Source: Parvibaculum sp. (lineage in GTDB: Bacteria; Pseudomonadota; Alphaproteobacteria; Parvibaculales; Parvibaculaceae). Taken from it: a stretch of 64,000 nt of DNA. The translations under genes and the position numbers were made by a program. Where the stretch lies: NCBI RefSeq assembly GCF_030694575.1, contig NZ_JAUYUS010000052.1:1-64000 (forward strand). Reading direction: 5' to 3'. The notes under the pieces were generated by a model. It was not told the origin of the DNA, made no database searches, and worked only from the letters and a program-made list of their open reading frames with translations. Below, piece by piece: positions 1 to 64,000 of the stretch (the stretch's first letter is position 1; every line of letters starts with the position of its first letter).

Positions 1-307
1 TGATCGTCCTCCATGTGATGCCGTCCCTTGCCGGGCTCGGGGCCGTCTTCCGCGAGGCGGGGACCCGGCCCTTTTCCGGGCGGGCCCCGGTCGCGGCGCC
101 GTTGCCGTAAGGGGTGTTCTTGTTGGGATGAAACCTCGCACAGAGGCGGAACCCCGGTCCAGCCGAAAACGTCCTCGTTTCCTGCCGAAACCCGGCGTAA
201 ATTCTAGGGTGCGGTCCAACAAAAGCCCGGCCTCCGCCCTAATTCAGGCATGAACCCGGGTAAGAAACGTTCCAGAAGACGAGCCCCGCGAGGAGACCAG
301 ATCCCAG
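1..307. other. Gene-poor left edge
   Basis: I see no supportable gene in this stretch. It is GC-rich and holds an imperfect GC hairpin around 60-95 (GGGACCCGGCCC followed by GGGCGGGCCCC). An ATG on the minus strand at 14 has an AAGGGA-like sequence upstream and could be the first codons of a gene running off the left edge, but only about five codons are present, so I do not call it. Positions 291-296 (GAGGAG) are the probable ribosome binding site of the following oxidoreductase. Confidence 0.5.
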
Positions 308-1849
308 ATGTTTATCGATGGACGCAGCGTTCCCGAAGGAACGGTCGTTGAAACCGATCTCGCCATCATAGGCGCCGGCGCCGCCGGCATCTCGATTGCG
401 CGCGAACTGGCCGGTTCCGGCATTTCCGTCACCCTCCTCGAAAGCGGCGGCTTCGACTTCGATGCCGAAACGCAGGACCTTTACGAAGGCGAGATGGGCG
501 GCGTCGACTATCCGCTCACGAGTTCGCGGCTGCGCTATTTCGGCGGCACGACAAATCACTGGGGCGGCTGGTGCCGTCCGCTCGAGCCGCTGGATTTCGA
601 GGTCCGCGACTGGGTCGAGAATTCCGGCTGGCCGATCGACCGCCAGACGCTCGACCCCTATTACGATCGCGCCCGCGAGCTCTGCCAGATACCCACCGGC
701 AACTTCGACAACGCCGCCGCATGGGCAGCCGATGGCGAGCCCCTGCCGCTGGCGGGCGGCGAGGTCGTCACCCGCTTCTTCCTCTACAGCCCGCCCACCC
801 GCTTCGGAAAGAAATACCGCCCGGATATCGAGCGCGCGAAGAACATTGCCTGCTACCTCAACAGCAACGTGCTGGAAATCGTGCCGACGGAAAACGCAGC
901 GGAGGTCGATCATCTGCGCATGGGCACGCTGTCCGGCGTCCGCTTCACGGTGAAACCGAAAATCTGCATCCTCGCCGCCGGCGGCATCGAGAATGCACGC
1001 ATCCTCCTCCTCTCCAACAGCGTCCAGAAGAAGGGCCTCGGCAACGGCAACGACGTCGTCGGCCGCTACTTCATGGAGCACCCGCACATCCCTTCGCCCG
1101 CGGCCTTCCTCATCACCGACCCGGAGCTCGTCGCGCGCTTCTACCGCACCTACACCCGCACCGATAATGGCGTCATTCGCGGCTGCCTCATGTTCTCGGA
1201 AGAGTATCTCCGCCGCACGCGGCGCATGGGCACCGTCCTCACTTTCGGCATGGTCCAGCCCGTCACGGCGGAAACGGGCCGTGGCCCGGATGAAAAAGAC
1301 CCCGCCGCCTTCACCATGCCCTCCGTGCTGCAGCTCGCCCGCAGCACCACCTCCAGGCCCGCAACGGGCGAAGAGCTGGGCTGGCGTCTCGGCGTCGGCT
1401 GCGCCTCGGAGCAGGAGCCGAACCCGGCAAGCCGCATCACGCTTTCGGAGCAGAAGGACGCGCTCGGCCTCAACCGCACGAAGCTCTCCTGGCGCCTGAA
1501 GAAAAACGACGCGGACAGCCTGCGCGGCAATCTCGAAGCCGTCGCCCGCGCCTTCGGCGGCTGGGGCGAGGGCCGCGTCCGCGTTCTCTTTCCCGAGCGC
1601 GACGAATGGACGGAAGCCGAAGGCTGGGGCAATCATCACCTCGGCGCGACGCGCATGGCGGACGATCCGAAGAAAGGCGTCACCGACGCGAATTGCCGCG
1701 TCCACGGCCTCTCGAACCTCTATATCGCGGGCTCGTCCCTTTATCCGACCGGCGGCACCGTCAATCCGACGCTCACTCTCGTGGCGCTGGCGCTCCGCCT
1801 TTCCGACCACCTGAAGCTTCGCTTCGCGCAGACCAACGCCGTGCAATAG
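308..1849 (+). CDS. GMC family FAD-dependent oxidoreductase
   Basis: A 513-residue flavoprotein of the glucose-methanol-choline oxidoreductase family, which oxidises alcohol groups of sugars or other polyols. The N-terminus has the Rossmann FAD motif IGAGAAG at residues 21-27, and the C-terminus carries the family signature with NHHLGATRM and YPTGGTVNPT, which closes the flavin site. Length is usual for a short bacterial GMC enzyme. The start has GAGGAG about 11 bases upstream. The next gene begins 11 bases after the stop and encodes a Tat-signal protein. That arrangement recalls gluconate/sorbitol dehydrogenase subunit pairs, so the two probably work together. Substrate unknown. Confidence 0.88.
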   Translation: MFIDGRSVPEGTVVETDLAIIGAGAAGISIARELAGSGISVTLLESGGFDFDAETQDLYEGEMGGVDYPLTSSRLRYFGGTTNHWGGWCRPLEPLDFEVRDWVENSGWPIDRQTLDPYYDRARELCQIPTGNFDNAAAWAADGEPLPLAGGEVVTRFFLYSPPTRFGKKYRPDIERAKNIACYLNSNVLEIVPTENAAEVDHLRMGTLSGVRFTVKPKICILAAGGIENARILLLSNSVQKKGLGNGNDVVGRYFMEHPHIPSPAAFLITDPELVARFYRTYTRTDNGVIRGCLMFSEEYLRRTRRMGTVLTFGMVQPVTAETGRGPDEKDPAAFTMPSVLQLARSTTSRPATGEELGWRLGVGCASEQEPNPASRITLSEQKDALGLNRTKLSWRLKKNDADSLRGNLEAVARAFGGWGEGRVRVLFPERDEWTEAEGWGNHHLGATRMADDPKKGVTDANCRVHGLSNLYIAGSSLYPTGGTVNPTLTLVALALRLSDHLKLRFAQTNAVQ

Positions 1850-1860
1850 GAGTTTGGGCC

Positions 1861-2385
1861 ATGGAAGAAAATCATCAGGATACGGAACATCATGAAGGCG
1901 CGGCGCACGGCCCCGCGGTCTCCCGCCGCACGGTCGTGATCCTGGGCGGTACCGCCCTCCTCGCCGCCGCGCTCCCCGCCGCGCTCTTCCTCACGGAGCC
2001 GGAAGGCCCCACTCTCGGCGCGCGGCATTTCATTACCCTGCTGGCGGACCCCGCCAGCGCCGCCGAGCTGGGTGAAATCTGGTTCCGCGACGGCCGCCCC
2101 GGCGAGGCGCTCCCTGTCTATGAAACCCGTTTCGAAAAGCGCCTCCGCGCCCATGGCTGGAACCCGCGCATGGATATGGAGGAAACCCACAGCGTCCTCG
2201 CCGATGCCGTCCGCGCCGACTACGCGGCCAGCCGCACGGTTTCGGTTCGCGAATGGCATCTCTCCGAAACCGAAGCCGACCTCTGCGCGCTGGCCGCGTT
2301 GGAAGCCCGCCGCCGCGATATCCCCGGTACGCATTCACCCGCGGGCGACACCCCCGGGGACAACCCCGCCCCCGCCCACGGCTGA
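1861..2385 (+). CDS. Tat-signal small subunit-like protein
   Basis: A 174-residue protein with a twin-arginine signal at residues 21-27 (SRRTVVI) followed by an Ala/Leu-rich hydrophobic stretch, so it is probably exported folded or membrane-anchored. It starts at the ATG after GGAG, 11 bases behind the GMC oxidoreductase. The context suggests a small partner subunit, comparable to gluconate 2-dehydrogenase subunit 3. A longer reading frame extends upstream inside the oxidoreductase gene but lacks a plausible start. No cofactor-binding motif is visible, so the functional assignment rests on neighbourhood. Confidence 0.7.
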   Translation: MEENHQDTEHHEGAAHGPAVSRRTVVILGGTALLAAALPAALFLTEPEGPTLGARHFITLLADPASAAELGEIWFRDGRPGEALPVYETRFEKRLRAHGWNPRMDMEETHSVLADAVRADYAASRTVSVREWHLSETEADLCALAALEARRRDIPGTHSPAGDTPGDNPAPAHG

Positions 2386-2423
2386 CTTATCCCCTATACC
2401 TTTCTCGCACCCTCCTTACTGCC

Positions 2424-2476
2424 ACCCTCCCCCTGCGGGAGGGTCAAAATTCGCACAGCGAATTTTGGGGAGGGGT
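2424..2476. repeat. Palindromic intergenic repeat
   Basis: Nested inverted repeat in the gap downstream of the Tat-signal gene: CCCTCCCC... on the left, AAAATTCG/CGAATTTT in the centre around CACAG, and GGGGAGGGG on the right. This looks like the short dispersed palindromes common between genes of alphaproteobacteria. It could also act as a weak terminator. Only one copy is seen in this window. Confidence 0.55.
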
Positions 2477-2529
2477 AAGCGTGAAACCTCAGCACATAAT
2501 CCGCCTACGGACAAAATCCTACCCGCTTT

Positions 2530-2558
2530 ATGACAATCTCATGACAGTTCAATGACAG
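2530..2558 (-). promoter_or_regulatory. Tandem Pho boxes (PhoB sites)
   Basis: Read on the minus strand, three 7-mers sit in an exact 11-base period: CTGTCAT, four bases (TGAA), CTGTCAT, four bases (GAGA), TTGTCAT. The first two units match the classical Pho-box consensus perfectly. The array points leftwards, away from mtgA, whose coding region ends at 2626 just upstream. No gene on that strand follows, so the target is not obvious. Confidence 0.7.
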
Positions 2559-2625
2559 TCAAAACCCGCTTCCGAAAAAGCCCGGATTCCCGCCCTTTCC
2601 CGATTGTGACAGTCACCCGGAAATC

Positions 2626-3357
2626 TCAGTCGCACGGACCGTGCTTGCCAAGCCGGATGGAGTTCATCCGCGCCGAAATCGTCGCCGCATAACCGGTGTT
2701 CGACGGCCGCCGCGTCAGCGGGCTCGGCAGCACCGCCGCCAGTTGCGCCGCCTGGGCATGGCTCAGTTGTCCCGCACTCACCCCGTAATAGTGCCGCGCC
2801 GCCGCCTCCGCTCCATATATGCCGGGGCCGAACTCGATCACGTTGAGGTAAAGCTCCAGGATCCGCCGCTTGGAGAGCAGCGTCTCCAGCCACACGGTGA
2901 TATAGGCCTCGCCGCCTTTCCTCAGAAAAGTCCGTCCGGGCCACAGGAAAAGGTTCTTCGAGGTCTGCATGCTGATCGTGCTCGCGCCGACCACCCGCCT
3001 GCCGCCCTTGTAGCGTTCGATGGCGGTATCGACGGCCTCCCAGTCGAAGCCGCCATGTAGACAGAATTTACTATCCTCCGCCGCGATCACCGCCCGTTGC
3101 AGGTTCGGCGAAATCTCGCTAAGTGGGCGCCATGACTTGGAAATTCCATAGCCCTCCACCGCCCGGATCAGCATCAGCGGCGTCACCGGCGGCGGCACAA
3201 CCATATAGATCAAAAGGATTATAGCGGGCCCGAAAAACACCGCCAGCAGCGCCCGCGCCGCCCACAGCGCAAGCCGCGTCGGGAGGCCGCCAGGGGCGTC
3301 CTCCTCATCCCCTGTTTCCAGGCGATCGCGGCTCGGGCCTTCCGGTTTGAAATCCAT
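2626..3357 (-). CDS. mtgA: Monofunctional peptidoglycan transglycosylase
   Basis: A 243-residue glycosyltransferase family 51 enzyme that polymerises lipid II into glycan strands in the periplasm. One membrane segment lies at about residues 28-52. The catalytic motif [14 protein letters not shown] contains the donor-site glutamate, followed by the second conserved block [20 protein letters not shown]. There is no transpeptidase domain, which identifies the monofunctional type. I prefer the ATG at 3357 because the longer frame from 3474 adds an unusual 39-residue leader and would run into the divergent lipoprotein gene's promoter region. Even so, no strong ribosome binding site is visible here. 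Confidence 0.9.
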
Positions 3358-3507
3358 GCTCACGCGCGGATCATCCGCTAGCCGCCCCTTCCGCACAAGG
3401 CCGAACGCCTTGGAAATGGCCCTTAAATGCCCAATTCCTGCCCTTCTCTGCGGGATAGGGCGACCTACCTTCAAATTCAGGCAAGACAGGAAAAGGAGGC
3501 AAAAGCG

Positions 3508-3741
3508 ATGATGAAGACATCTCTGGCACTGACCGCCGCCGCCTTTCTCATGACGGCAGGCTGCACGGACCTCAACCGGACGGAATCCGGTGCCCTTTCA
3601 GGCGGTGCCATCGGCGCTGGCGTCGGTGCGGCTGCAGGCGCCCTCACCGGCGGGTCGGCCACCACGGGCGCCGTGATCGGCGGTGCCGTGGGTGCCGCAG
3701 GCGGCGCCTACAAGGGCTGCCGCGAAGAAGGCAAGTGCTGA
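3508..3741 (+). CDS. Glycine-zipper lipoprotein
   Basis: A 77-residue lipoprotein. The signal peptide ends in the lipobox MTAGC, so the mature N-terminal cysteine would be lipidated. The rest is a glycine-zipper segment with repeated GG/GA motifs ([19 protein letters not shown] and similar), as in small outer-membrane or YMGG-like proteins. The start is supported by AAGGAGG at 3493-3499. A strong terminator follows at 3766. Function not known; an envelope-stability role is typical for such proteins. Confidence 0.82.
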
Positions 3742-3765
3742 CAAGTCGTTGAAATCAAAAGAAGG

Positions 3766-3798
3766 AATGGCCCGGGAGAAACTTTCCGGGCCATTTTT
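3766..3798 (+). terminator. Rho-independent terminator
   Basis: Ten-base stem AATGGCCCGG / CCGGGCCATT with a 10-base loop, followed by a short T run. It lies between the convergent lipoprotein gene and mtnC and may serve both; the left arm starts with AA and gives weaker support on the minus strand. Confidence 0.85.
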
Positions 3799-4505
3799 CA
3801 CGCCGGCTTTCCGGGCGAGATCGCCTTCTCGACGGCGCTGAAAGACCCGGCAAGCGGACCGGCCATCCACGCATCTTCCGGAAGCGCGCGGTCGATCGTG
3901 ACCGTCTGCATCCCGGCCTCCCGCGCCGCCTCGATCTCGCCCTCATGGTCCGACAGGAACAGCATTTCCTGCGGTAACAGCCCGGCCGCGCGGGCAATCG
4001 CCGCATAGGACGCGCTTTCCACCTTGGCGCCGATCCGCGTATCGAAATACCCCTCGAAAAATTGTCCGAGATCGCCCTGGTCCGAATGGCCGAATATCAG
4101 CCGCTGCGCCGCTTCCGAGCCCGATGAATAAACGAAAAGGCGCAGGCCCCGGCTGTGCCACAGCCGCAGGGTATCCGCCGCATCCGCATACACCTCGCCT
4201 TTGAGCACGCCTTCGTCATAGCCCTGCCGCCAGATAAGCCCCTGCAGCAGCTTCAGCGGCCCTGCCTTGCGGTCTTCGTCCATCCAGGCCAGCAGAAGCT
4301 GCACGGCCGCCGCATCGTCGGCCTCCGCAATGCCGCCAAGCGCGCGCGCATCGGCCAGCGCCGCAGCGACCTCCTCGTCATCGGCATTTGCGCTCACGAA
4401 ATCCGCAAGCCACGCCCGCGCATAGGGAAACAGCACCTCATGCACAAAGGCGAGAGGCGTTGTCGTTCCCTCGATATCGGTAACGACGGCGCGAATAGCC
4501 GTCAT
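3798..4505 (-). CDS. mtnC: Acireductone synthase (enolase-phosphatase E1)
   Basis: A 235-residue HAD-superfamily enzyme that converts 2,3-diketo-5-methylthiopentyl-1-phosphate to acireductone in methionine salvage. The HAD nucleophile motif is modified to DIEGTTT at residues 10-16, typical of the MtnC family. The later motif VYSSGS and the distal acidic DHEGEIEAA region complete the active site. It is the last gene of mtnB-mtnD-mtnC, overlapping mtnD by 4 bases (ATGA), so the three are probably translated in a coupled way. Confidence 0.95.
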   Translation of the reverse strand: MTAIRAVVTDIEGTTTPLAFVHEVLFPYARAWLADFVSANADDEEVAAALADARALGGIAEADDAAAVQLLLAWMDEDRKAGPLKLLQGLIWRQGYDEGVLKGEVYADAADTLRLWHSRGLRLFVYSSGSEAAQRLIFGHSDQGDLGQFFEGYFDTRIGAKVESASYAAIARAAGLLPQEMLFLSDHEGEIEAAREAGMQTVTIDRALPEDAWMAGPLAGSFSAVEKAISPGKPA

Positions 4506-5056
4506 GCCACTTCGCTCTCGAACTTCGGAAAGCGCGTGGCGATGTCGTCGCCCGTGAAATGTCCGACCCAGCCCTCGGGCGATGTGAAAATCCGGATCGC
4601 GCAGAAATGCGGCGCGGGTCCGGTGTCGAACCAGTGCGTGGTGCCGGCCGGCACGCTGATGAGATCGTTGCGTTCGCAGACGACGCGGTAGACCCGGCCG
4701 CCTTTCCGCAGATAAAACGCACCCGCCCCTTCGACGAAAAAACGCACCTCGTCATCGTCATGCGTATGCTCGGCGAGGAATTTCTGGCGCATTTCCGCGC
4801 GATTGGGATTGTCGGGCTTCACCCTCACGACATCGACGCTCTTGTACCCGCCCTCAACCATGAGCCTCTTCACATCGGCTTCGTAGGCTGCAAGCACAGC
4901 CGCCTGATCCGCATCTTCGCCAAGCGCATGCGGCGCGTCCCAGCGCTCGAACACAACGCCGATTTCGAAAAGCGATGCGGCAATCTCCGCCCCGTCCCTC
5001 GTATCGAGCAGCACGGTCGCCGGATCGGTATCCGGATAAACGGTGAGATGGGTCAT
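4502..5056 (-). CDS. mtnD: Acireductone dioxygenase
   Basis: A 184-residue cupin metalloenzyme that cleaves acireductone, yielding the keto-acid precursor of methionine with Fe2+ (or methylthiopropionate with Ni2+). Metal ligands are visible in EHTHDDDEVRFF (two His and a Glu), with a later His in GTTHWFDTGP. The gene overlaps mtnB upstream and mtnC downstream by 4 bases each. Length is normal for the family. Confidence 0.95.
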   Translation of the reverse strand: MTHLTVYPDTDPATVLLDTRDGAEIAASLFEIGVVFERWDAPHALGEDADQAAVLAAYEADVKRLMVEGGYKSVDVVRVKPDNPNRAEMRQKFLAEHTHDDDEVRFFVEGAGAFYLRKGGRVYRVVCERNDLISVPAGTTHWFDTGPAPHFCAIRIFTSPEGWVGHFTGDDIATRFPKFESEVA

Positions 5057-5679
5057 CTTGTGCTCTCCTCGTGAAGCTGCGCGGCAAGCAGAAAATCGAA
5101 AGCTTCCATATGGCGTATCGTCTCCGTCGCAGTCGCTCCCCAGACATATAGGCCGTGCCCCGCGATCAGATAACCGGGGCAGACGCTGGCACCATCGAGG
5201 CGTTCCTCGACAAGCGCGGCGAGACGGTCAGTATCCTGGTCGTTCGGCACGATGGGGATATCTATTTCCGCCTCATGCGTGGTGACGCCGGAGAAAGCCT
5301 TCAGCAGCTCCCAGCCCTCGAGCCGCAACACGCCCGCCCTTGCATGGCGCCGCGAAAGAATGGTCGCCGCCATGCTGTGCATATGGGAAATCGCACCGAT
5401 GGCAGGCGCGGCGCGGTACCGGGCAAGATGCAGCGGCGCCTCGGCGGATGCACGCGGGTGCCTGGGCCCCGCGATTGCGGCCTCGATCACGCCCTGCTCG
5501 TCGAGCTCGGCCTTGTTGGCGCCGGTCGCCGTCAGCGCGGCTCTCCGATCGTCCATCCGAACCGAGAAATTGCCGCTGGTTGCCGGCACCCACCCGCGCG
5601 CGCCGGCAAAGCGCGCCATGGCGATGACACCCGTCGCGGCCTCCGCAAAGCTCAAAATCGGCGGTATCGGGCTTGGCAT
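5053..5679 (-). CDS. mtnB: Methylthioribulose-1-phosphate dehydratase
   Basis: A 208-residue class II aldolase-fold zinc enzyme, dehydrating methylthioribulose-1-phosphate. Family motifs include ATSGNFSVR near the N-terminus, HMHSM as part of the metal site, and AGHGLYVWG near the C-terminus. It is the first gene of the salvage operon; the divergent regulator gene begins about 250 bases upstream. I looked for an S-adenosylmethionine riboswitch in the leader and could not recognise one. Confidence 0.93.
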   Translation of the reverse strand: MPSPIPPILSFAEAATGVIAMARFAGARGWVPATSGNFSVRMDDRRAALTATGANKAELDEQGVIEAAIAGPRHPRASAEAPLHLARYRAAPAIGAISHMHSMAATILSRRHARAGVLRLEGWELLKAFSGVTTHEAEIDIPIVPNDQDTDRLAALVEERLDGASVCPGYLIAGHGLYVWGATATETIRHMEAFDFLLAAQLHEESTR

Positions 5680-5931
5680 GAAGGCTGATCCTTTACATGG
5701 GCAGTCAAAATCGCGGCCAACATAACGGATTTGCGCGACGTTGAAACCCTGCGCAAGGATCGGAAATCCCGCGGGATTCAGCCATTTTGCGCGTCAGGTC
5801 CATTTTAGGACGAAAATGGATGTTTACATCGAACGATCTAGCTACATATATTTAAAGTTGTATAAACCTTTTTATGTGTGTCATTGTGGTTGAACGCAAC
5901 CCGATTCGTCTAATCAAGAAGGTCTAGATCA

Positions 5932-6975
5932 ATGATGTCCATTACGCAGCATCTCGAAGCTCCGGCGTTTACGGCACTTGTAGATCCCGATTGCGCGGAC
6001 CGTCTTCGGGACTGGAACGCCTTCCCCGCAGCGGATGGTGACCTCAACCTGTCATGGCAGATCGCCTCCTCGCGCGGCGCCGTGAAGGATCGCCTGTTGC
6101 GCGACGAAAATATAAGGGTCGTCCTGATCGCCGCGCCATCGGAAGCCGATCCGCTGCTCCGCGACATCGCCCGCAACAATCAGCAATTGCCCGGGCGAGC
6201 ATGGCTCCACGTCATCCTGCTGACGGCGGCCCACGTCACAACGCCGCTGCTCGCACAGTTGCGGCATTTCGGGTCATGGTCGGTGCTGACGGAGCCCTGT
6301 ACCGCCGCCGAAATCGGCGAAGCGCTCGCCGAGGCGGCCGGAAAATCGGCCGAACAGCACCGTTTGTCGATGCTCTCCGCTGCAATCCGCGCCGATGCGG
6401 AAGATATCCTCGTCCGCACCCGGAACATTGTAGGCGCGCTCTGCAACGTCGAAGCGCCGACCGCTTTCGGCAACCTCGTACGTATCGCGGACCGCCTGAG
6501 CGGCGGCGATACCGCCCAGGAACTGCCGCCTCTCGCTCCCAGGCAGCAGCCGGCCAGCCCGGCGAGAAACACCCCTGCCGGCCCTAACCATCTGCTGTCC
6601 GAAGAAGATGCAAACCGGCACTGGACGCGCAGCCTCATCGATCTCTGCTCCGCACGGCAGAATTACTTCCCCGACGGGCTCTTCTCCGATCCCGCGTGGG
6701 ACATGCTGCTCGACCTCACCTATGCACGCCTCGCCGGAAAGCGCGTTTCCGTATCGAGCCTCTGCATTGCCTCACGCGTGCCGGCAACGACGGCGCTCCG
6801 CCGCATCGGCGACCTCGTATCGCAAGGTCTCGCGACCCGCGCCCGCGACGAAGCCGACGGCCGGCGCGTCTTTGTGGAGCTGACCGAAGACGGATTTTCC
6901 CGCATGATTGCCTATATCGACAACGTCCGCGGCATGCTGTCGGGCGAGCCCCGCGCAAGGCTGCGGAAAGCATGA
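5932..6975 (+). CDS. Winged-helix regulator with degenerate receiver-like N-terminus
   Basis: A 347-residue protein. Roughly residues 200-335 form a MarR/IclR-like winged-helix region, including VSSLCIASRVPATTALRRI and a wing-like DEADGRRVFVELTEDG. Residues about 60-140 resemble a receiver domain fold (VVLIAAPSEAD, later HVILLTA and VLTEPCTAAEIGEAL) but the phospho-acceptor aspartate is not evident. That suggests an atypical, phosphorylation-independent regulator. Two adjacent ATG codons (5932, 5935) are possible starts. It is divergent from mtnB, and a strong terminator follows. No target is evident. Confidence 0.65.
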   Translation: MMSITQHLEAPAFTALVDPDCADRLRDWNAFPAADGDLNLSWQIASSRGAVKDRLLRDENIRVVLIAAPSEADPLLRDIARNNQQLPGRAWLHVILLTAAHVTTPLLAQLRHFGSWSVLTEPCTAAEIGEALAEAAGKSAEQHRLSMLSAAIRADAEDILVRTRNIVGALCNVEAPTAFGNLVRIADRLSGGDTAQELPPLAPRQQPASPARNTPAGPNHLLSEEDANRHWTRSLIDLCSARQNYFPDGLFSDPAWDMLLDLTYARLAGKRVSVSSLCIASRVPATTALRRIGDLVSQGLATRARDEADGRRVFVELTEDGFSRMIAYIDNVRGMLSGEPRARLRKA

Positions 6976-7379
6976 AGCCAGCTACTGCAGCATTCTGTCG
7001 GCCCCGTCCCTCAACAGAAGCTAACCACAAAAAAACCGCCGGACACGAAGTCCGGCGGTTTTTCTATTTGGTTGCGGGGGCCCGCAACCACCGATACTTG
7101 CGGCTGACAGAGTGTGAGATTCCGAGGGCGTGAACAAGATTTGAATAAATTCACCCACATCGGAGGATCTAGAATAGTATTATTCGGCAAATATGAGAGC
7201 CGGTGCCGACGCTGAATATAAGGCCCTCGATCTCCACCAAGCTTTGCCGCCAATTCCTGCAGCAAAGACAAAGCGGTGCGCGGCGTAAGTCTGAACAAGG
7301 TATGGCGCGCGAACATACGCGAGGTGTTCACACGCCCAGACAAGCAATCCTCCCAGCGAGCTCTCCCGCGACTGAGATT
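6976..7379. other. Intergenic region between regulator and histidine kinase
   Basis: Contains the terminator described separately, then GTTGCGGG-GG-CCCGCAAC, a perfect 8-base inverted repeat at 7071-7088. The rest (7090-7379), downstream of the histidine kinase gene, shows no supportable gene. The hairpin superficially resembles an antisense tRNA end but no tRNA fold follows. Confidence 0.5.
7031..7063 (+). terminator. Rho-independent terminator
   Basis: Stem ACCGCCGGAC / GTCCGGCGGT with loop ACGAA, flanked by A5 on the left and a T run on the right, so it is likely bidirectional. It ends the winged-helix regulator transcript. Confidence 0.92.
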
Positions 7380-10220
7380 TCAGAGACGGACAGCGTGAAC
7401 AGCCTCGGCATTCGCCGCCAGCCAGCCGCGCACCGCACGAGAGGCCGCGTCATGAGCCGAGAACAACGTGTCCATAAGGCGGTGCGCGGCGTCCAGGTCG
7501 CCAGCCCGGCATGCTTTTTCAAGCAACCGCGCGGCCGCGCTTTCCCGCCTGGCACCGATTTCGCCCGCCGTTCCGACAATGACATGAGCAGCGGCCATCA
7601 TCCCCTCAAGATCGGCACGGCCGTTCGCCTCCCGGATCGTTGCAATCCGTTCTTCCGTGTCGCTCAGATAGAGATCGAGCAACTCTCGCAAATCCGACAT
7701 CGAGAGCACAGACAAAAGGTTCTCCAGTGACGCCACATCGAGGTCGGCGAGTCCTTCCTCGATTGCCAAGGTGGCAGGATCGCCGGATAGCTCTTCATTC
7801 GCGACTGCGTCGGACGCAGGCGGCTGCGCGGGCAACGCGGCGGACACTTTGGCAAGCTTGGCGAAAAGAATGTCCCGGCGCACCGGCTTGGATATGTAGT
7901 CGTCCATGCCGCAATCCAGATATTTCCGCTCGGCGCCTTCCATCGCATTGGCCGTCATCGCGATGATGGGGATGTCGCATTTCGGCGCCGGCAAGGCTCG
8001 AATGCCCCGCGTGGCGCCAACGCCATCGAGCTCCGGCATCTGAATGTCCATGAGCACCACGTCGAAATGCCCACGGCGAACGGCATCGACGGCCTGCAAT
8101 CCGTTCTCCGCAATGGTCACGCTATGCCCCAGCTGTTCGAGCATCGCCAGAGCGACCTTCTGGTTGATCTTGTTGTCCTCCGCCAGCAGAATCCGCAAGG
8201 TACGGGCGGACGTCGCCGCGCCGTCCTCAAGCACGTCTCGATTATGCGCTGAACTCGAATCGACGAGCGGCGCTCCGCTATAGACGCGCATCAGACAATC
8301 CAGCAGCTCATGCTGCCTCAACGGCTTTTCAACGCGGGCATCCAGCGTGTCGTTTTCCTCGTGAAGCTTGCTCGCATGAGAGCCTGCCGATGAGACGAGT
8401 ACCAGCTTCATATCGGCGAGATCGGGATTGTTGCGAATGCGCGAGGCAAGGTCTTCGCCCGAGATGCCGGGCATCATCTGATCGAGGAAGGCAATGTCAT
8501 ATGGATGACCGGCATGCCATGCCCTTTCCAGCTCGGCCTGCGCGGCAAAACCATCTTCGGCTCTGGTGACGGTAATGCCATAGGTGCCCAGTTGAGAGGT
8601 CAGGACGTCGAGGTTCACTGGAACGTCATCGACGACCAGCACTTTGAGCTTCTCGAGATAGACAGGCAGGCGGCTGAGATCGGGCAGGTGGGCGGCCGAG
8701 CGTACAAGCGATAACTGGAACCAGAACGTCGAACCCGCCCCGACCCGGCTGTTGACGCCGATATTGCCATCCATCAATTCGACGATCTGCTTGCAGATCG
8801 CAAGACCCAGGCCGGTGCCGCCATAGCGCCGTGTAACGGAGCTGTCAGCCTGGCTGAATTTCTGAAACAACCTGCCGCAGACGTCCTCGGGAATGCCAAT
8901 GCCCGTGTCATGCACTTCAAAACGCAGATGAGACGCCTTTGTCTGGGGATCCTCGACGCGGTAAACCGACACCCGCACGGCGACGCCGCCCTTCTCGGTG
9001 AACTTGATGGCGTTGCCGATGAGATTCAACAGGACCTGGCGCAGACGCGCGGGATCGCCGCGGTAAATGCCCCGCGCGGCCGGCTCGATATAGGCGCCGA
9101 GATCGATCTGTTTTTCCGCCGCCCGCGCCGCCATCAGGCTGATCGCGCTTTCGACCGTGTTGACCAGATCGAAGTCGATATGATCGAGCTCGAGACGACC
9201 GGCCTCCAGCTTGGACACATCGAGAATATCGTTGACGATGGTCAGCAAGGCTTCCCCGGACTCTCGAACGGTCTCGGCGAATTTTCGCTGCTCGGCGTTC
9301 AACGCCGTGGTGAGCAGCAATTCCGTCATGCCCAGTACGCCGTTCATGGGCGTACGAATCTCATGGCTCATATTGGCGAGAAAGTCGGACTTGGCGCGAT
9401 TTCCCGCTTCAGCCTGATCCTTGGCGGCGATCAATTCCTGCTTTGTCGCTTCGAGTTCGGCGATATAGACGCGCATGCGTTCCGCTTCACCAGACGCGCG
9501 TTGAGCCAGATAATTGTCCACCAAGGCGCCGACCAGGCCGAGCGCAATGATCAGGAATGTAACGGTCGCGATCGCGATGGCGATCATGCCGGGTTCCGCG
9601 ACAACATCCGTTACGACGATGGTCGGGTCCGGCACATAGGTGAGCGCCGTCATTGCCGTGAAGTGTGTGGCGCAAATCGCGATGGTGAAGAGAAGCGATC
9701 CCACCAAGATGCCACCAAGTGCAGGAACGCGCATGGCGGCATGCATGGCGCCCGCGCTCGTCAGTACGCCGATGACGACGGCCGCGACGACATAGTTCAT
9801 ATCCCAGACGGGATCGGCCGGAATCCGGACGGCGGTCATGCCCGTGAAATGCATGGCGCTGATGGCCGCACCGATCAGGGCACCCCCGGCCAAGGGGCCG
9901 GGCCTCCCGAGAACAATCGCAAACCCCACCCCGCACAACACGATGGCGATCAAGGCGGAGAAGAAGGTCAAGCCAATCTCGTAGTTCACGGGCAGGATGG
10001 ACTTGAACGCAAGCATCGCGACGAAATGCGTCGCCCAGATGCCGCTTCCTGCTACGCCCCCTGCCGCCATCAGCCAGAGCGTCCGCACTCGGCCCTGCGC
10101 GAGTTTGGCCCTGCCCAGCATGTTCATGGCGGTGAAGCAGGCGAACAGGCACAAGCCGCCCGCCAAAACGACGAGCCCTAGATCGTGTTCCTGAGTGATG
10201 CAGCCAATGACCCTCAACAT
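7380..10220 (-). CDS. MHYT-domain hybrid histidine kinase
   Basis: A 946-residue membrane sensor kinase. Residues 1-240 are multi-pass membrane sequence with the MHYT repeats THFVAM (64-69), MHFTGM (123-128) and THFTAM (185-190), proposed to bind metal and sense diatomic gases. A coiled coil (about 245-280) leads to the dimerisation/phosphoacceptor box [12 protein letters not shown] (H286) and an ATPase domain with [17 protein letters not shown] and GGTGLGLAI. Two receivers follow, AFLDQMMPG and [12 protein letters not shown], then a C-terminal Hpt-like domain. In the Hpt the motif is [14 protein letters not shown]: the histidine is present but the usual lysine of HxxKG is valine. No cognate regulator gene is adjacent. 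Confidence 0.9.
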
Positions 10221-10575
10221 GCCCGCAAGCTAGCGAGACATGTTGAATACGCGGTTAATTCTCTTAACGAGTTGGATCACACGGCGACGGACAGGACCGC
10301 GCTCAAACAGAGCTTTCGCGTGCTTTTCGCCTCGGCCGAGTGTCTCATCAATGTTGGCCACCTCCCTCCAGCCGAGACCTGCATCCGCACACGATATCCG
10401 ACGGCCGGTGGTGTCGTGGTGAGTAGCCCCTCGTCACAGCCGCCGATCATACGGCCATAGCGTGCTTCGCTTCTGCTCGGTATGACCGGACTAGCGGCTT
10501 TGCGATAGGAGAGCTGGATGCAGTCACGCGCTTACTTTCGGGCCGAAATTTCGCCCGGATCGTTCGCTTGCCGAA
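10221..10575. other. Junction-region intergenic sequence
   Basis: About 355 bases between the kinase start and the end of the HNH-NACHT gene. I see no supported gene; an open frame of 91 codons on the plus strand (10185-10460) overlaps the kinase start and looks random. This is the likely position of the left edge of the acquired region, but no direct repeat matching the right junction was found by eye. Confidence 0.4.
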
Positions 10576-13500
10576 TCAGTTTCCGTCCTCTGCATCGGGA
10601 TCTGGGGTCAAGATCGGCCAAGGGCGACCCGACGCAAGATCGGGATGGCGTGGTTCCGATTCTGGAGCGCCGTACTCGTCCCGGAGCTTGTCTATGAGGT
10701 TGAGAAAGCGGGCGGCGGGGTCATCCTTGCCGCCGCTGCCCGTCATCGCCAGCAGCTTCCGGCGCAGCTCGACCGCCGGGACGGGCACGACATTGTACGC
10801 ACCTTCCCAGTTCTCTGCCGGGACGTGCTCCGTGACAGCGCTTTGGATCGACTGCCACGTCGTGAACGAACGTCCGGTTTTCATCTCAAAATCGATCAGC
10901 ATCAATACGCCGTCCGTGTCAGGGTCTTCGGCAACTGCGCTAGCTAGCAAGGCAAGCTGCTTCGTTGTCGGCCCATTCTTCAGGAGGTCATGGACATAGG
11001 CGCGGACCTCGGAGAACTCCGAAATCAAACCACCCAACTCACGTTGCCAACGCCACCCGTCGTGTGACTTGTTGTCGAGCGCGCCGCTGATCGTCAAGTC
11101 AACAAGGCGGCGCGCGGCGGATACGGTGCCGAACCTCAACGCGGTCGCGCGCCACCCATGGTTCTGGTAGAGACGCGGATCATCTTCTGCGAGCGTGAAA
11201 ATCACATCTTCTGCGTCGTCCGAGGACGAACTGCCGAGTCCGCGGACCATCTCTTCGAGTATTCGTGGATGGCGCTGAGCATCCGGCATGCCGCGCACGA
11301 TGGCGGGCAGATCGGTGACAGGCGTGGCAAACGGCAAAAGGCGCAACCAATCGCGTAGCTGATACGCGTCGCTTTGTGTCAGAATCCAAGTCTCCTTCTC
11401 GGCCGCCTCAAAGGTCTCAGCTATGCCGTCGGCCACGAGCTTGATGTCGATGTCCTCGCCAGAGAGGACCAGCGACAACAACAAGCCTGCGCGCGCCTGC
11501 CTCGGCGCGAGAGAAATGAGCTTCTGGATCGTCGCGTCACGCTGGCCGTGGGGGAGCCGTGCTCCTACAATGCCGAGCGCGACCGCCAGCTTCACTTGCG
11601 CATCTGACGAACCATCGACAATCAAGGTCTCGATTGCGCCGAAGATCGCCTCCGCCTCGATCGATGTCGCGGCGGGATCGGCGGCGCGGGCGTCCCGGCG
11701 CGCTTCCACGCGCGAGAAGTCTACGCCGATGAGGAACTTTTTGTCGTCCTTGGGTTCGTTTGCCTCAACCCACTGGGCAGCCAGCACACACGCCGCCAGC
11801 TCGCCAAAATGCTCATCCGTCAGGTATTGGCGCATCAGCGCAGCGGTCTCCGACGCATTGATTGCCAAGAACGCACGTTGGTACTCGTGCATGTGCGGAT
11901 GCTGTGCTTCGTGGACCGCGTCGCGATCCTTCCAGCCGCTGGCAGTCGCTTCTTCGCGGAAAGCCCGATAACGACGTAAATTGTCGTCAAGCATGCTTTT
12001 CAAGAGTGGAAGATGTGCGACGGACGGTGCGTGGCTCATCATCGTTGCAATGGTAGCCACTCGCCAGCGCTTCTCATCCCCAGCGGCGAGCATACGCTCA
12101 GCCCATTTGCGCGCGAGCACACCGATTGCAGCCAAGCCTTCTTCGCTAAAGGGTCGCGCCCGTTCTTCGTCACCGTTGGTCTCGCGGGAAAACAGCTCGG
12201 CCAGTTGGACGATTTCCTCATTATCGGCATCTGCCGCCCGCGCCTGAACGGCAGCCACCAAACTTGCGCCCGGCGTGTGGCCGATACGGTCTCGCAGACC
12301 GTGATAGCGATCACCCGCAGACTGATCGTATTTCCCGCTGGCGTCGCGCACGACTTTCCCAGCGGCAAGATACGCGTCGATCAGCCGTCCGACAGCGATT
12401 GGTCCTAGCACTGAGGCGGCAGCTTCAGCGCGGTCGTCGTGGCGGTTTGTCTCTTCGAGGGAAATTCCGAGCAGCTTGTCGTCCTCAAGGGAAAACCCGG
12501 CGGCGGCAAGAATATTGTCCGCGCCGTAGAAGAGATTTCGGTGCTCGCGCACGCGACGCAGCAACCCCTTAGCGAGAGCATGCGGATAGCGTTTTCGCAC
12601 TTCATACAAAAGGTGGAATTCGCCATCGCGCTTCCGGTCGATCTCCATTTCAGCAACAATCTCAGCGACCTCGGCATCGCGATCATCTCCCTCCGGCGCG
12701 TAGACGAGCGTGCGCAGGCGCTGGAAGTGCGAAGTGCCAAAAGCTTTGCGCCGCTCACGCGCGCGCTGGAGTTCCCGCTGGACGGCATCGACTGCAATAT
12801 CGTCGAGGTGACCCTTTTCGGCGAGGATGTCGTAGGTCGCGTCGCCGGCGTCAGCGAGCAAGTCGGCGACGTGGCGATCCGCTCGCCGAAATGAAAGCGC
12901 ATCGACCACTGTCGCCTTCACGTCCGGGTCGCCGTCAGTCTTCGCGATTGCGGTCGCAAGGTCGAGGCCGTCGATTCCGCCATGCGATGCAATTTCATGC
13001 AGTACGTTCTTGCGGATTTCCGGTGGCAGCGCTGCGATGCGCACCGGCGCGTCGTTCCCAAGCACGGATGGGCGAAATCGCTTCGCCGCCCGGAGAGCGG
13101 ACAAGTGCACTTGGGTGTTCGCGTGCGAAATAAGCGGCCAAAGAAGATCGCCGAATTCCGGCCTGCCGGACGCGACCATGAAACGCACCGCGCGATCCAC
13201 CTTGCCTGGCGCGTGCCACTGCTCGGCGAGGTTCCGCATTTCGGTGCCGATCGGTGCCCATACCTCGTCGGTGGCGCGGAAGATCATCTCGCCCGCGAGG
13301 ACAGGATCGACTTCAAAGGCCGCGCGGATGGCGGCACTGCATGCGGCCTTATGTACGGCGTCGCCGCGCGCGCTTCGTTCGACAGCGAACAGGACTGCTT
13401 CTTCCCACGGGCGCTGATCGAGCACGTCTACCTTCAGATTCTCGCGTGCTGCTGGATCGCTAACGGCCTGTAGCATCAGTCGCTCGACGTAGTGCGAGGC

Positions 13501-14955
13501 GTACCATTCCTGAAATTGCTGGTGCTGGAATGAGTAGCCCGGCATGTCGCCGGAGCGCGTCAGAACATGATTGCTGACAAGCGTGTCGAGCAACGTGTCG
13601 GGTTGTGTGGAGATGGTGATTTGTCCGTCGTCCACCAAGACCCGCGCGGTCTCAGCGACCGATTTGCGCGCGTTGCTGTCCGTGATCGCCGTGTTGGCCG
13701 TTGTCGTGGCGAACACGGCGAGGCCATCCAAATAGTCCTGCTGGAAGCCGAGGGCCACGGCATGAAGCGCCGCCGCACGGCGGGCTTCCTGCTCGTGTGC
13801 GGCAATGAAGCGTCGTAGCACTTCTTCCTTTGTTGTCGGAAAAGGCGCGCCCTCTGGCAGCGAAAGAAGTGCCGTGAGGTAGAGTGGGATGGTCACAAGA
13901 TCCCGGACACCCGCTGTCCGCCACGCCTGATCGACGAGTTGTACGCCAGCCTCGCCCCGCATGCCGCGCGCGATCTCCATTTGCTGCTCGTCGTCAAGCG
14001 GCAGTAAATCGACCCGCGTCCCGCCGAACGGAATGTCGAGGGCCTGTTTGCGCGTGGAAATGACAAGACCGAGCTCCGGCAATTCAGCCTTGAGAGCAGT
14101 GATTTGCACGCGCGCGCGTTCGCGTGCGGCGGCATCCAGTTCGTTCCAACCGTCAAGAAGTAGCACGACGCCGGGTTTCGTGGCGACGGCGCGGAAATCC
14201 TGCTCTGAAATTCCGTTGAACGCAGGTCGTTTGAGAATGGATGCGAGCAGCGCTCCGCCTTCGGTGGCCCAATCTCCCAGCGGTACGATGAGTGGCGTGC
14301 CGTTGCCGATTTCCAACAGACCATCGGCGACCTGAAAGAGGGTTGTCGTCTTTCCCATTCCGGGTGCCGCGACAAGGATAAGGTCATCCAGCGTGGTCAC
14401 GGCGTTGGCAAGCGCGCGCGTGCTGAGCGCCTCGTCCACGTGCTTCACCTTTAACGTCAGCGTGAGCGCTACGTTCGTGCCCGGCCATTTGGGTGTTCGA
14501 CGGAACACGGCCAAGTCCGCAGCGGCAGCTTTTTGAAAGCGTGCACTGATTTCCGAAAACGTCGGCGGCATGGTCGGACCGAAGGCAAGCTTGTCGATAA
14601 TGCTGCGCCACATGTCCTCAGAGTGCTTCTGCTTCCAGGTATGCAGAAACGCCTCGGTAAAAATGGGATCATCTGAATCAATCGCCTTTGCACAGTCCTG
14701 GCAAAGCCAAATCCCATTCTCATGCGATTTCCGTTGCTCTGGGGTCATATCGGCGCGATAGCGGCGCGCACCAACTCCGGGGGCTGCAGCACAGATATGA
14801 GCGGCAACTCCGATATTCACTTCCTTTGAGCCATCGCTGGTCGGCGCTGACGTCAGCTTCCTGCAACTTGGATTGCTACAATGATACCGGGCTTGCTTTG
14901 CTAGGCGATTCTTGGTCGCCTGAGAGAAATCGTCCCTGTTTTTACTCTTGGTCAT
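10576..14955 (-). CDS. HNH-NACHT (STAND) NTPase, putative defence protein
   Basis: About 1459 residues, the last gene of a four-gene overlapping operon. Residues 20-110 form an HNH-like zinc nuclease module: C26 and C31, then AAHI (H53), ENGIWLC (N80, C85) and C88. A NACHT-type ATPase follows with Walker A APGMGKTT (about 197-204) and Walker B VVLLLDGWNELD (about 263-274). Some 900 residues of alpha-helical, HEAT-like repeats complete it, as in bacterial NLR-like STAND sensors. The expected job, from the family, is to sense a phage component through the repeats, oligomerise and cut DNA. It overlaps the upstream gene by 14 bases from the ATG at 14955; an earlier ATG at 14988 is possible. Confidence 0.82.
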   Translation of the reverse strand: MTKSKNRDDFSQATKNRLAKQARYHCSNPSCRKLTSAPTSDGSKEVNIGVAAHICAAAPGVGARRYRADMTPEQRKSHENGIWLCQDCAKAIDSDDPIFTEAFLHTWKQKHSEDMWRSIIDKLAFGPTMPPTFSEISARFQKAAAADLAVFRRTPKWPGTNVALTLTLKVKHVDEALSTRALANAVTTLDDLILVAAPGMGKTTTLFQVADGLLEIGNGTPLIVPLGDWATEGGALLASILKRPAFNGISEQDFRAVATKPGVVLLLDGWNELDAAARERARVQITALKAELPELGLVISTRKQALDIPFGGTRVDLLPLDDEQQMEIARGMRGEAGVQLVDQAWRTAGVRDLVTIPLYLTALLSLPEGAPFPTTKEEVLRRFIAAHEQEARRAAALHAVALGFQQDYLDGLAVFATTTANTAITDSNARKSVAETARVLVDDGQITISTQPDTLLDTLVSNHVLTRSGDMPGYSFQHQQFQEWYASHYVERLMLQAVSDPAARENLKVDVLDQRPWEEAVLFAVERSARGDAVHKAACSAAIRAAFEVDPVLAGEMIFRATDEVWAPIGTEMRNLAEQWHAPGKVDRAVRFMVASGRPEFGDLLWPLISHANTQVHLSALRAAKRFRPSVLGNDAPVRIAALPPEIRKNVLHEIASHGGIDGLDLATAIAKTDGDPDVKATVVDALSFRRADRHVADLLADAGDATYDILAEKGHLDDIAVDAVQRELQRARERRKAFGTSHFQRLRTLVYAPEGDDRDAEVAEIVAEMEIDRKRDGEFHLLYEVRKRYPHALAKGLLRRVREHRNLFYGADNILAAAGFSLEDDKLLGISLEETNRHDDRAEAAASVLGPIAVGRLIDAYLAAGKVVRDASGKYDQSAGDRYHGLRDRIGHTPGASLVAAVQARAADADNEEIVQLAELFSRETNGDEERARPFSEEGLAAIGVLARKWAERMLAAGDEKRWRVATIATMMSHAPSVAHLPLLKSMLDDNLRRYRAFREEATASGWKDRDAVHEAQHPHMHEYQRAFLAINASETAALMRQYLTDEHFGELAACVLAAQWVEANEPKDDKKFLIGVDFSRVEARRDARAADPAATSIEAEAIFGAIETLIVDGSSDAQVKLAVALGIVGARLPHGQRDATIQKLISLAPRQARAGLLLSLVLSGEDIDIKLVADGIAETFEAAEKETWILTQSDAYQLRDWLRLLPFATPVTDLPAIVRGMPDAQRHPRILEEMVRGLGSSSSDDAEDVIFTLAEDDPRLYQNHGWRATALRFGTVSAARRLVDLTISGALDNKSHDGWRWQRELGGLISEFSEVRAYVHDLLKNGPTTKQLALLASAVAEDPDTDGVLMLIDFEMKTGRSFTTWQSIQSAVTEHVPAENWEGAYNVVPVPAVELRRKLLAMTGSGGKDDPAARFLNLIDKLRDEYGAPESEPRHPDLASGRPWPILTPDPDAEDGN

Positions 14956-17900
14956 CGGCGGTCTGCTCAAATTTGGTCGCGTGTACATGTTCTATATTTT
15001 GTCCGCCGGTGGACATATTGCCGGTCTCGGCTGAAATCAAAAGCAGAGACAGATACCCCGCTGCCTCGGCGAAATTGCTTGAAGATCCGCCAATCGCAGC
15101 CTGCGCGTCAGCAGCAAAATCGATCTCCCCAGTTCGCAGATGCTCGATCAATTCAGACACATCCGATCGCAGAGCTGGATCAAAGGCATCGAGGCGTCGG
15201 ATCAGTTCTTCGTGCTTTCTGGCGAAGGCGGCCTCCAAGCTCCGACGGGCAGCGATCTCTTCTTCAGGACGAGTCTCATTGCCGAGCCATTTTTGATCCA
15301 TTGCTCCAAGTTCGCTAGCAAGGCTCAGCACCTCCCCAAATATGCTTGCCATAGCAGTTGGGGCCTGTGGCAATCCGAGTTGTTCCGCCCAGACGGCAGC
15401 CCCTTCCACGTCGGGAAGGAGGGTCCGGTAACCAGACTTCGCGAGCGCCGGGAACGCGACATCCGCAATGTAAGGCATGATTGTCAGGTGGACAGACGAG
15501 CCCACCAATGACCGCACGAGTTCGGCTTGTTCAGCGAGCGTGACCACCGCATCTGCAATGTCGGGCGCAGGTATTAGCGCGAGAACATCTGCTGGCGGCC
15601 ACGGGAAAATACCCTTGGCGTTAACGCGAAGATGAAACTGTGCGACGACCCCGGCTTCCTCTGCCAGGCGCTCAATTTCTGCCTTTCGCTGAGCTAGTCG
15701 TGTTTCGCCGGCAGCTTTGGCAGAGAGGGATACGAGCCGAACTGAGTTGCCTACTCGCGCGCCTTTGCCGCGTGCCGCCCAAGTTACCGCTGGCGCTTGC
15801 TTCCTTTCGTGGGCTTCTCCAGCCAGAAGTCGCAACGCCTCCAAGAGCGTCTTGAGTCGGATAAGCATTGGCGAGGGACCGTCGGCGATGAGCTGCCAAG
15901 GCTCTTCGGCAATTGCAGTGTCGACATCGGCGATGAGATCGGTCAACCAAGCAATGTATGCGCCAGCTTGGTCCGGCAGTATCGCGAACCTCTTGACGAG
16001 ATTGACGCTTGCGCTGTGCAGGAGGTTCTGAAACTTGGTGACGGCTGTACTAGCCTCTCCGCCTCCCGCGCCCGACGCTTCCAATGACGAAACAGCAGGA
16101 GGTGTCAGCGCTTCAGTATCCGCGTTGAGTGAATTCAGCCTGTCGGCGAGGCTACCGAGTGCATCCTTTCCTCGAAAATACGCGTCGAAGACCTTCTCCA
16201 ACGTCGGCACAAGGGCCTCGAGAATGGCCACGCCTCTTGCAAGATAATCGCTATAGCTCGGAGCGGCGACGCGGCGGGAGATCAGATCCCGCCAGCGCCG
16301 GTTCCATTGAGGAACCGACGGTGGAGGAAGATTCTCTCGGGGAATCCGCTTTGTCCCGAGCGGCAACTGGGCAAGGCCTGCCAATTCGCCACTTGCGGTA
16401 ATAGCGTTGGACACCGCAATGTCAGCCGACGGACACAGTGCCAATATCCGCTCGCACAAACTAACAACCGCGTCGTGCGGATTTTTCTGTACAGAGCCGG
16501 CAACGTACCAAAGATCGCAACGGACGATCACTCCATCATCGGCATCTTCGATTGTTACAGGCCCGGCCCAAGCCGTCTCTGCTTGAACCCGTGCGAACAG
16601 CGTCTCTTGCCCGACCTCCGCTACCCAATGACTGGCAATCTCACGATCCAGGGCGGACAAGGTGCCCATCAGAGAGCCCAAAAGATCGAGATTGGCATAC
16701 AAGAGGCCTTCTGGAGCCTGCATGAGACTGGTCCGCACCGCGGCTGGCAATGGCATTCCGATCAACGCTGCGAGAATCTCATCTAAGCTCACCAAATCCG
16801 CTGTCTCGATCAGGGCCGACAGGACAGAGAGCGACATGCGCTCCATCAACAGGCGGCGAGGGTCATCTTCCGGCGAACCTTTGATCTGCGAAAGTCGATC
16901 CGCCGCGGCCTGGACCTCCGGGATGATGGTGAGACTACTCAGGCTAGTACCGGCGACCCCGAACATTGCGGCGTTCGTGACTTGCGTTCGCGGCAACACA
17001 CGCGCTTCGGGAGTGTCCAGCCATTCGTCCACGCCCGAAGAAATGAGGCCCGAACCGAGGCCCCGAAGCGCTGAAGCCAACGCCCGCGCATCCTGTTCGT
17101 CCTCCAAGCAGGCAATCAAGCCATTGAGCACCGCTGGAACAGGCAAGCGCCGCGCAGATAGCGTGTCCGCGACCAACGGCTCGAGATCGGCGGCGGGCAC
17201 ACTTGCAATCGTCCGTTCGAAACTCGTTTCGAGGGTCGGCAACGTTGTTTGGTGCGCGAGCTGCAGCAATTCTTCGGATCGAAGCTGGTGTAGGCCGGTG
17301 ACTGCGCCCGGCGCAGGTGAACGAACCAGATGTTCCTGGATGAGGCGTTGTAAGGCGCGTGACAGATCGGCGTCACTGACCGAGAGAGCGCGTGCCAATC
17401 GCGATGCATCGACTTCAGCATTCGCTGCGCCTGCCCAAGCGCCGGATCGCAGAATATCCAGTTCAAGGGAACGCTTCGGATCTGAAATTCTGGCCGCGAC
17501 TTGATCAGCGAGGAGTTCGTGCATCCTTCGCCCGCGCGTCAGGATATGGACATATTCTAGAAGAAGGCCATCGCTCATCTTCCACGGCTCGCGCCAACCC
17601 GCCCAGTTCGTCTTTTCAGCTTCGCGCAGTTCTCGCCAGAGTCGTTCTGCGAGTTCATCATCGGGATCGGCGCGTATTTCAGCTGCACGTGCGCGCTCGG
17701 CAATCAGCGTTACATCTTCTTCCCGGACCGAACCGAGCAGTACGACGCCGGGTACGGACATCGCTTCTTTGAGCAAGGCGCCCCAGCTTTCCGGCCCGTT
17801 CCGTCCGATATCATCCATGACGAAGCCCAAGGGACTGTCTTCTGAAGCGCGGAACGTCCGGACTAACTGGCGCAGAGAAGGAATATCCGCCGCGCTCAGA

Positions 17901-18880
17901 CGACGGATACGAAACCACCGCACCGTATGGCTCAACGTGTTGGCGACCTCCCACATCAAAGCAGATTTTCCGGCCCCTGACGGTCCGACGATCAGCGCGG
18001 CCCGGCGTTGTTCAATACCTTCCACCAATGCTGATCTGCTTTGGGGCCGCTCGGATACCAGTCCCGCCGCGAGGTGACCGGGTTCTACATCGACCCCAAG
18101 ATAAAAGTTCGGATCATTGAGCGGTGTGAGGAAATCGACCGGTTCGCAGACGCCTTCCCTGAGGGCCTGTTCGATCGCGTCAACATCGATAGCAGCCAAG
18201 ACATCGCGGATTGACGTTTCGGTATCGGAGATCGAAAGGCCGCGATAACTCTCCGGCGATAACCTGCCATTGGCGTCTGCCAAGGAACCCACGCGAACAA
18301 GCAGATCGGCAAAGCACATCTGGGCCGCGATCGGAGCGCAGCCCAGCCGATTTGCGATCAAGCTGATCGCCCATTCCTGCGGTGAGGTCGCCACGGTGAT
18401 CGACGTTCTCGGAAGAAGGTCGGAGGCCTCACTGAGCTTTGAAAGCCTAGCGCTGATCGAGCCTTTGATTGAGCGGACTGCCGGTTGATCTTCGAAGGGG
18501 ACGAGGCCCGCCACCTCCCGCTCAAGAACGAGTTCCAGTCGCTCCGGCCGCGGTGCCGAGCCAAGCGACCGTTTCCACAGATCTTCTATATACCCGACGG
18601 TCTCGCCTTCCGTATAGTCTCCAAGGTGCTCACGTCGGCTCTTGATCTGGACAAAGCTCTCTGCGTCGCCACGCAGCTCAACATCGTCACCGCCTTCCGG
18701 AATCACTATGGCGGGCGCTCGCTGACCGGCCCATATTTCTACCGCTAACCAAGCGGACACGGCATCCTGGTAACGAAAGCCCCGGCCTGCATTGGATCCG
18801 GCCCTGGATGCAGCCTTGGCCGGTTTGGACGATGGCTTTGGATCACGGCGCGGCTTCGGGCTTTTTGTCTTCTTAGCCAT
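14942..18880 (-). CDS. Cap4/DUF4297-type nuclease-STAND NTPase
   Basis: About 1312 residues. After a Lys/Pro-rich basic leader, residues 32-115 resemble the DUF4297/Cap4 dsDNA-nuclease domain: GRGFRYQDA, then IPEGGDDVEL with acidic residues E62, D65 and D66, then VQIKSRR (K80), a PD-(D/E)xK arrangement. A P-loop NTPase follows, Walker A GPSGAGKS (299-306) and Walker B FVMDD (353-357). It is then long and helical, with a winged-helix-like segment, to the C-terminus. Architecture resembles Avs-like nuclease-STAND sensors, but I cannot place it in a named type. The ATG at 18880 is preceded by AGGAAG and overlaps the AbiEii-like gene by 8 bases; a frame from 18922 is less likely. Confidence 0.8.
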   Translation of the reverse strand: MAKKTKSPKPRRDPKPSSKPAKAASRAGSNAGRGFRYQDAVSAWLAVEIWAGQRAPAIVIPEGGDDVELRGDAESFVQIKSRREHLGDYTEGETVGYIEDLWKRSLGSAPRPERLELVLEREVAGLVPFEDQPAVRSIKGSISARLSKLSEASDLLPRTSITVATSPQEWAISLIANRLGCAPIAAQMCFADLLVRVGSLADANGRLSPESYRGLSISDTETSIRDVLAAIDVDAIEQALREGVCEPVDFLTPLNDPNFYLGVDVEPGHLAAGLVSERPQSRSALVEGIEQRRAALIVGPSGAGKSALMWEVANTLSHTVRWFRIRRLSAADIPSLRQLVRTFRASEDSPLGFVMDDIGRNGPESWGALLKEAMSVPGVVLLGSVREEDVTLIAERARAAEIRADPDDELAERLWRELREAEKTNWAGWREPWKMSDGLLLEYVHILTRGRRMHELLADQVAARISDPKRSLELDILRSGAWAGAANAEVDASRLARALSVSDADLSRALQRLIQEHLVRSPAPGAVTGLHQLRSEELLQLAHQTTLPTLETSFERTIASVPAADLEPLVADTLSARRLPVPAVLNGLIACLEDEQDARALASALRGLGSGLISSGVDEWLDTPEARVLPRTQVTNAAMFGVAGTSLSSLTIIPEVQAAADRLSQIKGSPEDDPRRLLMERMSLSVLSALIETADLVSLDEILAALIGMPLPAAVRTSLMQAPEGLLYANLDLLGSLMGTLSALDREIASHWVAEVGQETLFARVQAETAWAGPVTIEDADDGVIVRCDLWYVAGSVQKNPHDAVVSLCERILALCPSADIAVSNAITASGELAGLAQLPLGTKRIPRENLPPPSVPQWNRRWRDLISRRVAAPSYSDYLARGVAILEALVPTLEKVFDAYFRGKDALGSLADRLNSLNADTEALTPPAVSSLEASGAGGGEASTAVTKFQNLLHSASVNLVKRFAILPDQAGAYIAWLTDLIADVDTAIAEEPWQLIADGPSPMLIRLKTLLEALRLLAGEAHERKQAPAVTWAARGKGARVGNSVRLVSLSAKAAGETRLAQRKAEIERLAEEAGVVAQFHLRVNAKGIFPWPPADVLALIPAPDIADAVVTLAEQAELVRSLVGSSVHLTIMPYIADVAFPALAKSGYRTLLPDVEGAAVWAEQLGLPQAPTAMASIFGEVLSLASELGAMDQKWLGNETRPEEEIAARRSLEAAFARKHEELIRRLDAFDPALRSDVSELIEHLRTGEIDFAADAQAAIGGSSSNFAEAAGYLSLLLISAETGNMSTGGQNIEHVHATKFEQTADDQE

Positions 18881-19958
18881 CTTCCTGGCCGTCGCTTTCT
18901 TCAGCTCCTTCCGCCGGAACATTCAGAGCCGTCTCAAGTTCAATGATATCGTCGACAATCTCTTCAAAGGCCGGAGCTTCTCCGAAGATCATGCTCGACA
19001 TGGCGCGATAGTCGCGGCTGAGGTCGTCGAGCATCTTGCCTTCGGGACGAAGAGAGAATGTGGGTGGCGTTGCCGTCGCGAGATCGAAGGCTGGGCGATT
19101 GAAGAACATGCGGGCATGGGCCACGCAGTCGGCGCCCAGTTCGCGGTCTTTCAAGGCCCTCTTCCCGGCTTCTGAAGCCAGCAGTAGGTGTAAATCGTAG
19201 TAGTGGCGCGAGACCCGCTGACCGTTTCCTTTGAGTTCCCCACGATTATCGAACCAGCGCCGAAGCCCATGCAGGATCACGACCTTGTCCCAAAAGGTCC
19301 GTTCCGGATCGACCGTTGTGACGTTACCGACACCTAAGTCGATATCTGGGATATCGCTTTCCAGATACGGCCGGATGACTCGATCCGAATTGGGATCGAG
19401 AGCCGACTTCGCGCCGGACTCGATCTTTACAGCCTTGCCGACATATGCATCTTCGGGCGTTGCCGTCGGATAACGCACATAGAGCGCCTGACTGTCTTCA
19501 GGGTCGGGCTCAATTCGGAACTGTTCCGCGCTTAACCCATTGCGTTTGGCCGTTTCGCCTATGATCGCGGACAGCCCCGTTAGGCACGGTCCATTGATGT
19601 AAGCCTCGCAGGCTGCTTTGATCGCATCCAGAGCTTTGCCGCGTTTCTTACCGCTGAGAGCTTCTAGTTCCGTGATAGAGGCTGCTTCTCCCAGATCGTC
19701 ACGGAAGACAGTGACATCGATATCCTCCGAGAAACGCTTGATCAGGCCAAGCCCTTTGGAGAGCGATGTGCCGCCCTTGAACAGCAAGCGTGGCCGGTCT
19801 GCTAATCCATTGAAGAGCGCATCAAGGGTCCAGCAAACCCAGAAGTCCTTTTCGACGTTCTGGGGCGTCGTACCGAGGCGTTGGGCTGTCGTCGTATAAA
19901 GACCCAGCCGTGTCTCATCGTCTGCTGCGATGACCTGGTCGAATGCAGAGTTCATCAT
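18873..19958 (-). CDS. AbiEii/AbiGii-family nucleotidyltransferase toxin
   Basis: A 361-residue protein of the AbiEii toxin family, nucleotidyltransferases acting as toxins of type IV toxin-antitoxin pairs; some modify tRNA. The family core is FKGGTSLSK followed by FSEDIDV, which carries the metal-binding Asp pair. The typical N-terminal block with NVEKDFWVCW is present. It overlaps the upstream antitoxin-like gene by 4 bases (ATGA) and the downstream nuclease-STAND gene by 8 bases. So it is either a conventional toxin next to defence genes or a functional component of the four-gene unit. Confidence 0.88.
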   Translation of the reverse strand: MMNSAFDQVIAADDETRLGLYTTTAQRLGTTPQNVEKDFWVCWTLDALFNGLADRPRLLFKGGTSLSKGLGLIKRFSEDIDVTVFRDDLGEAASITELEALSGKKRGKALDAIKAACEAYINGPCLTGLSAIIGETAKRNGLSAEQFRIEPDPEDSQALYVRYPTATPEDAYVGKAVKIESGAKSALDPNSDRVIRPYLESDIPDIDLGVGNVTTVDPERTFWDKVVILHGLRRWFDNRGELKGNGQRVSRHYYDLHLLLASEAGKRALKDRELGADCVAHARMFFNRPAFDLATATPPTFSLRPEGKMLDDLSRDYRAMSSMIFGEAPAFEEIVDDIIELETALNVPAEGAEESDGQEDG

Positions 19959-20608
19959 GTGCCGGCCTGTTCTTTCAACATCGGCCGCAACAGATTCTGC
20001 ATCCAGCTCGGCAACGTCGACAGGCCAGCCAACAGGTCAGCCCGGAGCGCCTGTCCATCTTTTGGGTTCTGAAGAATTGCGTTCAGGCGGCGCTTAAGAA
20101 CTGCATCGTCATCGACCTGACCCATGGTGTCCCGTAGCCAATGTAGCGCCTGAACAATGCGCATGGCCGGCCTTCCCGCCCAATATAGCTTGCTTGCAGC
20201 GGTTGGCTTGAATGTGATTCCGAGCTGGCCAAGCGAGACCGATTTGAGCCGCGCATCCGCGTGCACGACGATCTTCGCAGGAACTGCATTCGTAAGCCCC
20301 AGATCATTGGCGGCGGTCATACCGTCGACGAGTACGCGGATCTGGTCCCGCCGGGCGATAGCCTCAATCACCTGTCGTGGGTCGGGAGGATTGCTTTTCT
20401 GTGTGAGAGTGTTGAACGACGGCTTGTCGTAAAGCCCTCGATCGACCCGCCGCAGATTTCCGGCGCGTGTCAGTCGCTGCAGTGTCTTGTCCACGGCGTC
20501 GCGCCCGCCAAGATCGAGGAAGTCTCGTGGCGTCCAGACCCCTCTTGGCGCACCACTTTCGATGCGCCTCAGGATCGCGGTTTTCAAGTCTGATGCAGTG
20601 TCCGTCAT
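19955..20608 (-). CDS. DUF6088/AbiEi-like antitoxin and transcriptional repressor
   Basis: About 217 residues from the ATG at 20608; a TTG at 20638 is an alternative. The N-terminus has an AbiEi-like winged-helix block (TPRDFLDLGGRDAVDKTLQR and RRVDRGLYDKP), as in DUF6088 proteins paired with AbiEii toxins. Such antitoxins bind inverted repeats to repress their own operon. Two inverted repeats of GTCCGAAA/TTTCGGAC type lie immediately upstream (20609-20680), supporting that role. It is the first gene of a four-gene minus-strand run ending at 10576. No Shine-Dalgarno sequence precedes the ATG; the transcript may be leaderless. Confidence 0.82.
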   Translation of the reverse strand: MTDTASDLKTAILRRIESGAPRGVWTPRDFLDLGGRDAVDKTLQRLTRAGNLRRVDRGLYDKPSFNTLTQKSNPPDPRQVIEAIARRDQIRVLVDGMTAANDLGLTNAVPAKIVVHADARLKSVSLGQLGITFKPTAASKLYWAGRPAMRIVQALHWLRDTMGQVDDDAVLKRRLNAILQNPKDGQALRADLLAGLSTLPSWMQNLLRPMLKEQAGT

Positions 20609-20680
20609 GTCCGAAATATGTAGTATTTTTTCGGACAACCTTCAAGGAGTGCGTCCGAAATCTGTATGCAAATTTCGGAC
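20609..20680 (-). promoter_or_regulatory. Paired operator inverted repeats and promoter of the AbiE-STAND operon
   Basis: Two inverted repeats with the same half-site: GTCCGAAA (20609-20616) with TTTCGGAC (20629-20636), and GTCCGAAAT (20653-20661) with ATTTCGGAC (20672-20680). On the minus strand, TTGAAG and TACATA are spaced by 17 bases and overlap the promoter-proximal repeat, giving a possible -35/-10 pair only about eight bases before the ATG at 20608. The winged-helix antitoxin is the likely binder. Confidence 0.65.
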
Positions 20681-21152
20681 GTATGCCATAATATAGCTAT
20701 AATCTTCCCTCAAACACTGGCTTTAACTAGGCCGCCATTCAGACTTTTGGACAGCTCATCAAGTAAGAGAATCTCTGCGCAAAATGGACCAGCTTCCCGC
20801 CCGGTTCCATGTGCCTAAGGAGCGCGTGGGTGACCTCTCGTTGCGAGCGTGACCTGGATCATTGATACATATCCTCACAGCTCAGAACCCCTAGTCCAAG
20901 GATTTGCATCACAGAAGGTTGGGACAGAGATAGCCCTGCCACGACCGCTCAGGGGACAGATATCGATTTGCCCATTTGAAATGGCCACGTGTCTCGGATG
21001 TCGCTTTTTCTCGCGGGCCAACTGTTTCCAGGAGTCCGCACAAGGAGCGGAAATTCGAACATAACTTTCCGAACTGATCCCGTATTGGCCGACGCTCATA
21101 CTCATCTGACCAGCGATCTTAAATTCGGCTCGAACCGCATCCGAGCCATTCT
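20681..21152. other. AT-rich spacer between defence operon and conjugation module
   Basis: About 470 bases with no supportable gene. Short frames at 20849-21064 and 20875-21168 are not convincing. Composition is more AT-rich than the conjugation genes, consistent with a cargo insertion point. Confidence 0.45.
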
Positions 21153-21464
21153 TCAAGTCGTTTCCCACCGCCGCCAGACGAGGTGAGCCTCCCGATTCCC
21201 CTCCGTCGGGAAGAGCGCCGCGTGAAGGGGCGCCGCCAGTACCGGATCGTCGAGCCGGACACTCAGATACTCCTTCTCACCGCTCCGCTCCCGCCAGGCG
21301 GCGCCGATCTCTGAGCGGCCGACATAGAGCTTGAAGGCCGGCGCCCGCTCGCTGTCGCGATTGTCGTTCGGTACGAAGCGCAGCTTCGCATCGATAGTGA
21401 GGGTTCGGATCGTGCCGGACCAGCCTCCCTCCTTCGTGGGCGTGAACATCCCTATCACAGACAT
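21153..21464 (-). CDS. DUF736 family protein
   Basis: A 103-residue DUF736 protein, a small family frequently found on plasmids and conjugative elements, with unknown function. The N-terminal MSVIGMFTPTKEGGWSG and central IGAAWRERSG blocks are typical. The ATG at 21464 has AGAAGGA upstream. It lies one base after the DUF2274 gene, at the end of the trb operon. A second DUF736 gene lies at 45914, so the element carries two divergent copies. Confidence 0.85.
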   Translation of the reverse strand: MSVIGMFTPTKEGGWSGTIRTLTIDAKLRFVPNDNRDSERAPAFKLYVGRSEIGAAWRERSGEKEYLSVRLDDPVLAAPLHAALFPTEGNREAHLVWRRWETT

Positions 21465-21465
21465 C

Positions 21466-21783
21466 TCAATCCTTCTTGTCCGTTGGCAGCAACAGCGTTC
21501 GAGGTGCGCGTCTTCCCGATCCCGGCTGAGCGATACCAGATCCCTTGCCCTCTCCTTCCGGCAACGCCTTCCGCGCCTTGGCAAAGCCGCGATCGGCCTC
21601 CAGAAAACTCTGCAGCATGTAGGGGATGAGCTCCGATACCGACTCCGCCTCGCCATAGGTCTCGCGATAGAGCGCGGCATAAGCGTGGAGCGCCTTGTTG
21701 AGATCGGGCGGCGCGGTGAAGGTGATCTTGACCGGCGTGCGGTCGGGCAGTTTGCCGAGTTTCAGGTCGGGCATGGATGTCAT
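21466..21783 (-). CDS. DUF2274 family protein
   Basis: A 105-residue protein of the DUF2274 family, regularly found after trbI in this type of conjugative element. The block PVKITFTAPPDLNKALHAYA resembles a ribbon-helix-helix-like start and could imply DNA or protein binding, but no function is established. It overlaps trbI by 4 bases. Confidence 0.82.
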   Translation of the reverse strand: MTSMPDLKLGKLPDRTPVKITFTAPPDLNKALHAYAALYRETYGEAESVSELIPYMLQSFLEADRGFAKARKALPEGEGKGSGIAQPGSGRRAPRTLLLPTDKKD

Positions 21784-23075
21784 CCTCGATAGGGACGCAG
21801 GATCAGGTCCTTCTGCACGATGACGCGGATCGGCCAGCCGGGCCTCACCGTGATGGTCGGCTGGATGTTGAGGTTCTTCTCGGTGAGACGCTGACCGGCC
21901 TGCGAAACGTTCTGCTGCGTCGACTGGCGGATCGCGCGCAGGAGATCGCTCTCCTCGCTGCCGAAACTAAGCTCGGTGCCGACACTTAAAAGTGTCGCCA
22001 GCGCCACGCCCTTGACGAGCGCCCATGTGTGGTAGTCGACCTTATCGGCGACGCCGGCATAACCGGCGGCATCCGTTGCCGGCAGATTGTCGATCACGAT
22101 CGAAGACCCATCCGGCATGATGATGCGGTGCCAGACGAGCAGCGCCCGCGACTGACCAAAGGCGACGACACTGTCGTAACTGCCGATCAGCCTCGATCCT
22201 TGCGGAATAAGCAAAGTTTTCCCGCTCACCGTGTCGAAAATATTTTCTGTGATCTGGGCGACGACAAGGCCCGGCAGATCGGAATTCAACCCCGTGATCA
22301 GGCTCGCAGCAATGACGCTGCCGGCCATCAGCTGATGCGCCGAGACCGGTTCCCGCAGTGCGTGGCGGTTATAGATGTCTTGGTCCGGTCCCCGGTTCAG
22401 GAAATCGAGCTTGCGCTGCTGATGGTTCTGGTCCCCCTCCGCTGAAGCTACGGAGGACAGGTCGCGCTTCGGATCGAGATGGAGGCGTTCGTCGACTGCA
22501 ACAGCTTGGAAGCCTGTGCTGTCTCCCGCGTCTGACATCCTCGATTGTGAAGCACTGCCCTTCCCGCTTCCGCTTCCCTTCAATTGAAAGAACACACCGG
22601 CTTCCGCCGCCTGCCGCGCCTGTTGCGCAAGCCGCAATCGTTCGGCGCGGGCGTCGTTCTCTTCGGCGCTCGGCACGAAGTTTGGGCGGAGACCGGCGCC
22701 GCTGTCGATGCCGAGTTCGGCTTCCTGCCTGACGATGGGACGGCCGAACTCGCCGGGAAGCGGTGCGCCGAGTTCGGGGATAGGCTTCGGGATCTCGTCA
22801 TAGCTCTCGGGCAGCGCCGCCAGTCCCTCCGCCCTCTCCTTCCGCTCCGGGTGGTAGAGTTCCGAGCCATCCGGTCCCATGAGACGGAAGCTTGAGCCCT
22901 CCAGCGCCAGAAAGGCGAGCGCGAAGATCGTTGCTGAGCCTGCCGCCGCGGCGCCGATGACGACGCTCCGCCGGAAGCGCGTCACGCGGCGCGGCTTTGC
23001 ACGCAGCGCCAGCGTTTCGGGATCGACTTTTCCGGGCGGGGGCGTTTGACCCTGAGGCGAAGCGGGACCGGCCAT
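21780..23075 (-). CDS. trbI: Conjugal transfer protein TrbI (VirB10-like)
   Basis: A 431-residue VirB10 homologue, forming part of the outer-membrane core complex and spanning the envelope. An N-terminal cytoplasmic stretch is followed by a membrane segment at about residues 35-58 and a proline-rich periplasmic linker. The conserved C-terminal beta domain contains LLIPQGSRLIGSYDS and, later, the end region with VRPGWPIRVIVQKDL. It is next in line to trbG with 9 bases between. Confidence 0.94.
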   Translation of the reverse strand: MAGPASPQGQTPPPGKVDPETLALRAKPRRVTRFRRSVVIGAAAAGSATIFALAFLALEGSSFRLMGPDGSELYHPERKERAEGLAALPESYDEIPKPIPELGAPLPGEFGRPIVRQEAELGIDSGAGLRPNFVPSAEENDARAERLRLAQQARQAAEAGVFFQLKGSGSGKGSASQSRMSDAGDSTGFQAVAVDERLHLDPKRDLSSVASAEGDQNHQQRKLDFLNRGPDQDIYNRHALREPVSAHQLMAGSVIAASLITGLNSDLPGLVVAQITENIFDTVSGKTLLIPQGSRLIGSYDSVVAFGQSRALLVWHRIIMPDGSSIVIDNLPATDAAGYAGVADKVDYHTWALVKGVALATLLSVGTELSFGSEESDLLRAIRQSTQQNVSQAGQRLTEKNLNIQPTITVRPGWPIRVIVQKDLILRPYRG

Positions 23076-23084
23076 GGCACGCTC

Positions 23085-24104
23085 CTATCGTCCCGGCCGC
23101 AGCCGCGCGGGGCGGTTGTCGCCCGTGTTCACCACCCTGTCCGCGCGGCTGATGCGTACCACCTGTTGCGGTGCCTCGCCGAGCCGCAGTTCCGCCGCCG
23201 CGAAGAGCCGGTCGACAATGTAGTAGTGGCCGCGCATGCGATAATTGACGAGTTCGCTGCCGCCCGACGGGCCGACGACGAAAAGCGGCGGCGCCTCGCC
23301 CTGATCGAGCCGCGCCGGAAACTCGATATAGACTTTCGCGCCATCATCGAAGGCGCGGAGCGGCCGCCAGGGCGGATCGTCGCCCGTAATTTCGTAGCGA
23401 AAGCGGAGCGCGGCGAGATCGACGCCGCCCGCAATTGCAGACGATGCTTCGGCCCTCGCATTCCGCGCCTGCAGGGCGAGCAGCTCGTCCCGCGGATAGG
23501 TCCAGGAGAGCGCGGCCATGGCCGTCGTCTCGGTGCTTTCGAGCGCCAGATGGTAGGCACGTCGATCGGTGGTGATGACGAGATTGGTCTCGAGCCCGGC
23601 GGCGAAAGGCTTCACCAGTACATGAATACGTTTGCCGGCGCCGCTGCCACTTACTGTGTCGCCGATCACCCAGCGCACCGTATCGCCGGCCGAGACGGCG
23701 ATGAGTTCCTCACCCGGCTGCAGCGCGATATCGCTGACGCGCTCCGGTGCCGCATAGAGCCGGTAAAGCGCTCCTTCGGCGAAGGGATAGACCTGGATCG
23801 CATTGATATAGCCATCCCGCATAGGTTCGATCAGCGCCACCTTGTTGGCGGCGTCGACCCGTTCCGTCGGCACCCGCTTGTCGGGCTTCGGTTTTGCCGT
23901 ATCGAGAGGCTGCAACTGACCCGGCAGCGGCAAAGGCTCGGGCATGGCAACAATCTCGACGGGTTTCGGGGCCTGAGGTTCGAGCTGTGCCGGTTGCAGA
24001 TCGGCCGCGTCATAGCGGATCTGGGGCGGCGGCACCTTGTCGGCGCAGGCGGTTAACACAAGCGCCGAGATGCTTACCATCAAGAACGAACGGATCGGGG
24101 TCAT
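23085..24104 (-). CDS. trbG: Conjugal transfer protein TrbG (VirB9-like)
   Basis: A 339-residue outer-membrane core component. The signal peptide ends in LTACAD, a lipobox, so this VirB9 homologue probably also carries a lipid anchor. A proline-rich linker precedes the conserved N-terminal and C-terminal beta domains (VYPFAEGALYRLYAAPERV; YYIVDRLFAAAELRLG). It is followed by trbI. Confidence 0.93.
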   Translation of the reverse strand: MTPIRSFLMVSISALVLTACADKVPPPQIRYDAADLQPAQLEPQAPKPVEIVAMPEPLPLPGQLQPLDTAKPKPDKRVPTERVDAANKVALIEPMRDGYINAIQVYPFAEGALYRLYAAPERVSDIALQPGEELIAVSAGDTVRWVIGDTVSGSGAGKRIHVLVKPFAAGLETNLVITTDRRAYHLALESTETTAMAALSWTYPRDELLALQARNARAEASSAIAGGVDLAALRFRYEITGDDPPWRPLRAFDDGAKVYIEFPARLDQGEAPPLFVVGPSGGSELVNYRMRGHYYIVDRLFAAAELRLGEAPQQVVRISRADRVVNTGDNRPARLRPGR

Positions 24105-24118
24105 CTGGATCTCCTTCG

Positions 24119-24817
24119 TCAGGGGGCTTCACCGGGGTTGAGTTCGCGCGACCAGTCGAGCGCTTCGACATAAAGACCGAGCGGGTTTTTCCGGAGCGTC
24201 TCGGCATCGCGCGGCGGTCGAATGGCGGTGGTGAGGATCGCGGTCCAGCGTGTCGTCGCGGCGAGACTGCCGCGCTCGTAATGCCGCTCGCGCCACTTGA
24301 CCTGGAAGGAGCGCTCCGAGACGCGGACGACGCTCGTCACCTCGACGGACACATTGCGCGTGCCGACCGATTTGAAAGGATCGCTCTCGCGCGCGAATTC
24401 GTTGAGGAATGTCGCCGCCCTGCCCGTCGCGTGGTCGTAGGCTTCCAGCCAGTTCTTCCGCAGGACGATCGGATCGGAGGAAAGCGAGCGGACACTCGAG
24501 ATGAAGCGCGCCAGCACAAAGGCGATCTGGGCGTCACCCGGCGTGTAGCTCTCGACGGCGGGCCGCACGGCGCGAACCTCGCCCGAACGCTCGATCTCGA
24601 CGACGTAAGGGATCACGTGGGACTGCAGCGATTGCCAGTAGAGGCCGGCCGACAGCCCGGCGCTGAGTGCAAGCGAGCCGAAGGCCATCAGCCGCCAGTT
24701 CCGCGCCTGCACGCGCGCCGCGCCGATCCGCTCGTCCCAGAGCTGCGCCGCCTTCTGATAAGGCGTGACCGGTTCGGGGGTCCGGCCATATCGCTCGGTA
24801 GCGCGCTTGAAGAGCAT
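24119..24817 (-). CDS. trbF: Conjugal transfer protein TrbF (VirB8-like)
   Basis: A 232-residue inner-membrane assembly factor of the type IV secretion system. One membrane segment lies at about residues 42-64, followed by a periplasmic NTF2-like domain (VPYVVEIERSGEVRAV). It overlaps the trbL stop by one base. Confidence 0.93.
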   Translation of the reverse strand: MLFKRATERYGRTPEPVTPYQKAAQLWDERIGAARVQARNWRLMAFGSLALSAGLSAGLYWQSLQSHVIPYVVEIERSGEVRAVRPAVESYTPGDAQIAFVLARFISSVRSLSSDPIVLRKNWLEAYDHATGRAATFLNEFARESDPFKSVGTRNVSVEVTSVVRVSERSFQVKWRERHYERGSLAATTRWTAILTTAIRPPRDAETLRKNPLGLYVEALDWSRELNPGEAP

Positions 24818-25980
24818 CAGGACCTCCCATCATCGAAGGAAGGATTGGCGCCGGCGCCCGGCCGGTCGCCTTCGCGGATCGCCTGAATCGCGGTCTGGGT
24901 ATGGGTGCGGCGGCGCTGCTCGGCGCGGAGACGCCGCGCCCAGTCGGGCGTGCCCGCCGCCATGCTTGAAGACATTCCGGCGGAGGATGATGCGGCCATG
25001 CCCGCCGCAGACCCCATCGCCGATGCACCTGCCGTCGCGGTGCTCATGCCGGTGCCGGCCCGAAGTGCCGAAAGTCCGGTACCACCCCCTATCCGCGCGG
25101 CGCCAAATGCGGCTCCGCCTGCAAGCGCCGCACCAGCCGCGACGCCGCCGGTCGCGCCGACCGCCGCGCCGGCGCCGAGCTGCGGCGCGCCGGAGACGAG
25201 ACCCGCCGCGATGCCCGGCCCGAAGATACCGAGACCGAATAAGGCGAGCGAGGCGAGCACCAGTGCCATGGCGTCGTTGAGGTTGGGCTCGCGGCCCTGA
25301 AGCGCCGTCACGAAATCGGTGAAGAAGCCCGAACCGATGCCGATGATGACCGCGAGCAGCATCACCTTGACGCCCGAGGCGACGACATTGCCGAGCACGC
25401 GCTCCGCCAGAAACGCCGTTTTGGTCCAGAGCGCGAAGGGCACCAGTACAAAGCCCGCCAGCGTCGTCAGCTTGAACTCTATGATGGTGATGAAGAGTTG
25501 TACCGCGAGAATAAAAAAGGCGGCGATGACGACGGTCCAGGCAAGTACCAGCACGATGATGGTGACGGCATGGTTGAAGAAACTTGTGAAGCCCATCAGC
25601 GAGCCTGCCTGCTGCAGAAGCGGCCAGGCCGCCTCGAAGCCGATGCCGGCGAGATAGCCCGGCCGGAGCAGATCGTCGGCGGTGAGTTCGTTCTCCGCCG
25701 CACGAAGCCCGAGACCTGCGAAGGAGCGGAAGATGATATCGGCGAGGCCTGCGAAATTATTCAGGATCAGTGCGAAGACGCCGACATAGAGCACCTTCCG
25801 CAGGAGGCGACCGAGCACATTGCCCTCCTCCATCGCCCAGAAGAGACCGGCCAGCGTGATGTCGATACCGATCAATATCGCGGTCAGGAAGGCGACATCG
25901 CCCTGCAATAGCCCGAAGCCGCTGTCGACTGCTTGCGTGAAGGCTTCCATAAAGCGGTCGATGACGCCGAGATCGTCCAT
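24817..25980 (-). CDS. trbL: Conjugal transfer protein TrbL (VirB6-like)
   Basis: A 387-residue polytopic inner-membrane channel component. About six hydrophobic segments occupy residues 25-270. The rest is an Ala/Gly/Ser-rich low-complexity stretch and a charged C-terminal tail. The gap to trbJ is 32 bases; no trbK entry-exclusion gene is seen in the usual place. Confidence 0.92.
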   Translation of the reverse strand: MDDLGVIDRFMEAFTQAVDSGFGLLQGDVAFLTAILIGIDITLAGLFWAMEEGNVLGRLLRKVLYVGVFALILNNFAGLADIIFRSFAGLGLRAAENELTADDLLRPGYLAGIGFEAAWPLLQQAGSLMGFTSFFNHAVTIIVLVLAWTVVIAAFFILAVQLFITIIEFKLTTLAGFVLVPFALWTKTAFLAERVLGNVVASGVKVMLLAVIIGIGSGFFTDFVTALQGREPNLNDAMALVLASLALFGLGIFGPGIAAGLVSGAPQLGAGAAVGATGGVAAGAALAGGAAFGAARIGGGTGLSALRAGTGMSTATAGASAMGSAAGMAASSSAGMSSSMAAGTPDWARRLRAEQRRRTHTQTAIQAIREGDRPGAGANPSFDDGRS

Positions 25981-26012
25981 GCCCTCGTATCTCCAATCTC
26001 ACTCTTCGTTTG

Positions 26013-26744
26013 TCACTGTGCCCTGTAGGCTTTGCCCTCGCCCATGAAGCGGTCGAAGCTTGCGCGGGCCTGTTCCTCGGCCTGGGCCTTGCGCGCTGCG
26101 TCGAGCGCCTCGGCGCGGTATTGCGCCGCCATCAGGCTCTGGATCTGAAGCTGCTGTTTCGTCGAGAGCGCGAGCAACTGGTTCGCCGCCTGCTGCGCCT
26201 GAAGCACACCGACCGCGCCCTGCGAGGCGGCGACCAGCGAGACGAGCGCCGCCTGGTCGCTCTCGACATTGCGCGCGATGCCCGCCTGCAGGCGCATCGT
26301 GTCGCCGTAGGCCGACATGGCATCGCGCCAGCGTTGTTTGGCATCGGCGAGAAGCACGTCGTGAGTGACCTCCGCGCCATAACGCTCGGGATAGCTCTGC
26401 TCCAGCGCGGCTTGCGTTGCCTCGATGGTGAAGGCGATGCCGCGCGCCTGATCCATCAGCTGACCGATCCTTGTGAGGCCCGAGACCATGCCCTCCAGTG
26501 TCGAGAGGTCGAGACGCTCCAGATTGCGCGCCATATTCTCGAGCATCACGGCCTCGTTCTGGAGGGAGCGGATCTGGTTGTCGATCTGCTCCAGCGCGCG
26601 CACCGCCTGCAGCAGGTTCTGCACATAGTTCGTGGGATCGAAGACGGTCATGGCGGCGGCGGGACGTAGGCATGCCATTACGAGACCAGCCGAGAGGCAG
26701 AGAACGAGCAGCACTGCCCGCAGTGTCGTGCATGTCATGAGCAT
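26013..26744 (-). CDS. trbJ: Conjugal transfer protein TrbJ (VirB5-like)
   Basis: A 243-residue secreted protein with a signal peptide ending near AAAMTVFDP and long helical, coiled-coil-like segments, as expected of VirB5-type pilus-tip proteins. The ATG at 26744 has GGAG upstream; the longer frame starts inside trbE and is not used. Confidence 0.9.
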   Translation of the reverse strand: MLMTCTTLRAVLLVLCLSAGLVMACLRPAAAMTVFDPTNYVQNLLQAVRALEQIDNQIRSLQNEAVMLENMARNLERLDLSTLEGMVSGLTRIGQLMDQARGIAFTIEATQAALEQSYPERYGAEVTHDVLLADAKQRWRDAMSAYGDTMRLQAGIARNVESDQAALVSLVAASQGAVGVLQAQQAANQLLALSTKQQLQIQSLMAAQYRAEALDAARKAQAEEQARASFDRFMGEGKAYRAQ

Positions 26745-26752
26745 GTCTCCGA

Positions 26753-29179
26753 TTAAGAAGTTTTCGCTGTATGGATGTCGATGAGATCGGCGGCCCAATC
26801 GAGGCCCTTCGCGGCGAGAAATCTCTTCGCGAAACCCGCTGACCCCGTCTCATTCAACACACGACCGATGAGTTTCCGGTCGGCGGAAGAAGACGCGCCG
26901 CAAAAGGTGAACGCCACGGGACCGAGCCCGAGTTCGAAAAGCCGGTTGCCGCGGCGGGATTGGAGATAGTAGTGCCGCTTCGGCATGGCTTCCGCGATCA
27001 GCTCGATCTGGCGCGTGTTGAGACCGAAGCGCTCGTAAGCCGCCCGCGCCTGCGGTTCGATTGCGCGGTCATTGGGGAGGAATATCCGCTGCGGACAGCT
27101 CTCGATGATAGCGGGCGCGATGGCGCTCTCAGCGATATCGGCAAGCGACTGCGTCGCGAAGATGACCGCGACATTCTTCTTGCGAAGCGTCTTCAACCAT
27201 TCACGGATGCGGGAGGCGAAAAGCGGGTCGTCGAGATAGACCCAGGCCTCATCGAGAATGAGAAGCGTCGGCGCGCCGGTGAAGCGTTCCTCAAGGCGAT
27301 GGAAGAGATAGGTGAGAACCGGCATCACCGCGCCCTTCTCGTGCAGCAGTGCTTCCATCTCGAAACACTGGATGCCGGAAAGCGCGAGCCCGTCTTCTGC
27401 CGCATCGAGCAAATGCCCGAACGGACCTTCCAGCGTGTAAGGCGTGAGCGCTGCCTTGAGCGCGTTCGATTGCAGCAGGACGGAGAGGCCGGTCAGCGTC
27501 CGCTCACCGCACGGCGCGGAGGCGAGGCTCCTCAACGCCGACCAGACGGCATCCTTCACCTCCGGCGTCACCTCGAGTTTCTCATGCGTGAGAAGCGATC
27601 CGATCCATTCCGCCGCCCAGCCGCATTCCGCCGCTTCGTCGATTCGGGCAAGCGGCTGGAAGGCGAGCGCGGTCTCGCCCTCGCCCGAGCCCAGCGCATG
27701 ATGGGCGCCGCCCATGGCGAGAATGGCGGCACGCGCCGAGAAACCCTTGTCAAAGAGATAGAGTTGCGCGCCTTCGTAGCGCCGGAACTGCATCGCCATC
27801 AGCGCCAGCAACACCGACTTGCCGGCGCCGGTCGGACCGACGATCAGCATATGGCCGACATCGCCGATATGGGTCGAAAACCGGAAGGGCGTTGCGCCTT
27901 CGCTTTCGGCATGGAGCAGGACCGGACCGTCCAAATGCGCGTTCCGCGCCGGTCCGGCCCAGACCGACGACAAGGGCATCAGATGGGCGAGATTGAGCGT
28001 ATGGACGATCGGCTGCCGGACATTGGCATAGACGTGACCCGGCAGACTGCCAAGCCAGGCTTCGACCGCGTTGACGCTTTCGCGGATCACGGTGAAGCCG
28101 GCGCCGGTGACCGCGCGCTCGACAGCACGGCGATGCTCGTCCGCGACTTCGGCATCCTCGTCGGCGACGGTGATCGTCGTCGTCAGATAGCCGAAGCTCA
28201 CATGATCGCCACCCAGCGCCTGCAGGGCGAGATCGGCATCGACCACCTTGTTGTCGGCATCCGTGTCGAGAAGCGGCGCCGGTTCGTTATAGATGACCTC
28301 GCGCAGGAGCGCGGTCACCGACTTCCGCTTCGCGAACCATTGGCGGCGGAGTTTGGTGAGTTCCCGCGTTGCAAGGGTCTTGTCGAGCGCGATGAAGCGC
28401 GTCATCCAGCGATAGGGGAGCGCCAGATGATTGAGCGCATCGAGCAGCCCGGGCCTTGTCAGGTTCGAGAAGCCGAGCACCGTCAGCGTCCGCAGATGCC
28501 GCGCGCCCAGCATCGGCTCGAGGCCGCCACTCAAGGCCTCGTCGGCCAGCACCGCGTCGAGATAGACCGGCGTCTCGGGCGGCACGATAAGGTGTCGCTT
28601 CGAGGAGACGGCGCGGTGGAGATAGGTGAGCGTCTCCGCATCGTCGAGCGGACGGAGCTCCGGCATGAAACCCTTGAGGAGATCGGCGATCCGGTCGGTC
28701 TCGGCAATGAAGCCGTCGAGATCCTCCCGCCAGTCGCGGGCGCTCTCCGCCCTCTCCTTCTCGATGAGCCACCGCTCGGCCCGCGAAACCGTATCCGCCG
28801 GCGGCATATAATAAAGGGTGAGGTGGCAGGCGCTCTCGAAATGTCCCGCCCCCTCGAAGCCCGCGCGGCGCTCGCGATCGACCAGCCAGGAAGCGGCGTC
28901 GGGAAAGACGCTGTCGGGATAATCCGCCGCCGCGAAACGCTCTGCCTCGAAAAAGAGCGCCCAGCCCGAGCCGAAGCGGCGCGCGACATTGTTGAAGCGG
29001 GCCGAAACGCCGATCAGTTCGGCCTCCGTCGCGCTTTCGAGGTCCGGGCCCCGAAACCTCAACGTCCGCTGAAACGCACCATCCTTGTTGAGGACAACGC
29101 CCGGCGCCACGAGTGCCGCCCAGGGCAAGTGATCGGCGAGGCGGTCCGGCTTGCGGCGGTACTCGGTTAGGTTCAGCAT
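26753..29179 (-). CDS. trbE: Conjugal transfer ATPase TrbE (VirB4-like)
   Basis: An 808-residue VirB4 ATPase that powers pilus biogenesis. Walker A is GPTGAGKSVL and Walker B is LLILDEAWVYLDD; an ATQSLADIA block follows near the C-terminal third. Full family length. Its start overlaps the trbD stop by 7 bases. Confidence 0.96.
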   Translation of the reverse strand: MLNLTEYRRKPDRLADHLPWAALVAPGVVLNKDGAFQRTLRFRGPDLESATEAELIGVSARFNNVARRFGSGWALFFEAERFAAADYPDSVFPDAASWLVDRERRAGFEGAGHFESACHLTLYYMPPADTVSRAERWLIEKERAESARDWREDLDGFIAETDRIADLLKGFMPELRPLDDAETLTYLHRAVSSKRHLIVPPETPVYLDAVLADEALSGGLEPMLGARHLRTLTVLGFSNLTRPGLLDALNHLALPYRWMTRFIALDKTLATRELTKLRRQWFAKRKSVTALLREVIYNEPAPLLDTDADNKVVDADLALQALGGDHVSFGYLTTTITVADEDAEVADEHRRAVERAVTGAGFTVIRESVNAVEAWLGSLPGHVYANVRQPIVHTLNLAHLMPLSSVWAGPARNAHLDGPVLLHAESEGATPFRFSTHIGDVGHMLIVGPTGAGKSVLLALMAMQFRRYEGAQLYLFDKGFSARAAILAMGGAHHALGSGEGETALAFQPLARIDEAAECGWAAEWIGSLLTHEKLEVTPEVKDAVWSALRSLASAPCGERTLTGLSVLLQSNALKAALTPYTLEGPFGHLLDAAEDGLALSGIQCFEMEALLHEKGAVMPVLTYLFHRLEERFTGAPTLLILDEAWVYLDDPLFASRIREWLKTLRKKNVAVIFATQSLADIAESAIAPAIIESCPQRIFLPNDRAIEPQARAAYERFGLNTRQIELIAEAMPKRHYYLQSRRGNRLFELGLGPVAFTFCGASSSADRKLIGRVLNETGSAGFAKRFLAAKGLDWAADLIDIHTAKTS

Positions 29180-29436
29180 GAGAGAAATCCCTTCTGCCGA
29201 AGATGGCGCGCCAGCACCTGCCCGAATTGCGGATCGCGCTTTGCCGCGAAGACGCAGAGCGTGTGACCGGCAAGCCAGAGGACGAGGCCCGCGATCCAGA
29301 GTTGAAGACCGAGACCGAGCGCAGCCGCCACCGTGCCGTTCAGGATCGCGACGCTGCGCGGCGCGCCGGCAAGCAGGATCGGTTCGGCAAGAGCGCGGTG
29401 GAGCGGTACTTCGAAGCCTTCGAGATGCGCGCTCAT
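29173..29436 (-). CDS. trbD: Conjugal transfer protein TrbD (VirB3-like)
   Basis: An 87-residue inner-membrane protein with two hydrophobic segments (about residues 28-45 and 46-62). The true start is the ATG at 29436, overlapping the trbC stop by 4 bases; the frame upstream of it lies inside trbC and is a shadow. Confidence 0.9.
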   Translation of the reverse strand: MSAHLEGFEVPLHRALAEPILLAGAPRSVAILNGTVAAALGLGLQLWIAGLVLWLAGHTLCVFAAKRDPQFGQVLARHLRQKGFLSC

Positions 29437-29756
29437 GCGATCACCGCCCCGCCGCCGAAGGAGAAGAAGGAAAGAAAGAAACTCGAAGCGGCAAAGGCGA
29501 TCGACAGGCCGAAAACGATCTGGATCAGGCGCCGGAAGCCGCCCGCCGTATCGCCGAAGGCGAGCGTCAGCCCGGTCACGATGATGATGATCACCGCGAC
29601 GATCTTCGCGACCGGGCCTTGCACGGAATCGAGGATCTGCTGCAACGGCTGCTCCCAGGGCATGCCGGTGCCGGCGGCCTCTGCGGCACCGATAAACATG
29701 AGGCTCAAGAACAGGGACAGCGCACCGGTTCGGACGAGACGATGGGGCAAGCGCAT
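29433..29756 (-). CDS. trbC: Conjugal transfer pilin TrbC (VirB2-like)
   Basis: A 107-residue major pilin precursor. A signal peptide ends near AEAAG and two membrane helices follow (IVAVIIIIVTGLTLAF and IVFGLSIAFAASSFFL). In TrbC-type pilins the mature chain is trimmed and cyclised by the TraF protease; traF is present at 44934. Confidence 0.92.
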   Translation of the reverse strand: MRLPHRLVRTGALSLFLSLMFIGAAEAAGTGMPWEQPLQQILDSVQGPVAKIVAVIIIIVTGLTLAFGDTAGGFRRLIQIVFGLSIAFAASSFFLSFFSFGGGAVIA

Positions 29757-29773
29757 GAGGCAGTCCTTTCAGG

Positions 29774-30751
29774 TCAGACAGAGGGGCGATGCGGGCTCGT
29801 GGTCTCAGTGACGAGATAGTCGCCATTGGTGTCGAGGCCGGTCACTTGGGCGATGCAGCCGACATGGCGGGCCGCCCCTCTTCCCTCGATGAAGGCGACG
29901 AGATCGATCGCTTCGGCGATGAGACGGCGCGGCACGACGGCGCTCGCCTCCTGGACGAGCTGTTCGAGCCGGTAGAGGGCGGCGCGGGCGGAGTTCGCAT
30001 GCAGCGTCGCGATGCCGCCCGGATGGCCTGTGTTCCAGGCCTTCAGCATGTCGAGTGCCTCACCGCCTCTCACTTCGCCGACAATGATGCGGTCGGGCCG
30101 GAGGCGAAGCGTCGAGCGGACGAGATCGGCCAGCGAGACCACGCCCGGCTTCGTGCGGAGCGCCACGCAATCGGGCGCCGCGCATTGCAACTCGCGCGTA
30201 TCCTCGATCAGGATGATGCGCTCGTCGGCCGTCGCCATTTCGGCAAGCAGCGCGTTCGCGAGCGTCGTCTTGCCCGAACTCGTACCGCCCGCGATCAGAA
30301 GATTGCGCCGGTCGGCGACGGCATCGCGTAAAGCGCTTGCCTGCTCGGGCGAGAGGATGCGGTCGGCGATATAGTCCTCCAGCGTATGAATCCGTGCGGC
30401 GGGTTTGCGGATCGCGAAACAGGGTGCGGGCGCGACGGGCGGCAGCAGGCCTTCGAAGCGTTCGCCGCTTTCGGGAAGCTCAGCGCTCACGACCGGGTTG
30501 CCGGCATGGACTTCGGTGCGAACATGCGAGGCCACAAGCCGGATCACGCGTTCGACCTCGGCCGCCTCGAAGCGCACGCCGGTGTCGACCCTGCCCTCGC
30601 CCAGCCGGTCAAGCCGGAGGCTCCCGTCCGGATTGACCATCACCTCGACGACCGAGGGATCGGCGAGCGCCGCCGCGATCGCCGGTCCCATGGCGGTCCG
30701 GAGCATCGAACGGCGCCGTTCCCTCGCTTGCGCTTCGGCGGGACCGCTCAT
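29774..30751 (-). CDS. trbB: Conjugal transfer ATPase TrbB (VirB11-like)
   Basis: A 325-residue hexameric secretion ATPase. Walker A is IAGGTSSGKTTLANALL, followed by the acidic IEDTRELQC box, a Walker B-like RIIVGEVRGGE and the HANSARAAL histidine box. The start at 30751 overlaps the upstream gene by 4 bases. A much longer frame continues upstream but is only a shadow of the neighbouring genes. Confidence 0.95.
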   Translation of the reverse strand: MSGPAEAQARERRRSMLRTAMGPAIAAALADPSVVEVMVNPDGSLRLDRLGEGRVDTGVRFEAAEVERVIRLVASHVRTEVHAGNPVVSAELPESGERFEGLLPPVAPAPCFAIRKPAARIHTLEDYIADRILSPEQASALRDAVADRRNLLIAGGTSSGKTTLANALLAEMATADERIILIEDTRELQCAAPDCVALRTKPGVVSLADLVRSTLRLRPDRIIVGEVRGGEALDMLKAWNTGHPGGIATLHANSARAALYRLEQLVQEASAVVPRRLIAEAIDLVAFIEGRGAARHVGCIAQVTGLDTNGDYLVTETTSPHRPSV

Positions 30752-31182
30752 GGCGTCTCCTCCATGTCGGCGCCGCGCAGGATCGTGTCGCCGCTCAGAT
30801 CCCGCCTGCCGCCCGCAAGTTGCCGGCCGACCCGGTCGATGAAGGCCTCGAAGCGGTCGCGGCCGACGGCGCGGGCCGCGTGATCGGGCTCGGGCAGCGG
30901 CGCGGTGACGGTCAGTTGATAGCGGACGAAGAGCCCCAGGCTCTCCATCACGATCGCGAGGTCGCGCTCGATGCGGTTCAGTTGCGCGCTCATCCGGTCG
31001 AGCCGGAGTTTGAAGAGATCGTCGAGCTCCTTCGCGCCGCGGCGCGCGAGATAGGCGCGGAGTGCATCGCTGACGATGGCGGATTTGGATGAGCCGGGCT
31101 TCGCGGCGAGTTTCTCGAGCTCTTCGCTGAGCGCATCGTCGAGATAGAGATGATGGCGGGGCTTCATCGCATGCACCTTCAA
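30748..31182 (-). CDS. CopG-like ribbon-helix-helix protein
   Basis: A 144-residue protein with a ribbon-helix-helix start (RHHLYLDDALSEELEKLA and SKSAIVSDALRAYL) and a helical remainder. In this family of elements a CopG-like gene always sits between traG and trbB; it may repress the trb operon. It overlaps traG and trbB by 4 bases each, so the run from traG to trbI is one operon. Confidence 0.85.
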   Translation of the reverse strand: MKVHAMKPRHHLYLDDALSEELEKLAAKPGSSKSAIVSDALRAYLARRGAKELDDLFKLRLDRMSAQLNRIERDLAIVMESLGLFVRYQLTVTAPLPEPDHAARAVGRDRFEAFIDRVGRQLAGGRRDLSGDTILRGADMEETP

Positions 31183-33242
31183 AATCCAGGGAGCAGTTCT
31201 TGCGAGGCGCGGTGACGGTCGCCGTCGCTCCCCGCATTGGCCGCATAGGCGCGCCTGATCGAGCTGCGCCCGCCGCGTTTTCCTCCATCCATTGCCCTAG
31301 GATCGGTGCCCGCATCGCCGTCATCGTCGAAAAGGCCGAGTGTCGCTTCGCGGTGCTCGCGCCGTTTCGCGACCTCCTTCGCGGGCCGGCCCGGATGGCG
31401 CTGCTGCTGGAGACCGCCTTCCTCTTCCGCCAGTCCGGCATCGGGATCGGGGACGCTTGCGGTGGCGAGCCGGTGATCGAGCCCGCGCACCTGGCCGCTC
31501 CAGTCGTCGGGACGCGGAGCGGGCCTGTCGCGATAGCCATTCTCGGCAAGGACCGGCGCCGGCTTCACCCGCTCGGTGAAGTTCTTGTCCTCGTAATAAC
31601 GGAGCTTCTTCGCTCGAATGGGCGCAAGACCCGAGACCAGCACAAGCTCGTCTGCCGAAGGCAATTGCATCACCTCGCCGGGCGTCAGGAGCGGCCGCGC
31701 CGTTTCCTGCCGCGAGACCATGACATGGGAGAGCCAGGGCGCCAGGCGGTGCCCGGCATAGTTGCGCTGGGCGCGCAGTTCAGTCGCGGTGCCGAGTGCG
31801 TCCGATATCCGCTTCGCGGTCCGCTCGTCATTGGAGGAGAAGGCGATCCGGACATGACAATTGTCGAGGATCGCATTGTTCTCGCCATAGGCCTTGGAGA
31901 TCTGATTGAGCGACTGGGCGATCAGATAGGCCCTGATCCCGTAGCCCGCCATGAAGGCGAGCGCCGTTTCGAAGAAGTCGAGCCGCCCGAGCGCCGGGAA
32001 CTCGTCCAGCATCATGAGCAGCCCGTAGCGCCGCCGCTTTGCCGGATCGCCTTCGAGCTTCTCGGTGAGGCGCCGCCCGATCTGGTTGAGCACGAGCCGG
32101 GCCAGCGGCTTCGTGCGCGAAATGTCGGCCGGCGGAATGACGAGATAGAGCGAGACCGGCCGCGCTGCATCAACGAGATCGGCGATCCGCCAGTCGCAGG
32201 CCGAGATCGTCGCCGCGACGATCGGGTCGCGGTAAAGCCCCAGAAACGACATGGCGGTCGAGAGCACGCCGGAGCGCTCATTGTCGGACTTGTTCAAGAC
32301 CTCGCGGGCGGCGGACGCCACGACGGGGTGAACCTCCGGATGCTCCGGTGTTCCCAGATGATTGGTCGCCATCATGGCACGCAGCGTGTGCTCGAAGGAG
32401 CGTCGCGGGTCCGACAGGAGCGTCGCGACGCGGGCAAGCGTCTTCTCTTCTTCCGCATAAAGGACATGCAGGATCGCACCGACCAGCAGCGCGTGGCTCG
32501 TCTTCTCCCAGTGATTGCGGCGTTCGAGCGCGCCTTCCGGATCGACCAGGATATCGGCGATGTTCTGGACGTCGCGAACCTCGTCCGGGCCTTTGCGCAC
32601 TTCGAGCAGCGGGTTGTAGCGGGCAGAGCGTGGATCGGTCGGGTTGAAGAGGAGGCAATGGGAAAAGCGGCTCCGCCAACCGGCGGTCAGCTGCCAGTTC
32701 TCGCCCTTGATGTCGTGAATGACGGCCGAGCCTGTCCAGGAAAGAAGCGTCGGCACGACGAGACCGACGCCCTTGCCGGAGCGCGTCGGCGCGAAGGCCA
32801 TGACATGCTCCGGTCCGTCATGACGGAGATACTGCTCGCCAAGCCGCCCCAGAAACACGCCGGCGGCGCGGAAGAGTCCTGCCCGCTCGATCTCGCCGCG
32901 CTTCGCCCAGCGCGACGAACCGTAAGTGGTGACGAGCTTGCCCTGCCGGGCGCGCCAGAGAGAGCCGGCAATGGCGACCGCGCATCCGGCGACGCCACTC
33001 GAAGCGGCGATCGCGCCTGCCCGCGTAAAGACGCCCGGCGCATAGGCCTCATAGGCATACCACCACTCGAAGAGCCGCCAGGGATAATAGACGGGCCATG
33101 AGAGGAGGATGAACCAGGGCGCGCCGAGACGTGCCTGGAAACCGAGCGCGAAGGCTGCCCATTGCGTCGCGGTCCAGACGCCGAGAATGACGATCGCGAA
33201 GACGATCAGCGCCTGACCGATCAGAAGTTTTGTCGGGGTCAT
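31179..33242 (-). CDS. traG: Conjugal transfer coupling protein TraG (VirD4-like)
   Basis: A 687-residue type IV coupling protein linking the relaxosome with the mating channel. Two N-terminal membrane segments precede the nucleotide-binding fold: Walker A FAPTRSGKGVGLV and Walker B LLMMLDEFPALG. The C-terminal tail is charged and poorly conserved. The start at 33242 is supported by GGAGAG; a start at 33293 would add 17 residues. It is the first gene of the traG-trb operon, with about 270 bases upstream for its promoter. Confidence 0.95.
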   Translation of the reverse strand: MTPTKLLIGQALIVFAIVILGVWTATQWAAFALGFQARLGAPWFILLSWPVYYPWRLFEWWYAYEAYAPGVFTRAGAIAASSGVAGCAVAIAGSLWRARQGKLVTTYGSSRWAKRGEIERAGLFRAAGVFLGRLGEQYLRHDGPEHVMAFAPTRSGKGVGLVVPTLLSWTGSAVIHDIKGENWQLTAGWRSRFSHCLLFNPTDPRSARYNPLLEVRKGPDEVRDVQNIADILVDPEGALERRNHWEKTSHALLVGAILHVLYAEEEKTLARVATLLSDPRRSFEHTLRAMMATNHLGTPEHPEVHPVVASAAREVLNKSDNERSGVLSTAMSFLGLYRDPIVAATISACDWRIADLVDAARPVSLYLVIPPADISRTKPLARLVLNQIGRRLTEKLEGDPAKRRRYGLLMMLDEFPALGRLDFFETALAFMAGYGIRAYLIAQSLNQISKAYGENNAILDNCHVRIAFSSNDERTAKRISDALGTATELRAQRNYAGHRLAPWLSHVMVSRQETARPLLTPGEVMQLPSADELVLVSGLAPIRAKKLRYYEDKNFTERVKPAPVLAENGYRDRPAPRPDDWSGQVRGLDHRLATASVPDPDAGLAEEEGGLQQQRHPGRPAKEVAKRREHREATLGLFDDDGDAGTDPRAMDGGKRGGRSSIRRAYAANAGSDGDRHRASQELLPGF

Positions 33243-33512
33243 CCGTCTCTCTCCATCGCGCCATAGCTCGCGAAAACGAGAGACAGGATTCAATCGGAAG
33301 AAGGATTCTGAAAATCGCCTTTATCTGCGCTCTCGCGCGACGACGAGCACTGACGGAAAAGAGAGCGTTGAAGAGAATGCATGAACGTGAGAACAAGGAC
33401 TCTGGAAACGCGGAATCGAGAGGTGTAGAATCCAGCAACGAGCGTCGATGCACGAGATCGTTTGCACCGCCCCGATGAAACAAGACCTCACCGCGACGGA
33501 TGGAGATCCGAT

Positions 33513-33959
33513 ATGATCGCCATGCTTCTGCTCACCGCCTTCGGGCTCGGCGCCTTCTGCGTGCTGCTGTTCAGATGCGCGGTCTATGCGCTTCCCGTCA
33601 TGGTCGGACTCTGGACCGGCTATTGGGCGGTCATGTTTGGGGCGGGCTTGGTCGGTGGCGTTCTCATCGGCTTGGTCGTCGGCGGTCTTGTGTTCGGCCT
33701 CGGGCAGGCCGCGCTCGCAACGAGCCATTCGTCGGTGCTTCGATTCCTGACTGTAGGGGTGTTCGCGGTACCTGCGGCATTGGTCGGCTACGGCATGGTG
33801 CTGGAGATATGGCAGCTCACCATGCCGATGAGTGCGTGGCAGTATGTGTTTGGAGTCGCCGCAGGCCTAGCCGCAGCGTGTTCGGTGGTGATCAGATTTC
33901 TTGATCCGGAACCCGCACCGGTCGTTATGAAGAATTCTAATGCTCTACACCGTCCCTGA
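33513..33959 (+). CDS. Small multi-pass membrane protein
   Basis: A 148-residue protein with four hydrophobic segments, including VMVGLWTGYWAVMFGAGLVG and VFGVAAGLAAACSVV. No family recognised. It starts at an ATG preceded by GGAGAT and is divergent from traG. Similar small membrane genes next to traG in related elements could affect mating or exclusion, but that is speculation. Confidence 0.6.
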   Translation: MIAMLLLTAFGLGAFCVLLFRCAVYALPVMVGLWTGYWAVMFGAGLVGGVLIGLVVGGLVFGLGQAALATSHSSVLRFLTVGVFAVPAALVGYGMVLEIWQLTMPMSAWQYVFGVAAGLAAACSVVIRFLDPEPAPVVMKNSNALHRP

Positions 33960-34061
33960 AGACCGCTCCGCGCTAGAAGCCCACGCTCCCTCACCCGCGC
34001 CAGATCGTGGGGGTTTGATTGCGCTGAACTGCGCCCACAATTTTTCGTCTAAGAGCCATTG

Positions 34062-35360
34062 TCACTTTCGCTTCGCCGAAATTGGACCGGTCATGGATTC
34101 AATCCGATAGGGCAATCTCAGATTGACCGGGCGATCAGACGGAACCACGCGGAGCCGGTCGACGACCGAGATGTGAACGAGGCTGTCGGGTGCGATAAAG
34201 CGCGGTTCGCCTCGGGGGAGATAATAGCCCCACAAAGTATGCCGGTCGTGCCAGTCACGACGGCGCACATTTTTCGGCCACCATTCGAACGGCCACCACA
34301 TCTTGTTCAACGAGTGATGCAACCGGCCTTTGGGGTCGGGTGCAGTATAGCGCCGGGCATGTTTGCGCTCCTTTCCGAGGACGATGTGGTTGAGCATGGT
34401 GCGCCGAATGCGAAGCCCTTTGTCGGCGGCCTGCTCGAGCATCCATCGCAACGGATACTTGGACAGCGCGCTTTCTTCTTCCACAAAGCCGCCGCCAATA
34501 TCCGAATGACAGCCCGCAAACCAAACTTGCCGGCTGTCTTGCACCGGAATGGTCTTGCTTTGGGAATGACGGTTGGGTTTGAATTGCTGCGGTTCGATCC
34601 AGCGCTGAACACGGAACATGCGGCGGAACTCGTCAATTGCTATCGCCTGACGAAGCGTGGAAACCGCTGGATTCGTCGAAGTGAATGGTAGCTCCTCGAG
34701 CCGCAGCTTCGACCAAAACAGACGGCCTGGCACGATCACCGAGGCCACAGAATCCCAGAGCCCAAGAAAATGGATGGGCACGCATTGCGGCAGGGCGATT
34801 TCGTTGAACTCGCGAGCGACTGCATAGTCATCAACTGCACTGGCCTGTTTATAGGCCTTGAGTGCATAGCTTGCGAAATTCACCTGATGTTCGCGCAATA
34901 ACCCGATGAGGTAAATGACGCCTGCCACGACGCTCACGGTATATGCGCCCCGACTGAACCCGAACAAGAAAATCCGATCGCCATCACGATAGTGACGCGC
35001 GAGGAAGCAATAGGCATTCAAGACATCTCGATCGAGTCCATGCCCGGTCGCCATCTCAAAAGTCGACCTCAATTTCTGCTTCCACTTACCCCAGTTGTTG
35101 GGCATGGAAACCGTGCCAATGCCGGGCTGGTAGAAAACGATCTGCCGTTCACTCTTCTCGGCAATCCGATAGAGCTTCAATACGTTCGACAACTGCTTGC
35201 CAATCTCATTGCTGGTGCCGTCGCAACACACAACGAGGTTGCGGCCCAGCATTACGCCGCCTGGGGTGGTGTTCTTGCCCTTCTCGCTGCTGGGTCGGCC
35301 CAGCTGGCAGGCGCGTTCGATATGGTCATGGTTAGCCATAGGGCTCTCGTTCTTGGCCAT
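34062..35360 (-). CDS. DUF2235 alpha/beta-hydrolase-like protein, candidate CBASS effector
   Basis: A 432-residue protein with the DUF2235 hydrolase fold: NLVVCCDGTSNE at 41-52 and the nucleophile elbow GFSRG at 134-138 (S136). DUF2235 proteins are lipase/phospholipase-like and include secretion-system effectors of the Tle1 type. It is the last gene of the CBASS run, 75 bases after the DUF6602 gene, and on the same strand. A membrane-damaging effector is therefore plausible. GAGG precedes the start. It could alternatively be unrelated cargo. Confidence 0.75.
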   Translation of the reverse strand: MAKNESPMANHDHIERACQLGRPSSEKGKNTTPGGVMLGRNLVVCCDGTSNEIGKQLSNVLKLYRIAEKSERQIVFYQPGIGTVSMPNNWGKWKQKLRSTFEMATGHGLDRDVLNAYCFLARHYRDGDRIFLFGFSRGAYTVSVVAGVIYLIGLLREHQVNFASYALKAYKQASAVDDYAVAREFNEIALPQCVPIHFLGLWDSVASVIVPGRLFWSKLRLEELPFTSTNPAVSTLRQAIAIDEFRRMFRVQRWIEPQQFKPNRHSQSKTIPVQDSRQVWFAGCHSDIGGGFVEEESALSKYPLRWMLEQAADKGLRIRRTMLNHIVLGKERKHARRYTAPDPKGRLHHSLNKMWWPFEWWPKNVRRRDWHDRHTLWGYYLPRGEPRFIAPDSLVHISVVDRLRVVPSDRPVNLRLPYRIESMTGPISAKRK

Positions 35361-35434
35361 ACATCCAGATCCTCGAACTGACTGCGCGCATCAATATCTT
35401 CAATCGACGTCATCGGCACCCTAGAAACGGTGTT

Positions 35435-36160
35435 CTATTTAGTCAGCCACTTAGCGTACGCCTCAATATCGATCATTGGCACGGTACCGCTGAATTGCAG
35501 CTGTGAGATCAGCTTGAATAGGAATGCCGTGGCGGGCTTATTCTCGTCTACGAACGAATACGCCGACGTTGACTGATCGAAGAAAAAATGACCGTGCGCA
35601 GCAATGCACCCTATATCGAGCCGCCCGTCTTCCAGGTCAGCAATCAATGCTTTGTCGAGTGACAATCCCAATGCTGGGTTCCACTCGCTTTCGAAGGTGA
35701 GCAAACCACCTAAGATCGGAATTAGGGGCTTAGCCGGGTAGGTGCCCTTCGCATAAGGAATAGGCAGGCTTGTCCGGTGTAGACGACGAACGCTTGCGAC
35801 CTTCTCCTGAGCGTATGCGACTAGAGAAGCATCTGCCGTCTGCTTGGCCTCGAGAACGGCATAGACACTTTCGGCGGGGACGATTGTTTCATTCTCATAA
35901 GTGAAGATGAAGGGAGAATACTGGCGATCAAAGATCACCACATCGATCTGCTGGCTGAAGTTGCCAAGGCTATCCACCACATGCGCCTTGGCCGCTTGAT
36001 ATCGCTTAGGAAGATATGTCTCTAGCAGGCTGATCCAAACGTTCTCGCTGGCGTCGCCTTTCGTTCCAGGATGATTGAAGGATTTTCGTACCACCGCGAG
36101 ACGCTGCTGAATATCTTCATGCAGCGAGGAAAGGAGTTGGGATAGAGACCATTCCGCCAT
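35435..36160 (-). CDS. DUF6602 protein, putative nuclease-like CBASS partner
   Basis: A 241-residue protein resembling DUF6602. Visible acidic positions are D73 in SQQIDVVIFD and the EAK motif at 104-106 (AVLEAKQ), a possible PD-(D/E)xK restriction-fold site, with E40 preceding. It follows the CD-NTase gene by 31 bases. Proteins of this kind recur near nucleotidyltransferases, but I cannot say whether it is the effector, a regulator or a nuclease. Confidence 0.65.
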   Translation of the reverse strand: MAEWSLSQLLSSLHEDIQQRLAVVRKSFNHPGTKGDASENVWISLLETYLPKRYQAAKAHVVDSLGNFSQQIDVVIFDRQYSPFIFTYENETIVPAESVYAVLEAKQTADASLVAYAQEKVASVRRLHRTSLPIPYAKGTYPAKPLIPILGGLLTFESEWNPALGLSLDKALIADLEDGRLDIGCIAAHGHFFFDQSTSAYSFVDENKPATAFLFKLISQLQFSGTVPMIDIEAYAKWLTK

Positions 36161-36191
36161 CCGAAACCTCTGTATTTATTGGCCCCGACCG

Positions 36192-37091
36192 TCAAGATAG
36201 CGGGAACTTCGGCCCAAAAAGATCTCGCCACGCCCGGAGCGCTTCGCCATTTCGACCGCAACGTGTATGAGCAATTGCAAGCGTGGCTTGGCGCTCTGCC
36301 GCGCGGAGAAGATCGCATGCCCGCGCTCTGCGCGCGGTATCCATCCCGTTGCTAATCGCCGGACCAAGACCTGCCGGATCAGGCCACTCATCAAGCATTC
36401 GATCTGCAAGCGTCGCAAAAAAACCCTGCACCTCACGGTCGAAGCTTCCACCCCACCCGCCATGCAGGCACTGAAGCGCCATGACCTCGAGAAGGAATGA
36501 GGGCTTTACCGGCTTCTCACCGTGCTTCGGATGGTTGTTCCAGTACTTCACCATCCGCACCAGCCCCTTCCACTCACTGGAATAAGCTTGGTGCGCTGCG
36601 GTCGCCTTTGCGGCGTGCGTTTGTGGATTTGTCTTTATCCATTTTTTGAGTTCATCATCGGGAATCTCGAAATCATCACCTACATCAAACGCCGGAACGA
36701 CATCTACGCTGATAACACGGTAGTCAGTGTTGTCGTCGGTGTCGGCCGTGACCCCAAAGTCGATGTTGATTGATCGATTTTGCTTCCTGGCGTTGTCGCC
36801 GTATTTTTCGACCAATGCATCATGGAAATCGGTCAAAACCGTTGATGGCGCCTTGGACCGATAGTGATCCTCGGAGGACTTCAGGACGAAGAAGATGTCG
36901 ACGTCCTTGAGAGGCTTCGTCTTGGTCCAACGTGCATATGAGCCTGTGAGAAAGCTCCGATCGATCTTGAACTTAGTATCGATGTAGTCTCGCACCTCCG
37001 TTTGGCGTGCGGATGCGTTTTTCTGCTCTTTGTCGTTCAGCTCAAGACGGCTTTTGAACTTTCTGAAGGCTTCGTCGACCGTGAGCATCAA
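36192..37091 (-). CDS. CD-NTase (CBASS cyclic-oligonucleotide synthase)
   Basis: A 299-residue cGAS/DncV-like nucleotidyltransferase. The active site is [11 protein letters not shown] (G50, S51) with DVDIFFVL (D63, D65), and the third aspartate is probably D130 in [11 protein letters not shown]. It would synthesise a cyclic di- or trinucleotide second messenger on phage infection. It overlaps the HORMA gene by 4 bases. The HORMA and TRIP13-like partners make it a type III-like CBASS. Clade (C or D) cannot be settled by eye. Confidence 0.9.
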
Positions 37092-37588
37092 GCTCTCCTC
37101 AGATATGATGTGCGAGCGCCGAGGCCACTGTGTTCAACTGTGGTGCCAAGGCTTTGACGGACCATTCCCTCTGTCGAACGTCCGCTGGTCCTACTCCATC
37201 CGATCACGTCAGGCCTACCGGGCTTCGTGTGCACAAGCATACGATAGCGAGCCTCGCTTGGTGCCAGACCAGCCTTTTTTATCGCATACTTGAGCTGCTC
37301 GGTGTCGGTCCAGAAGCTACCGTCTCCATCCGACGAGCCATAGGAGATATCAATGTCCCAGCGAAAAATCAGCGTGTTCGTCTTCGGGTCATAGATCTCA
37401 AGCTTCACGGTCTCAAGGTCGCCGGTGCTCAGCCAGGTCTGAATACCGCGCATGTTGGTCTCCCAATCGCCAACGAACTCCGATGGATTCAGCCCGCTAA
37501 GACGAATGATGTCTTTCAGGCTTTTCAGGATATTGTCCGCTACATATGTGACGGAGTATGTGTATGTGTTGACGGCGACGCTTGTCAT
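37088..37588 (-). CDS. cap7: Bacterial HORMA-domain protein (Cap7-like)
   Basis: A 166-residue protein whose N-terminus ([20 protein letters not shown]) and position identify a CBASS HORMA protein. In type III CBASS such proteins bind a closure peptide, activate the CD-NTase when closed, and are reopened by the TRIP13-like ATPase. It overlaps its neighbours by 4 bases on both sides. Identity rests on pattern and context more than on a single diagnostic motif. Confidence 0.8.
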
Positions 37589-38061
37589 GAGCCGAGGAAT
37601 CCTTTCGAGTCAAAAACAAGTGTCTGGGATTTCGTTGTTGCCGACTCGTTCGCACCGGGGACAGTTGCGTCGAGATCGCGAGCCGTAATGCGAGTGCTGT
37701 GCTGCTTCAGGGCGCTCTGAACCCAGACGAGATCATCAGCCAGGCAGGGAAGCGAAATCCTCCAGTCCCCTTTCAAAGGTTCAAAGCCGAGTGGATCCTC
37801 ATTGGCATCAGAGCCCTCGATCGCATCCTCGTCATAAAGGCAATAGATGCGGGTGCGGGGGCCATCGCAGGTCACGGTAATCGCGGCATCCTTCGGCGCT
37901 TGATCCGCGATCACGCTGGCGGCGGTGCCAACGACAGCAAGAAGCTCAGTACGAGCATCGCCGGATTTTCCCTGCGTCAGAAGGTCGACGATCGCTATCC
38001 AGGTTTGTGCGGCATCACGCCCGGGAGTGCTCCTGAAAGTGCGGCTTGCAACGGTGCTCAT
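37585..38061 (-). CDS. Second HORMA-like or accessory CBASS protein (Cap8-like)
   Basis: A 158-residue protein between the TRIP13-like and HORMA genes, overlapping each by 4 bases. The start is the ATG at 38061; the longer frame is a shadow inside the ATPase gene. Type III CBASS operons often encode two HORMA-type or HORMA-partner proteins, and this is the most likely role. The sequence itself shows no motif I can name. Confidence 0.65.
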
Positions 38062-38981
38062 GACGCTCCGCCTCCCATGATACGTCCCGCCTTGGCGGCA
38101 CGAGCGGCTGCAAGCAGGTCGTCGATCGTCACACGTTCCGGATCCATGGCCGTCTTCTGATTGCTCGCCAGTGCATTGGCCACCATCTTGCGGATGGCTC
38201 GCCCGTCGAGACCAACGCATTCGGTTGCGCAGCGATCAAAGCCCGCAACACTCGGCAATCTTGCGATAGCTGGGTAGACCTTACCGAGGCCCGTTAGACA
38301 ATCCCTCAGAATGCGTGCGCACGCTTCGCGGTCCGGCAAGGGCACATGGACGACAAGGTCGCAGCGCGACGTGAACGCTGCGTCGACAGCTTGAGGGAAA
38401 TTGCTAGTAGCGAGAAACAGCAGGTTCGGATGCTTCTCGGCAAGGGCGTCAAGCTGGACGAGGACCGCATCGGTTGCCCGATGAATGTCGATCGGGTTGG
38501 CTTCGAGACTCATCTTTGAGCGGTCAGCTGCCAGTGTTTCGACTTCGTCGAGAAGAACGATAGTCGGTCCTCTGACGGCAGACTCTGCAATTGACTGCGA
38601 AAACAACTCCGATACGGCCCGTTGAGTTTTACCCATCGCTGAGCTGGTCAATGCATGTGGCTCGACCTCGAGCAGGTGGAACCCGCTTCCCTTGAACGAC
38701 TCGGCAGTACGATGCGCCAATCCGCGAGCGAGAGAGGTTTTCCCCGTCCCTGGCGGCCCGACTAGAAGGATCACGCCATGCAAGGGGATCACACTTCGAT
38801 CGACCTTGCCGCGCATCGTGAAATTCAGCATCGCCTGCGAAAGGAGCTGCGCTTTCAGGCGTTCTTCAATGATTATCGATTCCCAAAGAGCGCCAAGCTT
38901 GGGATCCGGAAGCCGCCGCATCCGCTGGATACCCTTCGGTCGATTGAAATCCTCATCTTGCACCGCAGCCAACTTCTGCAT
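38058..38981 (-). CDS. cap6: TRIP13/Pch2-like AAA+ ATPase (Cap6-like)
   Basis: A 307-residue AAA+ ATPase. Walker A is GPPGTGKT at 75-82, Walker B IVLLDEVE at 141-148, and a sensor region LATSNFPQAVD follows with an arginine-finger-like FTSRCD. In type III CBASS it opens HORMA proteins and thereby switches the synthase off, limiting false activation. The ATG at 38981 has AAGGGA upstream; the frame from 39071 adds 30 residues and is less likely. It is the first gene of four 4-base-overlapping genes. Confidence 0.9.
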   Translation of the reverse strand: MQKLAAVQDEDFNRPKGIQRMRRLPDPKLGALWESIIIEERLKAQLLSQAMLNFTMRGKVDRSVIPLHGVILLVGPPGTGKTSLARGLAHRTAESFKGSGFHLLEVEPHALTSSAMGKTQRAVSELFSQSIAESAVRGPTIVLLDEVETLAADRSKMSLEANPIDIHRATDAVLVQLDALAEKHPNLLFLATSNFPQAVDAAFTSRCDLVVHVPLPDREACARILRDCLTGLGKVYPAIARLPSVAGFDRCATECVGLDGRAIRKMVANALASNQKTAMDPERVTIDDLLAAARAAKAGRIMGGGAS

Positions 38982-39067
38982 CGTCGATCCCTTCGTATCG
39001 CCTGTGTGGCGCGGGTAAACATGTTTCAGGAAAAATGCCGCACCTGAAAGGGGTCCGGCGCTATGGA

Positions 39068-39289
39068 TCAACCCTTCGGAGGGAAGGGATCGGTGCCGTA
39101 GGAATTTGCATCCCTGATCCGGCCGTCCGGTCGATGGATGATGACCTCACCCCGCTCGCGGATTGCGGTGCTGCGCGCCGCTTCCGTGGCCTGGGCCTGA
39201 GTTTCGTGGGTCGACCCCGCGCGCGACGTTCCCTCACGGCGCGTCGCCCAACCGGAATCGTGTGGAACAACATGGATGCGTTTGGACAC
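39068..39289 (-). CDS. DUF2188 small protein
   Basis: A 73-residue protein of the DUF2188 family (KRIHVVPHDSGWATRREG; ending in a GEVIIHRPDGRI block). The function is unknown. It is the gene nearest the CBASS promoter side, on the same strand as the TRIP13-like gene and 86 bases upstream of it, so it is probably transcribed with the operon. Overlapping small frames on the same strand are shadows. Confidence 0.7.
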   Translation of the reverse strand: MSKRIHVVPHDSGWATRREGTSRAGSTHETQAQATEAARSTAIRERGEVIIHRPDGRIRDANSYGTDPFPPKG

Positions 39290-39370
39290 TCTACTGAATC
39301 TCCTCTACTTGCCGCTGATCAAGCCCTGCGCTTACCGGCTGCTTACTGATTCCATAATGTGGAAATGTTG

Positions 39371-39447
39371 TCAATAAGCACATTGCAATGTGCTTATTGA
39401 GCACATGTTTGTGAGATTGACATCGAGACTCACGTGTAGCAAACATG
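39371..39447. promoter_or_regulatory. Operator region between CBASS and CapH/CapP-like genes
   Basis: A perfect 30-base palindrome occupies 39371-39400, each half being TCAATAAGCACATTG or its complement. A second interrupted inverted repeat follows: CATGTTTG (39404-39411) with CAAACATG (39440-39447), and GTGAG (39411-39415) with CTCAC (39429-39433). There is no T run, so a terminator is unlikely. The site lies between the divergent operons, directly before the repressor gene, as expected for its operator. Confidence 0.75.
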
Positions 39448-39451
39448 AGGC

Positions 39452-39805
39452 ATGTCGGACGGAGCTATTTACAAGGCGTTCGGGCGGGCCGTCGCGACGC
39501 GGCGGAAAGAGCTCGGATTTACTCAAGCCGATCTGGCTGGCCGGGTGGGTATGTCGCGCGCGTCTGTCGCCAATATCGAGAGTGGCCGGCAGAACGTGCT
39601 GCTGCATCACGTCTACAATCTCGCCTCGGCGCTTCAATTCTCAAAAGTCTCAGATCTGCTGCCGACCCAACTGAAACCTGCGACGCAGGAGGACTTAGAC
39701 ATGATCCTATCGGACGAAACTCTAACCGCGCGTGGCAAAGCCCAGGTCACCGACCTAATCGCGAGCGCGTTGGCCCAACGCAGTTCTACAAAGGCGGCGT
39801 CGTGA
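39452..39805 (+). CDS. capH: XRE-family HTH repressor (CapH-like)
   Basis: A 117-residue protein with a Cro/CI helix-turn-helix at about residues 10-65, including FTQADLAGRVGMSRASVANI. It overlaps the downstream metallopeptidase gene (GTGA), and is divergent from the CBASS operon. That is the published arrangement of CapH, a CBASS repressor cleaved by CapP after DNA damage. The ribosome binding site is close to the start and weak; the transcript may be leaderless. Confidence 0.78.
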   Translation: MSDGAIYKAFGRAVATRRKELGFTQADLAGRVGMSRASVANIESGRQNVLLHHVYNLASALQFSKVSDLLPTQLKPATQEDLDMILSDETLTARGKAQVTDLIASALAQRSSTKAAS

Positions 39806-40323
39806 AAGCGAACCCAGAGAGGGCCAGAGAAGCCGCCCGCGCGGTCTTGCAAGACTTCGGGGTAAAAGGTGTGCCTGTTCCGGTCGAGCGCATTATCAAG
39901 ACAAGAAACATTGTTCTTCAATACGCTCCGCTTGAGGAAGACCTCTCCGGAATGGCCTATATTAAAGATGGAGTTGGGATCATCGGGGTCAACGCCCTGC
40001 ATCATCCCAACCGGCAACGATTCTCGGCGGCACATGAGTTGGCTCATCATGTGCTGCATGCGCCAGAGATTCAGAAATCCGTTCATATCGACAAGGGATT
40101 TCGCGTCTTGCTGCGTGACGACGTCTCTTCGCAGGGCATTGATCCGTTGGAAATTGAAGCCAACGCTTTCGCATCTGAACTGTTGATGCCGCAGGAATTC
40201 TTGATGGACGCGCTGGACGCAAGCGGTCTGGATATCGAGGATGATTCGGGCATTGAAGCGTTAGCCCGCAAATTTAGGGTAAGCGCCTCTGCGATGCGAT
40301 ATCGCTTGGCGGGCCGCTTCTAG
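39802..40323 (+). CDS. capP: ImmA/IrrE-type zinc metallopeptidase (CapP-like)
   Basis: A 173-residue protease. The zinc motif is HELAH at residues 78-82, and the distant glutamate lies in LEIEANAFASELLMP, typical of ImmA/IrrE. The start is a GTG overlapping the capH-like stop codon by 4 bases. From family and context it should cleave the adjacent repressor in response to DNA damage and so induce CBASS. The chain contains no cysteine, so a cysteine-switch type of self-inhibition would not apply. Confidence 0.82.
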   Translation: MKANPERAREAARAVLQDFGVKGVPVPVERIIKTRNIVLQYAPLEEDLSGMAYIKDGVGIIGVNALHHPNRQRFSAAHELAHHVLHAPEIQKSVHIDKGFRVLLRDDVSSQGIDPLEIEANAFASELLMPQEFLMDALDASGLDIEDDSGIEALARKFRVSASAMRYRLAGRF

Positions 40324-40338
40324 GCATAGGTGGGCCCG

Positions 40339-41745
40339 GTGAGTTTCGTCTTCTTCGATACAGAGACAACCGGCCTGAGGCACGGCTTCGATCAGATCGT
40401 TCATTTTGCTGCCATTCGGACCGACGCCGATCTCAATGAGATCGACCGATTTGAAGCGCATTCTCGACTTCTCCCACACGTGGTGCCTCACCCCTTTGCC
40501 CTGTACACAAACGGTCTTTCTATCGGGAGGCTTACCGATGATGGGCTTCCGTCACATTATGTCATGGTCCAAACCATCCGACGAAAGCTGTTGTCATGGT
40601 CTCCATCGATCTTCGTTGGATACAACTCGATTCGTTTTGACGAAGAAATGTTGAGACAAGCGTTCTTTCAGACACTCCATCCGGCCTACCTCACAAGCAA
40701 TCATGGCAATTGCCGTGCTGATGCCCTGGGGCTGATGACAGCTGCAGCGGCGCTTTCTCCAAGCTGCTTGCTGGTTCCGTTTGGAGCAACGGGCCGCCCG
40801 ACCTTTCGACTGGAGCAATTGGCGTCAGCGAACGGTATCGAACATACCAGAGCTCATGACGCGATGGCCGATGTCCTAGCCACGCTTGGACTATGTCGCT
40901 GCGTGTACGAGCGCTCATCAGAGCTCTGGCAGCGTTTCGTGCGATTTTCGAAGAAAGCGACAGTCGCTGATTTCGTTGACAGCGAGGATGCGTTCATTCT
41001 CACAGAATTTTTTAGCAATGAAGCTTATCATGCACCGGTCGTCTGCTTGGGCAGAGATCCTGAACAACCCAACGGTCGTCTATGCTTGAGGCTAGATGGC
41101 GACGTTGGTCGTTTCTACACGATGTCAGATGAGGATTTGCGGGTGGAGTTGGCTCGGAAGCCTAGCCCCATACGACGGTTTCGAATTAATGCCGCTCCGA
41201 CTCTGACAGCGCTCTACGACGCGCGGGATCAGATGCTGAATGGTATCGATTTAGATGAGGTGGAAACTCGAGCTCGTCGAGTGAAAGACGATCCAACGTT
41301 CTGCGCCCATCTTATTTCGGCCTACGCCTCAATACGCGGACCACATGCGCCGTCCCGACATGTCGAAGAGCAAATTTATGACAGGTTTCCAGGACCGGAC
41401 GACGAAGCTCGCATGGAAAGATTCCACAAGGTCGGCTGGCGAGAAGTGTTGTCCATCGTCCAGAGCTTTGAGGACGAGCGCCTCCGATGCTTCGGGCTCC
41501 GTCTTGTCTATTTCGAACATCGTTCTGTCTTGCCGGAAGAGATACGCCTCCGTGTGGAGCGCGAACTGACAGACCGACTTGTTGAGGAAGAAAGCGGTGG
41601 GTTGACACTTCGGCGGGCACTCCAAGAGACAGACGCTCTTCTGGGTAGCGACTACACCGACACGAACGGAATTCTTGCTGACTACAGAGCATACCTCGTC
41701 GATCGAATTACACGCGTGTCCAATTTTCGGCACAGCATTTCGTGA
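40339..41745 (+). CDS. Exonuclease I-like DEDDh exonuclease
   Basis: A 468-residue protein starting at a GTG (40339; an alternative GTG is at 40330) with AGGTGGG ahead. The N-terminal half has DEDD exonuclease motifs: FFDTETTGL (D7, E9), GYNSIRFDEEMLRQ and HDAMADVLAT. This resembles E. coli exonuclease I (SbcB), which digests single-stranded DNA 3' to 5'. The C-terminal half is helical and unassigned. It lies 15 bases after the metallopeptidase gene, probably in its operon. A link with CapP regulation by single-stranded DNA is possible but not proven. Confidence 0.85.
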   Translation: MSFVFFDTETTGLRHGFDQIVHFAAIRTDADLNEIDRFEAHSRLLPHVVPHPFALYTNGLSIGRLTDDGLPSHYVMVQTIRRKLLSWSPSIFVGYNSIRFDEEMLRQAFFQTLHPAYLTSNHGNCRADALGLMTAAAALSPSCLLVPFGATGRPTFRLEQLASANGIEHTRAHDAMADVLATLGLCRCVYERSSELWQRFVRFSKKATVADFVDSEDAFILTEFFSNEAYHAPVVCLGRDPEQPNGRLCLRLDGDVGRFYTMSDEDLRVELARKPSPIRRFRINAAPTLTALYDARDQMLNGIDLDEVETRARRVKDDPTFCAHLISAYASIRGPHAPSRHVEEQIYDRFPGPDDEARMERFHKVGWREVLSIVQSFEDERLRCFGLRLVYFEHRSVLPEEIRLRVERELTDRLVEEESGGLTLRRALQETDALLGSDYTDTNGILADYRAYLVDRITRVSNFRHSIS

Positions 41746-41948
41746 TTCCATTACCCCACCTAGTTCTCGAGTCCTTTGGTAACAGACATCCACTCTTCGC
41801 GACTAAATCAAACTGATCCGATCTATATTTAGCTAGGTGCTGCCAATTTTCCGGTGCCGTCTCCCATAGTTGCTGTTTTTCTGTCATGTACGGTCGGTTC
41901 TCCTCGCCGGCAACCCAATCGTCCGCTTCCCGCGGGGAATATAAACAG
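41746..41948. other. Convergent intergenic gap
   Basis: About 200 bases between the convergent exonuclease and relaxase genes. I see no gene and no convincing terminator. Composition shifts here from the less GC-rich defence cargo to the GC-rich conjugation genes. Confidence 0.4.
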
Positions 41949-43934
41949 CTATGAAACCCCCGGCCCTCTCCGCCTCCCGATCGTCCACGAGACCCTCCCT
42001 TCCCGGACGACCCCTGCGACCTGCCTCCCGAGATGCCGCTCCAGCACCGGCCGCCAGGGTACGAGCGTGAACTCGCGCGATCTTTCGATCACCGCGAAAC
42101 GCCCGCTGGCGAGATCGACATGCCGGCGATAGGTGCCAGTCGCCTTTTGCCCCAATTCTGCCTCGGCATAGGGTAGACCGAGCTCGCCCGAGAGCTGTTC
42201 CGCTACACGCAGCAGCTCGCGCCGGCGCAGGATGCCGAGCATGTTGGCGCGATAGACGATCCGGTCCTGTTCCTCGCGTGCCAGTTCCTGCCCGGCCAGC
42301 CATCGCCGACGCATCGCGAGCGCGTCGCGCACCTCCCCGCCGAAGCCCGCCTCGCGCAAGGGCTCCGGCTTTTCCGCCACAAGCTCACGGTCAAGCCAGG
42401 TCGCGCCATTGGCGGTCACCTGCCGCTCGAGCGGCCAGGCGGAAAGCGTCTCGACAATGACCGGGCTCGATCTTGCCTGACCGCGCTCGAAGGATGCGGC
42501 GCGTTCCAAGTGATCCGGCGCGATGACCCAGCTTCCGTCCGGCTCTCGCTCGACCAGCCCGGCAATCCTCCGCATCGCTTCCAGCCGCCGGATATGGGTT
42601 TCGGCGAAGGCGCGTGACGCGGTTGGGTCGTGGCGGAGATGCGCCTCGATGTCGTAGCGCCCGTTATTCGCCGCCGCGACCTCCGCAATCGTTCGGTCGA
42701 CGGTTCTCTGTCCCACCGGCTTCGGCCTGATCGCGACGATGGCGCCGTCCGGCAGCGCGTCCACCGTCTCCGCCCCACCGATATCGACGTAATGCACACG
42801 ACCGTCGATCCCGTCGACGATCAAATAGTGACGGTCGTTGAGTTCATTCGACAGCCCTCTGGTGACAAGACGCCCGACGACGCGTCGCTCCTGCCCGTTC
42901 GCGGTTTCATGAACCGCATAGTCGGAGGGGACCCGCGCGAGCCCCTTCTCCGTCATTTCGCGGTGAAGCGTCTTGATGATGTCGCCGCGCTCCCCCATGC
43001 GGCGGAGCGCCGGTTCCAGGTCCCCGGCAAGCTTCCACGTTCCGGTGGCGATCTCCTCCGCCAGTCCCAACCGTTTCAGTTTCTGCAATCGCCCGGCCCG
43101 CAGGCTTTGCCGGAAGGCGTCGCCGACGGTCGCCCCAGACCGAACACAGCCTTCGCCGTCCGCGTCCTTCAACAGGCCGCGGTCGAGACCCGTGAACCGT
43201 TCCTGTTCGACCTCCCGCGCGAGGTTCGCCTCGATCTCGAGATCGCTGCGGGGACCGAGATCGAGGGTGACGATTTCGGCGGCGCGCTCGCGCATGCCCG
43301 TCGAAAGATAATCCCGCGCGATGACCAGGTCCTGTCCGCGCTCGTCCTTGCCCCGGAGCATGATGTGGGTATGGGGATGGCCGGTGTTGTAATGATCGAC
43401 CGCGACCCAATCGAGACGCGTTCCCAGATCCTCCTCCATGCGGGCCATGAAGCGCCGCGTGAAACCCTTCAGTTCCTCATATTGCGCGGCGTCCTCGGCC
43501 GAAACGATAAAGCGGAACTGGTGCCGGTCGCCGTCGCAGCGTTTCAGAAACGCCTTGCCGTCCGCCCGGTCGTGTTCGGCATCGTAAAGCTCGCCCGGCT
43601 GCCCTTCGCGCGTCACGCCGTCGCGCTGGATATAGCGGAGATGGAGACGGGCCGCCTTCAGGCCCTGCCCCTTCAGCTTCACGATGCGGGATTTGACGAC
43701 CACGCGCCGCGCGCGGAAGGCGGCATGGGTTCCGCGCGACGCGAGCACGCGACCGATGCCGGCGCCGCGGCCGATGCGATTGCCGTGAAAGCCCGAGCCC
43801 GGCGACGCTCCACCGAAGCGGCGTCCGCCCGCCAGCGCCGCCGATTTCAGCACGCGTTGCTGGTAGCGCCGCTCGGCCTTTCCGGCGCGCGCCCCGATCC
43901 TGCCGAGACGTGGCTCGAAGCCGTCGTCCTGCAT
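41949..43934 (-). CDS. Relaxase/mobilisation protein with DUF3363
   Basis: A 661-residue relaxase like RlxS of ICEMlSym. After a basic N-terminus, the HUH motif appears as DHYNTGHPHTHIML (histidine metal triad), with RYIQRDGV further upstream. The DUF3363 domain forms the C-terminal half. It nicks oriT and pilots the strand through the channel. The ATG at 43934 has GAGAGGAG ahead; a longer frame from 44072 is rejected. The intact C-terminus ends in GRRRGPGVS. Confidence 0.9.
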   Translation of the reverse strand: MQDDGFEPRLGRIGARAGKAERRYQQRVLKSAALAGGRRFGGASPGSGFHGNRIGRGAGIGRVLASRGTHAAFRARRVVVKSRIVKLKGQGLKAARLHLRYIQRDGVTREGQPGELYDAEHDRADGKAFLKRCDGDRHQFRFIVSAEDAAQYEELKGFTRRFMARMEEDLGTRLDWVAVDHYNTGHPHTHIMLRGKDERGQDLVIARDYLSTGMRERAAEIVTLDLGPRSDLEIEANLAREVEQERFTGLDRGLLKDADGEGCVRSGATVGDAFRQSLRAGRLQKLKRLGLAEEIATGTWKLAGDLEPALRRMGERGDIIKTLHREMTEKGLARVPSDYAVHETANGQERRVVGRLVTRGLSNELNDRHYLIVDGIDGRVHYVDIGGAETVDALPDGAIVAIRPKPVGQRTVDRTIAEVAAANNGRYDIEAHLRHDPTASRAFAETHIRRLEAMRRIAGLVEREPDGSWVIAPDHLERAASFERGQARSSPVIVETLSAWPLERQVTANGATWLDRELVAEKPEPLREAGFGGEVRDALAMRRRWLAGQELAREEQDRIVYRANMLGILRRRELLRVAEQLSGELGLPYAEAELGQKATGTYRRHVDLASGRFAVIERSREFTLVPWRPVLERHLGRQVAGVVREGRVSWTIGRRRGPGVS

Positions 43935-43993
43935 CGTCTCCTCTCCGCGATTGTGACCCATCTTCAAGATGATCGGCTTTCGCCGCGTAACAA

Positions 43994-44114
43994 GACGGCG
44001 CCATGAAGACCGAAGAGGCACAGGGACTTGGCGCGGCCATGGCGCCACGCCTTCGGCGCATGGCGCCGTCAAAAGAGATGTGCAGACAGGAACATAAGCC
44101 GCTCATGGCGCCGT
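43994..44114. repeat. Repeats upstream of the relaxase gene, candidate oriT
   Basis: GACGGCGCCATG (43994-44005) is the exact inverse of CATGGCGCCGTC (44059-44070). A further CATGGCGCCGT lies at 44104-44114 and a core CCATGGCGCCA at 44037-44047. The array occupies the 256-base gap between the relaxase and lytic transglycosylase genes, which is the usual place for an origin of transfer. Confidence 0.55.
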
Positions 44115-44190
44115 TCTTTTATCTTGCCCTCCCGCGATCCAGAACCGGCCTCACGCTCACCGGCGCTTAAGTACTTTCTCCTGGGACTGA

Positions 44191-44946
44191 CTAACGGAAG
44201 GTGCCGGAGAGCGGCGCGAATAGATCGCCATCAACGGCTGCGGATTCGCCCTGCAATTTGCCGCCCGAACCGACGAACAGATGCTGTTCCGAAGGCCGCT
44301 TCGGATCGCTCGACGAGCCGATTTCGGCACGCATTTCATGCCCGCCGAGCGGAAAGAAGAGCGACTTTCCTGACGCGAATGACGCTCGCGCGGTCATTCT
44401 CTGGACGACTTTTCTGTCGTCTGCGGCGACCAGATCGATACGCGGCAGCAATGTAGTGAGATAGACAAGGGTCTCCTCGGGAAGCGGTTCCTCGCCTTTC
44501 AGACACGCCACATAACGCGTCGGTCCGGCATGATAGGCGGCGAAAAGTCCCGGAAAGCCGAAGCGGTCGCGCATCTCGCGGAGATAGGCGGTGCCCGCCA
44601 GAATATTGTCGCGAGGATCATGCGGATCGGGCCCGAGCCCGTGGCGCGCACGCAGTTCGGCATAGGTCGCGGGCATCAGCTGCATCAGGCCCATCGCGCC
44701 TGCGGGCGAGGTGATCGGCGCACCGTCCAGCACGGTCCGGCCACCGCTTTCCGCCTCGATGACGGCCTCGATCCAGTCCACCGGAATGCCGAAACGCCGC
44801 GCGGCTTCGACGATGAGGGGCCGCCATTGCGCCATGTCCCCTGCTTCCGGCTCGACCGCCATGCTCACCGTGAGGAGCGGTGAAAGGTCATGTTCAGGCT
44901 CGGCGTTGCGGATCGCATGCGCGAGAACCAGCGTCAGAATATCCAT
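44191..44946 (-). CDS. Lytic transglycosylase (VirB1-like)
   Basis: A 251-residue SLT-type transglycosylase that would open peptidoglycan for the mating channel. The catalytic glutamate is in AVIEAESGGR, followed by AMGLMQLMPATY and the later NILAGTAYLREM. The start is inside the end of the traF gene by 13 bases. The C-terminal 50 residues are unassigned. Confidence 0.9.
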   Translation of the reverse strand: MDILTLVLAHAIRNAEPEHDLSPLLTVSMAVEPEAGDMAQWRPLIVEAARRFGIPVDWIEAVIEAESGGRTVLDGAPITSPAGAMGLMQLMPATYAELRARHGLGPDPHDPRDNILAGTAYLREMRDRFGFPGLFAAYHAGPTRYVACLKGEEPLPEETLVYLTTLLPRIDLVAADDRKVVQRMTARASFASGKSLFFPLGGHEMRAEIGSSSDPKRPSEQHLFVGSGGKLQGESAAVDGDLFAPLSGTFR

Positions 44947-45512
44947 AGCGGCACCAGCCTGCCGATGACGAGCCGCCGCTCAACCGGCCCGAAATACCGC
45001 CCGTCGAAGGAGACGGGTTCGCCTTCGGCGAGAAGAAAAACGTGATAGCCGCCCAACCGCTCGCAGCCCTGCCAGCGCGACATCGGGCGGCCCGCGCCGT
45101 CTTGCTCTAGCCGCCGCGCCGTGTGCCGTCCGTTGATATAGAGATCGTTGCCCATCATGCAGACCGTGTCGAAACGGGAGGCGACAACGCGCTTGATCAG
45201 CAAGGCGTCCCGCGCGAGGTAGTGCCGTTCGTCGGCAAGCTGCCGCACTTCATCGGGCAATCGCGCCAGCACCAGATCGCCCCGAACGAAATCCTGCGAG
45301 AGACGCAGATAGAGCCCGCGCGGCGCGCTGGCGCTCGCGTTCCAGACGAGACGCGGCAGCGGTTCGAAGAGCGCCGTTGCGCCGATCAGGCCGACGCCGA
45401 ACACCGTCCAGAGAAGAAGACGCCTGCGGCGGCGCGGATGTTTCGGGCCGCGCGGAGACCGCATGGGAATCAGCGCGCCGCTCTCGGCGATGAGGGAGAG
45501 CCGCTCATTCAT
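44934..45512 (-). CDS. traF: Conjugal transfer peptidase TraF (S26 family)
   Basis: A 192-residue signal-peptidase-like protein that trims and cyclises the TrbC pilin in related systems. A membrane segment (LLLWTVFGVGLIGATALF) precedes the active serine in SASAPRGLYLR; the general-base lysine lies in LIKRVVA. The start at 45512 lies within the end of the upstream excisionase gene by 8 bases, so they are co-transcribed. Confidence 0.9.
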   Translation of the reverse strand: MNERLSLIAESGALIPMRSPRGPKHPRRRRRLLLWTVFGVGLIGATALFEPLPRLVWNASASAPRGLYLRLSQDFVRGDLVLARLPDEVRQLADERHYLARDALLIKRVVASRFDTVCMMGNDLYINGRHTARRLEQDGAGRPMSRWQGCERLGGYHVFLLAEGEPVSFDGRYFGPVERRLVIGRLVPLWIF

Positions 45513-45732
45513 CGGAGGTCGAGCGCTTTGCCCGCTCCCGCGACCAGGCGTCGAGATCGTCGATGTGATAGCGCACATAACGGCCATGCTTGCGGTATTC
45601 CGGGCCGCCGCCGACGACGCGCATCTTTTCCAGCGTGCGCTCGGAGAGGCCGACATAGTGCGCGGCCTGCGGCGTGTTGAGAAAGGGGCTGCCCTTCTTG
45701 GCGTTCGCAGCCCGGGTCGCGTCGTCATCCAT
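45505..45732 (-). CDS. RdfS-like excisionase (MerR/HTH_17 family)
   Basis: A 75-residue protein with a MerR-like winged HTH (LNTPQAAHYVGLSERTLEKM and YRKHGRYVRYHIDDLDAW). In ICEMlSym the recombination directionality factor RdfS is a small HTH protein encoded just before traF, the same position as here. It would therefore promote excision. ATG at 45732 with GAGGTG upstream. No integrase partner is seen in the window. Confidence 0.78.
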   Translation of the reverse strand: MDDDATRAANAKKGSPFLNTPQAAHYVGLSERTLEKMRVVGGGPEYRKHGRYVRYHIDDLDAWSRERAKRSTSDE

Positions 45733-45913
45733 GAGGCACCTCGCATGTGATCCACGCGCGAATCGCGCAAGGACGCCCCACCACGGCAAGGATCGGGAAA
45801 AGAGGTCCGGTGACCGAGCGGCGAATATCCGGCCACGTCGTTTCGCCAGCGCAACAGATCGCAGAAGGGCAAAGCCTCCGCGCCCGGAGGGACGCGGAGG
45901 CGAGGCGTGACCG

Positions 45914-46237
45914 TCAGTCGACGGGATTCCAGATCAGCGCGAAGGTCTCATCGTCGTCCTGACCGGCGGCGCGGCCGAGATTGGCGTAGAGCCGGCGCGG
46001 CCCGAATTCCGGGGCGGCGAGGCTGAGGCTCACATAGTCCCGGCCCGAAGTTTCGCCGGTACGCGTCCAGCCCGCGCCGATCTCGACGCCCTGTGTGAGG
46101 ACCCGGAAGTCCGGCTGTGCCTCGGCGCTTTTCGCCGCATTGGGCACGATATCGATCTCGACGCGGATGGTCAGCGTCTTCAACTGGCCCTTGTAGCCGC
46201 CGCTCGACTGCTTGGTGACATATCCGATCGCAGGCAT
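45914..46237 (-). CDS. DUF736 family protein (second copy)
   Basis: A 107-residue DUF736 protein (MPAIGYVTKQSSGGYKGQL; VEIGAGWTRTGETSGRDYVS). It shares the family with the gene at 21153 but is clearly diverged. The start has AAGGAGA. A structured non-coding region and a hairpin (CGAGGGG/CCCCTCG, 46261-46280) lie directly upstream of the start. Confidence 0.85.
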   Translation of the reverse strand: MPAIGYVTKQSSGGYKGQLKTLTIRVEIDIVPNAAKSAEAQPDFRVLTQGVEIGAGWTRTGETSGRDYVSLSLAAPEFGPRRLYANLGRAAGQDDDETFALIWNPVD

Positions 46238-46260
46238 GGTCTTTCTCCTTCGATGAACGC

Positions 46261-46280
46261 CGAGGGGTCCATTCCCCTCG
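46261..46280. promoter_or_regulatory. Leader hairpin before DUF736 gene
   Basis: CGAGGGG (46261-46267), loop TCCATT, CCCCTCG (46274-46280). It sits 24-43 bases ahead of the start codon at 46237 on the minus strand and could form in the 5' leader. Confidence 0.5.
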
Positions 46281-46294
46281 CGATGGCGAACCCC

Positions 46295-46451
46295 GATGGG
46301 CGCGGCAGCCGCCCGCCGAACCGGAGGCCGGAGCGCAAGCGAAGGACCCGAGCGGCGGGCTTTATTGAAGCGAAGCGACCGCGAGGAGCGCGCGACAGCG
46401 CGCGGGGAAAAAAGCCCGGCGCGACGGTTTCGGGCGGGCGGCAGCGCCCAT
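46295..46451. ncRNA. Structured non-coding element A
   Basis: Terminal helix formed by ATGGGCGC (46296-46303) with GCGCCCAT (46444-46451), extended by GCCGCCCG (46308-46315) with CGGGCGGC (46435-46442), separated by a small internal loop. Inner GC hairpins include CGCGC/GCGCG around GACA. It resembles element B at 50285-50422, including a shared run near GGAGGCCGGAGCG.. and GGACCCG. It lies between the ParB-like gene and the DUF736 start on the minus strand. Either strand could be the functional one. Confidence 0.5.
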
Positions 46452-46877
46452 AGGTCTCGCGGCTCAAGCGAGGAAATGGCCCCTTGACGCCTTACCGAAG
46501 GGGGAAAGAGCCCATGCAATCCATGCGCACCAAGCCTCTTGAGGCGGACGGGCCGTATGATGAAGGCCGGAGCGATAGATCGATTCAACACCGAGGCAAC
46601 ACGCCGACGGCACCGGAAAACGCTCACGCGGGGTGTGCGTATGACGCGGTAGATGCGTGGCGAAGGACGGGCAAACAGAGAGCCCCGACTCGCCACCGGA
46701 ATGCGGCCAAGCGCGCCCGCATCGTGTTCCCGCGTGCCGCTTGACGACACCGTAGCTGTCTCTGAAATCATGTCCACGATCGTGCCCCGTCGCGATACCG
46801 GAGCGCGGCAGGCGATGCACAACAAGCTGTTCGCTCATGAAAAAGAGCGGGCGGCGAAGAAGCCGCCCGCACAAGTC
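46452..46877. other. Intergenic region after element A
   Basis: No gene recognised. Open frames here, including one of 136 codons on the minus strand (46464-46874), lack a family and a convincing start. The region is the spacer between the ParB-like and DUF736 genes. Confidence 0.4.
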
Positions 46878-48608
46878 TCAGGTCTTCCCGAAATATCCCG
46901 CGACGCGATCCCACGCCTCGGCGGGCGGGAAAGCTCCGTCCTCGCGATAGGACCGGGCCGGGACATGCATCCAGCGCGGCAGCCATGTGCCGACCTTCGC
47001 GCGGCCATTCGCGCCCGCGAGACAATCGCGAATGATCTGCTTCTGCACCGACGCCTTCTCGGCGACATTCTGGTCGGCGACGCTTTTTCCGGCGATGTCG
47101 GCCAGCATGGCATTGATCGTGCCCCGGTCGCGCAGCAGCTCGAAGAAGGTCTCGTCCGGCTCCCAGACCGGGCCCATGTCGCGCTTCAGCACCACCGCCA
47201 GCGCCTCGACCGCCGCGCTCCCGACCTGCAATGTCTCGCCCATCACGGTGACAAGCACATTCATGATTTCCTCGTCGTTGAGCATCAGAAGCCTGGCGAA
47301 GAGGGCGACGGTTGCTGCGTCGTCGCCGTGCGGCGCGGTGAGGTTTTCGCGCTCTTCCGGCAGACCGAGCAAGGCCCGGATATTGGCCTGCCAGCCCCGG
47401 AAGGCACATTCGGCGACATTGGCCGCGAGGCTTTTCGCGATGGCGTCGGACGCCGCTTTCTGCGGCTCAGGCGTCACCTGCCAGAGCGCCGATCCGGCGA
47501 TGGCATGGGCGAGCATCAGCCGTAGCGCGATGCCGGGATGGTCCAGCAGTTCGGCACGGACGGCGGCATGGCGATGCAGTTCGATATAGTTGCGCATCGA
47601 TTTGGTCACCTCGGGCCGGGCGGCGCGAACCTCCGCCGCATCATCGCTCGCGCCCTCCTGTCTCGCCTTGCGGCGCGCCTCCGCGCGGGAGAGATAGCCC
47701 TCGTGGAAACCGACCTCGCCGCGGCCTGAGACCTCGACATAGACCTTGCCGCCCTTTTTCTTCGACACCTTCTCGTAGTCCCATGCGGGGAAGCGGACGC
47801 CGGGCTCCATGACGATGACCTCACTCCAGCCCGCCTCGCGCAGCGCGTCTGCCTTGGCCGCAATGGCCTCGCCCTGCTTGCGCCAGAAGAGGTCGGGATC
47901 GGCGAAATACCCTTCCTCGCCGAAAAGATCGGCGACGACCTCGCCTTCGTAAGTATCGAGCGGGAAGAGCGCCGCGCCGGTCGCAATCGACTGGCCGCCG
48001 AAGAGCCATTGCTTCAACCGATGGCCCGTCGGGCAGGCGCTCCGGTCGGTCTTCCAGAGTTTCCACCATTCCTTCTGCTTCGCCTGCGAGGCAAGCGTCA
48101 GATGGCGGATCGATGCGGCATCGATCTTCTCCGCCCGATAGGCTTCGCGGATCGGTGCGATCAGCGTGCCGAGCGCGAGACGGCGCTTCACCATCAACTC
48201 GGTAAGGCCGAAGGTCGCGGCGATGTCGGCGACGGATTTTCCCTCGCGGGTGAGCCGCGCGAAACACTCATACTGGCTCATCTCGTCGGGATCGAGACGG
48301 GCGATGTTCTCGATCAGCGAGGCTTCGAGCGCGGCCGCATCGTCGCCGGGCTCCATCACGGCGCAGGGCAAGGGTTCGACCTCACCCTGCTCTTCCTTCA
48401 CCGCCTTGGCCGAGAAATAACGCCGCCGTCCGGCGACGATTTCATAGGCATTCGCTTCCGTCTCGACGGGGCGTACGAGCAACGGCTGCAGGATGCCGCG
48501 CGCCCGGATCGAGGGCAGGATGTCGTCGATATCGGGCGGGCGTTTGCCATGCCGCATATTGATCGCGGCGGGGCGCAGTTCATCGATCGGGATGTGACGC
48601 AGTTCCAT
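46878..48608 (-). CDS. ParB/RepB/Spo0J-family partition-like protein
   Basis: A 576-residue protein. The N-terminus shows ParB motifs: IPIDELRPAAINMRHG, IRARGILQPLLVRP, and YEIVAGRRRYFSA with the GxRR box; then LIENIARLDPDEMSQYECFARL and an HTH (VADIAATFGLTELMVKRRL). The C-terminal 350 residues are the poorly characterised extension common to ICE-type ParB-like proteins. No ParA partner is adjacent. AAAGGAG precedes the ATG at 48608. Confidence 0.88.
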   Translation of the reverse strand: MELRHIPIDELRPAAINMRHGKRPPDIDDILPSIRARGILQPLLVRPVETEANAYEIVAGRRRYFSAKAVKEEQGEVEPLPCAVMEPGDDAAALEASLIENIARLDPDEMSQYECFARLTREGKSVADIAATFGLTELMVKRRLALGTLIAPIREAYRAEKIDAASIRHLTLASQAKQKEWWKLWKTDRSACPTGHRLKQWLFGGQSIATGAALFPLDTYEGEVVADLFGEEGYFADPDLFWRKQGEAIAAKADALREAGWSEVIVMEPGVRFPAWDYEKVSKKKGGKVYVEVSGRGEVGFHEGYLSRAEARRKARQEGASDDAAEVRAARPEVTKSMRNYIELHRHAAVRAELLDHPGIALRLMLAHAIAGSALWQVTPEPQKAASDAIAKSLAANVAECAFRGWQANIRALLGLPEERENLTAPHGDDAATVALFARLLMLNDEEIMNVLVTVMGETLQVGSAAVEALAVVLKRDMGPVWEPDETFFELLRDRGTINAMLADIAGKSVADQNVAEKASVQKQIIRDCLAGANGRAKVGTWLPRWMHVPARSYREDGAFPPAEAWDRVAGYFGKT

Positions 48609-49098
48609 GGGTCTCTCCTTTCGGGTGCTCTTGGGTGGGGCTCGGGCTCTCCGCCGTTTCATGGGGCAGAGAGAAGTTCGACCAGTCGGCGAGCGCGTAA
48701 GTGCCGCCGTCCGCATCGATATGAAGGCCGGGCGTGCCGGGCGCGGCGCCTTCGGTGTCGTAGTCATGGACATGGACGATTGCGCGTCCGCCCTCGATCT
48801 CGACCTGCTGCACGGTGCCGCCGGAAACCGTAACGGTCACGGCGACCGGCTCGCCGCGCTCCGAAAAGCGCGGCGGCACGGGAAGCGAGGAGGCAAACTC
48901 CCGCCACGGATCAGCGTCGTCGCCTTCGGCAACCGCATCAATGAAGGTCGGGCCGCAATCATCAAGCGGTTTCCAGCCGTCGCTCTCATTGGCCGCGACG
49001 ATGGCCTTCTCCAGCGCCGCGTCGAACGTCTCGGCCTCGACCGTCACGGTGTTGGCGTAATAGGCGGCAAAGCCGCATTGCACGGTCCATTTCTTCAT
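48580..49098 (-). CDS. Hypothetical protein of the ICE core
   Basis: A 172-residue protein with an N-terminal block MKKWTVQCGFAAYYANTVTV and a C-terminal acidic, glycine-rich region (VHVHDYDTEGAAPG). It overlaps the ParB-like gene by 29 bases. I do not recognise a family beyond its typical presence next to ParB in related elements. Confidence 0.65.
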   Translation of the reverse strand: MKKWTVQCGFAAYYANTVTVEAETFDAALEKAIVAANESDGWKPLDDCGPTFIDAVAEGDDADPWREFASSLPVPPRFSERGEPVAVTVTVSGGTVQQVEIEGGRAIVHVHDYDTEGAAPGTPGLHIDADGGTYALADWSNFSLPHETAESPSPTQEHPKGETHGTASHPDR

Positions 49099-49110
49099 GG
49101 GGCGTCTCCT

Positions 49111-49308
49111 TCAGAACAGGCTCAGCTGGTTGCGCGCGTCCTCGTCGAAGAGGCCGATGTTCAGGGGCTTCTGGGCCTTGCGCGGGCGCAGCGGCGCGGC
49201 CATGAAGGCGGCCAGCCGGTCGCACTCCCGGATCGGTGCGACACCCGGCATGAGGCACTGCTCGCCTTCGGGCGTCGTTTCCACATCGAGAGGCGGGTGC
49301 CCGCTCAT
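49111..49308 (-). CDS. Small hypothetical protein next to ardC
   Basis: A 65-residue protein starting at the ATG at 49308 that overlaps the ArdC stop by 4 bases. No domain recognised; its N-terminus MSGHPPLDVETTPEGEQ and C-terminus FDEDARNQLSLF are not diagnostic. Translational coupling to ardC supports it as a real gene. Confidence 0.6.
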   Translation of the reverse strand: MSGHPPLDVETTPEGEQCLMPGVAPIRECDRLAAFMAAPLRPRKAQKPLNIGLFDEDARNQLSLF

Positions 49309-50240
49309 GCCGCCCTCCCCTCGCCCGGCTCTATGCCCTCCGCGCGGAACGCCAGCAGGAAATCTGCTGCCTTGGAGGCGAGGCTCGCGGCGCGGAAGAT
49401 GGCGCGGTCGTCGTCGCGCAAGAGGTCGAGCCATGAGGCGATGTAATCAGCATGTCGCACGGTCGGCACGATGCCGAGCGCGGCGCAGACAAAGGCGCTT
49501 GCCATTTCGGCGACGAGTTCCTCCGCCGCATAGGCGCGCGAGCCGAAGCGCCCGGAAAGATCGCGCGCCAGCCGCGAGGGGTGACCTGTCCAGTGGCCGA
49601 GTTCGTGGAAACAGGTGCGGTAATAATTGACCGGCTCGTGAAAGGCCGCTTGCGGCGGCACCTCGATGCAGTCGAGGCTCGGCATATAAAAGGCCATCGC
49701 GCCGCCGACATGAAATGCCGCCCCGGTCGCCGTGATCAGCGCCTCGGCGGCGGGCACGGTCTCGCTCTCCGGCAGTATGGCGGGCGGTGCAAGCAGGTCG
49801 TCCGGCAGGCCGTCGCATTGCGCGACATTGAAGACGGTGAAGCGCTTGAGGAAGGGGATGCTCCGGGCCTCGTCGCCGTCCGCCGCCGCGCGTTCGCGCT
49901 CCGCCTTCGGCGTGAAGCGGTCGGCATAAACGAGGGTCACGCCCTTCTCGCCCTTGCGGACATGCCCGCCGAGCGAGAGTGCCTGCCGGAAGGTAAGCCA
50001 GTTCTGGACGGTAAAGCCTCGCTCGATGACGGCGCTCCAGAGGATCAGGATATTGATCCCCGAATAGGCGTTCGCCGTCGCCGCATTGCGCGGCAAACCG
50101 AGCCCGGCCTTGGCCCCGTCCCAGGGTTGCACCCAAGGCACCCGGCCCGCTTCCAGTTCCGCGACGATCTTTGCCGTCACATCGGCATAAAGCTGCGGCC
50201 CCGCCTGCCTCCCGGCCTGACGATTATGTTCTCCGCGCAT
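49305..50240 (-). CDS. ardC: ArdC-like antirestriction protein
   Basis: A 311-residue protein with the ArdC/DUF1738 single-strand-DNA-binding N-terminus (QLYADVTAKIVAELEAG; VPWVQPWDG) and a zincin-like C-terminal part with FHELGHWTGH. Such proteins protect incoming DNA from host restriction or nucleases, useful to a transferring element. A structured element (B) lies 45 bases upstream of its start codon. Confidence 0.88.
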   Translation of the reverse strand: MRGEHNRQAGRQAGPQLYADVTAKIVAELEAGRVPWVQPWDGAKAGLGLPRNAATANAYSGINILILWSAVIERGFTVQNWLTFRQALSLGGHVRKGEKGVTLVYADRFTPKAERERAAADGDEARSIPFLKRFTVFNVAQCDGLPDDLLAPPAILPESETVPAAEALITATGAAFHVGGAMAFYMPSLDCIEVPPQAAFHEPVNYYRTCFHELGHWTGHPSRLARDLSGRFGSRAYAAEELVAEMASAFVCAALGIVPTVRHADYIASWLDLLRDDDRAIFRAASLASKAADFLLAFRAEGIEPGEGRAA

Positions 50241-50284
50241 CGGCCAGCTCCCGTCAAATCCCGCCGCGTCTCTCCCGGAAGCGG

Positions 50285-50422
50285 GATGGGCGGCGAAAAG
50301 CGACCGGAAGGCCCGCCGTCAGAGGCGGGACGCACCGAAGGCCGGAACGGAGTGGAGGACCCGGAGCGCAAGCGGAGGGTTGCGGCCTGCCGCGGCGGGC
50401 CTAGAAGGGAGCGCCGCCCATC
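50285..50422. ncRNA. Structured non-coding element B
   Basis: Terminal helix GATGGGCGGCG (50285-50295) with CGCCGCCCATC (50412-50422), 11 perfect pairs; second stem AGGCCCGCCG (50309-50318) with CGGCGGGCCT (50393-50402), 10 perfect pairs. The inner part carries AGGCCGGAACGGAG and GGACCCGGAGCGCAAGCGG, similar to element A. It is upstream of ardC on the minus strand, between ardC and an XRE gene, and contains no plausible gene. Confidence 0.55.
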
Positions 50423-50476
50423 ACGCGTGACGGGGAGACGCTTCAAAGAAAGACGCCGCGCGAGAGCGCGGCGACC

Positions 50477-50719
50477 TTAGCCCTTGGGCTTGTAAAGTTC
50501 CTTGAGAACGTCACCGGGATCATCACCAAGCGCCTGCACGACGTCGACGAATTCGATGATATCGAGACGGCGTTCGCCGCCTTCATATTTGGCGACAAAG
50601 GACTGGGTGCGCTTGAGCCGCGCGGCGACATCCGCCTGCGTCAGGCCCTTCGCCTTGCGAAGCTTGATCAGCAGCGCCAGCAGCTTTCGTTGACGCGGCG
50701 TGCGAAGGGTCTTGGACAT
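50477..50719 (-). CDS. XRE-family HTH regulator
   Basis: An 80-residue Cro/CI-like protein; the helix-turn-helix is KGLTQADVAARLKRTQSFVA. It lies just upstream of element B and ardC on the same strand. A repressor of the ParB/ArdC gene run is a reasonable guess; no operator is identified. Confidence 0.8.
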   Translation of the reverse strand: MSKTLRTPRQRKLLALLIKLRKAKGLTQADVAARLKRTQSFVAKYEGGERRLDIIEFVDVVQALGDDPGDVLKELYKPKG

Positions 50720-50866
50720 TCGGCCGGACCGGCTGGAAGCGAAACGGTCCGATCAAATAATCCCAGTTTCGGATTATCCCATTTTAGGATATTTTGATGC
50801 GGTGCGAACTTGACTGATGGGACGAGATCGCCCTTCGCCACATCCGAAAAACAAGGTGATCGAGTC

Positions 50867-51085
50867 TCAGCCCGATCTGTCCGGACGCAGGAGATCGAGA
50901 TGACTGACACCCAACGCGGTCGCGAGTTCATAAAGCGTCACGACGGTTGGATTGCGGCGGCCTTGTTCGAGCCCGCTGATGTATTGCTGGCTGAAACCGG
51001 AAATCTCGGCGAACTGCTCCTGGGTCAGACCCTTTTTGAGCCTGATTCGCCTGACATTGCCGCCGACCGTCTTGCGCATATCCAT
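50867..51085 (-). CDS. qseC: XRE-family HTH regulator, QseC-like
   Basis: A 72-residue protein with HTH KGLTQEQFAEISGFSQQYIS. It is divergent from a DUF2285 gene (51172) across an 86-base promoter region. In ICEMlSym the equivalent pair is qseC and qseM, where QseC represses or activates the antiactivator gene from operators between them. Symbol given by position and family, not by full comparison. Confidence 0.75.
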   Translation of the reverse strand: MDMRKTVGGNVRRIRLKKGLTQEQFAEISGFSQQYISGLEQGRRNPTVVTLYELATALGVSHLDLLRPDRSG

Positions 51086-51102
51086 GCGCCAAGGTCAGCG
51101 GA

Positions 51103-51147
51103 TTACATACTTTAAGTTTATCAACTATAATATGTTATCTGGTAACA
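51103..51147 (+). promoter_or_regulatory. qseM-like promoter and operator
   Basis: A near-perfect promoter: TTACAT (51103-51108), 17 bases, TATAAT (51126-51131). Immediately after the -10 box is the inverted repeat TGTTA (51133-51137), TCTGG, TAACA (51143-51147), which is a likely operator for the divergent QseC-like protein. GGAG then precedes the ATG at 51172. Confidence 0.7.
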
Positions 51148-51171
51148 ACGGAACAATGAGCGGAGCGGGAC

Positions 51172-51447
51172 ATGTCCAAACCGGAACTCAATCCCGAGAT
51201 CGCCGACGATGTCCCCTGGTCGGAGACCATCACCGACTATGACGAGCGTCATCTGATCGTCTATCTGCGATTGCTCGACGCGGTCGCGGCTGGAGCGTCG
51301 GATGAGGCGATGTCGAGGACCGTTCTGGGCATCGACCCCACGCGTGAGGCCGAAAGGGCACGCAACGCGTTGGCAAGCCATTTACGCCGCGCCAGATGGA
51401 TGTCGGAAAAAGGCTACCGTCATCTCCTCAATGCCGGCGCGCACTGA
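51172..51447 (+). CDS. qseM: DUF2285 antiactivator, QseM-like
   Basis: A 91-residue DUF2285 protein, the size and family of QseM, which blocks FseA and TraR activation in ICEMlSym. The C-terminal half (ARNALASHLRRARWMSEKGY) is related to the DNA-binding part of FseA-like proteins, consistent with competitive inhibition. It converges with the FseA-like gene, their stops being 6 bases apart. Confidence 0.75.
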   Translation: MSKPELNPEIADDVPWSETITDYDERHLIVYLRLLDAVAAGASDEAMSRTVLGIDPTREAERARNALASHLRRARWMSEKGYRHLLNAGAH

Positions 51448-51453
51448 GTTCCT

Positions 51454-52239
51454 TCACCGCAGCAATTTCAGATAGCCGCCATTCATGAGGTCACGGCCAC
51501 GCCTGATGGCGCGGCGCACTTGGTCGCAGAGATGGTTCCGCGGATCGCGCCAGTCCGCCTCGACACGCTCCGCACCGAACAGCGCAATCGCGACCTCGCG
51601 CTGGGATGCTCCAGCGAGATAGCCGTCCAGCGCCTGCAGAACTCGGGAGAGGCGTCGAGCGCCAAGGTCCGGCGGATAAAATTTCGTTCGTAGCGTCTCG
51701 GTGCACACAAGGTCGTTCAGCCGCCTGAAGCCGCGCCATCTTGTCTCCGAATAGGGCGTCATGGGCAAGACGTTCGCAAGCACCTGCACCGGGCGCGTAA
51801 GGCATTCGCCAGTAACAGACAGTTGCAGGAACCGGCCCTGGTCGGCGCACAGAAGATGTTGAATGTCTTCTCCGGGGATGAGGACATTGCGGCATCGCAG
51901 GCGGCTTAAATTCAGAAACCGGCCCGACACGTGACCGACATTCTGGCTCGCAACGACCGGAAGAACACTCGGGCAGAACTCCGGCATCCAGAAAATATTC
52001 GCCTCGCGCGCGTCGCGATCGGGCGTTTCGAAAAGGAGCAAGCCCCATTCCCGTGCCTCGGACATTTGGTCGCCGGCGGACCAGGTCTCATCGGGCGGGC
52101 TGCCATCCGGCGGCCACGTCACGCCAAGATTTGCAGCCGCGCTCCTGTAGGCGCGATTGCGGCGCAAAAATTCCCACGCAAGCCCATGCGCCGATAAGGC
52201 CTGAAGCCACTCATATTGCTCTGTGTTTTGCCATTTCAT
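51454..52239 (-). CDS. fseA: FseA-like excision activator (DUF6499-DUF2285), single ORF
   Basis: A 261-residue protein with an N-terminal DUF6499 block (QYEWLQALSAHGLAWEFLRR) and a C-terminal DUF2285 (LQALDGYLAGASQREVAIAL and RRAIRRGRDLMNGGYLKLL). In M. loti R7A, FseA is made by programmed frameshifting of msi172 and msi171; here both parts are in one frame with no shift needed. It would activate the excisionase gene rdfS. The start is the ATG at 52239; longer frame rejected. Confidence 0.78.
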   Translation of the reverse strand: MKWQNTEQYEWLQALSAHGLAWEFLRRNRAYRSAAANLGVTWPPDGSPPDETWSAGDQMSEAREWGLLLFETPDRDAREANIFWMPEFCPSVLPVVASQNVGHVSGRFLNLSRLRCRNVLIPGEDIQHLLCADQGRFLQLSVTGECLTRPVQVLANVLPMTPYSETRWRGFRRLNDLVCTETLRTKFYPPDLGARRLSRVLQALDGYLAGASQREVAIALFGAERVEADWRDPRNHLCDQVRRAIRRGRDLMNGGYLKLLR

Positions 52240-52277
52240 GGGACCGGTTCGAAAAAGAGATAAGTCGCCGGAGCCTT

Positions 52278-52640
52278 CTATTCCGGTTCGGATATGGTCA
52301 ATGGACCGCTCATCTGGTGAGGACGATCCATATCTGCGCGAGTGACGTGGGGTTCGGGTCTTTGACCGTCGCGAAGGCATTGCGCGCCGGGGTCCGGGAC
52401 GGGGACACCGTTCCAGAACACCGTGCCGTCGAAGTCGAGTTCGAGATCGACGACCTGCGGCTCCGTCTCGGGCGGCGGGGCTGACAGGTTCTGCGGCATG
52501 TCGAGCTTCACCGCATGGGTCTGGATCGGGATGGTGATGATCAGCATGATCAGCAGCACCAGCATGACGTCGATCAGGGGCGTCGTGTTGACCTCCATCA
52601 TCACGTCGTCTTCCTTGCCGTCGCCGACATTCATGGCCAT
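52278..52640 (-). pseudogene. exbD: Truncated exbD/tolR-type biopolymer transport gene (5' part)
   Basis: The first 80 or so residues are a normal ExbD: NTTPLIDVMLVLLIMLII with the conserved membrane-embedded Asp, and DFDGTVFWNGVPVP. Past that the frame becomes nonsense (DPGAQCLRDG and on), so about 50 C-terminal residues are missing. It begins 5 bases after the fragment of a second exbD. The break lies at the right boundary of the mobile region. Confidence 0.72.
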
Positions 52641-52644
52641 GGGT

Positions 52645-52917
52645 TCACTCCTGCTGCGCCGCGCCGGAGACGGGCTCGGTGATGAAGGCGACCTTCTGGA
52701 TGCCGTCGCGCTGACAGGTGACAGTCACCCGGCCGATGAACTCGAAGCCCGCATTCCGGTCGCCCCGGACATGGACTTCCGGTTGCGGCTCCAGCACCGC
52801 CACTTCCTTGATCCGGTCCAAAAGTTCGCGATTGTCCGCCATCTTCTCTTTGTTCCAGAAGACGGCGCCTTCGCCGTCGACCGCCGCACGATGTTCTCCG
52901 GCCGCGCCTGGGAGACG
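52645..52917 (-). pseudogene. exbD: exbD fragment (3' part of a paralogue)
   Basis: Frame reads GEGAVFWNKEKMADNRELL, then PEVHVRGDRNAGFEFIGRV and GIQKVAFITEP, the C-terminal periplasmic half of ExbD, ending in a stop at 52645. The membrane half is missing; upstream of about 52917 the sequence no longer resembles ExbD. A start at 52842 (ATG) exists but is internal to the domain. This and the 52278 gene are leftovers of an exbD-exbD operon. Confidence 0.68.
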
Positions 52918-53019
52918 ACAAGCACCTCACCATGATCGAAACCCAGTTCGGCAATGTCGATCAACAGCTCAAGCGCTATTCGCGGACGGCTTGAGCCTGA
53001 AGGGTTGGTGGACTGACAT

Positions 53020-53046
53020 AAAAAAGGGACGCATCCCGGATGGTCC
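53020..53046 (-). terminator. Probable terminator of the catabolic gene run
   Basis: On the minus strand a GGGA-TGCG-TCCC hairpin is followed by six T (53025-53020). It overlaps the end of the acyl-CoA dehydrogenase gene region and would stop the leftward transcript before the exbD remnants. Confidence 0.55.
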
Positions 53047-53047
53047 G

Positions 53048-54247
53048 TCAAAGTCCCAGAACGGCCTTTGCGATGACATTGCGCTGGATTTCGTTCGAGC
53101 CGCCATAAATCGAAGCGGCGCGACCGAAATTATAGGCACTTGTCACGCTCACCGCATAGGCGGGCCCGATGGGCGCTTCATTGGCGATTCCCATCAAATG
53201 TTCCCTCTGGAACGGCATGGCGTAGAAGGCGGCTGCTTCGACGGCAAGCTCCGACAACGCCTGCTGAACTTCGGTCCCGACAATCTTCAAGGTCGAAGAA
53301 GAGGGGCCCGCAGGGCGGCCCGCCACCTCCTCCGCGACGATCCTCAGATTGGTATATTCGAGACCCGTAAGCTTTACCTCGATTTCGGAGAGCCTCGTCA
53401 TGAATGCCGGTTCGTCCGCCAGCGCCGCGCCATCGCCGAGCCTTTCCTGTTTCACGATTTTTCTGAGGTGCGCGATCTTGCGCTTGGACTCAGGAACACC
53501 TGCAATGCCGGTGCGCTCATTGACGAGCAGGAACTTCGCGTAGGTCCAGCCCTTGTTTTCATCGCCGATGCGATTCGTCACCGGCACCTTGACGTCAGTA
53601 AAAAAAACTTCGTTCAAGTGATGCAGGCCATCGATTGAAATGATGGGCTTCACCTCGATGCCGGGCGTCTTCATGTCGATCAGAAGGAACGAGATACCTT
53701 CCTGCGGTTTAGCGGTCTCATCCGTTCGCACGAGACAGAATATCCAATCGGCTTCGTGGGCGTACGACGTCCAGATTTTCTGGCCGTTAACGATGTAATG
53801 GTCGCCCTGGCGCACAGCCCTAGTCTTCAGCGAGGCGAGGTCCGATCCGGATCCCGGCTCCGAATAGCCCTGGCACCACCAGACATCGCCGGTAAGAATG
53901 CCCGCCAGATGCTGCTTTTTCTGGTCTTCATTGCCGAAGGTGTAGATCACCGGGCCTACCATTGACAGACCGAAAGGCGAAAGACGCGGCGCGTTAGCGG
54001 CGGCCATCTCCTCATTGAAAATATGCTTCTGCATCGGCGTCCATCCGGTGCCGCCATACTGCTTGGGCCAATTGACCGCTACCCAGCCTTTCTCGAAGAG
54101 GTCCTTCTGCCAGCGCCTGAGCGCACCGCGCTCGCCAGACGCGCCCACTGTCTCTCTCTCCGCGAGCTCCCTGGGGAGTTTTTCCGAAATGAACCGGCGG
54201 ACTTCCGCGCGGAAGGCATCGTCCTCTTTCGTAAGCTCGATATCCAT
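53048..54247 (-). CDS. Acyl-CoA dehydrogenase 1
   Basis: A 399-residue FAD-dependent acyl-CoA dehydrogenase. Motifs include WWCQGYSEPGSGSDLA (flavin region), ADWIFCLVRTD and the C-terminal YGGSNEIQRNVIAKAVLGL. Three such genes lie together here; this one ends the run. The substrate is unknown; the typical reaction is alpha,beta-desaturation of a CoA thioester. Confidence 0.92.
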   Translation of the reverse strand: MDIELTKEDDAFRAEVRRFISEKLPRELAERETVGASGERGALRRWQKDLFEKGWVAVNWPKQYGGTGWTPMQKHIFNEEMAAANAPRLSPFGLSMVGPVIYTFGNEDQKKQHLAGILTGDVWWCQGYSEPGSGSDLASLKTRAVRQGDHYIVNGQKIWTSYAHEADWIFCLVRTDETAKPQEGISFLLIDMKTPGIEVKPIISIDGLHHLNEVFFTDVKVPVTNRIGDENKGWTYAKFLLVNERTGIAGVPESKRKIAHLRKIVKQERLGDGAALADEPAFMTRLSEIEVKLTGLEYTNLRIVAEEVAGRPAGPSSSTLKIVGTEVQQALSELAVEAAAFYAMPFQREHLMGIANEAPIGPAYAVSVTSAYNFGRAASIYGGSNEIQRNVIAKAVLGL

Positions 54248-54480
54248 CTACAGACCTTTCGCGGCGACGATCCGGGTGATTGTATTTTTATTATAATGAA
54301 TTTATCCGGGTGGGCAAAAGACCGAATTGTCCGCCTCTTTCAAAAATTTCGGCGAAAGGTTCGCCGCGATAAATCCGCCTCTCTCCCCATTGCCGGGCCG
54401 ATGCGAATATTACCGCGTCGTGAGTCGCGGCAACACTCATCGACAACCGTATCCATGCTTCCCGATACCCGGATCGGGGT

Positions 54481-55566
54481 CTAGGCAGCCCAGCCCTGCA
54501 AGCGCGCCGCTTCAAGACGAACCAGCTCCGGCCCGCCCAACAGCTGCCGATCGAAACCAATACGCTTGAACCAGTAATGCAGGCCAAGCAGATCGGTGAA
54601 GCCCATGCCGCCATGAACCTCGGTCGCGGTGCGCGCGACGAAGCGGCCCACTTCCGACAAATGGCTCTTGGCATGACATGCCATGAGGCGCGCGTCGCCC
54701 GGCACCTCGTCCAGCGCATGGGCCGCATACCACACCAGCGAACGCGATGGTTCGAGAGCGGCCGCCATCTCGGCGCAGAGGTGTTTCACGGCCTGAAACG
54801 ACCCGATCACACGGCCGAACTGCTTGCGCTCTCCCGCATAAGCTACCGCCTTCTCGATCATCATCTGACCCGCGCCGAGGGTGTCGGCGGCAAGCATGAC
54901 CCTACCGGCATCTATCACCCGCGCAACCGCGTCGGCGCTGGATAGGCGCAAGGGCTCAGCCGCGACCCGATCGAAGACAAGTTCGCCAACCGATCGGGTC
55001 TTGTCGATGGTGTTGAGCGCCCGCCGCGACAAACCCTTCGCGTCGGGCAAAACGAGATGAAGTCCATGGTCGCTGTCGGCCACGATGTAGAGATCGGCCT
55101 CAGCCCAGTCGATCACGAAGAGGGACTTGCCCGTGAGCGTTCCCTTCCGGGCTTTCACGCCGGCACCTTCGCGGATGCCGATTCTTTCCGTGACGGCCAC
55201 GCCTGCGACAATCTCGCCCGCGGCGATTTTTGGAAGCCACTTTTCCTGCTGGGCCTCGCTGCCTGCAAGCATCAGCGCGAGCGGCGCCATGACGGCGGCC
55301 CCAAGGAAAGGCAGCGGCGCCACATGCCGACCGAACATCTCGTAAACGATCGCCGCGTCGAGAAACCCAAGACCCATGCCGCCAAAATCTTCCGGAATCA
55401 GCATTCCAGGGATACCCAGCTCGCTGGCGCCCGCCCACAGGGACCGCTGAACGGTATGCGTGTTCCCGGCGGCAAGGCGTACCTTGTCAAGCGGCGCATT
55501 CTGTTCAAGAAAACGGCGGACGCTATCCTGCAACATGCGCTGCTCTTCCGACAATGCAAATTCCAT
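54481..55566 (-). CDS. Acyl-CoA dehydrogenase 2 (shorter subunit type)
   Basis: A 361-residue acyl-CoA dehydrogenase with MEFALSEEQRMLQDSVRRFL at the N-terminus and a C-terminus lacking the usual SNEIQ block, ending HYWFKRIGFDRQLLGG. That is typical of one partner in alpha2beta2 heterotetrameric dehydrogenases such as ChsE-type steroid side-chain enzymes. It follows the next gene by 11 bases. AGGAAT lies upstream of the ATG at 55566; a longer frame is rejected. Confidence 0.85.
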   Translation of the reverse strand: MEFALSEEQRMLQDSVRRFLEQNAPLDKVRLAAGNTHTVQRSLWAGASELGIPGMLIPEDFGGMGLGFLDAAIVYEMFGRHVAPLPFLGAAVMAPLALMLAGSEAQQEKWLPKIAAGEIVAGVAVTERIGIREGAGVKARKGTLTGKSLFVIDWAEADLYIVADSDHGLHLVLPDAKGLSRRALNTIDKTRSVGELVFDRVAAEPLRLSSADAVARVIDAGRVMLAADTLGAGQMMIEKAVAYAGERKQFGRVIGSFQAVKHLCAEMAAALEPSRSLVWYAAHALDEVPGDARLMACHAKSHLSEVGRFVARTATEVHGGMGFTDLLGLHYWFKRIGFDRQLLGGPELVRLEAARLQGWAA

Positions 55567-55577
55567 CGGATAAATTC

Positions 55578-56771
55578 CTATTTTGCCAGCTTCGGTTCGC
55601 GCGGCATTCCAAGCCCACGTTCCGAAATAATGTTTTTCTGAATCTGCGCCGTACCGCCGCCGATGATGAGCCCAAGCTGAAACATGTATCCCCACTGCCA
55701 CGAGCCGTGGCTGCGCAGATAGGGGCTGTCGTCGTAGAGAACGCCAAACTCTCCCATGACGTCGATCGCGAGCGCCGATATTTGATGGGTAAGTTCGCAG
55801 GATTGAAGCTTCACGATCAGGCGCGCCAAGCCGGAATCTTCGCCCTTGCTGGCGCTGGTCAGCAGCCGGAGCCCATTGAACTTCATGGCGGCAAGTTCTG
55901 CCTGAAGCCTTACCAGGCGGTCCCGGAAAATTGGATTGTCGATGGCCCGCTGCCCGTCGACAGTCTCCTCGCGCATCAGATCGACAAGGGCCTGGAACCT
56001 GGTTTCCATAGCGGCCGGATCACCCAGCATTCCGCGTTCGTGTTTCAGCGTTGCGTTGGCGACGAACCACCCCTGCCCGCGCTGGCCGACGATCTGCGTC
56101 TTCGGTACGCGCACATCGGTGAAGAAGACTTCGTTGAATTCGGCATGGCCCGTCATGGTGGTGAGCGGACGGACTTCGATGCCGGGCGTTTTCATCGAGA
56201 AAATCAGATAGGAAATGCCTTCATGCTTCGGCTTGTCGGGCTCAGTGCGCACCAGGCAGAAGATCATGTCCGCCTCATGCGCGGTACTGGTCCAGATTTT
56301 CTGACCGTTGATGACGAAATCGTCGCCATCGACAGTCGCCCTTGTCTGAAGGCTGGCGAGGTCCGAACCCGAACCCGGCTCGGAATATCCCTGGCACCAG
56401 ACCACCTCGCCGCGAAGCGTCGGCTTCACCCATTTTTTCTTTTGCTCCTCGGTGCCAAGTTCCAGAAGCGTCGGCACCAGCATGGAGATACCCTGGTTCT
56501 GCAACGCCGAAGGCACACGAGCAGCGGAAAATTCCTCCGCGATGATGCGCGATTCGAGAATATCCGGCTTGGCACCATAACCGCCGTAGTCTTTCGGAAT
56601 CGTCCGCGCGGCATAGCCGTACTGGATCAGCAGTTGCTGCCAGGAACAGGCTTCGGGAGACGGGCGCCCGGCAGCACCGAGCCCCTTAGGCGCCTGACTC
56701 TTGTATTTCGTCAGGAACGCCCTGACTTCTTCCCGGAAGGCCTCGTATTTGGGGCCGTATGCCAGATCCAT
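55578..56771 (-). CDS. Acyl-CoA dehydrogenase 3
   Basis: A 397-residue dehydrogenase with VWCQGYSEPGSGSDLAS and a C-terminal IGGGTAQIQKNIISERGLG. Its immediate neighbour is the shorter dehydrogenase 2, so the pair may form a heterotetramer with one active site per dimer. It is 39 bases from the DUF35 gene. Confidence 0.9.
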   Translation of the reverse strand: MDLAYGPKYEAFREEVRAFLTKYKSQAPKGLGAAGRPSPEACSWQQLLIQYGYAARTIPKDYGGYGAKPDILESRIIAEEFSAARVPSALQNQGISMLVPTLLELGTEEQKKKWVKPTLRGEVVWCQGYSEPGSGSDLASLQTRATVDGDDFVINGQKIWTSTAHEADMIFCLVRTEPDKPKHEGISYLIFSMKTPGIEVRPLTTMTGHAEFNEVFFTDVRVPKTQIVGQRGQGWFVANATLKHERGMLGDPAAMETRFQALVDLMREETVDGQRAIDNPIFRDRLVRLQAELAAMKFNGLRLLTSASKGEDSGLARLIVKLQSCELTHQISALAIDVMGEFGVLYDDSPYLRSHGSWQWGYMFQLGLIIGGGTAQIQKNIISERGLGMPREPKLAK

Positions 56772-56810
56772 TTTCGATCTCCGATGCGTAGATGGCGATT
56801 GGCTTTGCTT

Positions 56811-57233
56811 TTATTTCGGGGCAGGTTTGAAACACGGAAGCATGAATCCGTCGCCGATATCCTTGAAGACAAGGACCACAGGCATGTCCAGTTCAACTGC
56901 CTCCGGGTCGCAGTCGAGCAAGCGCGTCGCCATGCGAACGCCTTCCTCCAATTCCACGACCGCAGCTATGTAGGGCACGTCGCGTGCAAAAGCCGGATGA
57001 AAGGGCTGGTAGGTCACCGTCCAGGAAAAAATGCGGCCGCGCCCGCCGCTCGGCTTCCACTCGTAATCCGGCGAGCTACATTTCGCGCACATGTAACGCG
57101 GCAGGAACCGCCAGGTGTCACAATGGCTGCACTGCTGAAAACGCAGGACGCTGTCTTGGCAAAGCTTCCAGAACTCCGCATCGACCGGATCGACGGTCGC
57201 GGGCTGAGGATATTTGGGTTGCTCAATTTCCAT
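56811..57233 (-). CDS. DUF35 Zn-ribbon/OB-fold protein (ChsH2/aldolase-partner-like)
   Basis: A 140-residue protein. Zinc-ribbon cysteines are C-x2-C in QQCSHCDTW and C-x2-C in YMCAKCSSP, followed by the OB-fold part. DUF35 proteins bind CoA esters and act as partners of thiolase-like aldolases such as Ltp2. Adjacent to the thiolase-like gene with two bases between, matching this pairing. Confidence 0.88.
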   Translation of the reverse strand: MEIEQPKYPQPATVDPVDAEFWKLCQDSVLRFQQCSHCDTWRFLPRYMCAKCSSPDYEWKPSGGRGRIFSWTVTYQPFHPAFARDVPYIAAVVELEEGVRMATRLLDCDPEAVELDMPVVLVFKDIGDGFMLPCFKPAPK

Positions 57234-57235
57234 TT

Positions 57236-58405
57236 TTACCTCCTCAAAATCGCGAGGCTACCATCGCCGAGATCGCCCCATCCGGTCACGAGTCCGATTT
57301 CGGCATCCGGAATTTGCCGCTTGCCCGCATCGCCGCGCAATTGGCGGGTCGCCTCAAGCACATGATTGAGGCCCCACACATGTGCCTCGCTCAAAAGTCC
57401 GCCATGCGTGTTAAGCGGGAGCTTACCGCCGAGCTCGATCTGTCCATCCTTGACGAAATCGAGCGCGCCACCCGGCTCGAAATAACCCAGGGCTTCGAGC
57501 TGGAGCAGCACAACATAGGTGAAACAGTCGTAGACCTGCAGAAAGTCCATGTCCTTCGGTGTCACGCCAGCCATGGCGAACGCGCGCGGCGCGGCGTAGC
57601 TCAAACCGATCTTGAAAGGATCCGGCCGTGACGGAATATCGTCGGCAGGATAAGGATGGCCCTCGGCCGCACCGGAGATATAGACCGGCCTGTGAGGCAA
57701 GTCCCTCGCCCGCTCAGCGCTCGTCACCACGACGGCGCAAGCCCCATCCGTTTCGAGACAGCAATCGTATAAACGGAACGGCGAGGACACCATGCGCGAC
57801 CGCATGTAATCGTCCATCGTCATCGGTTGACCGCAGGTCAGGGCGCGGTCGTTGAGTTGGGCATGCTTGCGGCACGCCATCGCAATCCAACCCGTCGCCT
57901 CGGGGCCAACATTGTAAAGTTTCGAGTGCCGCGTCGCGAGCCAAGCATACATCTGCACCGGCAACAGAACGCCATAGGGGAGATAGTAACCCCGGATGGT
58001 CGAGGTCAGCGTGTTCATATTCATCGGCCGGCTTGGCGGCACCCCCGCTTTTGGACGCAGCGCCGAGTAGCCGTTCCAGCCGAGCGTGACCAGCACGTTG
58101 TCGCAGATACCGGAGGCCACGGCCATGGCGGCATTCTGCAACGCCGTGGTCGGGCTCGCGCCTCCCATGTTGACCGTCGAGGCATATCGCAGCACATCAA
58201 CGCCAAGGTTGGCGGCCAATTCCTCCGAGGTTGTATAGACGGGCGGCGGCACCATGCCGTCAATGTCCCCGGGCTTCAGCCCCGCATCCGCGATGGCCCG
58301 CCTGGCGGCGTCGAGCATCATGGCCACGGCCGTCTGGTCCGACCCTTTTACATAGCCGGTCTCGCCGATCCCGACGATCGCAGCCTTGTCGCTGAAATTC
58401 TTCAC
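57236..58405 (-). CDS. SCP-x/thiolase-family protein (Ltp2-like)
   Basis: A 389-residue thiolase-superfamily protein ([34 protein letters not shown]). The usual thiolase nucleophile cysteine context is replaced by GGAS, as in non-condensing lipid-transfer-type enzymes that act as retro-aldolases with a DUF35 partner. Later motifs are [14 protein letters not shown] and [14 protein letters not shown]. The start is a GTG at 58405 with GAGGG; 58462 would add an unlikely leader. Confidence 0.85.
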
Positions 58406-58492
58406 GAAACTGCCCTCATCATCATTGCCCCGGCACGCAGCCTTGTCGTTGATCCGCCGCACACCTTCCGTAGAAAATATTCTGTAGACAGA

Positions 58493-59587
58493 TCAAGTCG
58501 CCGGAATGAGACAGGAATGGACGGATTCCTGCCCCTCGATCTGGCGCGCCAGCGTCTTGATCGCCAGTTCAGCTTCCTCAAGCTCGAAATTATGAGTGTG
58601 CATGAGCTCAAGAGGATATTTGCGGCGCTCGATCATCTCGATCGCCTTCTTGTATCCCGACGACGTAACGCCGATCGCGCCCTTGATGGTGATTTCCTTC
58701 ATGACGATAAGGTCGGACACAAAATCGGAGACGGGCTTAAATCCCTTGACGCCGGCAAGGACGACCGTTCCGCCCATACGGACACAATCCAGCGCATCAC
58801 GGACCGGCTGAGTCGCGTAGGATGTAACCTCAACGATGACGTCCGCGCCCTTTCCGTTTGTCAACGCCCGCACGCGATCGACAACATTTTCGTTCTGCAC
58901 GTCGATGATGTGATCGGCGCCCAGAGCAAGCGCCATCTGGAGCTTGTTTGAATCGGCCGCAAGCCCCGTGACTATGATCTTTCCCGCGCCGGCTTCACGT
59001 GCGGCAACGACGCTCGCAAGCCCGCGCTGTCCGGGCCCAAAAATCAAAACGGTATCGCCAACCTGCGTCTGCGGAATCTCTACCGCCCAGCGGAAACCGG
59101 CGCCCAGCGGATTGAACATGACCGCCAGTTCCGCCGGAAGGTTCTTGTCCATCTTGTGAAGGATCGTGTTGGGCGCGAGATACATATATTGCGAATAGGC
59201 ACCCCAGAGGCCCGGTGACTCCGTGAGCGGAATATATGAGTAGATCTGGCGACGGTCGCAGAGGTGATAATGCCCGCCGACACAGGTGTCGCAGCAATGG
59301 CATGACAACATCGTCTCGATGGCGACCCGATCACCAACATCGACGCCCCAGCGCCTGGCGGCCTTGTCGCCGATTGCCTCGATAATCCCGAGAGGTTCGT
59401 GGCCCGGAATCACCGGCATCGGAGTCTGCAAGACCCCTTCGTATTGTTCGTAATCACTGCCGCAAATGCCGCAGGCTTCGATGCGGAGGATGGCGCTGTC
59501 GTCGGCGATCTGGGGGATCGGTAAATCGCGGGCTTCGAGTTTGCGCGGAGCCGTTTGCACCATCGCCATCGATTTTTTCGGCAACAT
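58493..59587 (-). CDS. Zinc-dependent alcohol dehydrogenase (MDR family)
   Basis: A 364-residue medium-chain dehydrogenase. Catalytic zinc ligands are in CGICGSDYEQYEG and GHEPLGIIE; structural zinc cysteines in CHCCDTCVGGHYHLC. The nucleotide motif is GPGQRGLASVVAAREAGAG. It probably oxidises a hydroxy-CoA or released alcohol/aldehyde. The start is the ATG at 59587 with AGGGAG ahead; a TTG at 59593 is less likely. Divergent from the next gene. Confidence 0.9.
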   Translation of the reverse strand: MLPKKSMAMVQTAPRKLEARDLPIPQIADDSAILRIEACGICGSDYEQYEGVLQTPMPVIPGHEPLGIIEAIGDKAARRWGVDVGDRVAIETMLSCHCCDTCVGGHYHLCDRRQIYSYIPLTESPGLWGAYSQYMYLAPNTILHKMDKNLPAELAVMFNPLGAGFRWAVEIPQTQVGDTVLIFGPGQRGLASVVAAREAGAGKIIVTGLAADSNKLQMALALGADHIIDVQNENVVDRVRALTNGKGADVIVEVTSYATQPVRDALDCVRMGGTVVLAGVKGFKPVSDFVSDLIVMKEITIKGAIGVTSSGYKKAIEMIERRKYPLELMHTHNFELEEAELAIKTLARQIEGQESVHSCLIPAT

Positions 59588-59627
59588 TTTCAACTCCCTG
59601 TTTCGTGTCGGCGCCGACGACGCGTCG

Positions 59628-59665
59628 ATAACACATATATATTTTTTTATCTTCGTATGTGTTAT
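59628..59665. promoter_or_regulatory. Inverted repeat in divergent promoter region
   Basis: ATAACACATA (59628-59637) and TATGTGTTAT (59656-59665) are perfect inverse copies with an 18-base AT-rich spacer, between the divergent dehydrogenase and carboxymuconolactone-decarboxylase-family genes. The IclR-type regulator at 63329 is the natural candidate to bind it. Confidence 0.6.
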
Positions 59666-59736
59666 AGAGGCTCAAAGGTAGGATGCGAAGCCCTAAACTT
59701 CCGGCTTCGCAAAATTTTGGGGAGGACAAAATAATA

Positions 59737-60306
59737 ATGACCGATGAAACGCCCAGGGTTCCCCTGCTGTCGATGGCGGAAGCGGCGGCCGCGGCCGCGA
59801 AGGCCGGCATATCCGAACAAATGGCGCCACTCAGCGTCTTCAGGGTCTTGCTCCGGCATCCCGATGTAGCGAGCGAGCTTGCCTCGACGCTGAACACCCT
59901 GCTTTTCCAGGGCAACAAGCTCGATGCAAGACTGCGCGAACTCATCATCATGCGTATCGGCTGGAAGACAAAATCGCTCTATGAATGGACACAACATTGG
60001 CGGGTCGCCCGCATGCTGGACATTCCGGAGGCGGATCTGGTCGCCACGCGGGATTGGAAAAATGCTTCCTGCCTGTCAGACGCCGACCGCGCCGTTCTCG
60101 CCGCGACCGACGAGACGCTCGACGGCGGCATGATTTCGGACGCCACATGGACTGCCTGTGCGGCACACCTGAAAACGGCCGAAGAACGCATCGAACTGGT
60201 TGTCGCCATCGGCAACTGGACGCTTTTCTCGCAACTGCTCAAAAGCCTGAAAATCCCGCTTGAGGATGGCGTCGTCGCCTGGCCACCGGATGGCAAGAAG
60301 CCTTGA
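59737..60306 (+). CDS. Carboxymuconolactone decarboxylase-family protein
   Basis: A 189-residue AhpD-like/CMD-family protein (LDARLRELIIMRIGWKTKS; YEWTQHWRVARM). The family's peroxidatic cysteine pair is not evident, as in many CMD proteins of catabolic clusters. GGGGAGG precedes the ATG at 59737; earlier frame rejected. It is the first gene of the plus-strand run leading to the MaoC and FadH-like genes. Confidence 0.85.
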   Translation: MTDETPRVPLLSMAEAAAAAAKAGISEQMAPLSVFRVLLRHPDVASELASTLNTLLFQGNKLDARLRELIIMRIGWKTKSLYEWTQHWRVARMLDIPEADLVATRDWKNASCLSDADRAVLAATDETLDGGMISDATWTACAAHLKTAEERIELVVAIGNWTLFSQLLKSLKIPLEDGVVAWPPDGKKP

Positions 60307-60312
60307 TCTGGC

Positions 60313-60342
60313 GAGGAATAACAATTCGAGGAATAACAATTC
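60313..60342 (+). repeat. Perfect 15-base tandem duplication in leader
   Basis: GAGGAATAACAATTC occurs twice in direct succession (60313-60327 and 60328-60342). It duplicates a ribosome-binding-site-like GAGGA ahead of the MaoC hydratase gene and looks like a recent slippage event. Confidence 0.85.
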
Positions 60343-60360
60343 AAGAACAGGATCGCGACA

Positions 60361-63274
<2,914 letters not shown>

Positions 63275-63328
63275 GGAAACAAACGAAAAACGAGACGCGG
63301 AAGAGACCATATAAATCAGAGTTGTCGC

Positions 63329-64000
63329 ATGAACGCTAATGTCCTCAAATCCGAACAGCCGTCGGCTGCAACGGTAAAATCCGCGACCCGTGTTCTGGAG
63401 ATTTTCGAGTATTTCGACGAAGTAAGACGCCCGGTGACGATTCAAGACGTAGCGCAGGCGCTGAGTTATCCTCATTCCAGCACCGCCGCCCTTCTGAAAA
63501 GCCTCGTGAGCCTCGGTTATCTGGAGCACGACGACCGGGGCAAGACTTTTTTTCCAAGCATCCGGATATCTCTGCTGGGAAACTGGGTGGAAGCCGAGGC
63601 GTTACCGATCCGGAATGTCCAGCGCCTTATGAGACGGCTTTCGGCCGATACGGGATGCACGATCATCCTCGCTGCGCGTCTAGGGGCTTATGCTCAATAT
63701 GTGAAGGTGATTCAAGGTACGTCGCCCATCCGCTTCCATGTCAAGCCAAGCACCAAGCGAATGCTCGCTTTTTCGACGATTGGCCGCGTTCTGCTGAGCG
63801 AACTTCCGTTGCCCGAAGCGAGACGTCTGATTCATGATGCCCTTGCCGCCATGCCGGAGCGGCGGGAATCGATGCAGGAGATCGAAGACGAACTGCAAAG
63901 AATCAGAAAACGCGGGCTTGCGCTTTACAGCGATCTCGTGACGCCGGGAGCGACTATGCTGGCGATGCCCATTCCGATGGGTCCGTCCGGACGCTCGGTC
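63329..64000 (+). CDS. IclR-family transcriptional regulator (runs off the window)
   Basis: An open frame of 224 codons from the ATG at 63329 to the window edge without a stop. The N-terminus has an IclR winged-helix (VTIQDVAQALSYPHSSTAAL) followed by the start of the effector-binding domain (TGCTIILAARLGAYAQYVK). It lies right after the catabolic genes and probably controls them through the divergent promoter region. The C-terminus is not in this window. Confidence 0.85.
   Translation, partial: MNANVLKSEQPSAATVKSATRVLEIFEYFDEVRRPVTIQDVAQALSYPHSSTAALLKSLVSLGYLEHDDRGKTFFPSIRISLLGNWVEAEALPIRNVQRLMRRLSADTGCTIILAARLGAYAQYVKVIQGTSPIRFHVKPSTKRMLAFSTIGRVLLSELPLPEARRLIHDALAAMPERRESMQEIEDELQRIRKRGLALYSDLVTPGATMLAMPIPMGPSGRSV

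Follow-up and report, generated by a model that had tools for sequence, protein, structure and literature searches.

A CapH/CapP-like control module with an exonuclease I-like third gene beside a type III CBASS operon in Parvibaculum

The window is a stretch of 64,000 nt from Parvibaculum sp. (assembly GCF_030694575.1, contig NZ_JAUYUS010000052.1, positions 1-64,000, forward strand). It features a plus-strand control operon to the right of a perfect palindrome, which consists of three genes encoding a repressor, a protease and an exonuclease. The repressor (39452..39805, +) is a CapH-like Cro/C1 (XRE) protein of 117 aa that matches Pfam HTH_3 (4.4e-11) and PADLOC capH (4e-12) and has a conserved HTH. 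Its gene overlaps by 4 bp the gene for a CapP-like ImmA/IrrE (M78) metalloprotease of 173 aa (39802..40323, +; Pfam Peptidase_M78, PADLOC capP), and the gene for an ExoI/SbcB-like DEDDh 3'-5' exonuclease of 471 aa (40330..41745, +; PADLOC RTasSbcB 1.2e-98, ExoI fold) starts 6 bp after the protease. The divergent minus-strand operon lies to the left of the palindrome and runs from a DUF2188 gene through a type III CBASS set to a DUF2235 hydrolase gene. The DUF2188 protein (39068..39289, -) was identified with Pfam and PADLOC (PDC-S16) and is encoded by the first divergent gene. The type III CBASS set includes a TRIP13 AAA+ ATPase (38058..38981, -; PADLOC TRIP13 2.6e-149), the start codon of which was chosen in this analysis, HORMA protein 1 (37585..38220, -; PADLOC HORMA 1.2e-73), which matches from residue 54 and has an uncertain start, HORMA protein 2 (37088..37588, -; Pfam bacHORMA_2 2.2e-86), a CD-NTase, which is the CBASS oligonucleotide cyclase (36192..37091, -; NCBIfam NF041117 6.9e-96, above its cut-off), and a NucC endonuclease effector (35435..36160, -; PADLOC NucC 8.1e-112). 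The run of CBASS genes ends with a DUF2235 (Tle1-like) alpha/beta hydrolase (34062..35360, -; Pfam PF09994 4.7e-78). Pfam, PADLOC and NCBIfam show that the type III CBASS is complete, with CD-NTase, HORMA, TRIP13 and effector all present. The first-pass annotation of this DNA had described an XRE repressor overlapping an ImmA/IrrE protease and a type III-like CBASS operon divergent from them, both of which are borne out by these identifications; it had overlooked the exonuclease and the DUF2188 gene, and had not noticed that the protease lacks a GAF-like domain. The island is flanked by conjugation genes, for a T4SS coupling protein and a DUF3363 relaxase (31179-33293 and 41949-44072, -).

The palindrome (39371..39400) equals its own reverse complement over 30 bp, as had been claimed, and it is the only perfect palindrome of at least 16 bases in the 64-kb window, the eleven next longest having 14. 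The chance expectation for a 30-base palindrome is ~0.0001 per 64 kb by base composition and ~3e-7 in 160 bp at local composition. The palindrome is the left part of an operator array (39376..39413) in which four half-sites alternate in orientation, AAGCACA (39376-39382), TGTGCTT (39389-39395), GAGCACA (39399-39405) and TGTTTGTG (39406-39413), and these half-sites are enriched in relatives. The repeat previously noted at 39404-39447 is also present: read directly from the sequence, it is an 8-bp inverted repeat with arms CATGTTTG (39404-39411) and CAAACATG (39440-39447), which match the half-site conserved in relatives. The repeat, short taken alone, was not listed by the repeat-finding scan. 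Two candidate -35 boxes face each other across the array. The minus-strand TTGACA (39369..39374, -) overlaps the palindrome, is conserved as TGTCAA and would serve the divergent CBASS promoter, and the plus-strand TTGACA (39417..39422, +) is conserved, lies exactly 35 bp before the ATG and would serve the repressor promoter. CAAACA (39440..39445, +), 17 bp after TTGACA, occupies the -10 position and is possibly a further operator half-site that overlaps a weak -10. The 35-bp spacing between TTGACA and ATG makes a leaderless repressor mRNA likely. A scan of the operator region of the window for a consensus sigma-70 promoter and a terminator found neither, so it is conservation alone that points to these promoters.

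Conservation was judged across 86 loci, which comprise the window, the best 80 of 116 protease relatives in GTDB genomes, and five annotated plasmid loci taken out of 14 plasmid records with a match. Relatives share an upstream layout of TGTCAA, then AAGCACA- or ACAAACA-type half-sites in alternating orientation, then TTGACA, which mostly starts exactly 35 bp before the repressor ATG. An exact TTGACA is found at -44 to -24 in 75/86 loci (~0.8% in letter shuffles), an exact TGTCAA at -110 to -70 in 56/86, and the two together in 52/86; letter shuffles give 0.8% and 0. Of 64 non-redundant upstream regions, all drawn from the 75 that carry an exact TTGACA, 39 contain ACAAACA/TGTTTGT against an expected 0.8, and 30 contain AAGCACA/TGTGCTT against an expected 0.5. 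The same 64 regions feature conserved symmetry centres 20-24 bp left of TTGACA (z 3.7-5.0), which in the window are TGTGCTT-att-GAGCACA and its neighbours, with the palindrome supplying the two left half-sites. The earlier proposal that the palindrome is an operator thus stands in part. Its half-sites are conserved and it is probably part of the operator; the palindrome as a conserved operator in itself was rejected, its centre lying 31.5 bp left of TTGACA, outside the conserved centres at -20 to -24, and the perfect 30-mer is shared, among the loci compared, only by the window and L009. The latter locus, from a Hoeflea MAG, is in the closest genome found, with a protease 99% identical to that of the window. 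Two other loci, L061 and L059, have perfect palindromes of their own at the corresponding position upstream of the repressor, 44 and 38 bp in length; these are longer than that of the window and differ from it outside the ACAAACA core.

The repressor gene is present in 86/86 loci, directly upstream of the protease, and the two overlap by 4 bp in 62/86. The protease features a zinc site with an HEXXH motif (H78-E79-H82) plus E117. It contains no cysteine, as had been noticed earlier, and the same is true of 74/86 members. In the loop after HEXXH a Cys is found in 23/28 aligned rows of GAF-type CapP vs 0/86 module proteases, and the residue beside that loop position is His in 83/86 of the latter. 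The loop Cys is what we take to be the zinc switch of GAF-type CapP; that His is a replacement zinc ligand in the GAF-less proteases is a guess. The structural model of the protease (pLDDT 87.8) matches Thauera CapP (7t5t; Z 18.7, 155 aligned residues, 2.7 A), aligning only to residues 6-181 of the 291-residue protein, and it matches the PprI-ssDNA complex 8sln over 22-175 (Z 13.2). The C-terminal part of both Thauera CapP and PprI is missing from the protease of the window. Additionally, the PADLOC capP profile is matched only at 4-151 of 242 positions, and module proteases are 167-187 aa long across the 86 loci. Profile match, model alignment and length agree that the protease lacks the GAF-like domain. 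In the available text of PMC10904395, this domain of PprI is needed for ssDNA binding and stimulation, and GAF-truncated PprI neither binds ssDNA nor is stimulated by it. Because the protease lacks the domain that PprI needs for its ssDNA response, ssDNA as a direct signal to it is putative. In a quick tree of proteases, with 28 chosen module proteases out of 86, the exonuclease-linked proteases form one clade (97) outside the main group of GAF-type CapP, which is itself separate at 90.

The third protein is predicted, from its fold and active site, to be an active ExoI-type 3'-5' ssDNA exonuclease. Its model (pLDDT 94.6) has the E. coli ExoI fold over 444 residues with the C-terminal domain included (1fxx, Z 35.9; 4rg8, Z 36.0), and the ExoI-ssDNA complexes 4js4 and 4js5 match with Z 35.4; the C-terminal part that grips ssDNA is present in the model. 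TREX1 (7tqq) matches the catalytic domain with Z 20.2 over 186 residues. The protein scores 213.2 bits against the exodeoxyribonuclease I equivalog NF008746 and misses its cut-off of 260 bits. The DEDDh active site consists of D10, E12, D104, H176 and D181 and is intact in 77/80 exonucleases, the exceptions being L020 and L059, which are incomplete frames, and the inactive-looking L076. The last of these, a Sphingomonas module, encodes a full-length ExoI homologue (L076:7513-8904) whose residues G, A, D, G, D align with D, E, D, H, D of the active site, beside an intact repressor and protease. It suggests a non-catalytic role in at least one member. No reverse transcriptase was found with Pfam and PADLOC among the ten proteins scanned at 34.0-41.7 kb, and the genome of the window contains no other such exonuclease.

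The exonuclease lies directly behind the protease in 81/86 loci (80 by open reading frame, plus L043, where the first codons are at the contig edge) and in 58/62 after thinning to <90% protease identity. It is absent from L022, L023, L042 and L087, and L086 shows none in its remaining 262 bp. At the usual exonuclease position L042 encodes a predicted AAA-ATPase with a PD-(D/E)XK nuclease domain (L042:7536-9191). The exonuclease gene is interrupted in L005, L020, L050 and L059, truncated in L072, and cut by the contig end in L049. Pairwise distances of repressor, protease and exonuclease correlate at 0.89-0.91 in 74 loci (74/80 rows, those with exonucleases >400 aa and without L009), which indicates that the three proteins travel together; L009 was also excluded from the protease and exonuclease trees and from the non-redundant counts, and kept among the 86. 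The exonuclease is found behind the protease in 0/27 GAF-type CapP loci, and 24 of the 27 have at least 440 bp of downstream DNA; these are the best-scoring CapP from 398 Pseudomonadota genomes, the window's own included, and their 28 rows are 27 places, L097 and L157 coinciding in the genome of the window. The count is likewise 0/36 behind generic short GAF-less M78 proteases from the same search, two of which (L146, L154) have <300 bp downstream of the protease. Functional replacement of the GAF-like domain by the exonuclease, argued from this complementarity alone, was judged weak; each protease class is largely one lineage.

ExoI relatives were found in 29/385 alphaproteobacterial genomes (30 matches), and 3/30 matches, the window's own included, lie behind CapH-CapP, so such an exonuclease is uncommon in the class and only partly linked to the module. 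An exonuclease clade exclusive to the module was rejected on the latter count. In a tree built without L158, L160 and rows scoring <=200, the module-linked exonucleases cluster apart from 24 other alphaproteobacterial ExoI, with 2 changes on the tree vs a shuffled mean of 21.7. No common partner was found beside five other ExoI genes among 10 neighbour proteins scanned, 8 of which are without a Pfam family. In viruses, 9 protease relatives were found at <=40% identity, none with an exonuclease.

In 70/86 loci the divergent strand next to the module carries an immune operon that could be assigned to a class, the operons being compared by phmmer with representatives that Pfam and PADLOC had named. 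E1/ubiquitin-like operons without CD-NTase account for 32, CBASS type III for 13 (12 firm, L064 being counted on a weak AAA match), type II for 7, TIR/ThsB for 7, CBASS with SAVED for 6, CBASS with SLATT for 3 and other CBASS for 2. The 16 unassigned loci include L079, where ubiquitin-like genes are downstream on the same strand. Mapping the immune classes onto the protease tree takes 14 changes, compared with a minimum of 6 and a mean of 34.6 in shuffles, and proteases 97% identical (L027 vs L029 and L030) serve different CBASS types. These class changes and near-identical proteases argue that the control module is a re-used cassette. The cassette can also help to locate immune operons, 16/86 neighbours being without an assigned class, and candidate operons lie beside the module in L046-L048, L061, L069 and L062; they encode an asparagine-synthase-like protein (L046), a strawberry-notch-type helicase (L061), a cytosine methylase (L069) and an IetA-like AAA protein (L062). 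DUF2188 proteins are encoded in 26/86 loci across the type III, type II, SAVED and TIR classes, and this spread suggests that DUF2188 could be a component of the control module and not of any single effector system. YegP-like proteins are reported at a similar position in the available part of the CapK/CapS paper. The DUF2235 hydrolase follows NucC in the window, L009, L014, L019 and L020; it is likewise encoded at the end of SLATT-type CBASS operons in L004, L038 and L040 and is possibly a second effector.

A CapH/CapP-like controller of CBASS is well supported at this locus by gene order, family matches, fold and the conserved operator and promoter layout, and on these comparative grounds it is very likely that the repressor and the protease control CBASS. 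CapH/CapP was reportedly first described by Lau et al. in 2022. The module of the window resembles it in having a Cro/C1 repressor that overlaps an M78 protease of the same fold, divergent from CBASS or ubiquitin-like operons. It differs in that it has no GAF-like domain and no loop Cys, belongs to a separate protease clade and features an extra exonuclease gene. The match to the published CapH-CapP switch proposed in the first-pass annotation therefore holds for gene order, families and fold; the missing GAF-like domain and the clade of its own set the module apart. PprI/DdrO controls repair genes. In this system of Deinococcus (IrrE), a metalloprotease with the same peptidase and HTH-like domains cuts the repressor after DNA damage; however, PprI carries the GAF-like domain needed for the ssDNA response and the protease of the window does not. 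The available text of PMC13373217 describes control of CBASS and ubiquitin-like operons by CapH/CapP and activation of CapP by ssDNA. It also covers CapK/CapS and CapW/BrxR, which are likewise ssDNA- or damage-responsive controllers before many immune operons but are unrelated to the controller of the window.

In the proposed mechanism, the CapH-like repressor would bind the inverted half-site array between the two facing promoters and silence its own operon as well as the CBASS operon, as the anatomy and conservation of the region suggest. DNA damage or phage replication would turn on the ImmA/IrrE protease, which would cut the repressor so that both operons rise; for this step CapH/CapP, PprI/DdrO and ImmA/ImmR are the precedents. 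The exonuclease would remove the ssDNA signal and so set the threshold in healthy cells and, produced by the same derepressed operon, would reset the switch through negative feedback. Removal of the ssDNA signal as the main role of the exonuclease is given slightly under an even chance. Two observations favour it: the active site is retained, and the exonuclease has repeatedly disappeared from loci where the protease is intact. That the exonuclease can be missing, broken or inactive next to a maintained repressor and protease fits a modulator better than an indispensable component. A related case is given in the available part of PMC12483538, where, in uninfected cells, ExoI holds down the immune DNA signal of the DRT9 system, a toxic ssDNA product; in that case ExoI comes from a host gene, and an immune reverse transcriptase synthesizes the DNA. 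With Exonuclease I (SbcB) the protein of the window shares the complete fold and the DEDDh active site, but it is encoded in an immune-control operon and clusters apart from other alphaproteobacterial ExoI.

The exonuclease could instead be the sensor that replaces the GAF-like domain, binding ssDNA 3' ends or making short products and activating the GAF-less protease by contact or via those products, which is unlikely but deserves the most weight among the alternatives. The missing GAF-like domain and L076, which retains a full-length, catalytically broken exonuclease, favour sensing, as do the pairing of GAF-less protease and exonuclease in 81/86 loci vs 0/27 GAF-type loci and, in the available text of PMC10904395, GAF-truncated PprI, which neither responds to ssDNA nor binds it. 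However, all members of the exonuclease clade belong to one lineage, so a single event may explain the complementarity, the 36 generic GAF-less proteases are likewise without an exonuclease, and the gene is absent in four loci and broken or truncated in five with the protease intact, which a required sensor should forbid. Less probable still is an exonuclease that acts outside the switch as a defence effector, degrading phage or conjugative ssDNA after induction with the immune operon. This role would fit the active site conserved in 77/80, the shared family with the PADLOC profile of RT-associated exonucleases and the expected induction together with the module, but the exonuclease tracks the regulator and not any effector class, stays constant while effectors change, and its distances follow those of repressor and protease. 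It is very improbable that the pair is a generic ImmR/ImmA-type regulator of the surrounding conjugative element that stands beside CBASS by chance: the island does lie between the T4SS coupling protein and DUF3363 relaxase genes, and integrative elements are controlled by ImmA/ImmR in the available text of PMC10233336, but 70/86 loci have an assignable immune operon on the divergent strand and the facing -35 boxes point to the immune operon. The least probable alternative is that the palindrome, instead of being an operator, forms an RNA or other structure such as a terminator or attachment site. It would fit the 30-bp perfection not being conserved, but against it stand the negative terminator scan at the palindrome, its construction from half-sites conserved in relatives between two -35 boxes, and the unrelated perfect palindromes of 38 and 44 bp at the same place in L059 and L061.

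TREX1 restrains cGAS in animals. The module resembles this pair in placing a DEDDh 3' exonuclease beside a cGAS-like pathway, and it differs in that the exonuclease of the window would act on a transcriptional switch; the parallel is one of arrangement and catalytic fold, from which common function or descent does not follow. Signal removal by the exonuclease would, tentatively and with the chances leaning against it, make the module a bacterial counterpart of TREX1-cGAS, in which a dedicated DEDDh 3' exonuclease guards CBASS and other lethal immune operons by keeping ssDNA below the alarm level. If this TREX1-like reading is true, phages that block or saturate the exonuclease, or shield 3' ends from it, would trigger immunity, and loss of the exonuclease would lead to bacterial auto-immunity. 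The question addressed is how the suicidal immune systems of bacteria stay silent yet ready. The recurrence of the trio beside many immune systems suggests a built-in guard against a too-easy DNA alarm, and with a controller equipped with an ssDNA-degrading enzyme of its own, conserved next to several unrelated immune operons, the alarm threshold and its shut-off become directly testable. Additionally, ssDNA sensing and proteolysis are set apart by the GAF-less protease, and the module can therefore reveal where sensing lies. The open-access literature searched yielded no description of an exonuclease within a CapH/CapP operon, which is not proof of novelty, and the words exonuclease and SbcB are absent from PMC13373217. 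What is new here is the separate protease lineage, the lack of a GAF-like domain and the extra exonuclease; the logic is the same as that of CapH/CapP.

The genome of the window offers a natural comparison, with both protease types within one cell. It encodes two more CapP-type proteases, both GAF-type, at L156 (G000:C9) and L157 (G000:C39), and a DUF6791/ThiF gene is found near one and BilC- and BilD-like genes near the other. Plasmid L004 carries a similar island, with relaxase/coupling-protein genes on one side and T4SS genes on the other, which is a possible cargo site. Conjugation delivers ssDNA and could therefore itself be a signal.

Follow-up and report, generated by a model that had tools for sequence, protein, structure and literature searches.

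Two structured non-coding elements, A and B, in the window (the whole 64-kb stretch of DNA that was analysed) are members of one structural family with strong covariation. On balance, we favour the view that both are single-stranded DNA structures of the transferred strand (T-strand) that would give early expression of the genes downstream of them during conjugation, and that they are probably switches by which protective genes are turned on while DNA is being transferred. Early expression from an incoming single strand has so far been described mainly for the F and ColIb plasmids. If true, the proposal would indicate how ICESyms, as well as Ti-type and enterobacterial plasmids, could express defence-blocking proteins first, would supply a signature by which the leading region, and early genes whose function is unknown, could be recognised from sequence, and would allow a clean test of RNA polymerase's ability to work from single-stranded DNA that lacks canonical promoter boxes.

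Location and architecture of the elements

The full model match of element A spans 46289..46456 (118.7 bits with the A-built model R3, E 1.8e-19, E-values from the covariance models built here being rough) and that of element B spans 50281..50428 (135.2 bits with the B-built model R2). The proposed folded strand is the + strand in both cases, and the genes that follow lie on the - strand. Sequence inspection found both elements where a preliminary description had placed them, with the arms it had named. They had been put 45-60 bases before minus-strand start codons, and the measured distances are 58 nt for A (DUF736 gene) and 44 nt for B (ardC).

By hand inspection, A and B have a common architecture, consisting of an outer helix P1, a stacked helix P2 and then a four-way junction of P2, P3, P4 and P5, which is perfect in both, with zero unpaired bases in the derived structure. 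In A, the arms of P1 (ATGGGCGC/GCGCCCAT, 46444-46451 with 46296-46303; from sequence and per-helix pair counts) are accompanied by a second pair of arms (GCCGCCCG/CGGGCGGC). The junction of A (46320..46429, closing pair 46320:46429; from sequence and covariation) contains P5 at 46321-46327 (CC-GGA-GG), P4 at 46328-46345 (loop GCAA) and the P3 arm at 46346-46428; P3 of A has a long extra arm, made up of an A/T-rich helix plus a hairpin. In B, P1 is formed by GATGGGCGGCG/CGCCGCCCATC (50412-50422 with 50285-50295) and P2 by AGGCCCGCCG/CGGCGGGCCT (50393-50402 with 50309-50318), and the junction occupies 50334..50381 (closing pair 50334:50381), all three from sequence and covariation. Its P5 lies at 50335-50341 (CC-GAA-GG), P4 at 50342-50358 (loop GGA, internal loop GGA x GGA) and P3 at 50359-50380 (loop GCAA). 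An automatic B structure from RNAalifold (model R1) had only 32 pairs, and the hand-derived structure was used instead.

A and B lie within the transfer region of an ICEMlSymR7A-type alphaproteobacterial ICE. Its genes, all on the minus strand, include an RlxS-like DUF3363 relaxase (41949..44072; Pfam PF11843, E 5e-157), a lytic transglycosylase-like gene, a TraF-like peptidase, an HTH_17 gene in the rdfS position, the DUF736 protein gene downstream of A (45917..46237; Pfam PF05284, E 9e-30), a ParB-like gene between A and B (46881..48605; Pfam ParB_N, E 9e-16) and ardC downstream of B (49308..50240; Pfam ArdcN, E 2e-42, and the zincin domain MPTase-PolyVal, E 4e-53).

Covariation and family membership

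Homologues were taken from 80 ardC-relative loci plus DNA matches in related genomes, and 89 upstream stretches were gathered for ardC and 68 for DUF736. Both elements recur in these stretches and are conserved clearly above the flanking DNA. Many of the homologues are close (Mesorhizobium) relatives, and the following counts overstate independent events: for B (28 sequences), 94% of cells were paired and 8 pairs had changes in both partners (2.1 in shuffles); for A (25 sequences), 88.9% of cells were paired and 21 pairs had changes in both partners (11.9 in shuffles). Compensatory changes thus preserve pairing in both alignments. The covariation score was 0.061 for B (shuffled 0.032) and 0.146 for A (shuffled 0.059), and in neither case did any of 500 shuffles reach it; we regard this covariation among homologues as the decisive test of the structure. 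Shifting the partner by 1-3 columns brought pairing below 50%, a control that is partly circular since the hand-derived structure was taken from the same sequences and is favoured to some degree. Cross-detection of the two elements is less circular: the A-built model detects B elements at approximate E-values down to 2.5e-5, which bears out the earlier suggestion that A and B are related, and the B-built model detects A weakly.

No Rfam 15 family reached its gathering score in the window, nothing in Rfam overlapped A or B even at E up to 10, and 19 relatives gave no match either with E allowed up to 1, which rules out a known RNA family. The literature searched contained no description of the element family. 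As regards a conserved reading frame as the source of the similarity, most plasmid matches have no annotated gene underneath, and pairing persists through compensatory changes. A dispersed (REP-like) repeat or mobile element was likewise ruled out by single copies in the own genome, with one B-like DNA match, one R2 match and one R3 match.

Predicted oriT, transferred strand and orientation

An oriT is predicted at 44031..44126 on the + strand, where an inverted repeat is followed by TATCTTG (44120-44126). The predicted nick after 44126 would make the + strand the T-strand and the leading direction rightward, toward A and B, which would lie on the leading side at 2.2 kb and 6.2 kb from oriT, respectively; the same arrangement is predicted in relatives. 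The oriT of ICEMlSymR7A is located between msi107 and rlxS (PMC11963761). The matching stretch is a conserved block in 20 nonredundant loci, in which the + strand has an inverted repeat and then TTTATCTTGCC. This motif was found once per locus in 58/58 loci, and wherever both were located it was opposite to the element strand, that is, antisense to the downstream genes. The RP4-type nick region is TATCCTG/C and has the same order of inverted repeat and then motif. A search for the RP4-type YATCCTGY near the relaxase gave no match at oriT, the conserved motif there being TATCTTG, and a nick motif upstream of the relaxase was not found in loci L145, L147, L153 and L158. Two Agrobacterium plasmids that carry Ti-type transfer genes have, between traC and traA, an RSF1010-like TAATTGCG/CCCT on the strand opposite the elements. 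From two unrelated types of oriT nick motif, the folded strand is therefore predicted to be transferred as the T-strand and to serve as template for the downstream gene; its identity as the T-strand is inferred from these predicted nick-site motifs.

The elements are oriented toward the relaxase or oriT in 31 of the 32 cases with either in view, comprising 15/15 in nine chromosomal loci, 14/15 on seven plasmid regions and both window elements. Three observations are exceptions and count against our preferred explanation. One copy on pNK6c faces away from the relaxase, and one element on pAt1D1609b is about 87 kb from oriT. In genome G185 (L114/L134, G185:C112), two divergent elements about 0.8 kb apart each precede their own DUF736 gene, so that at least one copy there breaks the orientation rule, no relaxase being in view.

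Separately, RlxS/DUF3363 relaxases from across the Alphaproteobacteria repeatedly have the conserved oriT-like block (inverted repeat, GATGTGCAGACA, TTTATCTTGCC) upstream of them, and the block at 44031-44126 of the window could help to predict oriT and the direction of transfer.

Strand preference of the fold

Loops were collected by base pairs and junction context only, with the loop letters left free. Among 40 nonredundant elements with parsable P4/P5, the P4 apical loop on the strand opposite the gene was GNA in 22 and GNNA in 16 (38/40 together), and the 3x3 internal loop was GNA x GNA without exception (40/40). On the gene-sense strand these loops become TNC and TNNC, and the P3 hairpin loops follow the trend of the P4 loops. 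In DNA, GNA and GNNA loops closed by C-G (cGNNAg) are exceptionally stable hairpins. The 4-nt P4 loops mostly have C at the third position, so the majority are not GNRA and an RNA loop does not explain the pattern.

Folding energies point the same way. The strand opposite the gene gave the better fold in 53/53 sequences with DNA and RNA parameters, with a mean margin greater than in shuffles, and the gene-sense strand also folded better than shuffles in this comparison. As single-stranded DNA against shuffles, B gave z = -4.2 on the + strand and -2.3 on the - strand, and A gave -3.2 and -2.1. With RNA folding in gene sense, one cut of B scored z = -2.9, and two shorter cuts of A came out near 0 or higher. 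Taken together, the strand evidence speaks for a single-stranded DNA structure of the transferred (+) strand rather than for an mRNA leader. The preliminary description had left RNA or DNA open while naming the elements structured non-coding ones and suggesting RNA-seq; its RNA reading is not favoured, and the loops and folding of the + strand point to the DNA option.

Terminator and promoter search

An intrinsic terminator lies directly upstream of B in gene sense (50444..50473, - strand; stem at 50454-50473, then TCTTTCTTTG). Such a terminator was present, ending 18-25 nt before the modelled B, in 16/20 B loci, compared with 4/400 random windows. Outside the B subfamily it was found before the element in 0/27, which counts against the preferred explanation. 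A sigma-70-like promoter was not found in 46100-50800, + strand included. Nor was a canonical promoter found within the fold, where the best matches to -35/-10 boxes (6.11/12) were no better than in shuffles (6.49), and this result too weighs against the preferred explanation.

Distribution and downstream genes

In a class-wide covariance search of 289 genomes, R2 had matches in 6 and R3 in 20; phylum-wide, R3 matched 26/299 genomes, 3 of them outside the class. Relatives were found in alphaproteobacterial ICEs and plasmids, Ti-type included, and in enterobacterial and Pseudomonas plasmids. The element of a Citrobacter plasmid has DNA matches on 121 plasmid records, including 30 from Pseudomonas, 23 from Citrobacter and 17 from Klebsiella. 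On these clinical enterobacterial and Pseudomonas plasmids the element often occurs twice per record, and in the record inspected (L147, Citrobacter p56322CZ_VIM4, 9787-9947) it precedes DUF736.

The first downstream genes encode DUF736, ArdC, DUF2493/YAcAr (DUF2493-like), ArdA and ParB, with a median element-to-start-codon spacing of 52 nt; the downstream ORFs of L122, L125, L131 and L135 look wrong-frame and were excluded from the gene identities. The element had been presented as a repeated cis-acting element of the ICE, placed upstream of DUF736 and ardC and not yet described. What holds is that there is one family, repeated per element, tied to certain gene starts and absent from Rfam, while its range is much wider than the ICE and it has more downstream genes than those two.

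DUF736 is the commonest gene partner of the element. Its AlphaFold model is all-beta (pLDDT 83), and a search for structural relatives, a known nucleic-acid-binding fold among them, gave no confident match (best Foldseek E 0.17; best VIA-align Z 5.8, avidin). The literature search found none on DUF736 with ardC or with the leading region. At L113 (G311:C4), the element stands before an 81-aa protein without a Pfam match, a candidate early gene. In Sphingobium plasmids (L139/L142, 9008-9155), a B-type element is positioned downstream of an ArdC-like gene, ahead of hypothetical genes, which on pTK1 are followed by an 'antirestriction protein'; the element is therefore not tied to ardC alone.

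Proposed function and alternative explanations

As the T-strand enters the recipient, each element would adopt its fold of stacked helices with a four-way junction at their end, and the folded element would start transcription of the gene just downstream, with the same T-strand as template. ArdC and DUF736, or in relatives ArdA or DUF2493 proteins, would be made before a second strand exists, and expression would stop once the DNA is double-stranded. We infer that the element itself would be the start of transcription, and that RNA polymerase would be recruited directly rather than via primase or another protein. The ArdC of R388 is required in the recipient only, and that study assumed its production to wait for conversion to double-stranded DNA (PMC7213743). 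In leading regions, anti-defence genes have the T-strand orientation (PMC11541004). The combination of leading region, orientation, early genes, repeated copies and folded T-strand matches the pattern of single-strand promoters. More tentatively, and at somewhat less than even confidence, the elements may constitute a new class of single-strand promoter, recognised not through -35/-10 boxes but through the shape of the folded DNA, with its four-way junction and GNA/GNNA loops, and serving, in Alphaproteobacteria as well as on Enterobacteriaceae and Pseudomonas plasmids, for the early expression of anti-restriction genes during conjugation.

The main rival is second-strand priming, in which A and B would be T-strand initiation sites of the ssi/sso type that load primase, RNA polymerase or a primosome for second-strand synthesis, their position before early genes being secondary. 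Such sites share the strand and leading-region evidence and would suit several copies per mobile element and the absence of promoter boxes, but a tight start-codon spacing (median 52 nt) shared by several unrelated gene families, like the terminator before B, is what one would expect of expression control rather than of priming, and we consider this reading unlikely. Less probable again is that A and B act as cis-regulatory RNA leaders within the mRNAs of ardC and DUF736, folding in gene sense. They do sit 5' of the genes, their helices are possible on either strand and the sense fold beats shuffles; however, the conserved structure favours the opposite strand, where alone the loops make sense, the sense strand is the worse fold in every one of the 53 sequences, no promoter was found and a terminator stands directly upstream of B. 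In addition, sense-strand G-U mismatches were not enriched over A-C (55 vs 95 in B, 23 vs 30 in A).

Two further readings appear very improbable. An antisense non-coding RNA made from the + strand across the element would agree with the better folding of that strand with RNA parameters too, but its GNNA tetraloops with mostly C in third place and its many GNA triloops are unlike the GNRA loops of RNA, and no promoter-like site was found on the + strand. Equally doubtful is an action of the inverted repeats in the duplex state, whether bound by a protein as an operator or extruded as a cruciform. Long GC-rich inverted repeats fit this idea, yet compensatory changes keep the pairing while the sequence drifts, whereas an operator would conserve sequence and not pairing, and the loop chemistry is strand-specific.

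Comparison with known systems

Several known systems come close to A and B as read here. The ssi/sso sites resemble them in being folded DNA that acts strand-specifically after conjugative or rolling-circle transfer, but to our knowledge those described keep no set distance to a following gene. For integron attC sites (PMC2727003), function likewise depends on one folded DNA strand; attC is a recombination substrate in cassette arrays, and A and B have no such context. STAXI (PMC2864571) is also a conserved structure near antirestriction and DNA-binding genes, for which its authors considered single-stranded DNA. It differs in being a repeated pseudoknot with UUCG loops that was argued to be RNA, whereas in A and B the structure is a four-way junction, its loops are GNA/GNNA and lie on the opposite strand, and Rfam gives no match.

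Also close are the single-strand promoters Frpo1/Frpo2 of F and the related ones of ColIb-P9 (Masai and Arai 1997; PMC9849209; PMC11541004), which like A and B are non-coding stable folds of the T-strand in the leading region, in two copies a few kb apart, with early genes downstream that have the T-strand as template. In F, the Frpo copies are about 5 kb apart in the leading region and drive leading genes only while single-stranded (PMC9849209). A and B differ from Frpo in lacking canonical -35/-10 boxes, in having a four-way junction where Frpo has a plain stem-loop, in being GC-rich and mainly from Alphaproteobacteria, and in their gene set of DUF736, ardC, DUF2493 and ardA. A fold that rebuilds canonical -35 and -10 boxes, one defining feature of Frpo, was not found in A and B, and they are therefore described, by comparison of features, as working like Frpo rather than filed as Frpo; the features held in common are the leading region, a T-strand that by nick-motif prediction is the template of the downstream gene, and a predicted stable fold of that strand.
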